Part shown: positions 1 through 38,281 of the stretch, in pieces
Layout: every line of letters begins with the position of its first letter
Numbering within the stretch: position 1 is the first letter of the stretch
IMG/VR virus record: IMGVR_UViG_3300031974_000370
Location: 1 to 38,281 of that record
DNA length: 38,281 nucleotides
Direction: 5' to 3' (one strand)
From: a virus
Position numbers and translations under genes: made by a program
Notes under the pieces: model-generated
The model's database searches: none
Seen by the model: the letters and a program-made list of their open reading frames with translations, nothing else
Told to the model about the DNA's origin: nothing

Positions 1-2
1 CG

Positions 3-158
3 TTAACTGATTTGTGGAAGAATAAGTATGCTAGAAAAAGACTAGCCAGTTTAAAGAAACAAGATAGAGTATCAAAAGAAACACACTTTTATGATGATAT
101 TATCTATATGAATTGGCAAGAATGTAAAGATAAGTACCTTTCAGATGTCGGAAGATAG
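3..158 (+). CDS. C-terminal end of an unknown protein (5' truncated by window)
   Basis: An open frame enters from the left edge and runs 51 codons to a TAG at 156-158. The visible tail is lysine/arginine-rich and ends in DKYLSDVGR. I recognise no motif and cannot see the start. The next small gene begins 14 nt before this stop in another frame, the tight overlap seen elsewhere in the window. It is supported only by its uninterrupted frame and that junction. Confidence 0.45.
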   Translation, partial: LTDLWKNKYARKRLASLKKQDRVSKETHFYDDIIYMNWQECKDKYLSDVGR

Positions 159-243
159 TTATTCTAGCTGTATCTGGTGTGGTAGAATCATATACGATTC
201 GTGTTCGGAATGTGAAAATCGAACAAAACCAGAACAAAAGTAG
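145..243 (+). CDS. 32-aa CxxC/CxxC zinc-ribbon-like micropeptide
   Basis: ATG at 145 opens a 32-codon frame overlapping the preceding gene by 14 nt. The peptide has two CxxC pairs, CIWC at residues 9-12 and CSEC at 20-23, spaced as in a minimal zinc knuckle or ribbon. That pattern is unlikely in a random 32-codon frame and is the main evidence that it is real. Such mini zinc ribbons in phages often bind nucleic acid or another protein, but no function can be assigned. A promoter for the next gene starts about 35 bp after its stop. Confidence 0.45.
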   Translation: MSEDSYSSCIWCGRIIYDSCSECENRTKPEQK

Positions 244-263
244 TCAAAAAACCCTTATTTTCC

Positions 264-321
264 AACGAAAATAAAACGCTTGACATTTACGATCTTTTCC
301 TTTAGGATGAAATTATAAATG
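264..321 (+). repeat. 58-bp promoter repeat, copy 1
   Basis: This copy matches 2642-2699 over 58 bp with three mismatches (position 289 and the two bases after GGATG). It contains a full -35/-10 pair and ends at the ATG-like TATAAATG. The two copies sit in front of the VWA gene and its AAA partner, so this looks like a duplicated promoter module giving equal expression. Confidence 0.85.
280..308 (+). promoter_or_regulatory. sigma-70-type promoter upstream of the VWA/metallopeptidase gene
   Basis: TTGACA at 280-285 and TAGGAT at 303-308 are separated by exactly 17 bp. The same arrangement recurs in the second repeat copy at 2658-2686. The box pair suits host RNA polymerase, hence probably early transcription. 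Confidence 0.75.
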
Positions 322-333
322 CAAAAGGACACT

Positions 334-2616
334 ATGAAAAACACTAACACACAAAACATTGATATAAACGTTAAGAATCAATTAGCTAAGTTAATTGCGT
401 CTGAAAACATTACTGTAAGACACAACAACGTTAAGACAGCTTCATTTGATACTAAACAAAGAATACTAACTCTCCCTATTTTCAAACAACAAAACGGTGA
501 CGTAACTGATATGTTAATAGCACATGAATGTGCCCATGCATTATGGACTCCTAGTGAATCATTTAGTGGTATTGAAAGTAATGAATTAAGATCATATGTT
601 AATGTGTTAGAGGATACTAGAATTGACAAGTTAATTCAAAAAAAATATCCTGGTTGTGTTAGAAACTATGAGAATGGTTACAAAATTTTAGATAAAAGAA
701 ACTTCTTTGGTATTATTGGTAAAGATGTTAACAAAGATTTAATGTTAATTGATAAAATTAATCTTAGAAGTAAATCACAAAATACTATTGGTTTTAATTT
801 CAACGAAGAAGAATCTGATTGGATTTCTAAAGTTGATAGTCTTAAATCTTTCAAAGATGTTATTGCTCTTGCAAAAGAAATGTTAGCTTGGCAAAAAGAT
901 CAAGTAGAACAAATGCAAAAATTACCTGATTTTGACCAGTTAGAAATTGCTAAGAACTATGATTTAGATGATGATTTTAATGATGATTATTCAGATGACA
1001 ATTTAGATCAACAAGATCAACAAGATGATTTTTCAGATGACTCAGACTCAGATCAAATGAAATCAGAGGAGAAAAAAGATGAAAGCCAAGACGGTGAAGA
1101 ACAAGATACAAACTCAGATAAAGGTAAAGAAGAAAAAGAAGAAGACGAAAAATCTGAAGACAAAGATTCAAGTATCGCTTCAAACGGTGCCGGCGGTGGT
1201 AAGTTAGTATCTATTACAGATCAAACATATCAGGAAAAGACACAAGACGAATTAGTAAAAACTGATAGTGCTGGTTTTATTTACTCTAACTTTCCTGAAA
1301 CTAATTTAAAAAATACTTTACATACTTATAAAGACTATCTTAAAAATATGAGAACTTACTTTAACAAATATAACGGTGGTTCTGATATCAAATATAAAGA
1401 ATGGTTGAAATCAGATTGGAAAAAGTGGAAACTAGATAACAAGAAAACTGTTAACTATCTAGTAAAAGAATTTGAGATGAAAAAATCAGCTACTGCTTAT
1501 AAAAGAGCAACTACTGATAAAACTGGTATCTTAGATCCGTTAAAACTTAAAAACTATAGATTTTCAGATGATATTTTTAAAAGAGTAACTATGTTACCTG
1601 ATGGTAAAAACCACGGTATGATTATGTTATTAGATTGGTCTGGTTCTATGTCAGATTGTATTGATAAATCAGTTAATCAAATTATTAACTTGGTAGAATT
1701 TTGTAAAAAAGTAAACATACCTTTTGAATGTTATTTCTTTGGTAGTAGAAATTCTTACCAAGAAAATCCAAGACAATCTTTTAATCATAAAGTTGGTGAT
1801 TTTGGTTTAGAGAATTATAATCTAGTAAACATTGCTTCTCACAGAATGAAAAAAAATGAATTAGATGAGGGTCTTATGTATCTTTATTCAATGGGTCAAT
1901 ATTATCATTACAACTATAACAGAGGTTGGAGAAGAAGCATGACCTTAGATGATAGATATAACAATCCTGCTTATGACAATATCGGTATGCCTTATGATTA
2001 TCACTTAGGTAACACTCCGTTAAATGAAGCATTAGTTACTATGGATACTTTGATACCAATGTTTAAAAGCAAATATAAAGTTGAGAAGCTATCTTTTATT
2101 ACAATTACAGATGGTTCTTCAAACGGTATTAGAAAAAGACATATTCATTCTGATGGCAGAGAACCTGATAATGAATACGATAAAAACTTAATCTTAGTAA
2201 ACAAGAAAAAAATGTATGATTGTGGCAGAGGTTGGGGTGGTAACGTTACTTCTAAGTTACTAGAAAATCTTAAACAAAGTTATGATGTTAATGTGATTGG
2301 TTTCTTCCTTATTAAAAGAATGAGACCACATCATTTAGAATCTTATGTTGACGGTGATTGGTCTGAGAGAAGAAAAAAATCAGAGTTATTAAAAGCTGAT
2401 ATGAGAAAACACAAATGTTGTGAGGTACACCAAGACGGTTACAATAGATATTTCTTAATTAATGGTAAAGACATGGATGTTGAAAATTTTGATATGTCTG
2501 AGGTTGAGATTAAGAAAGGAACTGCTTCTGAACTAAAACGAATCTTTGGTAAATCTATGAAGAATCGTGTTGTTTCCAGAATGGTTTTAAACAAATTTAT
2601 CGAGGAGGTTGCATAA
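334..2616 (+). CDS. VWA-domain protein with N-terminal HExxH metallopeptidase-like domain (CobT/VMAP-like)
   Basis: A 760-aa protein in three parts. The N-terminal part holds the zinc-protease signature HECAH (residues 64-68), followed by an E-rich helix (VLEDTRID) that could supply a third ligand. A strongly acidic low-complexity linker covers residues about 212-283. The C-terminal von Willebrand A domain has the MIDAS motif DWSGSMS from residue 434, a later NTPLNEAL threonine loop and an ITDGSS strand. This matches the VWA-like metallopeptidases and CobT-type subunits that work with MoxR/CobS AAA ATPases. The ATPase partner is the next gene, under a copy of the same promoter. An in-frame ATG at 319 lacks an RBS; AAAAGGAC at 323-330 favours 334. 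The substrate is unknown: true cobalt chelation, protein remodelling or proteolysis are all possible. Confidence 0.8.
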   Translation: MKNTNTQNIDINVKNQLAKLIASENITVRHNNVKTASFDTKQRILTLPIFKQQNGDVTDMLIAHECAHALWTPSESFSGIESNELRSYVNVLEDTRIDKLIQKKYPGCVRNYENGYKILDKRNFFGIIGKDVNKDLMLIDKINLRSKSQNTIGFNFNEEESDWISKVDSLKSFKDVIALAKEMLAWQKDQVEQMQKLPDFDQLEIAKNYDLDDDFNDDYSDDNLDQQDQQDDFSDDSDSDQMKSEEKKDESQDGEEQDTNSDKGKEEKEEDEKSEDKDSSIASNGAGGGKLVSITDQTYQEKTQDELVKTDSAGFIYSNFPETNLKNTLHTYKDYLKNMRTYFNKYNGGSDIKYKEWLKSDWKKWKLDNKKTVNYLVKEFEMKKSATAYKRATTDKTGILDPLKLKNYRFSDDIFKRVTMLPDGKNHGMIMLLDWSGSMSDCIDKSVNQIINLVEFCKKVNIPFECYFFGSRNSYQENPRQSFNHKVGDFGLENYNLVNIASHRMKKNELDEGLMYLYSMGQYYHYNYNRGWRRSMTLDDRYNNPAYDNIGMPYDYHLGNTPLNEALVTMDTLIPMFKSKYKVEKLSFITITDGSSNGIRKRHIHSDGREPDNEYDKNLILVNKKKMYDCGRGWGGNVTSKLLENLKQSYDVNVIGFFLIKRMRPHHLESYVDGDWSERRKKSELLKADMRKHKCCEVHQDGYNRYFLINGKDMDVENFDMSEVEIKKGTASELKRIFGKSMKNRVVSRMVLNKFIEEVA

Positions 2617-2630
2617 TGAGAGGCGGAAAT

Positions 2631-2645
2631 CGTTACCTGGTAACG
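2631..2645. other. 15-bp palindrome just upstream of the AAA gene promoter
   Basis: CGTTACC-T-GGTAACG is a perfect 7-bp inverted repeat with a 1-bp centre. It ends 12 bp before the -35 box at 2658 and is absent from the otherwise similar promoter copy at 264-321. It could be an operator half-site pair or a short hairpin at the end of the upstream transcript. No protein can be matched to it. Confidence 0.35.
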
Positions 2646-2699
2646 AAAATAAAACGCTTGACATTTGCGATCTTTTCCTTTAGGATGGTATTATAAATG
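2642..2699 (+). repeat. 58-bp promoter repeat, copy 2
   Basis: Second copy of the repeat at 264-321, with three mismatches. It includes the -35 and -10 boxes and the AT-rich TATAAATG end. Conservation extends beyond the boxes, including the spacer TTT(A/G)CGATCTTTTCCTT, which points to recent duplication or shared regulatory constraint. Confidence 0.85.
2658..2686 (+). promoter_or_regulatory. sigma-70-type promoter of the AAA ATPase gene
   Basis: TTGACA at 2658-2663 and TAGGAT at 2681-2686 with a 17-bp spacer, the same as the promoter of the VWA gene. It gives the AAA gene its own transcript although the VWA gene ends only 42 bp upstream. Confidence 0.75.
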
Positions 2700-2720
2700 A
2701 AGAAAGGACATAAAAACACT

Positions 2721-3965
2721 ATGTTAAACACTAAACAAATAGAGTTTGTTTCCCATGCTGTTAAGATGTTTGGTTCTAATGAACTAACAGCTAATCAGTT
2801 AAAAGAAGCAAATGCTCATTTTGGTGCTAAATATGCACCTCAATGGTTAATCAAAAATGATGACTACAAACTAGGTAAGATTGATGGCAAAATGGTCTTC
2901 AAACTACCTAATGAAGACGGTGAAGCCGTTGCCTCTGTAGCTTCTACAACTCAATCAACTGTTTCAGAACCTGTTGCCGAAAAAGTTTTATCTAAGGCGT
3001 CTGAGTCTGAAACTAAACATGAAGCTGCTTACATTGTTTCATCACTAACAGGAAATATTGTTCCGAAAAAAGATCCTGTTTTCGTAAGTTTCGGTAACTA
3101 TCCAGATGTTAAATCTATTATTAAGTCTGGTATGTTTTATCCAGTTTTCATTACTGGTCTTTCTGGTAACGGTAAGACTATGGGTGTTACTCAGGCATGT
3201 GCTGAAAACAAAAAAGAATTAATCAGAGTCAATATTACAATTGAAACTGATGAAGACGACCTTTTAGGTGGTTACAGATTGAAAGACGGCCAAACTGTTT
3301 GGCAAAACGGTCCTGTAATCGAAGCCATGGAAAGAGGCGCTGTTCTTCTCTTAGATGAGATTGACCTTGCTTCTAATAAGATCATGTGTTTACAACCGAT
3401 CTTAGAAGGTTCTGGTGTCTTTGTTAAAAAGATAAACAAGTTTGTAAAACCTGCTCAAGGTTTCAATGTGATTGCTACTGCCAATACTAAAGGTCAAGGT
3501 AGTGATGACGGTAAGTTTATCGGTACTAATGTACTTAACGAAGCTTTCTTAGAAAGATTCCCAATTACATTTGAGCAATCTTATCCAAAACCTGCTGTTG
3601 AGGAAAAGATACTTGTTAATACTCTTAAAAAATCTGGTAAATCAGATAAAGAGTTTTGTAAAAAACTTGTAACATGGGCTGATGTAATCAGAAAAACCTA
3701 CTTTGACGGTGGTGTTGATGAGATTATATCAACAAGAAGATTAGTCCACATCATTCAAGCGTATGCTATCTTTGATAAAAAGATGAAAGCGATTGAAGTC
3801 TGTACAAACAGATTTGATGATGACACAAAAAATTCATTTATGGAGTTATACTCTAAAGTTGACGCTGGCGCTTCTGCTGAGCAGATAGCTGAACAGCAAA
3901 GAGCTTCAGAAATCAACTCTCAAATGGATGACAACGATAGTGAGTCGGATGCTGACGCAATCTAA
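2721..3965 (+). CDS. MoxR/CobS-like AAA+ ATPase, partner of the VWA protein
   Basis: A 414-aa AAA+ ATPase. The N-terminal ~70 residues form a small helical domain, followed by a linker and the ATPase core. The core has Walker A GLSGNGKT (146-153), Walker B VLLLDEID (208-215), a sensor-1 asparagine in VIATANTKGQGS and an arginine-finger-like ERF. CobS/MoxR family members of this type are widespread in marine T4-like phages and are often annotated as cobalamin-biosynthesis CobS. With the adjacent VWA protein it forms a MoxR-VWA pair. An upstream in-frame ATG at 2697 would place AAAGGA inside the gene, so 2721 is preferred, with that RBS about 12 nt away. The tail is acidic (DDNDSESDAD). A role in B12 synthesis is unproven; a chaperone or remodelling role fits equally well. 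Confidence 0.85.
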   Translation: MLNTKQIEFVSHAVKMFGSNELTANQLKEANAHFGAKYAPQWLIKNDDYKLGKIDGKMVFKLPNEDGEAVASVASTTQSTVSEPVAEKVLSKASESETKHEAAYIVSSLTGNIVPKKDPVFVSFGNYPDVKSIIKSGMFYPVFITGLSGNGKTMGVTQACAENKKELIRVNITIETDEDDLLGGYRLKDGQTVWQNGPVIEAMERGAVLLLDEIDLASNKIMCLQPILEGSGVFVKKINKFVKPAQGFNVIATANTKGQGSDDGKFIGTNVLNEAFLERFPITFEQSYPKPAVEEKILVNTLKKSGKSDKEFCKKLVTWADVIRKTYFDGGVDEIISTRRLVHIIQAYAIFDKKMKAIEVCTNRFDDDTKNSFMELYSKVDAGASAEQIAEQQRASEINSQMDDNDSESDADAI

Positions 3966-3982
3966 ATCTATCAAACATAGTG

Positions 3983-4027
3983 TAGTCCTAGGTGGAGGGG
4001 TAGTGCCCTCCACCGTTTTAAGGACTA
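3983..4027 (+). promoter_or_regulatory. nested hairpin between the AAA gene and rpsU (terminator-like / S21 leader)
   Basis: An inner 9-bp stem pairs GGTGGAGGG (3991-3999) with CCCTCCACC (4006-4014) and is followed by GTTTTA. An outer 7-bp stem pairs TAGTCCT (3983-3989) with AGGACTA (4021-4027). The structure ends 8 nt before the bS21 ribosome-binding site. It may end the upstream transcript weakly (short U tract) or act as a structured leader controlling bS21 translation. Confidence 0.6.
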
Positions 4028-4051
4028 TTGTTTCGAAAGGAGGTAAATAAT

Positions 4052-4258
4052 TTGAGCATTACTGTACAAGTAAGAAATGGAAACTTAGAACAAGCCATGC
4101 GTGTACTAAAGAAAAAAGTACAAAAGGAAGGCATTGTTAAAGAGTTAAAGGCAAGGCAATATTACGAAAAACCATCAGCTGTTAAACGTGAAAAGAAAAA
4201 ACAGAATATTAAAAATTGGTTAAAAAAACGTAAAAAGGCAGAAAAAGAATTATTATAA
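4052..4258 (+). CDS. rpsU: Ribosomal protein bS21 (phage-encoded)
   Basis: A 68-aa highly basic protein with the hallmarks of bS21: an N-terminal [10 protein letters not shown] strand, a helix with [18 protein letters not shown], the conserved YYEKPS signature and a lysine/arginine tail. bS21 sits near the anti-Shine-Dalgarno region of the 30S subunit and helps select mRNAs. Viral S21 homologues are known from marine phages including pelagiphages. The start is TTG at 4052: a near-perfect AAAGGAGGT lies 7 nt upstream, and the protein then begins as bS21 normally does. An upstream TTG at 4028 would add eight residues that include the translated RBS and is rejected. The structured leader just before it and the structured RNA just after suggest post-transcriptional control. 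The likely role is biasing host 30S toward phage messages (inference). Confidence 0.93.
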
Positions 4259-4261
4259 GAG

Positions 4262-4525
4262 TTTCAGTTTAGCCTATAAGTGGATATATATTTAAGATAG
4301 GCCGTCCGTAAGTCCTATCTCTTATAGGTGACCGACAAAATTTCTTAGGTTGTCGGTGTCGTGGAGTTGGTGGATCTTCATAAACAAAACCACCAAAGTT
4401 TTGTCGGAGTTTGGCGAGAGTTTAAAACCGACTATGTTTTTGGCAGTTGCGCCTGGTTTCAGTAAAAAACTAAAGCTGCGGATCTCTTTGGTAGTTTAAG
4501 ACCCTAAACCGAAACTACCTTTTTA
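4262..4525 (+). ncRNA. candidate structured RNA between rpsU and hsp20
   Basis: This lies in the only gene-free interval longer than 300 bp (4259-4632). Complementary segments read by eye give consecutive helices: CCTATAAG/CTTATAGG (4273-4280 with 4321-4328) stacked on AGATAGG/CCTATCT (4295-4301 with 4314-4320); ACCGACAA/TTGTCGGT (4331-4338 with 4350-4357); TTGGTGG/CCACCAA (4367-4373 with 4390-4396); GTCGG/CCGAC (4403-4407 with 4428-4432); an imperfect hairpin at 4456-4476 with an A5 loop; and a terminator stem at 4490-4519. TTTTGTCGG at 4399-4407 can alternatively pair with CCGACAAAA at 4332-4340, so a switch is possible. It has no convincing promoter of its own, so it is either the 3' UTR of rpsU or processed from it. 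It has no tRNA or tmRNA features. The RNA family is unknown. Confidence 0.5.
4490..4524 (+). terminator. intrinsic terminator ending the structured RNA
   Basis: GGTAGTTT (4490-4497) pairs with AAACTACC (4512-4519) and is followed directly by TTTTT (4520-4524). The loop is 14 nt. It separates the rpsU/structured-RNA unit from the hsp20 late transcript. Confidence 0.75.
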
Positions 4526-4569
4526 AGTGCGACAGAATTGACCACTTGTAATTCTATAAATCGTTCTTA

Positions 4570-4577
4570 TATAAATA
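4570..4577 (+). promoter_or_regulatory. T4-type late promoter of hsp20
   Basis: Exact TATAAATA, the T4 late consensus recognised by the gp55 sigma-like factor, 55 bp upstream of the hsp20 start, which leaves a normal leader. A small hairpin (TGAGC 4582-4586 with GCTCA 4597-4601) lies in that leader. Confidence 0.65.
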
Positions 4578-4632
4578 ATAGTGAGCGCCATAAAGGGCTC
4601 ATTAACATTAACTTGCTTACAAAGGAGATAAA

Positions 4633-5082
4633 ATGACTAATAGAGCAATTTCAATTTTTAACCAACTAAGACCCTATTCAGTAGGATTTGATGATGTATT
4701 TGACCATTTCGGTAGAATGTTTGATGATGACCTACTTGAAGTAAGGACTCCAAACTATCCACCATACAATATCGTAAAAGATGGTGATAACAAATATCAC
4801 ATTGAGGTGGCATTAGCTGGTTATGGTAAAAAAGACATTGAGGTTACATATGAAAACAATATGTTAACTATCAAGTCTATTAAAGACAAAGCAACAAAAG
4901 AGGTTGAGGACAATGATGGTGTACTTCATAAAGGTATTGCCAAAAGAATGTTCACAAAATCTTTTACGATTGCTGATGACGTAGAGATAAAATCTGCCGA
5001 ACTAAAAGATGGTTTGTTAACAATCTCATTAGAGAGAATTATTCCAGACCATAAAAAGGCAAGAACTATCTCTGTTAAATAA
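4633..5082 (+). CDS. hsp20: Small heat-shock protein Hsp20 (IbpA-like)
   Basis: A 149-aa alpha-crystallin family chaperone. The N-terminus has the IbpA-type RPYSVGFDDVFDHF (13-26). The alpha-crystallin domain spans about 45-138 and includes ALAGYGKKDIEV and the signature AELKDGLLTISL (122-133). A short tail ends in TISV, an I/V-x-I/V-like anchoring motif. Small Hsps hold unfolded proteins in oligomers without ATP. Hsp20 genes are common in marine T4-likes and have been proposed to assist capsid or scaffold folding. The TATAAATA promoter and the strong AAAGGAGA RBS upstream support high late expression, which fits an assembly role. The gene is insulated by terminators on both sides. Confidence 0.93.
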   Translation: MTNRAISIFNQLRPYSVGFDDVFDHFGRMFDDDLLEVRTPNYPPYNIVKDGDNKYHIEVALAGYGKKDIEVTYENNMLTIKSIKDKATKEVEDNDGVLHKGIAKRMFTKSFTIADDVEIKSAELKDGLLTISLERIIPDHKKARTISVK

Positions 5083-5088
5083 AAATTT

Positions 5089-5112
5089 GGGGGCTTCGGC
5101 CCCCATTTTATT
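5089..5112 (+). terminator. strong intrinsic terminator after hsp20
   Basis: GGGGGC (5089-5094), a TTCG tetraloop (5095-5098) and GCCCCC (5099-5104) are followed by ATTTTATT. A GC-rich 6-bp stem with a UUCG loop in an AT-rich genome is a textbook Rho-independent terminator. It starts 7 nt after the stop codon. Confidence 0.93.
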
Positions 5113-5118
5113 CCACCA

Positions 5119-5147
5119 TTGACAATTTGTGGGATACATAGTATAGT
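5119..5147 (+). promoter_or_regulatory. sigma-70-type promoter of the ParB-like gene
   Basis: TTGACA (5119-5124), 17-bp spacer, TATAGT (5142-5147). It starts just after the hsp20 terminator and is the only evident promoter for the gene at 5215. Confidence 0.8.
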
Positions 5148-5153
5148 GAAAAT

Positions 5154-5172
5154 TGAGGATATTAAATCCTCA
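5154..5172 (+). promoter_or_regulatory. 5'-end hairpin of the ParB-like gene transcript
   Basis: TGAGGAT (5154-5160), loop ATTAA, ATCCTCA (5166-5172): a 7-bp stem beginning 7 nt after the -10 box, i.e. at or next to the predicted first transcribed base. A 5'-terminal stem of this type can protect mRNA from RNA 5' pyrophosphohydrolase and RNase E (general knowledge; effect here inferred). Confidence 0.5.
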
Positions 5173-5214
5173 GGACTTACATAACTTAACATTACGTTAA
5201 AGAAAGGTAATAAC

Positions 5215-6240
5215 ATGGCCACAACAGGCAAAATGACTTTTGATGAAGTCAATACCGCTCTAAAGAATCTACCTTTAGGCGAACATAAACTAATAGACAT
5301 AGTAGCTATTATTCTAAAGTGCGAAACTTTTAAAGAAGAAACTCTAAAATCTTTTGTAGAAGCAACTTTTGGTAAAGGTGAAAGTGTCGTTAAACTAGAT
5401 GAACTATACGTTGATCTAAATTATCAAAGAAAACTCAAACTAAAAAATCTACTTAGAAATCTAAAAACAAGTAAAGGTTTCTCTAAAGAAAAAGCAGGTC
5501 ACATAGACGTTGCTGTCCGATCAAACGGTAAGAAGTTTGTTTGGGACGGATTTAGACGTTCTATTATGGCACTACTTTGTAAAATGACAGAGATAGCTGC
5601 TTCTACTTATAATCATGCAGATGAATTTGATTCAAAGAAAGCAAGACGTTATGAGGCAGAATTGTTTTTAGCCAGAAATGCTAAGAATGAAGTTATGGGT
5701 GCAGCTGAAATCTTTTTCGCTAGATACGCCAAAGGCGAAGATCAGGCTAAAAAGATGGCAAGTGTATTGCACATGGCTAACATTAACGTTTGTGGTTTAA
5801 AACCGGGTGGTAAAAACATGGGTGGTTTCGCCTTTGTTGAGAAATCACTAGGTTACCACGAAATTATAGATGAAGAGGCAATTAAGAAAACCATTACAGA
5901 TGATGATTTTGTTTTTGCTTCTAACGCTATACAAACAGCATGGTCAAAAGATATCTCAGTAGGTGCATATCTTGTAATTGCATTGGCAAACACAAGAGCT
6001 GTATTAAGAAAATCTGATAATACTAATTTTACAGACGCAGATATTGAAAACAAACTTGTTTCATATGCTAGTGTAAAAGGTAATAGTCAGAAATCTTTGA
6101 CAGAAAACAGAATTTCTAACAAACCTTTAGAATCAGTTACTTATATTATTTTACGTGATGTAATGAAACTAAACGGTAAAAGTAAGAAATTGTCTGGTTT
6201 AGATGATGAGGATATTGACCTTATTGAAGACCAGGATTAA
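5215..6240 (+). CDS. ParB-like N-terminal-domain protein
   Basis: A 341-aa protein. Residues 61-115 resemble the ParB/sulfiredoxin-like fold: a strand ending in VDLNYQRKL (66-74), a helix, then HIDVAVRSNGKKFVWDGFRR (96-115), where DGFRR corresponds to the DGxHR motif of ParB-type proteins. The rest is mostly helical and ends in an acidic tail (DDEDIDLIEDQD). I see no partition ATPase or helix-turn-helix consistent with plasmid-type ParABS. Stand-alone ParB-fold proteins in phages may be DNA-binding regulators, nucleases or CTP-dependent switches. Its own promoter and flanking terminator-like structures indicate an independent early unit. The start has AAAGG at 5202-5206, 8 nt upstream. Confidence 0.55.
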   Translation: MATTGKMTFDEVNTALKNLPLGEHKLIDIVAIILKCETFKEETLKSFVEATFGKGESVVKLDELYVDLNYQRKLKLKNLLRNLKTSKGFSKEKAGHIDVAVRSNGKKFVWDGFRRSIMALLCKMTEIAASTYNHADEFDSKKARRYEAELFLARNAKNEVMGAAEIFFARYAKGEDQAKKMASVLHMANINVCGLKPGGKNMGGFAFVEKSLGYHEIIDEEAIKKTITDDDFVFASNAIQTAWSKDISVGAYLVIALANTRAVLRKSDNTNFTDADIENKLVSYASVKGNSQKSLTENRISNKPLESVTYIILRDVMKLNGKSKKLSGLDDEDIDLIEDQD

Positions 6241-6249
6241 ATAGTAACG

Positions 6250-6283
6250 AGGCGCCGTTCCAGCATTGACAATAACGGCGCCT
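6250..6283 (+). terminator. terminator-like hairpin with a promoter -35 in its loop
   Basis: AGGCGCCGTT (6250-6259) and AACGGCGCCT (6274-6283) form a perfect 10-bp stem. The 14-nt loop carries the TTGACA of the next promoter. No U run follows, so termination would be weak or factor-dependent. Confidence 0.6.
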
Positions 6284-6294
6284 TGTGTTATATT
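6266..6294 (+). promoter_or_regulatory. extended -10 promoter embedded in a hairpin
   Basis: TTGACA (6266-6271), 17-bp spacer, TATATT (6289-6294), preceded by TGT (extended -10). The 3' half of the terminator-like stem forms most of the spacer. GCATTGAC and TTGTGTTATATTA are shared with the promoter at 11799. Confidence 0.8.
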
Positions 6295-6303
6295 AATAAC
6301 AAT

Positions 6304-6377
6304 GAGCGGATGTAGTATAAAAGTATTATTCGTGTTTACCAAACATGGGAAGTTGGGGCAGTACCAACCATCCGCTC
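6304..6377 (+). promoter_or_regulatory. structured 5' leader of the first 2OG-oxygenase gene
   Basis: GAGCGGATG (6304-6312) and CATCCGCTC (6369-6377) form a perfect 9-bp stem enclosing 56 nt, starting about 9 nt after the -10 box and ending 9 nt before the ATG at 6387. Inside, GTTGG (6352-6356) pairs with CCAAC (6364-6368), directly next to the outer strand. No Shine-Dalgarno is visible after the stem. The shape suggests a regulatory leader, but no riboswitch class is recognised. Confidence 0.45.
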
Positions 6378-6386
6378 CAAAATAAA

Positions 6387-6917
6387 ATGACAGACATATA
6401 TTATTGCGAAAACATCATATCTAAACAAGAGTTACTTCCGATTTATGATATGCTAATGACTCAAAGTTGGTCGTTAGGTAGTGCATATTCAGGTCAAAAA
6501 ACATATTCAGACACATATGCTTCAAATAGAATATTCTCAGAGGGTCAATCTTTTAATCCCTTTTTAACAGGTTTCTTTTCAGGTATTGCCGGCAACGTTA
6601 ATCGTAAGCTAAGAGAAAAATATAATTGGCAATTACCTGTACATAAAATTCATAGAATACAAATGAATGCTCAGAAAAAAGGAAATGCATTTGATTTCCA
6701 CCAAGACGGCAGTCCAGATATGTATTCAATGATAGGTTTCTTTACACCAGAATGGCAAGATGATTGGGGTGGTCAACTTCAAATAGAGGGTGATTCTATT
6801 CCATTTAAACCAGGCGATTTTGTGGTGTTTAGATCCAACTACTTGCATGACGCAATGCCAATAATAGAGGATATGCCTTGGTATAGAATATCAGTAGGCA
6901 TGTTTTTCCAGCCTTGA
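6387..6917 (+). CDS. 2OG-Fe(II) oxygenase (1 of 7)
   Basis: A 176-aa prolyl-hydroxylase-like dioxygenase. The double-stranded beta-helix carries the Fe ligands HQD (H105, D107) and H154 in NYLHDA, and the 2-oxoglutarate-binding R167 in WYRIS. The spacing and the GGQLQI and KPGDFVVF strands match the P4H-type family. The substrate is unknown (protein side chain or nucleobase). An in-frame ATG at 6345 exists but lies inside the predicted leader loop and adds residues outside the fold, so ATG 6387 is chosen, though neither has a good RBS. It ends within the promoter of the clamp gene. Confidence 0.82.
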   Translation: MTDIYYCENIISKQELLPIYDMLMTQSWSLGSAYSGQKTYSDTYASNRIFSEGQSFNPFLTGFFSGIAGNVNRKLREKYNWQLPVHKIHRIQMNAQKKGNAFDFHQDGSPDMYSMIGFFTPEWQDDWGGQLQIEGDSIPFKPGDFVVFRSNYLHDAMPIIEDMPWYRISVGMFFQP

Positions 6918-6942
6918 CATTTTTGATGAAGTATAATATTAT
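6914..6942 (+). promoter_or_regulatory. promoter of the sliding-clamp gene
   Basis: TTGACA (6914-6919), 17-bp spacer, TATTAT (6937-6942). An overlapping TATAAT at 6932-6937 has only a 12-bp spacer and is less likely. The -35 overlaps the stop codon of the oxygenase gene. Confidence 0.65.
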
Positions 6943-6972
6943 GTTTTTAACTATATTAATGAAGGAGTGAAT

Positions 6973-7638
6973 ATGAACATAAGTGGCGATACAGTAAATG
7001 TATTAAAAAACTTTTCTAATATAAATCAAAATATATTAGTAAAACCAGGAAACACTATTCAAACTATTTCTACTGCTAAGAATATTTTAGCAGAAGCTGA
7101 AATTACAGAGAAGTTTGAATCAGAGTTTGCTATCTATGATTTACCAGAATTTTTAAGATCAGTTGACTTATTTGATAAGTCTGAATTAAATTTTAATGGT
7201 GGTCAAAACTTAACTATTAGAGATACTAATAGTAAACAATCAATTAAATATTTCTTTGCTGACAAATCAGTTATTGTTGCACCAACAAAGAGTATTACAA
7301 TGCCAGATAAACATGTGTCTTTTACATTTAAAAAAGAACAGATGAATAAGTTAATGAAGGCAGCTACTACTCTTAACTTACCAGATATTGCTGTAAAAGG
7401 TGATGGTAAAACAATTGCTATGGTGGCAACTGATAAAAAGAACAATACATCTAACGAGTATTCAATTGAAGTAGGCGAAACAGATAAATCGTTTACAGCA
7501 TATTTTAGAACTGAAAACTTTAAAATGATTGAAGACGACTATGATGTTGCTGTTTCAGTAAAAAATATATCCCATTTTATTAACAGAAATAAACCTGTTA
7601 AATATTGGATTGCATTAGAACCTGATAGCTCGTTTTAA
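6973..7638 (+). CDS. 45: DNA polymerase sliding clamp (T4 gp45-like)
   Basis: A 221-aa protein matching the T4 gp45 clamp in length, position and overall pattern. The N-terminal half contains ILVKPGNTIQTIS and the FAIYDLPEFL stretch typical of the family, and the C-terminal half repeats the fold (VSFTFKKEQMNKLMKAATTL) and ends in the short hydrophobic tail region. As a homotrimeric ring it tethers the polymerase and in T4 also activates late transcription through gp33 and gp55, consistent with the late promoters in this window. AAGGAG at 6962-6967 supports ATG 6973; an in-frame GTG at 6967 lies in the RBS. The next gene starts on its stop codon (TAATG). Confidence 0.92.
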   Translation: MNISGDTVNVLKNFSNINQNILVKPGNTIQTISTAKNILAEAEITEKFESEFAIYDLPEFLRSVDLFDKSELNFNGGQNLTIRDTNSKQSIKYFFADKSVIVAPTKSITMPDKHVSFTFKKEQMNKLMKAATTLNLPDIAVKGDGKTIAMVATDKKNNTSNEYSIEVGETDKSFTAYFRTENFKMIEDDYDVAVSVKNISHFINRNKPVKYWIALEPDSSF

Positions 7639-7925
7639 TGAAACTGAGTAAAACAGAGTGGCATTCCGTCGCTTCAGAATTTAAATACGATATAGATGAT
7701 GAAGAGATTATACAGGAGTTTGGTTCTGTTCAACGATTTAAAGAAATCATTTCACACCAAGAGCAAGAGTTTAGAAGTACATTAGAAGCTCATGGTGAAA
7801 AACCTACAGACGAAGAAAACGACAAGTTTTGGGAGTTTTTAGGTGAATGTGATTATGATAGAGAAGACGATTGGTGGACAGATAGAAAAGGTGGCTATGA
7901 TGTTACCGTTAAATATGATGAATAA
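7638..7925 (+). CDS. Acidic 95-aa conserved-type phage protein between gp45 and gp44
   Basis: A 95-aa acidic protein with many D, E and W residues, ending in DREDDWWTDRKGGYDVTVKY. The ATG overlaps the clamp stop codon (TAATG), so it is translationally coupled to the clamp, and gp44 follows 15 bp later. I recognise no domain. Its position inside the clamp/clamp-loader operon suggests a replisome accessory role, but this is only guilt by association. Confidence 0.75.
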   Translation: MKLSKTEWHSVASEFKYDIDDEEIIQEFGSVQRFKEIISHQEQEFRSTLEAHGEKPTDEENDKFWEFLGECDYDREDDWWTDRKGGYDVTVKYDE

Positions 7926-7940
7926 AGTGGAGTTTATATT

Positions 7941-8885
7941 ATGTCAGATCATTTATGGGTTGAAAAATACCGACCTAAGAAAATAGAAGAATGTATTTTA
8001 CCAGAAGAAACTAAGAAAACATTTAGCAACTTTGTAAAACAAGGTGAACTGCCGAATATTATATTATCAGGTAGTGCAGGTACAGGTAAAACTACCGTAG
8101 CAAAAGCTTTATGTGAAGAACTTGATTTAGATTATATTGTTATTAATGGTTCAGACGAAGGAAGACACATTGATACATTAAGAAATCAGATTAAAAACTT
8201 TGCTAGTACCGTATCTCTTACTGGTCAAAAAAGTCATAAAGTAGTTATATTAGACGAGGCAGATTATATGAATGCTGAGTCTGTACAACCTGCTTTAAGA
8301 AACTTTATTGAAACCTTTTACAAGAATTGTAGATTTATTCTTACTTGTAATTTTAAGAATAAGATTATTGATCCACTTCACAGTAGGTGCACCGTAATTG
8401 ATTTTGCAATTAAGAATGGTCAAAAGGTAAAAACCGCCAACCAGTTATTGACTAGATTGTGTGATATTCTAACGATTGAAAAGATAGAATTTGACAAAAA
8501 AGTCCTTGCTGAACTTATCCAAAAACACTATCCAGACTTTAGAAGAACGATTAATGAACTTCAAAGGTATTCTGTACGTGGTAAAATAGATAGTGGTATC
8601 TTATTTAATCTAACAGAAGCTAACTACAAAGGTTTAATTAAGGCGTTAAAAGATAAGAAATTCAACGATATGAGAAAATGGGTCGTTGATAACTTAGACA
8701 AAGAACCATCTAGTTTATTCAGAGGTGTTTATGACTTTCTTTATGAGAATTTAGATTCAAAATCAATACCACAAGCCATATTAATTATTGCCGGATATCA
8801 ATATAAATCCGCTTTCGTAGCTGACCAAGAGATAAATATGGTCGCTTGCTTGACAGAAATTATGGCAAGTTGTAAATTCAAATAG
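7941..8885 (+). CDS. 44: Sliding clamp loader large subunit (T4 gp44-like AAA+)
   Basis: A 314-aa AAA+ ATPase. It starts LWVEKYRPKKIEE as clamp loaders do, has Walker A GSAGTGKT (44-51), Walker B VVILDEAD (101-108), a sensor-1 region LTCNFKNKI, and the SRC motif (148-150) that supplies the trans arginine finger. The C-terminal helical domain follows. With gp62 it opens and loads the gp45 ring at primer-template junctions. Length and order relative to 45, 62, regA and 43 match the T4 core. Confidence 0.95.
   Translation: MSDHLWVEKYRPKKIEECILPEETKKTFSNFVKQGELPNIILSGSAGTGKTTVAKALCEELDLDYIVINGSDEGRHIDTLRNQIKNFASTVSLTGQKSHKVVILDEADYMNAESVQPALRNFIETFYKNCRFILTCNFKNKIIDPLHSRCTVIDFAIKNGQKVKTANQLLTRLCDILTIEKIEFDKKVLAELIQKHYPDFRRTINELQRYSVRGKIDSGILFNLTEANYKGLIKALKDKKFNDMRKWVVDNLDKEPSSLFRGVYDFLYENLDSKSIPQAILIIAGYQYKSAFVADQEINMVACLTEIMASCKFK
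8850..8878 (+). promoter_or_regulatory. possible weak promoter at the end of gene 44
   Basis: TTGACA (8850-8855), 17-bp spacer, TAAATT (8873-8878). The -35 is perfect but the -10 matches only 4 of 6, and it lies within coding sequence. It would serve the short basic gene at 8904 and those downstream. Confidence 0.3.
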
Positions 8886-8903
8886 ATAAAAAGGGAGTAA
8901 AAG

Positions 8904-9041
8904 ATGGCAAGAAGAACGCTCTTGCGAACTTTGATTGTTCGTTTAAGAATGTTTTATGCCGATATAAGAGGACATCATGGAAAACGATGGAATTATGAGC
9001 CAGGTGACCACTATATGGGAAGAAAACGATTTAGAAAATAG
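8904..9041 (+). CDS. 45-aa arginine-rich protein in the clamp-loader operon
   Basis: ATG 8904 follows a good AAGGGAG RBS at 8891-8897 (6-nt gap) and runs 45 codons to TAG at 9039, three bases before the next start. The peptide is very basic (MARRTLLRTLIVRLRM, then GHHGKRWNYEPGDHYMGRKRFRK). RBS quality, gene-to-gene spacing and composition support a real gene. A nucleic-acid-binding or RNA-polymerase/ribosome-interacting peptide is plausible, but no family is recognised. Confidence 0.65.
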   Translation: MARRTLLRTLIVRLRMFYADIRGHHGKRWNYEPGDHYMGRKRFRK

Positions 9042-9044
9042 ATA

Positions 9045-9581
9045 ATGGATTATTATTATATAAAGAACTTTCTTAACAAAGAAAGAATAAGTGAGATTAA
9101 CGAGATTTGTAATACAGGTTTTAAAGAACCTGAAGACATGGGAGCTTCGGGCAAACATAGTCTTAATAAAATAGTACATTGGTCACAACTAAAACCAGTT
9201 ATGGAAGATGTTGAACACGTATTATTAAATGTAAACAACAACTACTTTGGTTATAATCTACACCAAATAAACTTATATAAGACAATCAATTATAACATAT
9301 ACTCAGGCAATGACAATCATAGATACGATTGGCATGTAGATACAGCTACGTCTGAGCAAAAGTATGATTTAAAACTAACTGCTTTGGTAAATCTATCAGA
9401 TAGTCCTTATGTGGGTGGTGATTTTGAATTAAATACAGGTGAGATTACACACATTAAAGAATTTTCTGAACCAGGAGATATTATATTATTTAAATCCTAT
9501 ATATTACATAGAGTAAAACCGGTAACATCTGGTGTAAGAAAAAGCTTGGCTTTCTTTTTAGAAGGTCCTAAATTTATTTGA
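9045..9581 (+). CDS. 2OG-Fe(II) oxygenase, PKHD/P4H type (2 of 7)
   Basis: A 178-aa dioxygenase. Fe ligands are H97 and D99 (WHVD) and H155 (ILHRV), and R165 in GVRKS binds 2-oxoglutarate. YVGGDFEL and SEPGDIILF are the usual strands around the active site in PKHD-type hydroxylases. It sits between gene 44 and gene 62, where T4 has no gene, so it is an insertion into the core operon. The substrate is unknown. The start at 9045 lies three bases after the preceding short gene and lacks an obvious RBS, suggesting coupling. Confidence 0.88.
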   Translation: MDYYYIKNFLNKERISEINEICNTGFKEPEDMGASGKHSLNKIVHWSQLKPVMEDVEHVLLNVNNNYFGYNLHQINLYKTINYNIYSGNDNHRYDWHVDTATSEQKYDLKLTALVNLSDSPYVGGDFELNTGEITHIKEFSEPGDIILFKSYILHRVKPVTSGVRKSLAFFLEGPKFI

Positions 9582-9588
9582 GGTTATT

Positions 9589-9984
9589 ATGTACGAATTG
9601 AAAGATTATTTAAATGCAATTAATTTTACAAAAGAGAATTTATTAGATACGGAAGATAAAACGTGGACTAAAAAGTATCCGCCTTTTATAATCAATAAAT
9701 GTTTATCCATGCATTATGATACCTTGGCAGCTGCCAATGAAATGAATGGTTTCCACTTCTTAGATAAGAAATTACAGTTTCACTTTTACATAAATAGTAT
9801 TAGAAAAAAGAAGCGATTTGGTGGTAAGTGGTTATCACAAGCCAAGTTGAGAGATATGGAGTATGTGAAAGAGTATTATGGATACAGTAATGTTAAAGCA
9901 AAACAAGCTCTGGATATACTAACGGATAAACAAATTGAACATATAAAAGAGTCTTTAAATAAAGGCGGGAGAAATAAAAAATGA
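9589..9984 (+). CDS. 62: Clamp loader small subunit (T4 gp62-like)
   Basis: A 131-aa protein with the conserved region of marine gp62: PPFIINKCLSMHYDTLAAAN (about 31-50), then LDKKLQFHFYINSIRKKKRFGGKW. It is the non-ATPase subunit that joins four gp44 subunits in the loader. It is shorter than T4 gp62, as is usual in marine relatives. Its position before regA and gene 43 supports the call. GAGG upstream serves as RBS. Its end overlaps regA by 4 nt (ATGA). Confidence 0.85.
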   Translation: MYELKDYLNAINFTKENLLDTEDKTWTKKYPPFIINKCLSMHYDTLAAANEMNGFHFLDKKLQFHFYINSIRKKKRFGGKWLSQAKLRDMEYVKEYYGYSNVKAKQALDILTDKQIEHIKESLNKGGRNKK

Positions 9985-10421
9985 ATGAAGAGATATCATG
10001 GTCGTCTGATAGTATGTTAGAGGTAACTATCAAACAACCAGACGATTTTTTAAAAATTAGAGAAACACTAACCAGAATTGGTGTAGCAAGTAGAAAAGAT
10101 AAAACACTTTATCAATCATGTCATATTTTACATAAACAAGGTAAATATTACATAGTACACTTTAAGGAACTTTTTGCATTAGATGGTAAAAAAGCAACTT
10201 TAGTTGAAAACGATATACAAAGAAGAAACACAATTGCTATTTTATTATCTGATTGGGGACTAATTGATATAGTAAAACCTACTGAAGCAGAAAACAAAGC
10301 ACCATTAAGTCAAATAAAAGTTTTACCTTTTAAGGAAAAGAAAGAGTGGAACTTAACAGCCAAATATAATATTGGTAAAAAAGTTGTTGAGGAAGAAAAA
10401 CCCGCTACTGTTAATGAATAA
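9981..10421 (+). CDS. regA: RegA translational repressor
   Basis: A 146-aa protein strongly resembling T4 RegA: LEVTIKQPDDFLKIRETLTR, then KDKTLYQSCHILHKQGKYYIVHFKELFALDG, then RRNTIAILLSDWGLIDIV and the EWNLTAKYNIGKK tail. RegA binds initiation regions of early phage mRNAs, typically those of 44, 45, 62 and its own, and blocks ribosome binding. Lying between 62 and 43 it keeps the T4 order. The N-terminus has about 10 extra residues relative to T4. The ATG overlaps the gp62 stop (ATGA). Confidence 0.95.
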   Translation: MNEEISWSSDSMLEVTIKQPDDFLKIRETLTRIGVASRKDKTLYQSCHILHKQGKYYIVHFKELFALDGKKATLVENDIQRRNTIAILLSDWGLIDIVKPTEAENKAPLSQIKVLPFKEKKEWNLTAKYNIGKKVVEEEKPATVNE

Positions 10422-11806
10422 TGCAAGTACCAAAGTTTACAGATTTTATATCAGAAGCTAAAGGTGATAAACCTTTTTTGCGTTTGTTAATTATTACAGA
10501 CGAACCAGAACAGGCAAAAACATTTCATACTGCTGATAGATTAAAAGAAGAATGTGATAAGTTAGGTTACAAACACTATCTGTTTAAACTTACTGGTGGT
10601 TATTCTACATTTGAAAACGGACAAAGAAAATTTCATAACAAAGATGATAAAAAAGGTTTCGATATAGATAAAAATACTGTTGCTATTATACGTGGTAGTA
10701 TTACAAGGAAAGATAGCTGGTTGGATTTTGTATCCATTTTGGAAAGAGCTAATGTAACTGTTATTAATCCTAGAACAACAATCAATATGTGTGCTGACAA
10801 ATATAGAACAGCACTTAGACTTGCAGATTATGGTTTAACACAACCAAAAACTGTTCTAATAAATGATCCAGAAAAATCAAATGAGATTGTTGATAACTCA
10901 GATATAAAGTTTCCATTAATTTTAAAAACTTTACGAGGTAGTAAAGGTGTTGGTGTTTTATTTGTTGATAGTGCTAAAGGTTTAGATTCTATTGTACAGT
11001 TAATACATAAACAAGATGAAGACGCAGATTTATTAATACAAGAATATATCAAAACAGATTATGATGTAAGAGTTTTAGTATTAGGTGGTAAAGTATTAGC
11101 AGCTATGAAACGACCAGTTATTGAAGGAGATTTCAGATCAAACGTATCACAAGGTTCAAAACCAGAAAAAATACAATTAACAGAATTAGAAATAGAAGAA
11201 AGTTTAAAAGCCGCAAAAGCAGTAGGTGGTTTTTGGACGGCAGTAGATTTTATACCAAGTAAAAATAGAACAAAAGAACCACCGTTTATGTTAGAAGTTA
11301 ACTCTTCTCCAGGAACAGAGGGTATTGAAGACGCTACTGGTATGAATATTGCAAAAGAAGTTATACAACACTTCGCAAATAAAGAGAATAGATTTTCCGT
11401 ACCTACAGAATGTGGGTATAAAGAAGTGGTCACCATTAAACCATTTGGAGAAATTGTTGCCAAGTTTGATACTGGTAACTCTGGCATGCCAGTTATACAT
11501 GCAGACAAGTATAAAATTAATGGAAATGAAATAACATGGACTTTGTTAGATAAGACTATAACCTCTAAAATTGTACGTAAGGAAGAGATTTCCGTAGGCG
11601 GATTACGTGATTATGACGAGACCAGATACGTTGTGAAGCTAGACGTGGAGTTTGCTGGAGGCGTCTATAATGACGTGGAATTCACATTGGACGATAGAGA
11701 TGAGAGAACTTTAATTCTTATGGACCGTGCATTTATGAATAGATTGAACGTTATGGTCAATCCTCAAAGAAAATATGTTATTACAACCAAATACAGCATT
11801 GACTAA
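10421..11806 (+). CDS. RimK-family ATP-grasp ligase fused to a RimB-like retropepsin-fold protease
   Basis: A 461-aa fusion. Residues about 18-320 are RimK-like: an N-terminal domain, then the ATP-grasp with LKTLRGSKGVGVL, IQEYIKTDYDVRVLVLG, the EGDFRSN loop (235-241) and MLEVNSSPGTEGIE (290-303), all close to E. coli RimK, which adds glutamates to ribosomal protein bS6. Residues about 331-455 match the ATP-dependent zinc protease (RimB) family: AKFDTGNSG, with D350-T351-G352 as the retropepsin-type motif, and LILMDRAFM near the end. In bacteria RimK and RimB are separate antagonists acting on bS6; here one polypeptide carries both. The N-terminus MQVPKFTDFISEA resembles the T4 capsid-targeting peptide, with a possible cleavage after ISE12. 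The start overlaps the regA stop (TAATG). The substrate is inferred, not shown. Confidence 0.85.
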   Translation: MQVPKFTDFISEAKGDKPFLRLLIITDEPEQAKTFHTADRLKEECDKLGYKHYLFKLTGGYSTFENGQRKFHNKDDKKGFDIDKNTVAIIRGSITRKDSWLDFVSILERANVTVINPRTTINMCADKYRTALRLADYGLTQPKTVLINDPEKSNEIVDNSDIKFPLILKTLRGSKGVGVLFVDSAKGLDSIVQLIHKQDEDADLLIQEYIKTDYDVRVLVLGGKVLAAMKRPVIEGDFRSNVSQGSKPEKIQLTELEIEESLKAAKAVGGFWTAVDFIPSKNRTKEPPFMLEVNSSPGTEGIEDATGMNIAKEVIQHFANKENRFSVPTECGYKEVVTIKPFGEIVAKFDTGNSGMPVIHADKYKINGNEITWTLLDKTITSKIVRKEEISVGGLRDYDETRYVVKLDVEFAGGVYNDVEFTLDDRDERTLILMDRAFMNRLNVMVNPQRKYVITTKYSID

Positions 11807-11827
11807 TTGTCAATTTTGTGTTATATT
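11799..11827 (+). promoter_or_regulatory. extended -10 promoter after the RimK-RimB gene
   Basis: TTGACT (11799-11804), 17-bp spacer, TATATT (11822-11827) preceded by TGT. The -35 spans the stop codon region of the upstream gene. ATTGAC and GTCAAT also form a small 6-bp inverted repeat here (11798-11803 with 11809-11814). It is very like the promoter at 6266. Confidence 0.8.
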
Positions 11828-11844
11828 ATAGTGAAAGGTAAATT

Positions 11845-12162
11845 ATGGAAACAAAAATATTAAGATTAACAACCGGTGAAGATGTAATATCTAAAGTCGA
11901 AAAAGACACAATGGGTAATTATGTGTTAAACAAACCATGTGTTATTATTCCCACACAGAAAGCACCAGGCCAACCTGTAAGTTTGATGATGACGCCGTAT
12001 ATGCCCTATACGAGTGAAGACAAAATCACAATATCAATGGACAAAGTGGTAACTAGTGTAAAACCAAAAGACGAGATATTAGCTTCATACACGGCAAATA
12101 CAAGTAACATCATTACACCAAAATCAGAGCTAATAACAGAGAACGTTGTACCAAAAGTTTAA
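11845..12162 (+). CDS. 105-aa conserved-type phage protein, possibly LSm-like barrel
   Basis: The first 75 residues look like a small beta-barrel: KILRLTTGEDVISKVE, YVLNKPCVIIPT, SLMMTPYMPY, ITISMDKVVTSVKP, followed by a threonine/serine-rich tail. The pattern of strand, TGE turn and strand recalls Sm/Hfq-like folds, but this is my inference from hydropathy, not a recognised motif. It is the first gene after the 11799 promoter, has AAAGG as RBS, and ends in a TAATG overlap with the ferredoxin, so it belongs to the polymerase operon. Confidence 0.7.
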   Translation: METKILRLTTGEDVISKVEKDTMGNYVLNKPCVIIPTQKAPGQPVSLMMTPYMPYTSEDKITISMDKVVTSVKPKDEILASYTANTSNIITPKSELITENVVPKV

Positions 12163-12500
12163 TGGTAACAATCTACTTTGTTAGAAACGGCTCTAAAATA
12201 AAGGTAGAGGTACCTGAAGGTACGACTATTATGGAAGCTGCGAAGTTTCATAGTCATGTGCCTATAGAAGAGATACCTGCTACCTGTGGTGGAGCTTGTG
12301 CTTGTGCAACTTGTCATGTTTATTTGACAGGTGAATGGGTTGACAAATTAGGTCAAATAGATTATAATAGTCCTGAAATTGAATTATTAGAATATGAAAA
12401 AGATTTTATTGATGGTAGAAGTAGATTAGGTTGTCAAGTAGAATTAACAAAAGAACTAGATGGTATGGTTGTAGAATTGAGGTCAAGTGAACTTTTATAA
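12162..12500 (+). CDS. [2Fe-2S] ferredoxin, adrenodoxin/ISC type
   Basis: A 112-aa ferredoxin. The first 30 residues form the YFVRNGSKIKVEVPEGTTIM ubiquitin-like start; the cluster loop is TCGGACACATCHVYL, where C-x5-C-x2-C matches adrenodoxin-type ferredoxins, with one extra cysteine in the loop; the fourth ligand is in LGCQVEL near the end. ISC/adrenodoxin-type ferredoxins feed electrons to Fe-S assembly, P450s or reductases and differ from the plant-type ferredoxins of cyanophages. No reductase or partner is in the window. It is coupled to the gene before (TAATG), and its 3' end overlaps the polymerase start by 14 nt. A consensus promoter lies inside it. Confidence 0.9.
   Translation: MVTIYFVRNGSKIKVEVPEGTTIMEAAKFHSHVPIEEIPATCGGACACATCHVYLTGEWVDKLGQIDYNSPEIELLEYEKDFIDGRSRLGCQVELTKELDGMVVELRSSELL
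12340..12368 (+). promoter_or_regulatory. perfect-consensus sigma-70 promoter inside the ferredoxin gene
   Basis: TTGACA (12340-12345), 17-bp spacer, TATAAT (12363-12368): both hexamers are exact consensus. It points to the DNA polymerase gene, whose start is 119 bp beyond the -10. Confidence 0.65.
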
Positions 12501-14976
12501 AAACGTAATTGAACATAATGGTAAATTATTGATACGTGGTATTCTCAATGGTAAAGAATACAAGGAAAAGATTGACTTTGGTCCTACTCTTTATGCATTA
12601 ACACAAGAGCATTCACAATATAAAACTTTACAAGGTCAGTTTCTAAAACCTATAGAATTTAAAACAATCAAAGACGCTAGAAGATTTAAAAGAGATACAG
12701 CTACAGAAAACTCCCCTATATTTGGTTTAGAAAGATATCACTATCAGTATATCGGTTCAGAATATCCTGAAGATATCAAATGGGACAAAGATCAAATTAA
12801 AATATTTACATTAGATATTGAAACAACTTGTGAAGGCGGTTTTCCTGATGTGGAAAATCCTGTTGAACAGTTACTTTGTATTACAGTAAAAAATCAATCT
12901 AACAAACAGATTATAACTTGGGGTGTAGGTGATTTTAAAACTGATAGACCAGATGTAACTTACATAAAATGTAAAAACGAAAAACAATTATTATTTGAAT
13001 TTATGAAATTCTGGATTAAACAATATCCAGATATTATTACAGGTTGGAATACTAAATTCTTTGACTTGCCTTATTTGATGAATAGAATTAGATTACTAGC
13101 TGGAGATAAAGTGGCAAATAGAATGTCGCCTTGGAATCTAATCAATAGAGAGGAAATACATGTAAGAGGTAGACCACAAACTATCTATCAATTATATGGT
13201 ATTGTTAATTTAGATTACTTAGATTTATACAAATGGTTTATACCAGCAAGACAAGAAAGTTACAAACTAGATTTCATTGGTGAATTAGAACTTGGTCGTG
13301 GTAAAGATGACGCAGGTTATGATACATTTAAAGATTGGTACACAAAAGACTTTCAATCATTTGTTGATTACAATATACAAGACGTTGAAATTGTTGACGC
13401 ATTAGAAGACAAACTTGGTCTTATTGACTTGTCATTAACTGTAGCTTATGAAAGTAAAGTAAACTATGATGATATATTTTCACAAGTTAGAGTGTGGGAT
13501 ACTTTGATCGCAAACCATTTGATGAAGAAAAATATATGTGTGCCACCAAGGGAAGAACATAGTAAAGAAACAAAATATGAGGGTGCTTATGTAAAAGAAC
13601 CTACAGTTGGTCAACATAAATGGGTAACTTCTTTTGATATCAATTCACTATATCCACATATCATTATACAATATAATATTTCGCCTGAAAAAATACTAGG
13701 CGAATCTTCACACGGTGTTAATGTAAATAAAATGATTGATATGAAAGTACCACTTAATTATCTTCAAACAGAGGGTGCTTGTCTAACACCAAACGGTGCA
13801 AAATTTAAAAACGATAGTCAAGGTTTCTTACCTGAAATGATGGAAACAATGTACAATGAACGTGTCATTTATAAGAAACGTATGTTAAAGGCAAAGAAAG
13901 AATATGAAAAAACAAAAGACCCTAAACTTGTAAGAGAAATTTCAAGGTGTCATAATATTCAATGGGCAAGAAAGATTGCATTGAACTCAGCTTATGGTGC
14001 AGTAGGTAATCAATACTTTAGATATTATGATGTAAGACAGGCAAGTGGTATTACAACTGCTGGTCAATTTATTATTAGATTTATTGAGAAGAAAGTTAAC
14101 GAATATCTAAACAATATATTACAAACAAAAGGTCAAGTAGATTATATTGTTGCGTCTGATACTGATAGTATCTATGTTACACTTGATAAGTTAGTACAAA
14201 AAACTTGTGAAGGAAAAGATGACCAACAAATTACAGATTTTATTGGTAAGGTGTGTGATAATAAAATTGAACCTTATATTGCAAAATGTTTTGATGAATT
14301 AGCTTCTTACACTAACGCATTTAAAAATTGTATGGTGATGAAACGAGAAGTTATTGCTAACAAGGGTATATGGGTTGCTAAGAAACGATATATGCTCAAT
14401 GTGCTAGACGAAGAAGGCGTCAGACTTGCAGATCCAAAGTTAAAACTTATGGGCATAGAAGCAGTCAAGTCTAGCACACCACAAGTTTGTCGTGGTAAAA
14501 TTAAAGAAGCAATTAAAATTATTATGGGTAAAACAGAGGATGATCTACATAAATTTATTGCAGACTTTAAAAAAGAATTTAACGAACTAGAACCTGAAGC
14601 TATTGCCTTTCCTAGAAGTTGTAACAATCTTAAAAAGTATATGTCATCAAGCAGTATCTTTATCAAAGGCACACCAATACATGTCAAAGGTGCGTTGATA
14701 TATAATCATCAACTAAAACAATTTAAATTAGGTACAAAGTATCCTTATATACAAGAGGGTGATAAGATTAAGTTTCTAAAACTAAAAGAAGCAAACCCAT
14801 TTAAGTTTGATGTTATCAGTTATATTAGTACATTGCCAACTGAATTTAAATTAAAACAGTATGTAGATTATGAAACACAATTTGAAAAAACATTCCTTGA
14901 TCCTATGCGATTTATATTAAATGCTATCGGGTGGGAACATGAACCAAAGGCAAGTTTAGAGGCATTTTTTGAATGA
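12487..14976 (+). CDS. 43: Family B DNA polymerase (T4 gp43-like)
   Basis: An 829-aa replicative polymerase with intact proofreading and polymerase sites. Exo I has D110-I-E112; Exo II is the GWNTKFFDLPYL region (about 186-197); Exo III is DYNIQDVEIVD. Pol A is FDINSLYPHII (about 383-393), Pol B KIALNSAYGAVGNQYF (about 496-511), and Pol C DTDS at 558-561. It is slightly shorter than T4 gp43 (898 aa), mainly in loops. The start is GTG at 12487, overlapping the ferredoxin end by 14 nt, with GAGGT as RBS; the N-terminal MNFYKNVIEHNGKLLIRG aligns with the T4 start. The last bases overlap the next gene (ATGA). Confidence 0.97.
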   Translation: MNFYKNVIEHNGKLLIRGILNGKEYKEKIDFGPTLYALTQEHSQYKTLQGQFLKPIEFKTIKDARRFKRDTATENSPIFGLERYHYQYIGSEYPEDIKWDKDQIKIFTLDIETTCEGGFPDVENPVEQLLCITVKNQSNKQIITWGVGDFKTDRPDVTYIKCKNEKQLLFEFMKFWIKQYPDIITGWNTKFFDLPYLMNRIRLLAGDKVANRMSPWNLINREEIHVRGRPQTIYQLYGIVNLDYLDLYKWFIPARQESYKLDFIGELELGRGKDDAGYDTFKDWYTKDFQSFVDYNIQDVEIVDALEDKLGLIDLSLTVAYESKVNYDDIFSQVRVWDTLIANHLMKKNICVPPREEHSKETKYEGAYVKEPTVGQHKWVTSFDINSLYPHIIIQYNISPEKILGESSHGVNVNKMIDMKVPLNYLQTEGACLTPNGAKFKNDSQGFLPEMMETMYNERVIYKKRMLKAKKEYEKTKDPKLVREISRCHNIQWARKIALNSAYGAVGNQYFRYYDVRQASGITTAGQFIIRFIEKKVNEYLNNILQTKGQVDYIVASDTDSIYVTLDKLVQKTCEGKDDQQITDFIGKVCDNKIEPYIAKCFDELASYTNAFKNCMVMKREVIANKGIWVAKKRYMLNVLDEEGVRLADPKLKLMGIEAVKSSTPQVCRGKIKEAIKIIMGKTEDDLHKFIADFKKEFNELEPEAIAFPRSCNNLKKYMSSSSIFIKGTPIHVKGALIYNHQLKQFKLGTKYPYIQEGDKIKFLKLKEANPFKFDVISYISTLPTEFKLKQYVDYETQFEKTFLDPMRFILNAIGWEHEPKASLEAFFE

Positions 14977-15596
14977 TATTATTTGGTAAAACTATACATC
15001 AAGCTAAGTTAGATATTTCTGAACGAGATAGAGGTATCTATAAACAAATTTTACAAAACTTAGATTACACATACTCAGGTGGAGAAACAAGAGATATATC
15101 ACATATCTCACACGAAAAAGAATTATTAGAATATCCTACATTATTACATTTAAAAAATAAGATACAACAAGAATTTTATACATTCAAACACCAAGTAATG
15201 AGATATAAAAATAAATTTGAGATTGTTAGATCATGGATTGCAAAGAGTGAACCAGGACAATCTAGTAGTTTTCATAATCATAATAACTGTATGTGGTCTG
15301 GTGTTTATTACATAGATGTACCACAAAAATCAGGTGGTATTACATTTGAAAATTTTGATGTACAAAGATTTCAGTTACAAGTATTAGACTATAACGAAAA
15401 CAATTCTGAAAAGATAACACTAATACCTGAAACAGATACGGTCATATTCTTCCCTAGTGAAGTATACCATAAAATAGAAACAAACGAAAGTAACATGACA
15501 AGATATTCTATAGCTTTTAATTTAATGCCGATTGGTGAGATTGGTGATAACAGAAGCGATAGTTATATTAAGAACTTACAAAATGTTCCCAAATAA
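14973..15596 (+). CDS. 2OG-Fe(II) oxygenase-like protein, HxHN subtype (3 of 7)
   Basis: A 207-aa protein. The beta-helix has SFHNHNN (H101, H103) followed by SGVYYIDVP, then TVIFFPSEVYHKIET (H166) and MTRYSIAFNL (R177). This is the pattern of the putative 2OG-Fe(II) oxygenase subgroup in which the HxD motif reads HxH followed by N. Whether it binds iron with two histidines plus the distal histidine is uncertain. It is coupled to the polymerase gene by an ATGA overlap. About 80 N-terminal residues are family-specific. Confidence 0.75.
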   Translation: MILFGKTIHQAKLDISERDRGIYKQILQNLDYTYSGGETRDISHISHEKELLEYPTLLHLKNKIQQEFYTFKHQVMRYKNKFEIVRSWIAKSEPGQSSSFHNHNNCMWSGVYYIDVPQKSGGITFENFDVQRFQLQVLDYNENNSEKITLIPETDTVIFFPSEVYHKIETNESNMTRYSIAFNLMPIGEIGDNRSDSYIKNLQNVPK

Positions 15597-16113
15597 ACAA
15601 TATGGAGTGATCTATGCAGATCCACCTTGGCAGTTTAAAACTAGGTCTGAAAAAGGAAAAGATAGAAGTCCTGAGAAACATTATAATGTGCTCAATCTTA
15701 CTGATATCTGTAATTTACCTGTTAGCGATATTGCTAAACCTGATTCAGTCTTATTAATGTGGGTGTGCGATCCACTATTAGACCAGGCGTTTAAAGTTAT
15801 AGACGCCTGGGGTTTTAAGTTTAAGACAGTAGGTTTTACTTGGGCAAAAACAAATAAAAATAAACTAGGTTTTTTTACAGGTCTAGGATATTGGACAAGA
15901 GGTAATCCAGAAATGTGTTTATTAGCTACAAAGGGTAGACCAAAAAGAATATCTAAATCTGTACCTCAGTTAGTTGTTGAACAAAGAAAAAGACATAGTG
16001 AAAAACCTTTGTTACACGAACAGATTGAACAACTTGTCGCAGGCCCTTATATTGAATTATTTGCAAGAAAAAAGACGAGAAGTGGTTGGGATTATTGGGG
16101 GAATGAAGTATGA
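15583..16113 (+). CDS. MT-A70 family N6-adenine DNA methyltransferase
   Basis: A 176-aa SAM-dependent methyltransferase of the MT-A70 fold. The catalytic DPPW is at 13-16 in YGVIYADPPWQF. The SAM-binding and core regions include SVLLMWVCDPLL, VGFTWAKTNK, GYWTRGNPEMCLLATKG and YIELFARK. The compact single-domain form is common in phages, where adenine methylation protects DNA or marks regulatory sites; the target sequence cannot be read from the protein. No cognate restriction enzyme is adjacent. ATG 15583 is chosen because MFPNKQYG leads directly into the first strand; upstream TTG/GTG codons would extend it into the previous gene. It overlaps that gene by 14 nt. Confidence 0.9.
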   Translation: MFPNKQYGVIYADPPWQFKTRSEKGKDRSPEKHYNVLNLTDICNLPVSDIAKPDSVLLMWVCDPLLDQAFKVIDAWGFKFKTVGFTWAKTNKNKLGFFTGLGYWTRGNPEMCLLATKGRPKRISKSVPQLVVEQRKRHSEKPLLHEQIEQLVAGPYIELFARKKTRSGWDYWGNEV

Positions 16114-16202
16114 GTCTATGTATGGCATTGACTTTCTCAGCTTTGTGTGTTATAATACCATCACTATTATTATGGATGTGGAATGGCGAAGACCCTAACT
16201 AA
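16110..16202 (+). CDS. 30-aa single-span membrane micropeptide
   Basis: ATG 16110 overlaps the methyltransferase stop by 4 nt (ATGA) and runs 30 codons to TAA at 16200. The peptide MSLCMALTFSALCVIIPSLL continues with LWMWNGEDPN: one clear transmembrane segment with a short polar tail. The coupling signal and hydrophobicity are the evidence. It shares DNA with a strong promoter (16128-16156) and overlaps the next gene by 20 nt, so the frame could be partly accidental. Confidence 0.45.
   Translation: MSLCMALTFSALCVIIPSLLLWMWNGEDPN
16128..16156 (+). promoter_or_regulatory. extended -10 promoter before the DruA-like gene
   Basis: TTGACT (16128-16133), 17-bp spacer, TATAAT (16151-16156) preceded by TGT. 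It starts with the shared GCATTGAC and has the TTTGTGTGTTATAAT -10 region. It probably drives the run of 2OG-oxygenase genes to 20135. Confidence 0.8.
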
Positions 16203-17298
16203 ACTAGAACCAGCAGACGCTTTGTATTGTGCTAAAATTTTCAATGACTATTTTGGTCAGTTTGAAAGAATAGACCAATACATGAAAGATCAAAAGTTGG
16301 CACAATTGGAAGATACTGTATCATCTTCTCTACCAGGCATGGGACCTGAAGAAGATTTATTTAATGATTTTACTATGTCACCTGAAGACATGGACTTTGA
16401 AGTATATGAGCCTACTGATGGTACAAGTTATGTTACATTATTAAATATGACATCAAGTCATACTAATATGCCAAGTATTCCAGGTAAAGAATTAAAGTTA
16501 TTAGTTAAAGAAAAAAACACAGGCAAGATTATGGGTTTTATTCGTTTTGGTTCTCCTGTAATCAACTCAGCTCCTAGAAATCAAGTATTAGGTCAAGTGC
16601 CTGATTTGAAACAGTTTAACAAAACTGCCATTATGGGTTTTACAATTGTACCTACACAACCATTTGGTTATAATTATTTGGGTGGTAAACTATTGGCAGC
16701 TATTTGTTGTTCACACAAAGTAAAAGATATACTAGATAAAAAATATAATATGAACTTAGTTATGTTTGAAACTACAAGTTTGTATGGTTCTAGTAAATCA
16801 TCCAGCCAATATGATGGTATGAAACCATATCTAAGATTTAAAGGTGTAACTGATAGTAAATTTATTCCGTTAATGCATGGTCAACCATATAGAGATTTAA
16901 ATAATTATGTTGAAGAAAGAGTTGGTCTTTTAGTGCCAGCTGGTGCGTCAAGTCGTAAACTTAAAATGACAACAGCTGTGATTGGTTTATTAAAAAGAAG
17001 TTTAAACGGTGATGATTTAGTAAAGTTTAAATCTACAATTGCAAATGCTTTAAAACTAACAGAAAGAAAAAGATTTTATGTTTCTAATTATGGTGTAGAA
17101 AACTTTGTTGATATTGTAAATGGTAAAACAGATACAATTAAAAAGGCAGAAAACTACGATAGATTTAGTTTTGAAAATACTATTTTATGGTGGAAAAAAC
17201 TTGCAACAAAAAGATTTAATAATTTAAAAGCAGATGGTCGTTTAAGAACTGAATTAGAATTGTGGTCAAAAGAGGCAAACATAGATATAATAAGATGA
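16183..17298 (+). CDS. Conserved-type 371-aa protein, possibly DruA/DUF4338-like
   Basis: The central part (about 95-250) reads KELKLLVKEKNTGKIMGFIR, then PRNQVLGQ, MGFTIVPTQPFGYNYLGGKL, a helix, LVMFETTSLYGSSKSSSQYD and KPYLRFKG. This order (a 'reduce/return' strand, RN/RD motif, a P-x-x-x-LGGKLLA helix, then ETTSLYG) recalls the DUF4338 family, whose best-known member is DruA of the Druantia anti-phage system. The similarity is from memory of motifs and needs an HMM search. The N-terminal ~90 residues are acidic. No other Druantia gene (DruB-E) is nearby. It is the first full gene after the 16128 promoter. Alternative: a phage-specific protein of unknown role. Confidence 0.6.
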   Translation: MAKTLTKLEPADALYCAKIFNDYFGQFERIDQYMKDQKLAQLEDTVSSSLPGMGPEEDLFNDFTMSPEDMDFEVYEPTDGTSYVTLLNMTSSHTNMPSIPGKELKLLVKEKNTGKIMGFIRFGSPVINSAPRNQVLGQVPDLKQFNKTAIMGFTIVPTQPFGYNYLGGKLLAAICCSHKVKDILDKKYNMNLVMFETTSLYGSSKSSSQYDGMKPYLRFKGVTDSKFIPLMHGQPYRDLNNYVEERVGLLVPAGASSRKLKMTTAVIGLLKRSLNGDDLVKFKSTIANALKLTERKRFYVSNYGVENFVDIVNGKTDTIKKAENYDRFSFENTILWWKKLATKRFNNLKADGRLRTELELWSKEANIDIIR

Positions 17299-17531
17299 GA
17301 AAAAAGAAAACTTATATACACGTAAACCAACACGTAATACGGAGTAATAAAAAACATGGAAAAGATGATCCAGCTATTACAGTTAAACAAGGTACAAAAA
17401 ATACCTATTGCCACGAAGTTAAGATACATGGTCCGTCATCCGTTCTTTATGGCGGTAATGATAAACCTTTGCTTTCTTGTGGTGCTAGAGTTGTTATTGT
17501 AACTGAAAGTGAAACTGAAATTGTAAGATGA
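17295..17531 (+). CDS. 78-aa basic conserved-type phage protein
   Basis: The protein starts MRKKKTYIHVNQHVIRSNKK and continues with DDPAITVKQGTKNTYCHEVK, IHGPSSVLYGGNDKPLLSCG and ARVVIVTESETEIV. It is a compact beta-rich protein with two cysteines, of a type I associate with marine T4-like genomes without a known function. ATG 17295 overlaps the upstream stop as ATGA, which is preferred over an in-frame ATG 33 nt further upstream that would lie inside the previous gene. It ends in another 4-nt ATGA overlap. Confidence 0.8.
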   Translation: MRKKKTYIHVNQHVIRSNKKHGKDDPAITVKQGTKNTYCHEVKIHGPSSVLYGGNDKPLLSCGARVVIVTESETEIVR

Positions 17532-18091
17532 AGAACTTAGAAGACTTTATATTTACAGCTAACTATTTACCAAAAGAAGATTGCCAATATATTGTAAATT
17601 CTATTTCACAAAGAGATTGGAAAAAACATGAGTGGCATGAAAATGTAAATAATAGTTATCAAAGTGAACAAGAAAAAGAATTAGATGTGTATATGTCAGA
17701 TGAAGTTTTACAAGAAAAACTACATCCATATATATTAAAAGCTATTAATGATTACACAAAAGAAAAATTTTTTGATGCCGATAAGACTAAATATTTGGTA
17801 ACTAGATATAGTCCTGTCAGATTTAATAGATATGTAAATGCAAAGATGAGAACGCATTATGACCATATACATTCTATATTTGATGGTGATAGAAAAGGTA
17901 TTCCTGTACTAAGTATATTAGGAGTTTTAAATGATGATTACAAAGGTGGTAACTTTTTATTTGGTGATGAGCATGAAATAAAATTGCGACAAGGAGACAT
18001 ATTGATATTTCCGTCAATATTCTTATATCCACATAAAGTAAAAGAGGTAACCGAAGGAACACGATATAGTTTTATAACTTGGGCTTTCTAA
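17528..18091 (+). CDS. 2OG-Fe(II) oxygenase, P4H type (4 of 7)
   Basis: A 187-aa dioxygenase. HYD (H110, D112), H169 in YPHKV and R179 in GTRYS form the Fe/2OG site; YKGGNFLF and LRQGDILIFPS are the family strands. It ends in SFITWAF, typical of PKHD-type hydroxylases. ATGA coupling to the upstream gene starts a run of oxygenase genes interrupted only by one 88-aa protein. The substrate is unknown. Confidence 0.88.
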   Translation: MKNLEDFIFTANYLPKEDCQYIVNSISQRDWKKHEWHENVNNSYQSEQEKELDVYMSDEVLQEKLHPYILKAINDYTKEKFFDADKTKYLVTRYSPVRFNRYVNAKMRTHYDHIHSIFDGDRKGIPVLSILGVLNDDYKGGNFLFGDEHEIKLRQGDILIFPSIFLYPHKVKEVTEGTRYSFITWAF

Positions 18092-18092
18092 T

Positions 18093-18359
18093 ATGAACAT
18101 GATAACAGAAAAAGATTACCTAAATTTAAAAGAGTATTGGGATTATCAACGTAAGATACAATATAATAGAGAAGAAATTGAAAAAATGGCTGAAGATTTT
18201 GAAGGCCGTTTACAAAGAAATGATGGTTTTGCTGTAACACCATTAAGTGCAAATGATGTGTTTGATATGATATGGAACAAAATGAGGAGTGAGGATTATC
18301 AGGATCCACCAAAAGGTTGGGTACCAAATGATCCACAATATAAAAAATGGAACGAATAG
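18093..18359 (+). CDS. 88-aa hypothetical protein within the oxygenase run
   Basis: A helical, charged N-terminus (residues 1-45) is followed by TPLSANDVFDMIWNKMRSED and a proline/tryptophan tail PPKGWVPNDPQYKKW. No family is recognised. It begins one base after the upstream stop and overlaps the next oxygenase gene by 13 nt, so it belongs to the operon. The tryptophan-rich tail could be a docking peptide, but this is speculation. Confidence 0.7.
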   Translation: MNMITEKDYLNLKEYWDYQRKIQYNREEIEKMAEDFEGRLQRNDGFAVTPLSANDVFDMIWNKMRSEDYQDPPKGWVPNDPQYKKWNE

Positions 18360-18916
18360 AAGTAATAGACAATTTAATAAATGATTATAACCACAATCAT
18401 ATAGAAAAAACTTTACTTGATAATACAAAGTTTGATTATAAATTTGTTAGAGATGTTACCATAGAGGGTAACGAACAACAAAGACCTGGTTTTTATCATA
18501 TGTTAATGCAAGATAATAAAAAGGTTTCGCCTTTTGCAAATTTAGCTGTAGATATTGTTACTCATTCATGTATCAAATCAAATTTAATACCTAAAAAAAT
18601 ATTACAGGCAAGAAGTTTTTTACAATTACCTTTAGCAGCTCATTATAGAGGTGATAATGTTGATACACCACATATAGATAATGTTGAAAATCATATTGTA
18701 ATATTATATTACGTTAACGATAGTGATGGTTGTACAGTAATTTATGATAAGAAATATGAAGAGGGTAAAACTGTAAAATTTGACGAACTAAAAGAAATTA
18801 AAAGAGTAGAACCTAAAAAAGGAAGAGTGGTAATATTTAATGGTTTACATTATCACACAGGTGAACAACCAAATAGTAATTTAAGAAGTATTATAAATTG
18901 TAACATACAAGTATGA
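18347..18916 (+). CDS. 2OG-Fe(II) oxygenase (5 of 7)
   Basis: A 189-aa dioxygenase. HID (H109, D111), H170 in HYHTGEQP and R180 in NLRSIINCNI are the expected ligands; the core includes IVILYYVNDSDGCTVIY and EPKKGRVVIFNG. It has a longer N-terminal half than the other family members here and the HTG motif of the 2OG-FeII_Oxy group. It ends in a 4-nt overlap with the next oxygenase gene. Confidence 0.88.
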   Translation: MERIEVIDNLINDYNHNHIEKTLLDNTKFDYKFVRDVTIEGNEQQRPGFYHMLMQDNKKVSPFANLAVDIVTHSCIKSNLIPKKILQARSFLQLPLAAHYRGDNVDTPHIDNVENHIVILYYVNDSDGCTVIYDKKYEEGKTVKFDELKEIKRVEPKKGRVVIFNGLHYHTGEQPNSNLRSIINCNIQV

Positions 18917-19476
18917 ATAAAATAAAATTAGAAATATCAGCTTTAATAGATAAGTTTGAACAACATGATTTACTTAAAGATAATTTACTTGATTTAATTG
19001 ATAAGTCAGATAATCCGGTAGAGAAAAAAATAGATAAGAATTGGGAATATCACATATCAAAATGTGATTGGGATAATAATACAGATTTTGATAATAGACC
19101 TTGGGTAGATTTACTAAAACCACATTTACAAAACCACTTTAATAAGTGTGCTAATTTTATGTTATATCAAAAGGCAAAAATAAAAGCATTATGGTATCAA
19201 CAGTATAATCAAAATGACGCACATGGTTGGCATATACATGGTGATAATTACACAGGTGTTTATTACTTACAACTACCAGAAGGATCATCAAAAACGGAAT
19301 TAGTAAATCATTATTTACAAGACAAAGAAATACAAACGGCACAAATAGAAGCTAAAGAAGGAGATATTATAATCTTTCCTAGTTTTGTTATACATAGATC
19401 GCCAAAGATTGATAGTGATGTTACAAAAACAATTATATCATTTAATTTAGAATTTAACGGTATCAAAGAAGTATAA
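18913..19476 (+). CDS. 2OG-Fe(II) oxygenase-like protein, HxHGD subtype (6 of 7)
   Basis: A 187-aa protein similar in layout to the one at 14973: GWHIHGDNYTGVYYLQLP (H107, H109), then GDIIIFPSFVIHRSPK (H161) and KTIISFNLEF. The usual 2OG-binding arginine position appears to be K172, a deviation worth noting. The HxH instead of HxD matches the subgroup with atypical metal ligands. ATGA coupling on the 5' side, TAATG on the 3' side. Confidence 0.75.
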   Translation: MNKIKLEISALIDKFEQHDLLKDNLLDLIDKSDNPVEKKIDKNWEYHISKCDWDNNTDFDNRPWVDLLKPHLQNHFNKCANFMLYQKAKIKALWYQQYNQNDAHGWHIHGDNYTGVYYLQLPEGSSKTELVNHYLQDKEIQTAQIEAKEGDIIIFPSFVIHRSPKIDSDVTKTIISFNLEFNGIKEV

Positions 19477-20135
19477 TGTATTTTCCAACATATCATACAC
19501 ATAGGTTTTATGAAAATCCACAACAAGTTTATGAGTGGGCAAATAGTTTAGAATATATAAGACCAGAAGCAGGACATTATCCTGGTGCAAGAACATTACA
19601 TTTACACGAAGTGGATGGAGATTTCTTCCAATATGTGTGTAATAAAGTATTACGAATGATTTATGGTAAGTTTGTAAAAGATATTGATTATCAATGTGCT
19701 ATGAATTTTCAAAAAATACATTATGATGATATAGCTGAAGACGGTAAAGGTTGGGTGCATTTAGATGAAAGTTCCCATTTAACAGTATTGATATATTTAA
19801 CACCAGGTAAATCACAATCTGGTACTTCTTTGTATATGCCTAAAAAAGAGGGTACTATCTTAGGTGGTAAACAAGAAGAAAAATTTAAATATTATAAAAC
19901 CAAACAAGCAACAACTCAATATAGAGAAGCTTTAGATTATAACAATGGATTATATGAAGAGATTGCGACATTTGGTTCTAATTTTAATAGTATGGTTGCA
20001 TTTGATGGCGGTATGTTCCACGGTGCAAACTTTGATTTAAAACCAGGCGAAGAGAGATTAACACAAACCTTATTCTTTAATGATTTAAGAGTTCCTTACT
20101 ATCCTGGAGTAGAGATGGAGAGAAATAGTCTGTGA
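19476..20135 (+). CDS. 2OG-Fe(II) oxygenase-like protein with extended core (7 of 7)
   Basis: A 219-aa protein. WVHLDESSHLTVLIYLTP gives H95 and D97; FDGGMFHGANFDLKPGEERL gives H182 and R194. An insert of about 60 residues separates the two halves (YMPKKEGTILGGKQEEKFKY and following). This layout matches a DUF6445-type family predicted to be 2OG-dependent. Last gene of the oxygenase run; its TGA overlaps the next ATG (TGATG). Confidence 0.78.
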   Translation: MYFPTYHTHRFYENPQQVYEWANSLEYIRPEAGHYPGARTLHLHEVDGDFFQYVCNKVLRMIYGKFVKDIDYQCAMNFQKIHYDDIAEDGKGWVHLDESSHLTVLIYLTPGKSQSGTSLYMPKKEGTILGGKQEEKFKYYKTKQATTQYREALDYNNGLYEEIATFGSNFNSMVAFDGGMFHGANFDLKPGEERLTQTLFFNDLRVPYYPGVEMERNSL

Positions 20136-20302
20136 TGATAACAGTTTATAAACATGGAAAATATATGACACATCACTTTCCACCTCAGGAGCTTGACAAT
20201 ATTAAAGAAACATGTTATAGTATTGGGATAAAATGGTATACTATAAGTTATACAGAAACGGAGAAACAAGAATATGAGCAACTTTCTAAAAGACATAATT
20301 AA
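20135..20302 (+). CDS. 55-aa small protein overlapping the uvsX promoter and start
   Basis: The TGATG junction couples this frame to the oxygenase gene before it. The 55-aa product starts [20 protein letters not shown] and continues with a KWYTISYTE strand and a charged helix; it has a normal composition and no rare run. It overlaps uvsX by 29 nt in another frame and contains the 20191 promoter. It could be real or a chance frame; the coupling signal tips it toward real. Confidence 0.5.
20191..20219 (+). promoter_or_regulatory. extended -10 promoter of uvsX
   Basis: TTGACA (20191-20196), 17-bp spacer, TATAGT (20214-20219) preceded by TGT. It lies 55 bp upstream of the uvsX ATG, inside the small frame at 20135-20302. 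Confidence 0.78.
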
Positions 20303-21299
20303 AGAAACAGGAAATGAATATGCAACACTAGTAAGCGAGGGTGTTGATGGTGCAGATGTAACATCATTTGTAGATACAGGTTCCTATTCTTTCAATGCTC
20401 TATTATCTGGTAGTATTTTCGGTGGTATGCCAGGAAATAAAATCACAGCAATAGCAGGTGAAGCTGCAACAGGTAAAACATTTTTTGCCTTAGGTATTTG
20501 TAAATCATTTTTAGAGAAACATCCAGACGCAGGTGTCATTTACTTTGAATCTGAAAGTGCAATATCTAAAGACATGATTGAAGGCAGAGGTGTTGACGCT
20601 CAAAGAATGGTGATAGTGCCAGTTGCAACAGTACAAGAATTTAGAAATCAATCAATCAAAATTATTGACAAATACTTAGAACAACCAGAAGACAAAAGAA
20701 AACCATTAATGTTTGTATTAGATAGTTTAGGTATGTTATCAACTACAAAAGAAATGGAAGATACAGCTGCTGGTAAAGAAACAAGAGATATGACTAGATC
20801 ACAAATAGTCAAATCTACATTTAGAGTTTTAACACTTAAATTAGGTAAAGCAAATATACCTATGATAATGACCAATCACACTTATGATGTTATTGGTTCT
20901 ATGTTCCCACAAAAAGAAATGGGTGGCGGCTCAGGTCTAAAATACGCAGCCTCATCAATTGTATATCTTGGTAAAAGAAAAGAAAAAGACGGCACCGAGG
21001 TAGTTGGAAATATCATTCATTGTAAAAATTACAAATCACGTTTAACAAAAGAAAATGCTCAAATAGATGTAAGACTAACTTATAAACAAGGCCTTGATAG
21101 ATATTATGGTCTTTTAGAACTAGGCGAAGAAGCTGGTGTCTTTAAGAAAGTATCTACAAGATATGAATTATCCGATGGCACTAAAGTTTTTGGTAAGTCT
21201 ATCAATACTGAGCCAGAAAAATATTTTACAGATGAGGTATTAACAAAGATTGATGAGTACACAAAAAGAAAATTCTCCTACGGATCAGACGAAGAATAA
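20274..21299 (+). CDS. uvsX: UvsX RecA-like recombinase
   Basis: A 341-aa RecA-family strand-exchange protein. Walker A is GEAATGKT (62-69), the Walker B strand is [11 protein letters not shown] (about 145-155), and [20 protein letters not shown] followed by [18 protein letters not shown] is characteristic of T4 UvsX. It coats ssDNA in recombination-dependent replication and double-strand-break repair. It is somewhat shorter than T4 UvsX at the C-terminus and ends acidic (SDEE). Gene order uvsX, small gene, 41 is as in T4. The next gene starts inside it by 47 nt. Confidence 0.95.
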
Positions 21300-21579
21300 A
21301 AGATACGTTTTTGTACAACGAGAAGAAGACGAGTTTACTTCTTTAAAGTTGACAGAGGGTACTTTTAAAGGTGTAATCTACAAATACGGTAGAGTACAAT
21401 TTGCTGATAGGGAAAATGAAGACGGGCTGTTGCCAATGAAGTTTGATTATGATATATTGCAAAATCCATATGAAGTGGAGCTTGACAATAAAGAATTTTT
21501 AGACTATATTGGTGATATATTAATAGAACTAATGGATGAGAAAGTGAAAAGTGGTGGAAGTATTATCGGAAAGAATTGA
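21253..21579 (+). CDS. 108-aa protein between uvsX and gene 41 (gp40 position)
   Basis: After a polar N-terminus (residues 1-17, overlapping uvsX) the protein has beta strands [39 protein letters not shown], and a helical [20 protein letters not shown]. It occupies the place of T4 gene 40, but I see no hydrophobic segment supporting homology to gp40. The start at ATG 21253 is uncertain; translation could begin slightly later at a non-ATG codon. It overlaps gene 41 by 29 nt. Confidence 0.7.
21482..21510 (+). promoter_or_regulatory. intragenic promoter upstream of the helicase gene
   Basis: TTGACA (21482-21487), 17-bp spacer, TATATT (21505-21510), inside the gp40-position gene and 40 bp before the GTG start of gene 41. 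Confidence 0.6.
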
Positions 21580-22924
21580 ACTAACTATATTAAGAAACCT
21601 AGTTTACAACGAAGAGTTTACTAGAAAAGTTTTACCTTTTATCAAAGAAGAGTATTTTGTCAAAAGAGAAGAACAAACTTTATTTGGTGAGATATTTAAA
21701 TTTGTTGACAAGTATAAAAATCTACCTACAAAAGAAACTCTATTAATAGAACTTAATCAAAGAAAAGATATCAACCAGGAAGAACTAGGTCATATCCGTG
21801 ATCTAGTAAAAACTTTTAGTGAAGATGATATTGATACAAAATGGTTATTAGATACAACTGAAAAGTTTTGTAAAGATCGTGCCGTTCACAATGCAGTATT
21901 AGATGGTATCAAAATATTAGATAAGAAAGACGCTAAAAGATCACCAGAAGCTATACCAAGTATTTTATCAGACGCATTAGCTGTATCTTTCGATAACCAT
22001 GTAGGGCATGATTATATCGAAGACGCCAAAAGTAGATTTGATTGGTACCATACAAAAGAGAAAAAGTTTAAATTTGATTTAGATTATTTCAATCGTATTA
22101 CAAAAGGTGGTGTTCCTAGTAAAACTTTGAATATTGCTCTTGCAGGTACAGGTGTTGGTAAATCTTTGTTTATGTGTCATTGTGCTAGTAACTTTCTAAC
22201 ACAAGGTCAGAATGTGTTGTATATTACTTTAGAGATGGCAGAGGAAAGAATTGCTGAAAGAATAGACGCTAACTTATTAGATGTATCTATGGAAGACCTA
22301 CACGTTATGCCTCAACAACTATATGATAGTAAAGTTGAAAAGATTAATGCAAAGACAAATGGTAAATTAATTATCAAAGAATATCCTACAGCTTCTGCTC
22401 ATGCAGGTCATTTTAGAAGTTTATTAAATGAATTATCACTAAAGAAAAGTTTTAAACCAGATATGGTCTTTATTGATTATTTAAATATCTGTGCTAGTAG
22501 TAGATTTAAAGGTGGTAACATATCATCATATTTTTATATCAAAGCAATTGCTGAGGAACTTAGAGGTCTTGCTGTTGAGTTTGATGTGCCTATCTTTAGT
22601 GCAACACAAACAACTAGAACTGGTTTCGTTTCAACTGATATTGGTTTGGAAGATACCTCAGAAAGTTTTGGTTTACCTGCTACTGCCGACTTCATGTTTG
22701 CCTTAATGTCAAATGAAGAGTTAGAAGCATTAGGTCAGATGAAAGTCAAACAGTTAAAGAATAGATATAATGATCCGTCTGTAAACAGAGCATTTATTAT
22801 TGGTGTTGACAGGTCTAAAATGAGATTGTATGATGTACAACAAGCAGCTCAAAATATAGTAGATAGCAACCAAAAAGAAACACCTGAATCAGCTTACGAT
22901 AAGTTTAGTGATTTCAAATTATAG
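21551..22924 (+). CDS. 41: Replicative DNA helicase (T4 gp41-like, DnaB family)
   Basis: A 457-aa helicase. The N-terminal domain (1-140) resembles T4 gp41 (YNEEFTRKVLPFIKEEYF, 19-36). The RecA-like core has Walker A AGTGVGKS (198-205), TLEMAEERIAERI (the DnaB-family H2 region), MVFIDYLNIC as Walker B, and SATQTTRTG as H3. It is a hexameric 5'-3' helicase that works with primase at the fork. The start is GTG at 21551, directly followed by a second GTG: MVEVLS parallels the T4 N-terminus MVEI. No primase gene (61) is seen downstream in this window. Confidence 0.95.
   Translation: MVEVLSERIELTILRNLVYNEEFTRKVLPFIKEEYFVKREEQTLFGEIFKFVDKYKNLPTKETLLIELNQRKDINQEELGHIRDLVKTFSEDDIDTKWLLDTTEKFCKDRAVHNAVLDGIKILDKKDAKRSPEAIPSILSDALAVSFDNHVGHDYIEDAKSRFDWYHTKEKKFKFDLDYFNRITKGGVPSKTLNIALAGTGVGKSLFMCHCASNFLTQGQNVLYITLEMAEERIAERIDANLLDVSMEDLHVMPQQLYDSKVEKINAKTNGKLIIKEYPTASAHAGHFRSLLNELSLKKSFKPDMVFIDYLNICASSRFKGGNISSYFYIKAIAEELRGLAVEFDVPIFSATQTTRTGFVSTDIGLEDTSESFGLPATADFMFALMSNEELEALGQMKVKQLKNRYNDPSVNRAFIIGVDRSKMRLYDVQQAAQNIVDSNQKETPESAYDKFSDFKL
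22806..22834 (+). promoter_or_regulatory. intragenic promoter near the end of gene 41
   Basis: TTGACA (22806-22811), 17-bp spacer, TATGAT (22829-22834), inside coding sequence and about 100 bp before the basic gene at 22933. Confidence 0.55.
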
Positions 22925-22932
22925 GAGATAGT

Positions 22933-23202
22933 ATGCCAAAGAGAAAAACACAAAAGGTTCAATTCAGAAAAGGCGATAGAAGGCCTAGACCTGATAAAGA
23001 ATATACAACCTTATCGTATAGAAAGAGATTAATTAAAAGAGGTAAGAAGATGATTTGGAAAGTTACAGAGTATCCTACAAAGACAGTAATCGGTGAATAC
23101 TTTTTTGAAGAAGACGCAGATAAGGTAACTAAGTTTCAAAACAAACATAAAGTATGGCATGCTAATGGAGGAATACCAAGGTTTTTAACAATTAAGTTAT
23201 AA
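22933..23202 (+). CDS. 89-aa basic protein after the helicase
   Basis: A lysine/arginine-rich N-terminal half (KRKTQKVQFRKGDRRPRPDK, then SYRKRLIKRGKKM) is followed by a beta region WKVTEYPTKTVIGEYFFEED and KHKVWHANGGIPRFLTI. AGGAG lies 7 nt before the ATG. It resembles small nucleic-acid-binding proteins in charge only; no family is recognised. It is the last gene of the replication block, and its stop overlaps a TATAAATA motif. Confidence 0.75.
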   Translation: MPKRKTQKVQFRKGDRRPRPDKEYTTLSYRKRLIKRGKKMIWKVTEYPTKTVIGEYFFEEDADKVTKFQNKHKVWHANGGIPRFLTIKL

Positions 23203-23205
23203 ATA
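23198..23205 (+). promoter_or_regulatory. TATAAATA motif (possible late promoter, unusually close to the next start)
   Basis: An exact T4 late consensus, but it ends only 5 bp before the ATG at 23211. The expected start of transcription would fall at or on the ATG, giving a leaderless message or serving only later genes. It overlaps the stop codon context of the gene before and may be coincidental. Confidence 0.35.
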
Positions 23206-23210
23206 GTAAC

Positions 23211-24299
23211 ATGGCATACAGTTACATACCTCAATCACCAAATGATATATCTAAAAAATCTGATATATTTAAATCTAGCGAATACTTGCAGGTGTATCGT
23301 TATTTACAAAAGAAATTTAAAAGAAAAGATCCTATAGCTTTATCTGAAAAGGCAAGTGAAAAAAAGAACATCAAAGTATCACGTGCTTTTCAATCAGTAA
23401 TTACAATTAACGATATTAAGAATGATCTATCTCTAAATGAAGTAAACTTATCTTTTGGAGAAGGCAGTAGAGGTGGTCGAGGTGTTAAGAACCAAGGTAA
23501 TCAGTTCGAAAAAGATTTAGCTGAAGACATGGATGTTTGGTGGAATGATGATGGTAAATATAAGAATCCACATACTGAAAAAATTATTGATGAAATGGCA
23601 AAAATGTATAAGTGGAATGACGCTAAAACATTTGAAGCAAAAGTAGAGGGTGATTTAAACCAAAGACGTCCACTTGTATGGCAAGGTCAACAAATTTATA
23701 TCGGTAAAGGTGGTGAACCTAATATTGGTGCTACTGTTACAGATATTACAGTTACTACAAATGGTAAAAATAAAACGTATCTATCTTTAAAGGCAACTGG
23801 TACAGTTACATTCTTTAATGCAGGTGTCAGTAGATATCTTATCAAAGATGAAATGATGAACTTAGGTACAGTTAAAAATCCATTTGGTCTATCTTTATTA
23901 AAGATGTTAGGTATTGATCCTAAGATGTTTGCTAGAGTATTTAATTCTTATGGTGGCAAAATATTTCAACATAAAGAATTATTTTCACATATTAAAAAGA
24001 TGGACATTCCAAGATTTAAAAAGTTTTTAGAGAGTGGTATAGGTTATGGTTATCATTATATACATGCAAAAAGACCTAGCGAAATACATCATCTAAAAAT
24101 GACAAGACAGTTTATGAAAAAGCTAGCAGACCCTAAAAGAGCTAGTATTTTCTATGGTGGTAAGACAGGTCCAGGTAAACGAGTGGACATTGAAATCGAA
24201 ACACCAATGATCGCCCTAAAGATTAACATACGTAATAAACAAGGTGGCATATATCCTACCCATATTATGTGCGATTACGTGTTTAAATCTTATAAATAG
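23211..24299 (+). CDS. 362-aa protein, possible PD-(D/E)xK-like nuclease
   Basis: Unknown protein. The middle region contains GNQFEKDLAEDM (about 101-112), and later NIGATVTDITVTTNGKNKTY followed by LSLKATGTVTFFNAGVSRYL. An acidic residue on a helix, then D in TDITV and a strand ending SLK, recalls PD-(D/E)xK-type folds (E...D...(E/S)xK), with serine in place of the usual acidic residue. This is inference by pattern. The C-terminal half is basic and aromatic (GYGYHYIHAKRPSEIHHLKM). Its position after the replication block and before the ligase-like gene fits a DNA or RNA processing role. Confidence 0.6.
   Translation: MAYSYIPQSPNDISKKSDIFKSSEYLQVYRYLQKKFKRKDPIALSEKASEKKNIKVSRAFQSVITINDIKNDLSLNEVNLSFGEGSRGGRGVKNQGNQFEKDLAEDMDVWWNDDGKYKNPHTEKIIDEMAKMYKWNDAKTFEAKVEGDLNQRRPLVWQGQQIYIGKGGEPNIGATVTDITVTTNGKNKTYLSLKATGTVTFFNAGVSRYLIKDEMMNLGTVKNPFGLSLLKMLGIDPKMFARVFNSYGGKIFQHKELFSHIKKMDIPRFKKFLESGIGYGYHYIHAKRPSEIHHLKMTRQFMKKLADPKRASIFYGGKTGPGKRVDIEIETPMIALKINIRNKQGGIYPTHIMCDYVFKSYK
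24291..24298 (+). promoter_or_regulatory. T4-type late promoter upstream of the ligase-like gene
   Basis: Exact TATAAATA, 59 bp upstream of the ATG at 24358, leaving room for a normal leader with a GGAG RBS. It suggests late expression of the following gene cassette. Confidence 0.65.
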
Positions 24300-24304
24300 T
24301 ATTA

Positions 24305-24333
24305 TTGATTTGTTAATGGGGTTTTGATATTAT
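24305..24333 (+). promoter_or_regulatory. sigma-70-type promoter next to the late promoter
   Basis: TTGATT (24305-24310), 17-bp spacer, TATTAT (24328-24333). It is weaker than the others in its -35 but has the same spacing. With the TATAAATA just upstream, the gene at 24358 may be transcribed both early and late. Confidence 0.55.
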
Positions 24334-24357
24334 AGTAATGGATAAATTGGAGAATAA

Positions 24358-25584
24358 ATGTTTAGTTTTAAAGGTTTTGTTACTAAGGAGAAGAATACTC
24401 ATTTAGAGCATTTAGAAGATGATATAATTAATCGTGGTTCTAATGGTGGTAGAAATGCCATTAACTTCTTAAAGTCAGTAAGAAATATGCTGGCAGGTAA
24501 CTCAGGTAAAAAAGTTAATATGTCCGTCAAATGGGACGGCGCACCAGCTATAATCTGTGGTATTAATCCAGAAAATGGCAAATTCTTTGTTGGTACTAAA
24601 TCTGTATTCAACGTTACTCCAAAAATAAATTATACTTCATCAGACATATCCAAAAATCATTCTGGTCCTGTGGCCGAGAAGTTAAACATATGTTTGAGAG
24701 AATTGAAAAGATTAAACATAACAGGTATATTACAAGGCGATTTGTTATTTACAAAAGGTGATTTAAAGACAGATAACATAGATGGTGAATCTATGATAAC
24801 TTTTACTCCCAATACTATAACATATGCTGTACCTGTAAACTCAGATATCGGAAGAAGAATACGAAGAGCAAGAATGGGTATCGTGTTTCATACATCATAC
24901 TCAGGTAAAACAATGGCAAGTTTACGTGCCGGTTTTGGTACTGTTTCTGGTAAGTCAAATGTACAATCAGTATTTTTAGCAGACGCAGCTTATAGAGATA
25001 CAACTGGTTCTAGTAAGATGACTAAATCAGAGTTAAGTAGATTTGACGCAAGTATTAGAATGGCAGAGGGAAGTTTACAAAAGGCTTCTGCTGTTTTAGA
25101 TGAAATGTCAAAAACATCTAACGATAGTTTAACAGTTGGTTTTAGATTAAAAACATTTTTTAATCATTATATAAGAAACACCAAAGGTAGTATGGCAAAA
25201 GTTAAAACTCTTGTTGATATGTTTGAAGAATATTATATAAACATTTTACAACAAGAAATAGACGCAAAGAAAACAGATCGTGGTAAAGAAAGATACATCA
25301 AAGCTAAAGAAGAAGGAACACGATTTGTAAATAGAAACCGAAATGCCATTTACTTTGCTATTGCTTCTCATGTTACTTTACAAAATGCAAAGAACGTTTT
25401 AATTAATAAACTAGCAGAGATACAATCAATTGGACATTTTTTAAGAACACCTAATGGTTATAAAGTAACGGCGCCAGAGGGTTATGTTGCAGTTGATAGA
25501 GTTGCAGGTGCAGTTAAGTTTGTAGATAGATTAGAATTTAGTAGAGCAAACTTTACAATAGAAAAAGATTGGGTAAAGGGGTAA
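24358..25584 (+). CDS. Nucleotidyltransferase-superfamily (polynucleotide-ligase-like) protein
   Basis: A 408-aa protein with landmarks of covalent nucleotidyltransferases. A lysine in SVKWDGAP (K58) matches ligase motif I (KxDG), GKFFVGTKSVF (74-84) resembles motif III, GILQGDLLF (123-131) resembles IIIa, and near the C-terminus PEGYVAVDR and GAVKFVDR resemble motifs IV (EGxV) and V (K). The family appears in many large phages as an uncharacterised protein. T4 gp30 has no homologue in this window, so this could seal DNA or RNA ends. The N-terminus MFSFKGFVTKEK is a weak variant of the MKxFKxFITEA peptide found on neighbours. The last bases overlap the adenylate kinase start (TAATG). Confidence 0.65.
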   Translation: MFSFKGFVTKEKNTHLEHLEDDIINRGSNGGRNAINFLKSVRNMLAGNSGKKVNMSVKWDGAPAIICGINPENGKFFVGTKSVFNVTPKINYTSSDISKNHSGPVAEKLNICLRELKRLNITGILQGDLLFTKGDLKTDNIDGESMITFTPNTITYAVPVNSDIGRRIRRARMGIVFHTSYSGKTMASLRAGFGTVSGKSNVQSVFLADAAYRDTTGSSKMTKSELSRFDASIRMAEGSLQKASAVLDEMSKTSNDSLTVGFRLKTFFNHYIRNTKGSMAKVKTLVDMFEEYYINILQQEIDAKKTDRGKERYIKAKEEGTRFVNRNRNAIYFAIASHVTLQNAKNVLINKLAEIQSIGHFLRTPNGYKVTAPEGYVAVDRVAGAVKFVDRLEFSRANFTIEKDWVKG

Positions 25585-26156
25585 TGAAAAGTTTTAAAAA
25601 TTTTATAACTGAAGCTGAACAAAAAAGAATTATAATGATAGGTGGACCTGGTTCTGGTAAATCAACTTACTCAGAAATCATAACAAAGAAACTAGGCATA
25701 CCACATATCTATACTGGTGATATGATGAGAAAGTTAGCACAAACAGATACACCAGACGGAAAGAAAGTAAAAGAATTATTAGACAAAGGAGAATTTGCAC
25801 CTTTGAACATTGTTATTAAGGCAGTTAAAGATAGAGTAAATCAACCAGACGCTCAAAAAGGATATGTGTTTGATGGTTTTCCTAGAAATGTAAAACAAGC
25901 TGACGCAATGAAAGAAGAGAATATAGGTTATGATTATGTTGTTAATTTAGAAGTATCAGAGGAAGAAGTGGTAAGAAGATTAACAGCAAGAGGTCGTGCA
26001 GATGATAAACCAGAAATTATAAAGAATAGATTAAAAGTTTATCACAGAGAAACAGCACCTCTATTAGATTATTTTAAAGATGAAATAATCAATATTAAAG
26101 CAGAGGGTCATACACCAGAAGAGATTGCTAAAACAATCATAAGAGAAGTTAAATGA
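25584..26156 (+). CDS. adk: Adenylate kinase-like enzyme with N-terminal capsid-targeting-like peptide
   Basis: A 190-aa NMP kinase. The P-loop is GGPGSGKS (20-27), followed by the NMP-binding region IYTGDMMRKL, the VFDGFPRN motif (about 100-107) and RLTARGRADDKPEIIKNRL, a short LID as in short-form adenylate kinases. It interconverts ATP, AMP and ADP. The first 11 residues, MKSFKNFITEA, precede the first beta strand and closely match the T4 capsid-targeting sequence MKTYQEFIAEA, with an ITE10/A cleavage site. ATG 25584 overlaps the stop of the gene before (TAATG) and is preferred over an in-frame codon 15 nt upstream. A virion-packaged kinase is an inference. Confidence 0.85.
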   Translation: MKSFKNFITEAEQKRIIMIGGPGSGKSTYSEIITKKLGIPHIYTGDMMRKLAQTDTPDGKKVKELLDKGEFAPLNIVIKAVKDRVNQPDAQKGYVFDGFPRNVKQADAMKEENIGYDYVVNLEVSEEEVVRRLTARGRADDKPEIIKNRLKVYHRETAPLLDYFKDEIINIKAEGHTPEEIAKTIIREVK

Positions 26157-26845
26157 AAAATTTAAAAGAGATAAGAGAGTTTATAAAAGAAGGCGTTTAC
26201 GATCCTGGTATTTTAAAAGCATTCTTTTTAGCAGGTGGTCCAGGTTCTGGTAAATCGTTTGTAACAAGAAATGCATTTGCTGGTTCAGGTTTAAAAGTTG
26301 TAAACTCAGATACTTTTTTTGAAAGAGGTTTAAAAAAGGCAAGTTTGTCTTTAAATATGCCAGATGAAGAAGGATATTTTAGAGATATTATTAGAAAAAG
26401 AGCAAAACAAACAGCTGCCACAGCATTAGATCAATATGTTATGGGTCGTTTAGGTTTGGTAATTGACGGTACTGCTAGAGATTATGACGCTATTGCAAGA
26501 CAACATTCAATGTTAAACAATATGGGTTATGATTGTTATATGATATTTGTAAATACAAGTTTAGAAGTTGCATTACAAAGAAATGCTAAAAGAGAGAGAA
26601 GTGTACCAGAATATATTACAAGAAAATCACACGAAACAGTACAAAGTAATATTGGCAGATTACAGAGATTATTTGGTAATAGACAATTTATAGTCATTGA
26701 TAATAGCGCAAGTGAAAAAGAATTAATTACACAAACATTAAATAAATGTAATAGAACAGTAGCAAGTTTACTAAGAGCACCAATAAATAATTATATGGGT
26801 AAACAATGGGTGCAAAAAGAATTACAAGCAAGGAAGAGAACGTAA
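26153..26845 (+). CDS. Zeta-toxin-like P-loop kinase
   Basis: A 230-aa kinase. The P-loop is GGPGSGKS (28-35), preceded by FFLA; then VVNSDTFFERGL, LVIDGTARDYDAI, a YMIFVNTSLEVALQRNAKRE region, and PEYITRKSHETVQSNIGRL. This arrangement is found in zeta-toxin/polynucleotide-kinase-like proteins of large phages. Known zeta toxins phosphorylate UDP-N-acetyl sugars; related phage kinases may act on nucleic acids or nucleotides, so the substrate is open. No antitoxin gene is adjacent. The N-terminus MKNLKEIREFIKEG resembles the capsid-targeting peptide, with an IKE13/G site. It is coupled on both sides (ATGA, TAATG). Confidence 0.8.
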   Translation: MKNLKEIREFIKEGVYDPGILKAFFLAGGPGSGKSFVTRNAFAGSGLKVVNSDTFFERGLKKASLSLNMPDEEGYFRDIIRKRAKQTAATALDQYVMGRLGLVIDGTARDYDAIARQHSMLNNMGYDCYMIFVNTSLEVALQRNAKRERSVPEYITRKSHETVQSNIGRLQRLFGNRQFIVIDNSASEKELITQTLNKCNRTVASLLRAPINNYMGKQWVQKELQARKRT

Positions 26846-29244
26846 TGTCATTTAAAAATAAAATATTAGAAAGTATCATAGACATACCACGTAAGACGTA
26901 TGCACCTAAGGTATTTGATGACGCTAATACATCTAATCCTAAAATAAAAGATAGTGTTAAAAAACAAATAGAAGATCAATTAAAAGAATTTGAATCAGAA
27001 TATCCTATTTTAAAAACATCATTAATAGGTTCTATTCTTACAAAAAGATATAGAAATGACGCAGACTTAGACATCAATGTATTGTTTGATGTGCCAGCTG
27101 ATAAACAAGATAGTGAAAGAGAAAGACTATCTAAGAAGTATCTATCATCTAAAAATCCAGATAACATACAAGGTAAATTAATACCTGGTTCTGAACACCC
27201 TATTAACTATTATTTTATTACAGATAAAAAAACTTATGATGACCAAAACAAAAAGGCAGACGCTGTGTTTGATATTGAGTCAAATAAGTTTATAAAAAGA
27301 CCAGAAGATTTTACATTTGATATAGACATGTATATCAAAGACTTTAACAAAAAAGTACAAGAGTTAGATATTGTTAAAGGAGAATTAAAAAGAGATATTA
27401 TAGATTACAGAGAATTAGAAGATTTGAAACCAGATGATGTTTTAAATTTACAAGATAAACTAAATGATAAGTTAAATGAAATTGAAGATGATATAGAACA
27501 GATCATCAAAATAGGTGATGGTGTGGATGCAGATAGAAGAGCTGCATTTGATAAAGATATGTCACCAGATGAAATCAGAAAGTTTGGTGTAAAAAATAGA
27601 TTACCTAAAAATGTAGTTTATAAGATGTTAGAAAAATATCACTATTTAAAATTCTACAAAAAATGTCAAAAGATTTTAGATGATGGTAAAGTAACACCAG
27701 ATGAAATAGATGATTTAGAAATGCATGAAGCAAAAGGTAAATCTATTGCATTTACATTTGGTCGATTTAACCCACCTACAATTGGGCATGAAAAACTTAT
27801 TAAGAAAGTACAGTCTATACCTACGAAAGATTTTAAAATCTTTTTAAGTAGAAGTGAAGACCCTAAAAAGAATCCATTATCACCACAACAAAAACTAGCA
27901 TATATGAAAAAGATGTTTCCTCAATATGCAAGAAACATAGAAGTTAATACTACAAATATGGTATTAGATATTGCTACTAAATTACATAAACAAGGTTATA
28001 CAGATGTTACTATGGTTGTGGGTAGTGATAGAGTAAGAGAATTTGATACTATTTTAAAAAAATATAATGGTGTTTCAAGCAGACATGGTTTATATGACTT
28101 TGATAGTATAAAAGTTGTTAGTGCAGGTGAAAGAGATCCGGATGCCGAAGGCGCAACTGGTATGAGTGCTAGCAAAATGAGAGCTGCGGCTGCCAAAGGT
28201 GATTTAAATAATTTTAAAAAAGGATTACCTAGAGGTGTTGACGCAGATAGATTAATGAAAGACGTAAGAAAAGGAATGAAACTTGCAGCTTCATACGGCG
28301 GTATGGCACATGCTGGTTTAGGAACATATAAACCTGTTGCAAGTTTAGAAGAATTTGAACAACAACAAATTAGAGACCTCTACATTAGAGAAATGATTTT
28401 TAATATCGGAGATAAAGTTAATAATGTCAAAGAAGACTTTAAAGGAATTGTAAAAAGAAGAGGCACTAATTATGTTGTGTTAGAAGATACAGAAAATAAT
28501 TTACACAAATGCTGGATTTGGGATTGTATTCCTGTATCAGCAAATAAGGAAGTAGCAATGAGAGAATTTAATTTGGACATAGATTATGGTTTCAAAGCAG
28601 TAAGTGAAAAGAAATCAGAATATGGACATACAGATAGTTTACCTCAGGATAAAGATGTTAAGAAACAAAAAGGTACACAACCTAAAAAATATTACAGAGA
28701 TTTAAAAAAAGATGTAAAAGATAAAAGAGCTGCTCACTTTAGAAATACTGATACTACAAAGAATGACAATGATCCTGCTCCAGGAGATAAGACAGCTAAG
28801 ACTAAACCAAGTAAACACACTAGCAAATATAAGAAGATGTTTGGTGAGTTAAAACAAGATTTAGTTGACGCTTGTTGGAAAGGTTATAAGCAAGTGGGAA
28901 TGAAGAAAAAAGGAAATAAACAAGTTCCTAATTGTGTGCCAGAAGCATACGATATAGGACAAGATTATGCTAAACATGCCTCAACAATAACACCAGGAGA
29001 ACAAAACTTTCCTGGTTATGAGAATGGTAGTTATAAACCATCTGCCTCAGGTAGTGGCGAAAAGGTGGTTAAGAAGAAAATTAAAGGGTTTTTAGAACGT
29101 GAAAGAGAAGATCAACCTACTGAAAATGATATAAAAGAATGGGCAAACCAAGAGTCCACAATATATAAATATAAAGAAAGATACAAAGAAGAATGGAAAA
29201 TGAAGTTGGATGATGTTGTATCTAAGATGTTGAGTAAAATATAA
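26845..29244 (+). CDS. Multidomain nucleotidyltransferase: Pol-beta-type NTase + HxGH adenylyltransferase + C-terminal phage modules
   Basis: A 799-aa fusion. Residues about 35-200 have LIGSILTKRYRNDADLDINV (GS 62-63, D74, D76), the signature of a Pol-beta-like NTase. Residues about 300-475 form a nucleotidyl/cytidylyltransferase fold with TFGRFNPPTIGHEKL (T312-H315) and GMSASKMR (439-446), the HxGH and ISSTxxR-like motifs of NMN or phosphopantetheine adenylyltransferases. A short KOW/SH3-like segment (IGDKVNNVKEDFKGIVKRRG) follows, then a basic linker and a DACWKGYKQVGMKKKGN...VPNCVP module seen in phage structural proteins. The N-terminus MSFKNKILES has an ILE9/S site. ATG 26845 overlaps the stop before it. 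The combination suggests nucleotide or cofactor chemistry carried by a virion protein (inference). Confidence 0.7.
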   Translation: MSFKNKILESIIDIPRKTYAPKVFDDANTSNPKIKDSVKKQIEDQLKEFESEYPILKTSLIGSILTKRYRNDADLDINVLFDVPADKQDSERERLSKKYLSSKNPDNIQGKLIPGSEHPINYYFITDKKTYDDQNKKADAVFDIESNKFIKRPEDFTFDIDMYIKDFNKKVQELDIVKGELKRDIIDYRELEDLKPDDVLNLQDKLNDKLNEIEDDIEQIIKIGDGVDADRRAAFDKDMSPDEIRKFGVKNRLPKNVVYKMLEKYHYLKFYKKCQKILDDGKVTPDEIDDLEMHEAKGKSIAFTFGRFNPPTIGHEKLIKKVQSIPTKDFKIFLSRSEDPKKNPLSPQQKLAYMKKMFPQYARNIEVNTTNMVLDIATKLHKQGYTDVTMVVGSDRVREFDTILKKYNGVSSRHGLYDFDSIKVVSAGERDPDAEGATGMSASKMRAAAAKGDLNNFKKGLPRGVDADRLMKDVRKGMKLAASYGGMAHAGLGTYKPVASLEEFEQQQIRDLYIREMIFNIGDKVNNVKEDFKGIVKRRGTNYVVLEDTENNLHKCWIWDCIPVSANKEVAMREFNLDIDYGFKAVSEKKSEYGHTDSLPQDKDVKKQKGTQPKKYYRDLKKDVKDKRAAHFRNTDTTKNDNDPAPGDKTAKTKPSKHTSKYKKMFGELKQDLVDACWKGYKQVGMKKKGNKQVPNCVPEAYDIGQDYAKHASTITPGEQNFPGYENGSYKPSASGSGEKVVKKKIKGFLEREREDQPTENDIKEWANQESTIYKYKERYKEEWKMKLDDVVSKMLSKI
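29164..29171 (+). promoter_or_regulatory. TATAAATA motif inside the end of the NTase gene
   Basis: Exact T4 late consensus 72 bp before the ATG at 29244. It lies in coding sequence (TIYKYKE codons), so chance is possible, but its distance to the next start is right for a late promoter. Confidence 0.4.
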
Positions 29245-29780
29245 TGTTAAGTTTTAGAGATTATAAAGACAAAATAAGTAAATCTGTTCACTATCATGTA
29301 GAGAACAATATACCTTTTGCAGAAAACATCTATAGACTTCATAGTGAAGAGTTTTATAATTTGTTTAGAGAGGCAAGAGAATTATATAATGAGGGTTTAT
29401 TAGAGGGTTTAGATAGTTGGGATAAAGAATTATTGAATACTGATATTGGTGAGTTTGGTACATATAACGAAGAAAAAGTACCTTTAGATATACCGATTGA
29501 AGAAGAAGAAAAGAACCCACCACTAAACAAACCAAAAAGAGGTGGACCTAAAAAGTTTTATGTGTTCGTCAAAGACGGTGACAAGATAAAGAAAGTTACT
29601 TGGGGCGACACAACTGGATTAAGTGTTAAGTTAAAAAATCCAGAAGCAAGAAAATCTTTCGCAGCTAGGCACAAATGTGACCAGCAAAAAGATAGAACGA
29701 AAGCTGCATATTGGGCATGTAATTTACCACGATATGCAAAAAGTTTAGGTATGAGTGGGGGTGGAAACTTTTATTGGTAA
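29244..29780 (+). CDS. 178-aa protein with C-terminal KKFYVFVKDG / ARHKC module
   Basis: The N-terminal ~90 residues are acidic and helical. The C-terminal ~85 residues contain GGPKKFYVFVKDGDKIKKVT, GDTTGLSVK, NPEARKSFAARHKCD and KAAYWACNLPRYAKSLG: a compact module with two conserved cysteines that recurs in large phage and giant-virus proteins. Its function is unknown; the module often sits in virion-associated proteins (my recollection). It is coupled upstream and downstream by TAATG overlaps. Confidence 0.75.
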   Translation: MLSFRDYKDKISKSVHYHVENNIPFAENIYRLHSEEFYNLFREARELYNEGLLEGLDSWDKELLNTDIGEFGTYNEEKVPLDIPIEEEEKNPPLNKPKRGGPKKFYVFVKDGDKIKKVTWGDTTGLSVKLKNPEARKSFAARHKCDQQKDRTKAAYWACNLPRYAKSLGMSGGGNFYW

Positions 29781-30043
29781 TGCCGTACTTAGATGATTTT
29801 CAAATAAATGGAAAATTCATCCGTACTTTTGATAATAATGTTAATGATGACGAACTTGTTTGGCATAGAGATAAACGAGATCGAAAAGTTAGAGTTATAA
29901 GTGGAGACGGATGGTTGATTCAAATGGACAATGAACTTCCTATCCCTTTGTTAATGGGTCAAACTTATAATATTAAAAAAGAAGTTTACCACAGGATAAT
30001 GAAAGGTAAAAACTTATTAAGATTAGAAATAGAGGAACTATGA
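29780..30043 (+). CDS. 87-aa cupin-like protein
   Basis: A beta-rich single-domain protein: ELVWHRDKRDRKVRVISGDG (about 25-44), WLIQMDNELPIPLLMGQTYN and KKEVYHRIMKGKNLLRLEIE. The WHRD and YHR histidines are spaced like the two metal-binding motifs of a small cupin. The metal and substrate are unknown; in a virion cassette it may be structural. ATG 29780 overlaps the stop of the gene before. It ends with an ATGA overlap onto the next gene. Confidence 0.7.
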   Translation: MPYLDDFQINGKFIRTFDNNVNDDELVWHRDKRDRKVRVISGDGWLIQMDNELPIPLLMGQTYNIKKEVYHRIMKGKNLLRLEIEEL

Positions 30044-32337
30044 GTAGATACAGACAAACAATGAGCGAATTGCTCAAAAAGGTTAGAGAAGAAGATGACC
30101 ACGAAATTTCAATGGCGAGAGGTGAGCTAGAAGCTATTGCAGATAAAGCTCTTAAACTTTCCTCTATGTTAAAAGGTAAAACAGATTCAGATAATTTAGA
30201 AGCATGGGTGCAATCTAAAATTACAAAGGCAAAAGATTATGTAAATTCAGTTGCCGATTACTTAGAATACAATCCAGATATGAACGAAAAGTTTACAATG
30301 AAACAATATAAAAAGAATGAAAACGATAACGAACATTCTTTAAATGCCTTAGAACTTGTAAAAGCATTTGGTACACCAGCAGATAAAAAAGAAATGCAAG
30401 GTATCTATGATAGACATATGAAAAGAGGTCATATCTCACAACAAGATTACGCTAAAAGAAATCAAATTCATAACAGATATATCAGTAAACTAAAAGAAGA
30501 AGTTGATATGTTACCTGAAAACTTTTCAGACGCACAACTTGGTATGTTAAAGAAAGCATACATGCCTTTAAAAGGTAGAAGAATATCTACAGATCAAGCT
30601 CATAAACTTATGGGTATTTTAGATAAGTTTGATAGTAATAAAAATGCATTAGAAAAATTAGCAAAAGCAGGTATACCTTTTGTATCTGATTTAGCAGTAA
30701 GTAGATTAATTTCTAAACACAAATACAGAGCAGATCAATTAAGAAATTTAAAAGAAGAAGATAACGAAACTGAAAGATTAAAACAAGAACTTGAAAAGAA
30801 AGACGATCAAATCAGTTTGTTAAAACAAAAGGCAGAAAAAGATAAAGCAAAAGCTACTCAGGCTGCGACACAAAAGATGGTTAATCCTGAAACAGGTGAA
30901 CCATTACTTCAAGTTGGTATTGCATACAAACATCTAAAAGATAAAATGGCAAAAGAAAAAGAAAAAGAAAAAGATGTTAAAGAAGAAACTATTGTAGAGT
31001 TTACTTCACAACAAATTAAAATGGCTTATGGTGTTGCAAATGATCCAAGATATAAAGCAGGAAACTATTCAGGTGCTGTTGCAGCTATCGAAAAGATTGC
31101 AAAAGGTTTATCTAAACATCCAGATGTTATGAAAGTATTAAAAAAAGTTAATGAAGAACTATCTGAAATGGCCAAAGATGACGCTTATGCGATTGGTATG
31201 GCAGCTGCTAAGAAAAAATATAATGATGAACCGCCTTTAGATAAAAAAACAATTAAGAAGGGGCACGAAATTGCTGACAAAATAATGAAAAAAGAATTTA
31301 AAACATTAAGAGCTGAGGGTAAAATGTCAGACATAGACGCCCTACAAAAACAAGGTAAAGGTGCTGAAGAGATTGCAAAATTAATGAAGTTACCTGTAAA
31401 AACAATAAAACAAATTTTAGGTGAGTTTACGGGATACGTTGATATCAGAGGTAGATTATCAAACACACAACTAGATAACATCAAAAAAACATGGGCAAAA
31501 AAATCATATAAAGATGTAACTAAAGGGTTACGAGATATGATGAAAGACATGGATCCTGGTTCTAAAGCTGCAATCAGAGCAAAGAACATAAATGTATTAT
31601 CAAAGTTAGTTGATGAACAAAAAGAAACAATCACAGAATTTAAAAAGATGGTAGTTACTTTTAAATCTATGGCTGATATGGCAAAAGCTTCTACAGATTT
31701 AGCGAAACATGGTTTTACCATTGACGCAAAAGGTATGGTTATGAAAGTAGATGGTAAAGGTGCAGACCTTAATAAATTTGCAACAGACCTTAAAAACTTT
31801 TATGGTGCAACAATCAAGGCCGAAAGTGCAATAGTTGAAGGTACAATGAAAGGTGGTATAGTAAATTACTCAGGTCAATCTTCTGGTGAATATATGAAAG
31901 CAAAGAAAGCATTAAAAGATTTTATGTCAAAACCACAACCAGCTAAGGGTGCAGATGATAAAGTTATGTCATTTATGTTTGATGACGAATTACTAGATAA
32001 TTTATATGTTGCTAGTCAGAAAAAAATGTCAGATGTGAGACCAATGGTTAAGAAAAGATTAAAAGCATTAGGCATTAAAGAAAATTCTGAACATCCTGCT
32101 AAGGAAATATATGAAAGTATTGAAGCCGTTAAGAACAAGGCAAAGAAAACAGGAATGCCATATAGCATTTTAAAAAAAGTATATGATAGAGGCATGGCTG
32201 CATGGAGAGGTGGACACCGACCAGGTGCAACACAGGTCCAATGGGCACTTGCTAGAGTAAATTCATTTGTAACAAAATCCTCTGGAACATGGGGTGGCGC
32301 TGACAAAGATTTAGCGAAACAAGTTAGAGGGAAATAA
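30040..32337 (+). CDS. 765-aa charged coiled-coil protein, possible internal virion or scaffold-type protein
   Basis: Lysine/glutamate-rich and mostly helical, with a coiled coil about residues 240-280 (ETERLKQELEKKDDQISLLK), a segment that reads like a helix-turn-helix (GAEEIAKLMKLPVKTIKQIL, about 450-469), and a C-terminal module AAWRGGHRPGATQVQWALAR followed by VNSFVTKSSGTWGGADKDLA found in other phage proteins. LKEE and IVE-type stretches recur, which would suit T4 prohead protease (I/L-x-E) sites. No enzyme motif is visible. Its length and late context suggest a head-internal or morphogenesis protein. Low certainty on function. Confidence 0.7.
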   Translation: MSRYRQTMSELLKKVREEDDHEISMARGELEAIADKALKLSSMLKGKTDSDNLEAWVQSKITKAKDYVNSVADYLEYNPDMNEKFTMKQYKKNENDNEHSLNALELVKAFGTPADKKEMQGIYDRHMKRGHISQQDYAKRNQIHNRYISKLKEEVDMLPENFSDAQLGMLKKAYMPLKGRRISTDQAHKLMGILDKFDSNKNALEKLAKAGIPFVSDLAVSRLISKHKYRADQLRNLKEEDNETERLKQELEKKDDQISLLKQKAEKDKAKATQAATQKMVNPETGEPLLQVGIAYKHLKDKMAKEKEKEKDVKEETIVEFTSQQIKMAYGVANDPRYKAGNYSGAVAAIEKIAKGLSKHPDVMKVLKKVNEELSEMAKDDAYAIGMAAAKKKYNDEPPLDKKTIKKGHEIADKIMKKEFKTLRAEGKMSDIDALQKQGKGAEEIAKLMKLPVKTIKQILGEFTGYVDIRGRLSNTQLDNIKKTWAKKSYKDVTKGLRDMMKDMDPGSKAAIRAKNINVLSKLVDEQKETITEFKKMVVTFKSMADMAKASTDLAKHGFTIDAKGMVMKVDGKGADLNKFATDLKNFYGATIKAESAIVEGTMKGGIVNYSGQSSGEYMKAKKALKDFMSKPQPAKGADDKVMSFMFDDELLDNLYVASQKKMSDVRPMVKKRLKALGIKENSEHPAKEIYESIEAVKNKAKKTGMPYSILKKVYDRGMAAWRGGHRPGATQVQWALARVNSFVTKSSGTWGGADKDLAKQVRGK

Positions 32338-32338
32338 C

Positions 32339-33196
32339 ATGACAAAATATTTAAAAACAAAACCAGGTAGTATTGAAGAATTACTTGGTAAAATGAACAA
32401 CATTCAGGACAATTCTGAATACCAAAAAATGTTTAAAAAAGAATTAGACAAAGCTGGTAAAGGTATTGGTTCTATGACACCTGCCGAAAAAAAGGCATTC
32501 TTTAATAAGATTGATAGTAAATATACAGCAAAGAACGAAGACTTAAATACAAAAGATGAACCATCTGTAAAAGATGTGGCTAATCAATTAAAGAAGGCTG
32601 TAAAGGCACATGGTCAACAAGCAAAAGATTTAGAGAAAGCAATTAAATCTGAAGCAAAAGTAGATGAGTTAACAGCTGCACAAAAGAAGTTACCACCTGC
32701 TTTACAAAAGGCTATCAAAGATAAAGAAGATAAGAAAGAAATCAAAGAAGAATTACAAGTATTAAACAATGGATACAAAGTAGTACCAGAAACTTATAAT
32801 TCTAAAAAAGAAGCAGACTTTAGAGCAGAGGCAGAAACAAAATCAACAGGTGACCAGTATGAATCATACCAATCACCAAAAAGACCAGACAGTTTTCATG
32901 TAAGAAAAGTGGAATCTGGTATTAAATTGGAAGAAAGCGCTTCAGCAGATACAGACGAAAAGAATGATAAGAAGATTGACGATCAGAAAAAGGGCGAGAA
33001 AAAAGTAGTTGACCCTATGCCAAAAATGACACAGGAAGCTGCTTCGAATCACAACTTATATCATAAAATTTATGACATCTGGACAGAGGCTGCGACAGAA
33101 AAGACCAAAAAAGACGAAGAAAAAGGCAAAAAGACGGATGTAGGTACTACACCTAGTTCAGTAGATACTACACCTAGTGTAGATTACGAAAAATAA
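32339..33196 (+). CDS. 285-aa low-complexity charged protein
   Basis: Very rich in K, E, D, Q and T, with helical segments and a disordered tail (TPSSVDTTPSVDYEK). It begins one base after the stop codon of the 765-aa protein and has the same composition; the N-terminal YLKTKPGSIEELL and the KVVPETYNSKKEADFRAEAE region are the most ordered parts. No fold or motif is recognised. Composition resembles T4 head-core (scaffold) proteins, but that is only an analogy. Confidence 0.65.
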   Translation: MTKYLKTKPGSIEELLGKMNNIQDNSEYQKMFKKELDKAGKGIGSMTPAEKKAFFNKIDSKYTAKNEDLNTKDEPSVKDVANQLKKAVKAHGQQAKDLEKAIKSEAKVDELTAAQKKLPPALQKAIKDKEDKKEIKEELQVLNNGYKVVPETYNSKKEADFRAEAETKSTGDQYESYQSPKRPDSFHVRKVESGIKLEESASADTDEKNDKKIDDQKKGEKKVVDPMPKMTQEAASNHNLYHKIYDIWTEAATEKTKKDEEKGKKTDVGTTPSSVDTTPSVDYEK

Positions 33197-33208
33197 TTCA
33201 TTTTTCGC

Positions 33209-33237
33209 TTGACTTTTAGCTCAAAATCTGGTATAGT
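33209..33237 (+). promoter_or_regulatory. promoter of the HAD phosphatase gene
   Basis: TTGACT (33209-33214), 17-bp spacer, TATAGT (33232-33237), preceded by TGG. CGCTTGAC and the downstream AAAGGACA...AAACACTATG are shared with the promoters and leaders of the VWA and AAA genes at 280 and 2658. Confidence 0.8.
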
Positions 33238-33263
33238 ATAGACATAAAGGACAAAAAAACACT

Positions 33264-33752
33264 ATGAAAACTATAATATACTCAGATATGGACGGCGTAC
33301 TAGTTGACTTTGAGAAACAAATAGAAAAGACAACTAAAATGCCTATATCACAATGGGCTAAATTGGATAGACGTAAACGTTGGGATCCTGTAATTGCAAA
33401 TAAAGACTTTTGGCCTAAAATGCCATGGCTCGCAGAGGGTCGTAAACTTTGGTCTTACATTAGAAAATACAATACACATATACTAAGTGCATATGTTGAA
33501 CATGCACATGACCCTAATTGCATACCAGGAAAAGCAAGTTGGGCTAGAAACAATTTAGGTCTTCCAAGAAATAAAATTAATCTAGTAATCAGATCAGCTA
33601 AACAAAATTATGCTATGTCTGGTGGTAAACCAAACATATTAATAGATGATTATAAGAAAAATACAGATCAATTTACCGCTAGAGGTGGTATAGGTATTCA
33701 CTTTACTACTGCTTCAAAAGCAATTGCCGAGTTAAAAAAACACGGTTTCTAA
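33264..33752 (+). CDS. HAD-superfamily 5'(3')-nucleotidase-like phosphatase
   Basis: A 162-aa HAD enzyme. Motif I is DMDGVLVDF with D8 and D10 as nucleophile and acid/base; motif II is the serine in THILSAYVEH; a lysine in PGKASWARNN may serve as motif III; motif IV is LIDDYKKN. Size and DMDGVLVDF match deoxyribonucleotidase-like phage proteins that remove phosphate from nucleotides. The reaction on dNMPs is inferred. It has its own promoter and is followed by a late promoter, so it is probably transcribed early, apart from the structural genes. Confidence 0.85.
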   Translation: MKTIIYSDMDGVLVDFEKQIEKTTKMPISQWAKLDRRKRWDPVIANKDFWPKMPWLAEGRKLWSYIRKYNTHILSAYVEHAHDPNCIPGKASWARNNLGLPRNKINLVIRSAKQNYAMSGGKPNILIDDYKKNTDQFTARGGIGIHFTTASKAIAELKKHGF

Positions 33753-33764
33753 TTACTCTCCTAT

Positions 33765-33772
33765 TATAAATA
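33765..33772 (+). promoter_or_regulatory. T4-type late promoter of the first small structural gene
   Basis: Exact TATAAATA, 58 bp upstream of the ATG at 33831, which has a strong AAAGGAGAG RBS. It marks the start of the structural block. Confidence 0.75.
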
Positions 33773-33830
33773 TAAGTACATTAATAAAAGTGAGTACTTT
33801 ATATAATTTTTAAATAAAGGAGAGAATAAT

Positions 33831-34112
33831 ATGTCAAGTTGGACAGCAGCAGACTCAGCTGGAGGTTCGCCATTATGGGCGTGTGCCTCAGCTAAAATAG
33901 CACCATCAAGTGCTAATCAAACTGATTTATTTGAAGACGCTAACGCAGATAACTTTATTACAGGTATCACATTAGGTCTTTTTAACTATGCAGACGGCGA
34001 AGTACCAGCAGGTGCTGGTCACGCAGGTTGGAACCTAAAGTTTACAGGTTCTGGTGGAAGATCAGGTCGTGTGTATTACGAAACAATAGTTGCATTAACT
34101 AACGCAGCTTAA
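33831..34112 (+). CDS. 93-aa small virion structural protein
   Basis: An alanine/glycine-rich, cysteine-poor protein: MSSWTAADSAGGSPLWA at the start, then ITLGLFNYADGEVPAGAGHA and KFTGSGGRSGRVYYETIVAL at the end. Short proteins with this terminal GGRxGRVxYE pattern recur in the structural blocks of T4-like cyanophages. It has the best RBS in the region and its own late promoter, as expected for an abundant virion protein. Its exact place in the particle is unknown. Confidence 0.8.
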   Translation: MSSWTAADSAGGSPLWACASAKIAPSSANQTDLFEDANADNFITGITLGLFNYADGEVPAGAGHAGWNLKFTGSGGRSGRVYYETIVALTNAA

Positions 34113-34129
34113 TAATTAACGAGATTATG

Positions 34130-34147
34130 GGCGTCCTTAGGGACGCC
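34130..34147 (+). terminator. hairpin after the small structural gene
   Basis: GGCGTCC (34130-34136), TTAG loop, GGACGCC (34141-34147): a 7-bp GC-rich stem 17 bp after the stop. It is followed by TATATACTATAT rather than a U run, so it may be a weak terminator or an mRNA 3'-end stabiliser. Confidence 0.6.
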
Positions 34148-34170
34148 TATATACTATATGAATAAATTGA

Positions 34171-34208
34171 TGTAGGCAATTACCTACAGTAGCATTCCCC
34201 ATAAGGGG
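34171..34208 (+). promoter_or_regulatory. two small leader hairpins before the gene at 34225
   Basis: TGTAGG/CCTACA (34171-34176 with 34183-34188) and CCCC/GGGG (34197-34200 with 34205-34208) lie between the upstream hairpin and the AGGAG RBS. They could insulate or stabilise the structural transcript. No promoter consensus is seen here. Confidence 0.4.
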
Positions 34209-34224
34209 TTAACAGGAGAAAAAA

Positions 34225-34683
34225 ATGGCAGATAAAAAAATCACAGCGTTGACCGATTTAGGTGACGCAATTGCAAGCGCAGACTTGTTTCATGTTGTTG
34301 ACGATCCGTCAGGAACACCAATCAATAAAAAAGTTTCAGCTGAAGATGTTTTTAATAACATACCAAGTTGGATTGCATTAAAACAAACTTCACAAGCATT
34401 AACAGGTGCAGGTGGAGCTTTAACAGCAAATGTAACTACAGCAATTACAGAAATTAATGGTACATCAGGTACTTCAACTATCTCATTAGCTGATGGTGCT
34501 GATGGTCAAGTTAAAACATTTATTAACACATCAACATCAGGTACAAATGCTCAAACTATTACACCCTCAAATTTAAGAGGTCATACAAGTGTCATTCTTA
34601 ATGCTGAAGGTGAAACAGTTACATTAATGTTTAAGAACTCAAACTGGAACATTATTGCTGGTCACGGATACACAACAGCTTAA
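34225..34683 (+). CDS. 152-aa virion structural or fibre-like protein
   Basis: The N-terminus ADKKITALTDLGDAIASADL, then FHVVDDPSGTPINKKVSAED, is of the kind that opens phage fibre and head-decoration proteins. The rest is threonine/serine/glycine-rich beta material ending VTLMFKNSNWNIIAGHGYTT. It has an ACAGGAG RBS. Probably a surface-exposed virion component; the exact identity is not recognised. Confidence 0.75.
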   Translation: MADKKITALTDLGDAIASADLFHVVDDPSGTPINKKVSAEDVFNNIPSWIALKQTSQALTGAGGALTANVTTAITEINGTSGTSTISLADGADGQVKTFINTSTSGTNAQTITPSNLRGHTSVILNAEGETVTLMFKNSNWNIIAGHGYTTA

Positions 34684-34698
34684 TAACAAGGATATATT

Positions 34699-34929
34699 AT
34701 GGTAAATTTAGATTTATTAAAACAAGAAGAAGAATCTTTAACTAAAGATTTCGAAACATTGAAACAAAAGTTAGAACAACTGGAGAAAAGCAAAGTACAA
34801 TTGACAAATAATATGAACGCAGTTTACGGTGCTTTACAACAAGTTCAAAAACTTATGAAACTTGAAAGTGGAGAGAAACAACCAATGCCACCTGAAAAAC
34901 AGGAAGCATTAAATATAGCGACAAGTTAA
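34699..34929 (+). CDS. 76-aa coiled-coil protein
   Basis: A heptad-like helix runs from about residue 5 to 55 (LLKQEEESLTKDFETLKQKL and following), then a short polar tail. It follows the fibre-like gene by 15 bp with an AAGGA RBS and is directly followed by the next gene (TAAATG). A small virion or chaperone subunit is likely, function unknown. Confidence 0.75.
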   Translation: MVNLDLLKQEEESLTKDFETLKQKLEQLEKSKVQLTNNMNAVYGALQQVQKLMKLESGEKQPMPPEKQEALNIATS

Positions 34930-35151
34930 ATGAAAACATTTAAGAACTATGTTAAAGAAGAAAACCTCAAAGAATTTGAGGAAGATGTGTTAAAAGAAAA
35001 GGCACCTAATACTGCTGACGCTATGAAGCGACATAAAGCAGGTAAGGCTGGTTTTACTGATAAGGCACATTTAAAAGCAAAGGGATTAATCCCAAGGTCA
35101 GACGGTACAAAAAGGAAGTCTGATAAGTATAAGCAAGAGGAGAACGAATGA
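34930..35151 (+). CDS. 73-aa basic protein with MKTFKNYVKEE leader
   Basis: Starts MKTFKNYVKEENLKEFEED, a form of the capsid-targeting-like leader shared by several neighbours; V8-K-E10 is imperfect, but L13-K-E15 fits the (I/L)xE protease pattern. The rest is a basic module KAGKAGFTDKAHLKAKGLIP with a polar tail. Probably a small internal head protein, by analogy with T4 internal proteins. It starts directly after the upstream stop and ends in an ATGA overlap. Confidence 0.7.
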   Translation: MKTFKNYVKEENLKEFEEDVLKEKAPNTADAMKRHKAGKAGFTDKAHLKAKGLIPRSDGTKRKSDKYKQEENE

Positions 35152-35570
35152 AAACTTTTAAACAACACATAACCGAGGGTGTTGATGGAGTAGGTGTTGA
35201 AACTGGTAACTCAGTAGAGGACAGCAACATTGGAGCTCATAACATCCACGAAAAAGAAGTTTTACAAAAAGTCAACGCATTTGTTGGTTCAATAGGAGAT
35301 CAGGAATATATTGCACCACAAGCGGCAGTTGAGGCTTTGAAAAACAAATTAGCGACAATAGGTTTATCTTTTGACGCAAACCTGGAAGGTGAAAAAGGAT
35401 CAACAACTGTTGAGGTGACGCAACATGGCGGTAGATTTGGTAAAGACACAGATGGTTCTGATATAAATGATGATGGTATATCTCATAGAAAAGAGGGTGG
35501 TTTAAAAATAGAATTTAAACACGAAACTTTACAGAACGGTGCTACTAAGGTCTACGCTAAGTTAATTTAA
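35148..35570 (+). CDS. 140-aa virion protein with MKTFKQHITEG leader
   Basis: Starts MKTFKQHITEG, matching the capsid-targeting-like leader with an ITE10/G site. The body contains EKEVLQKVNAFVGSIGDQEY, IAPQAAVEALKNKLATIGLS and a beta-rich C-terminus (GGLKIEFKHETLQNGATKVY). It is typical of small head-region proteins of marine T4-likes; function unknown. ATGA coupling to the gene before supports co-expression of two leader-bearing proteins. Confidence 0.75.
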   Translation: MKTFKQHITEGVDGVGVETGNSVEDSNIGAHNIHEKEVLQKVNAFVGSIGDQEYIAPQAAVEALKNKLATIGLSFDANLEGEKGSTTVEVTQHGGRFGKDTDGSDINDDGISHRKEGGLKIEFKHETLQNGATKVYAKLI

Positions 35571-35579
35571 ACTTAGAGT

Positions 35580-35942
35580 ATGTTCAAAGAGATTACGAAA
35601 GATAATTGGTTGTTGTTTGCACAACACCACTATGATAATCCTACTTTAGAAAAAGAGAAGGAGTTTTATGATGATCTTAAAAGATTTAAATATCTTAAAA
35701 GACTCTTTCGTAAATATGCTATCACAGGCAAGTTAAAGGTACGATTAGTAGTTAATCATGTTATTGTATTGCAGAATGTTTTTGGCATTGAAGCTGCGGT
35801 AACATTACTATTATATAAGATAGATAGACGATATTGGAATATATTGAAGTCTATATTAAATTACTTAGAGTATCTTTATCCACACGAACTACAAGAAATT
35901 GGTGAGGACCTAGAAGTAAAAGAGATGTTAAAGGAACTATAA
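35580..35942 (+). CDS. 120-aa conserved-type structural-block protein
   Basis: A helical protein: MFKEITKDNWLLFAQHHYDN, FYDDLKRFKYLKRLFRKYAI, VRLVVNHVIVLQNVFGIEAA and LKSILNYLEYLYPHELQEIG. I associate this pattern (aromatic helix, RLxxNHxIVLxNVFG) with a conserved unknown family near the structural genes of marine T4-likes. Its end overlaps the next start (TAATG). Confidence 0.75.
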   Translation: MFKEITKDNWLLFAQHHYDNPTLEKEKEFYDDLKRFKYLKRLFRKYAITGKLKVRLVVNHVIVLQNVFGIEAAVTLLLYKIDRRYWNILKSILNYLEYLYPHELQEIGEDLEVKEMLKEL

Positions 35943-36421
35943 TGGCTAACAGAGCAGTAGATTTAGTAATAGCATACCGAGTTATTAAATTATTAGTAAC
36001 ACCATTCAATAAACAAGAAGCGTTTAAGTTTGGTATTATTGATGAGAAAGGTAAGGTATTACGTAAATATAAAACCTTACAGAAACCTGAAGAGAAGAGA
36101 GCCTATACAGTTCTCCATAGGTTTGTATTCAACTTGAAACGTATCTTACAGAGAGTAGGTTTAGGTGGCAAGTTAGGTTCCTTTGCAGTTGCTCTAGGTC
36201 TTTTACTAAAAGAAAACAAAGAGTATTTGCCTCACAAACAATTGATTGAAAGATCAGTTATCAAATATTTAAAAGATAATAACTTGTATGAGGAAATGTT
36301 AAATGAACAAATGTACGTACAAGAAAGAGTTGACGAACCAGAAATGACATGTTTTGGTGTAGACCTTTATATGCAAAATGGCGAGTTAATATCGGAGGAA
36401 AAATATGCCAAAACATTATAA
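35942..36421 (+). CDS. 159-aa conserved-type structural-block protein
   Basis: A helical protein beginning RAVDLVIAYRVIKLLVTPFN, then KPEEKRAYTVLHRFVFNLKR, GKLGSFAVALGLLLKENKEY, and an acidic end. The FNLKRILQRV and GSFAVALGLLLKE segments mark a family I associate with phage neck or tail regions, without firm identity. Coupled to the gene before (TAATG) and overlapping the next by 17 nt. Confidence 0.72.
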   Translation: MANRAVDLVIAYRVIKLLVTPFNKQEAFKFGIIDEKGKVLRKYKTLQKPEEKRAYTVLHRFVFNLKRILQRVGLGGKLGSFAVALGLLLKENKEYLPHKQLIERSVIKYLKDNNLYEEMLNEQMYVQERVDEPEMTCFGVDLYMQNGELISEEKYAKTL

Positions 36422-36746
36422 ACAAATGATGGATGAAATAATCAATAAAATGGATGAGGATGCTCCTGCAAATGCAGTAGCTCATGGTGGTGTAGATATG
36501 GCTCCTAATGCAGGACCTAAAAAGAAAAAGAAAGATGTTTCATCTGACGCAGACGTTATTGTAGATTTCAAAAAGAAAATGAAAGAGAGTAACGATAACA
36601 ATAATGTTATGTTAAAACAGATTTTAGACGGAGTTGAAAAAGCAGAAAACAAACTAGACGAGAAAACGTTTGGTGCAACAGAAATTAAAGTAGAAGTGAA
36701 AGAAGAATATAAATCTTTTAAAGATAAGTATGTTAAAAACTCTTAA
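36405..36746 (+). CDS. 113-aa charged protein
   Basis: A polar protein with a helical N-terminus (KHYKQMMDEIINKMDEDAP), an alanine/glycine spacer, a lysine run (GPKKKKKDVSSDADVIV) and a charged C-terminus. The mid-part DADVIVDFKKKMKESNDNNN suggests a short helix. It has GGAGG as RBS inside the upstream gene. No family recognised. It overlaps the next gene by 17 nt. Confidence 0.68.
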   Translation: MPKHYKQMMDEIINKMDEDAPANAVAHGGVDMAPNAGPKKKKKDVSSDADVIVDFKKKMKESNDNNNVMLKQILDGVEKAENKLDEKTFGATEIKVEVKEEYKSFKDKYVKNS

Positions 36747-37188
36747 AGAATACCTTGGTGGTTTCAGATCAGGTAGTTACGATAATCTACAACCAATGGC
36801 TAGTTTAGGTGATACGCCACCTAAAGGACAAGGTGGTAAAGATAGTCGTGGTGTAGGATTAGCCGCAAATAAAAATCCTAGAATTGCACGTAAACCAGGT
36901 CAAAAGGCAAATTCTAAAAAACATTCAGATTTATATACAGACGAAAATCCTAAAGGCACAATACATGGATTAGGTTTTGTAGATAGAGAAACGGCAGTTA
37001 AAAGTGTAAATAAGATTAAGAACTCAGGTAAATCACATGCACATAAAATTCAGGCTGCCATTGCAATGAGTCAAAGAGCTAAAGTTGCAAGTGAAAGAGC
37101 TAAAGATCCAGAAACAAAGAAACGTTTACGATCTGCTCATTTAGTATATCAAAAATTTATAGACACTAACAAGAAGAAAGAGGATTAA
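36730..37188 (+). CDS. 152-aa protein with C-terminal HSDLYTDE / SHAHKIQAAIA module
   Basis: A glycine-rich start (MLKTLKEYLGGFRSGSYDNL) precedes a module KKHSDLYTDENPKGTIHGLG, FVDRETAVKSVNKIKNSGKS and HAHKIQAAIAMSQRAKVA. This short alpha-helical module recurs in large phages and giant viruses, often as the tail of larger virion proteins (my recollection), with unknown function. The leading MLKTLKEYL is a weak form of the shared leader. Confidence 0.72.
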   Translation: MLKTLKEYLGGFRSGSYDNLQPMASLGDTPPKGQGGKDSRGVGLAANKNPRIARKPGQKANSKKHSDLYTDENPKGTIHGLGFVDRETAVKSVNKIKNSGKSHAHKIQAAIAMSQRAKVASERAKDPETKKRLRSAHLVYQKFIDTNKKKED

Positions 37189-37770
37189 ATGGAAGTTATT
37201 ATCGCATTAGCAATGAAATTTTGGCAATGGACAGTTTTAATTTCGTTAATTATAATTGGTTTTATTATTAACATGTTTGATAAAAAAATAGATAACAGAG
37301 TTAATTTTAAATACACAGATTATCCACATATGAAACCTATTAAAATTGCTACGAAAGGCAAAGGTTTTTTTGGTGCAATAATCATGTGGATATTTGGTGT
37401 TAGACATTGGGAGATAGCCAAAGACTTCCATTATTCACTAAATAATAAAGACTTCGTAATACCAGCTGGTTTTAAATTTGATGGTGCAAGTGTACCAAAA
37501 TTCCTTGCACAATTTTTATCACCAGTAGGTGTGTTATTAATAGGGGGACTTGTACACGATTATGCTTACAAGTATGAAACCTTATTAATGAAGAATAAGA
37601 AGGATACCATGGGTGTTATAACTCAAAAGAAAGCAGACGAAATCTTTAGAGATATTAATATCGAAGTAAATGGTTTCTTCTTTTTAAACTACCTAGCTTA
37701 CTATGCATTACGTATAGGTGGTTTTATGGCGTGGAACAAGCATAGAAAAGTTAACGCTAAAATTAAGTAA
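37189..37770 (+). CDS. DUF1353-type membrane-anchored protein
   Basis: A 193-aa protein with an N-terminal transmembrane segment (about 13-31, WQWTVLISLIIIGFIINMF), then a soluble domain with FVIPAGFKFDGASVPKFLAQ, GLVHDYAYK and KKADEIFRDI. The GFxxDGASVP and HDYxY motifs are those of the DUF1353 family of phage proteins, which may be cell-wall-active, though the activity is unproven. The membrane anchor and the neighbouring small membrane proteins suggest an envelope role such as lysis or injection. Confidence 0.78.
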   Translation: MEVIIALAMKFWQWTVLISLIIIGFIINMFDKKIDNRVNFKYTDYPHMKPIKIATKGKGFFGAIIMWIFGVRHWEIAKDFHYSLNNKDFVIPAGFKFDGASVPKFLAQFLSPVGVLLIGGLVHDYAYKYETLLMKNKKDTMGVITQKKADEIFRDINIEVNGFFFLNYLAYYALRIGGFMAWNKHRKVNAKIK

Positions 37771-37788
37771 CAGGAGGTAACTCAACAT

Positions 37789-38022
37789 ATGGAAATACTT
37801 AATAAAATAAAAACATGGGCTTCTACATTAGCAGATGTCGGTGTAAGTTTAATAGCGCTCGGCATTGTGTTAGAAGTGCTGTTTAATGGTCAAGGTATAC
37901 CATTCTGGCCAGATATTTCTGTAATAGGAAATGTTCAGTCAATAATTGCTGGTTTCTCTGCTCAAGGTTTATTGGGCTTAGTAGCAATTTGGGTGTTATA
38001 TCACATATATAATAAAAAGTAA
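37789..38022 (+). CDS. 77-aa small membrane protein (holin-like)
   Basis: Two hydrophobic segments (about 15-31 and 46-72) separated by a loop with GQGIPFWPD, a short basic tail NKK. The RBS CAGGAGGT is excellent. The size and topology (two spans, charged C-terminal end) fit class II holins, but small virion membrane proteins look similar. It follows the DUF1353 gene by 18 bp. Confidence 0.68.
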   Translation: MEILNKIKTWASTLADVGVSLIALGIVLEVLFNGQGIPFWPDISVIGNVQSIIAGFSAQGLLGLVAIWVLYHIYNKK

Positions 38023-38045
38023 TCCTAAAAGGAGAAAATAACCTT

Positions 38046-38204
38046 ATGAAATACATAAAAGACAGATTGAAAGAATTGAGTTCACTACATGGAGGTGTAT
38101 TAATAGCCATGGGAGCAATCGTATTGTTTGCTTCACCGATCGCTAAGATGGCAGCTTGGGCTGCTATTGCATACGGCGTTTGGGCTGTAGTGAAAAAGGA
38201 CTAA
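38046..38204 (+). CDS. 52-aa small membrane protein
   Basis: ATG 38046 with AGGAG about 12 nt upstream runs 52 codons to TAA at 38202. The sequence has a charged start (MKYIKDRLKELSSLHGG) and a hydrophobic body VLIAMGAIVLFASPIAKMAA, then WAAIAYGVWAVVKKD. One or two spans. It continues the run of small membrane genes; a holin/antiholin-like partner of the gene at 37789 is possible. Confidence 0.62.
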   Translation: MKYIKDRLKELSSLHGGVLIAMGAIVLFASPIAKMAAWAAIAYGVWAVVKKD

Positions 38205-38206
38205 CA

Positions 38207-38281
38207 ATGTTAGGAATTAGATTATTCTTAATAGGTATAATGGTCACCGCCCTCGCTGGCGGTGGCTATTACGTTATGAAG
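38207..38281 (+). CDS. N-terminus of a membrane protein (3' truncated by window)
   Basis: ATG 38207, two bases after the upstream stop, opens a frame of 25 codons that runs off the window end. The visible part, MLGIRLFLIGIMVTALAGGG, is a signal-anchor-like hydrophobic segment. A GC-rich inverted repeat CACCGCC/GGCGGTG (38245-38251 with 38258-38264) lies in it. Identity cannot be judged from this fragment. Confidence 0.5.
   Translation, partial: MLGIRLFLIGIMVTALAGGGYYVMK

Follow-up and report, generated by a model that had tools for sequence, protein, structure and literature searches.

A conserved, structured RNA element upstream of hsp20, shared by two clades of T4-like marine phages

The window, i.e. 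the whole 38,281-base IMG/VR virus record that was analysed, is from a T4-like phage in which the interval examined (4259-4632) lies between rpsU and hsp20 (Table 1). The start codon of rpsU is probably TTG 4053, as judged from the Shine-Dalgarno (SD) sequence AAGGAGG; a strong inverted repeat precedes the gene (3983-4025, TAGTCC..GGTGGAGGG..CCCTCCACC..GGACTA) and may be a structured leader. The interval, described in an earlier note on this DNA as gene-free, is confirmed to be non-coding: its sole open reading frame of at least 40 aa, a 49-aa frame starting at TTG, has no match in Pfam or PHROG. A conserved small open reading frame within the core of the RNA described below was considered and rejected, in that no frame stays open in the cores of most relatives; in Mosig (L001) the RNA is overlapped by two annotated hypothetical proteins (4324-4572), neither of which is likely to be a gene. 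Folded as a single sequence, the interval reaches -72 kcal/mol vs -63.3 +/- 4.4 kcal/mol for shuffled sequences, 4 of 200 of which were equally good; this being only modestly better than shuffles, the weight of the case rests on relatives.

Table 1. Features of the rpsU-hsp20 locus in the window
Feature	Position	Strand	Description
rpsU (bS21)	4053-4258	+	PF01165, E 9.3e-18; upstream neighbour in pelagiphages only
P1 outer helix	4273-4328	+	CCUAUAAG 4273-4280 / CUUAUAGG 4321-4328, 8 perfect pairs
A/T-rich stretch	4283-4294	+	GATATATATTTA in the window; TATATATATTATG in most relatives
Core RNA P2-P3-PK1	4295-4395	+	Matches the cross-clade model (R2) and the pelagiphage model (R1)
P2 hairpin	4295-4320	+	AGAUAGG[CCGUCCGUAAGU]CCUAUCU; conserved 12-nt loop CNNYYCRUAAGW
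P3 hairpin	4331-4361	+	ACCGACAA 4331-4338 / UUGUCGGU 4350-4357, then GUCG
PK1, H-type pseudoknot	4361-4395	+	S1 GUGGAG/CUUCAU (4361-4366/4376-4381); S2 UGGUGG/CCACCA (4368-4373/4390-4395); A-rich L3 4382-4389
Hairpin after PK1	4403-4432	+	GUCGG 4403-4407 / CCGAC 4428-4432 around GGCGAGAG
PK2 module	4431-4479	+	GCAG 4443-4446/CUGC 4476-4479; UGGUUU 4454-4459/AAACUA 4468-4473; stems around UUGCGCC; closing S1 ACU/AGU, 3 pairs
PK3 module	4485-4519	+	S1 UCUU 4485-4488/AAGA 4498-4501; S2 GGUAGUUU 4490-4497/AAACUACC 4512-4519
TTTTT after PK3	4520-4524	+	Possible terminator tail of the window's lineage
hsp20 promoter region (putative)	4546-4577	+	TTGTAA 4546-4551; TATAAATA 4570-4577, T4 late type
hsp20 leader	4579-4635	+	Hairpin I 4579-4604 with bulged G; UUGCUU 4613-4618 opposite AAGGAG 4622-4627
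hsp20	4633-5082	+	PF00011, E 6.3e-17; constant downstream neighbour

Viral contigs were scanned twice with protein anchors, which yielded 160 loci; with Mosig added, 142 loci have rpsU then hsp20 in the same order, at a spacing of 223 to 1913 nt. Nearly all of these rpsU-hsp20 loci share a 5' domain made up of P1, the A/T-rich stretch, P2, P3 and, in most, a YGUCGC element, which directly follows P3 in most pelagiphage rows; PK1 comes after this domain, and further modules are present in some loci. The core P2-P3-PK1 (~100 nt) is also found in the isolates Mosig and HTVC008M. A second clade with the core RNA comprises OM43 phages of the Melnitz type; in Melnitz itself the P2 motif lies just upstream of hsp20, and a scan with Melnitz Hsp20 gave 41 distinct sequences of OM43 type. 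The same gene order, with a cobS-like gene, rpsU and hsp20, occurs in the distant giant Pseudomonas phage PA5oct (L164), with no model match between the genes.

Within the 5' domain, P1, which is absent in OM43 phages, encloses P2 and the A/T-rich stretch; the latter may resemble a promoter -10 element. At the P1 position relatives read UUUACGCC/GGCGUAAA or CCUACGC/GCGUAGG. Almost all relatives have the P2 loop, Mosig, HTVC008M and Melnitz amongst them, although a strict loop pattern overlooked the window and a few others, which have CC before RUAAG and were recovered with a looser pattern. HTVC008M (L163) has two P2-like hairpins in succession at 3545-3590, with CUCGUAAAU in both loops. A resemblance of UUCGUA to the 16S 690 loop was discounted, the match being too short to tell from chance. 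PK1 has a U-rich L1 and an A-rich L3 in most relatives. Three further pairings of the P2 loop were tried and rejected, i.e. of its CRUAA with UUAUG of the AU stretch as an extra pseudoknot, which by eye fails in the window, L011 and L058; of its GUAAG kissing CUUAC of the OM43 P3 loop, which reads CCUAC in many rows and has no counterpart in pelagiphages; and with the ROSE strand ACUUGC of the hsp20 leader, where L004 and L010 (leader ACUCGC) have an uncompensated break.

The earlier note listed a series of helices between 4273 and 4519, of which P1, P2, P3 and several more are present, and proposed compensatory changes in relatives as a check on them. That check was passed, with covariation of P1, P2, P3 and the S1 stem of PK1 beyond both shuffles and a tree null, in which columns evolved independently along the hsp20 gene tree (500 simulations). 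For pelagiphage P1 and P2 a MAFFT alignment of 23 sequences, not fitted to structure (A3), was used; 95.2% of the P1 and P2 cells are paired, a value that falls to 86.4% in shuffles and to no more than 56% when the alignment is slid, with double changes in 10 of 15 pairs, and the tree null reached neither the P1 nor the P2 covariation score in any of its 500 runs. P1 taken separately has 97.8% of cells paired and double changes at 6 of its 8 pairs. An alignment of 25 OM43 sequences (A5) has 97.5% of cells paired (vs 89.3%); P3 (93.3% paired) was equalled by the tree null in 2/500 simulations and S1 (97.3%) in none of 500, whilst P2 (195/500) varies too little in this clade to be informative. 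For S2, 99.4% of cells are paired, and the tree null reached its score in 61/500, its paired cells in 1/500 and its double changes in 8/500 simulations. The OM43 evidence for the pseudoknot is, hence, strong for S1 and weaker for S2, the score of which alone does not beat the tree null. Pelagiphages have 41 distinct S1 and 46 distinct S2 strand pairs, and their PK1 has a mean score of 25.5 vs 7.9 in shuffles, which serve as the control because the stems were picked by maximal pairing. That hairpins and knots are kept by compensating mutations in ~100 relatives indicates that the RNA itself is under selection.

Amongst the cells that are not Watson-Crick paired, GU (57) greatly outnumbers AC (5), so the RNA lies on the + strand, in the same sense as rpsU and hsp20. 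The excess of GU, together with the constant orientation to hsp20, makes it very improbable that the element acts at the DNA level, e.g. as a replication or packaging site with hairpins acting in single-stranded DNA, a proposal that would agree with the finding of just one convincing copy in each isolate genome searched.

Homology across the two clades was assessed with covariance models built from OM43 phage sequences alone (R2) and from pelagiphages with the window left out (R1), the E-values of which are rough by the tool's own statement. The OM43 model finds the expected place in the window (4297-4395, E 0.0064), in HTVC008M (5.1e-4), in Mosig (0.0065) and in the majority of pelagiphage loci; its matches elsewhere have E-values of at least 0.18, with the exceptions of L116 (0.098) and L119 (0.19), which are inside the interval but off the core. 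Searched against the whole genomes of Melnitz, HTVC008M and Mosig, it gave its best match at this locus each time. The pelagiphage model matches the window at 4270-4362 (E 1.9e-4) and Melnitz at 0.15. Amongst cyanophages, 14 cyanophage-like hsp20 loci had no Rfam match, and five such loci and P-SSM3 gave no match to the OM43 model, nor did 289 alphaproteobacterial genomes at E 0.01, the latter being a search for a host origin with no positive control and with the SAR11 share of the genomes not established. The element is thus a conserved, structured, sense-strand RNA, homologous in two clades of T4-like marine phages.

The core is followed by modules that differ between lineages. The 30-nt stretch of the hairpin after PK1 is identical in three other contigs only; in other loci the corresponding stems, as judged by eye, differ and surround GCGAGAG or GCGCUAGCG. 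By eye, PK2 and PK3 occur with varied stems in about twenty relatives, PK2 in 21 distinct copies with closing stems such as GUGG/CCAC, GAGUU/AACUC and GUGUU/AACAC, and PK3 with S1 as GAGUU/AACUC or GUGUU/AACAC and S2 as GGUUAUUUUUUU/AAAAAAAUAACC. The minimum free energy of the 3' part alone is no better than that of shuffles (57/200 as good), as calculated with a program that does not model pseudoknots. Two optional elements of other loci were observed, i.e. a near-identical ~60-nt hairpin, CTTATAGATATTCACTAGG...CCTAGTGAATTTCTATAAG, between PK1 and the hsp20 promoter of L021 and many other relatives, and absent in others, and a ~90-nt module, GGYYCATTGGYCTTCGTAGC...GTGAGRCCTACC, without an Rfam match, between PK1 and PK2 in L098, L114, L118 and L126. 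The functional RNA of ~260 nt envisaged in the earlier note is borne out in part, in that a conserved structured RNA takes up most of the interval; its helices are real, but much of the structure consists of pseudoknots rather than the plain helices described. The proposed U-tract terminator can be seen in the window, but most relatives have no such tract behind their last pseudoknot. The alternative pairing of 4332-4340 with 4399-4407 exists in the window and in L082; L080 and L085, which keep the 4399-4407 strand, have lost it.

Linkage was scanned by RNA sequence alone, so avoiding the bias of protein anchoring. Downstream and on the same strand, hsp20 is present at 48/48 OM43-type loci and at 72 of 80 pelagiphage-type loci, or 72/73 when the 7 loci where the contig ends first are set aside; the exception, L413, has kept the RNA with no hsp20 nearby. 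An upstream rpsU is found at 73/80 pelagiphage loci (4 more have no room for it) and at 0/48 OM43 loci, where the same core RNA has another gene upstream; the rpsU of Melnitz is located elsewhere in its genome (PMC9004378). It is hsp20, therefore, and not bS21 to which the RNA is tied, and the connection to bS21 that the earlier note drew from the position of the RNA is lineage-specific, not general; a decoy for ribosomes or RNA-binding proteins, also suggested there, is a possible role but gained no support. Nor does the pattern favour the possibility that the RNA is only a stabiliser of mRNA ends, with its pseudoknots blocking exoribonucleases at the 3' end of the rpsU mRNA and no action in trans. 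The pelagiphage RNA does begin a few tens of nt from the rpsU stop, P1 pairs adjoining sequence, and pseudoknots occur in strings, all as a stabiliser would have it; OM43 phages, however, have no upstream rpsU, and a mere barrier would not need a near-invariant P2 loop, such that we consider this proposal distinctly improbable.

Sequences resembling promoters flank the RNA. Many OM43 phages have a promoter resembling TTGAAA-17-TATATAAT whose end directly precedes P2, which makes this the probable start of the RNA. Immediately before P2, 48% of OM43 phages (vs 2% of shuffles) and 61% of pelagiphages (vs 11%) have a -35/-10 score of 9/12 or higher; the -35 of the pelagiphage signal overlaps P1, and the window scores 8/12 only. 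On the other side of the RNA, pelagiphages have a promoter-like TTGACA/TTGTAA-TATAAATA before hsp20, which counts for independence of the RNA from the hsp20 leader in these phages; TATAAATA or close variants of it are present in most relatives. Some OM43 phages do not have the RNA, and in L193, L195, L196 and L197 the promoter that otherwise precedes P2 is joined directly to the hsp20 leader, implying that the RNA forms a unit, which can be missing.

These observations bear on whether the RNA is a cis-acting 5' leader of hsp20, i.e. one that heads an early hsp20 transcript and acts jointly with the ROSE-like hairpins to control its translation, stability or termination. Such a leader would fit the linkage with hsp20 equally well, and in OM43 phages such as L209 and L233, with no TATAAATA in between, the promoter before the RNA seems to be the only one. 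What counts most against it is the promoter-like element that in most genomes, namely those of pelagiphages and of most OM43 phages, stands between the RNA and hsp20; in addition, L413 has the RNA with no hsp20 nearby. We regard a cis-acting leader as possible, if rather unlikely.

The explanation that we favour, tentatively and with a little less than even confidence, is that the element represents a new family of small structured phage RNA, most likely a discrete small RNA. It is favoured by the covariation of P1/P2 and of P3/S1/S2, the cross-clade model matches, the sense strand, the independence from rpsU, the behaviour of the RNA as a unit and the promoter-like signal before P2. It is weakened by the hsp20 linkage, which is equally expected of a cis leader, by the lack of a terminator after the RNA in most relatives and by the weak promoter score in the window. 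It can be inferred that the discrete RNA would be started at its own sigma-70-like promoter in OM43 phages, and would be cut from the rpsU transcript, or form the end of that transcript, in SAR11 phages. PK1 may provide a compact fold protecting the 3' end, perhaps a triple-helical, nuclease-resistant one, an idea that comes from sequence alone; the near-invariant P2 loop may be where a partner of host or phage origin is contacted and acted on in trans, and the extra modules of the window would enlarge the same RNA. A bolder proposal, to which we give correspondingly less credence, is that of a trans-acting, nuclease-resistant phage RNA of an undescribed class, which, in infected SAR11 and OM43 bacteria, uses its 12-nt loop to bind a component of the host, and which has grown by addition of pseudoknot modules. 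SAR11 and OM43, the hosts of these T4-like phages, are amongst the most abundant bacteria of the sea, and the presence of the RNA in isolated phages with cultured hosts (Mosig, HTVC008M and Melnitz) makes it testable at once.

With respect to known RNAs, Rfam 15 gave no match above the gathering score in the window, and in 11 relatives only three tRNAs, none of them at the RNA, so that the Rfam search proposed in the earlier note gave no known family for it. Nothing like the degraded tRNA cluster raised there as a counter-explanation was found, ARAGORN (0 genes) and Rfam giving no tRNA or tmRNA remnant in the window. Elements of the manA, wcaG, glutamine-riboswitch and tmRNA types have been described in such phages (PMC2864571, PMC9004378); a literature search, which covered open-licence papers with most subscription journals outside its scope, gave no description of the RNA reported here.

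The manA RNA motif (RF01745) is likewise a structured RNA of T4-like marine phages and has been reported from putative 5' UTRs, those of ibpA chaperone genes amongst them (PMC2864571). Its covariance model has no match in the window, however, and the matches in Mosig (64 bits) and HTVC008M (25.9 bits, short of the cut-off) are located elsewhere in those genomes. The mRNA leader of T4 gene 32, the product of which, gp32, is an mRNA-specific repressor (PMC535899), also places an H-type pseudoknot in an mRNA region of a T4-like phage; by contrast, the RNA described here is linked to another gene, has extra conserved hairpins and is not always within the downstream mRNA, and the rpsU-hsp20 locus has no Rfam match. 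OLE RNA is a precedent for a non-coding RNA bound by bS21 (PMC12054373), but is ~600 nt long with an anti-SD mimic at the bS21 site, whereas here there is, by eye, no conserved CCUCC element and the core occurs without an adjacent rpsU.

Separate from the core RNA, the hsp20 leader is, by its anatomy, a candidate ROSE-like thermometer. In common with ROSE-type thermometers it precedes an sHsp gene and has U(U/C)GCU (here UUGCUU) opposite the SD, a bulged G and an upstream hairpin; by contrast with them it does not reach the Rfam ROSE_3 gathering score of 43 bits (20.7 bits in the window, 34.1 bits in Melnitz), though ROSE_3 is the only notable match below gathering score. Hairpin I shows strong covariation, with 97.1% of its cells paired (score 0.667 vs 0.228 shuffled), the SD hairpin is predicted to fold in the L061 and Melnitz leaders, and the TYGCTT..AAGGAG motif occurs in all 156 pelagiphage leaders and in 70 of 79 others. 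Similar leaders are observed in OM43 phages and, partly as TTGCTA variants, in cyanophage-like contigs. With the blyA element counted as only the second RNA thermometer in a phage genome (PMC11182007), the hsp20 leader would add to a very small group of phage RNA thermometers.
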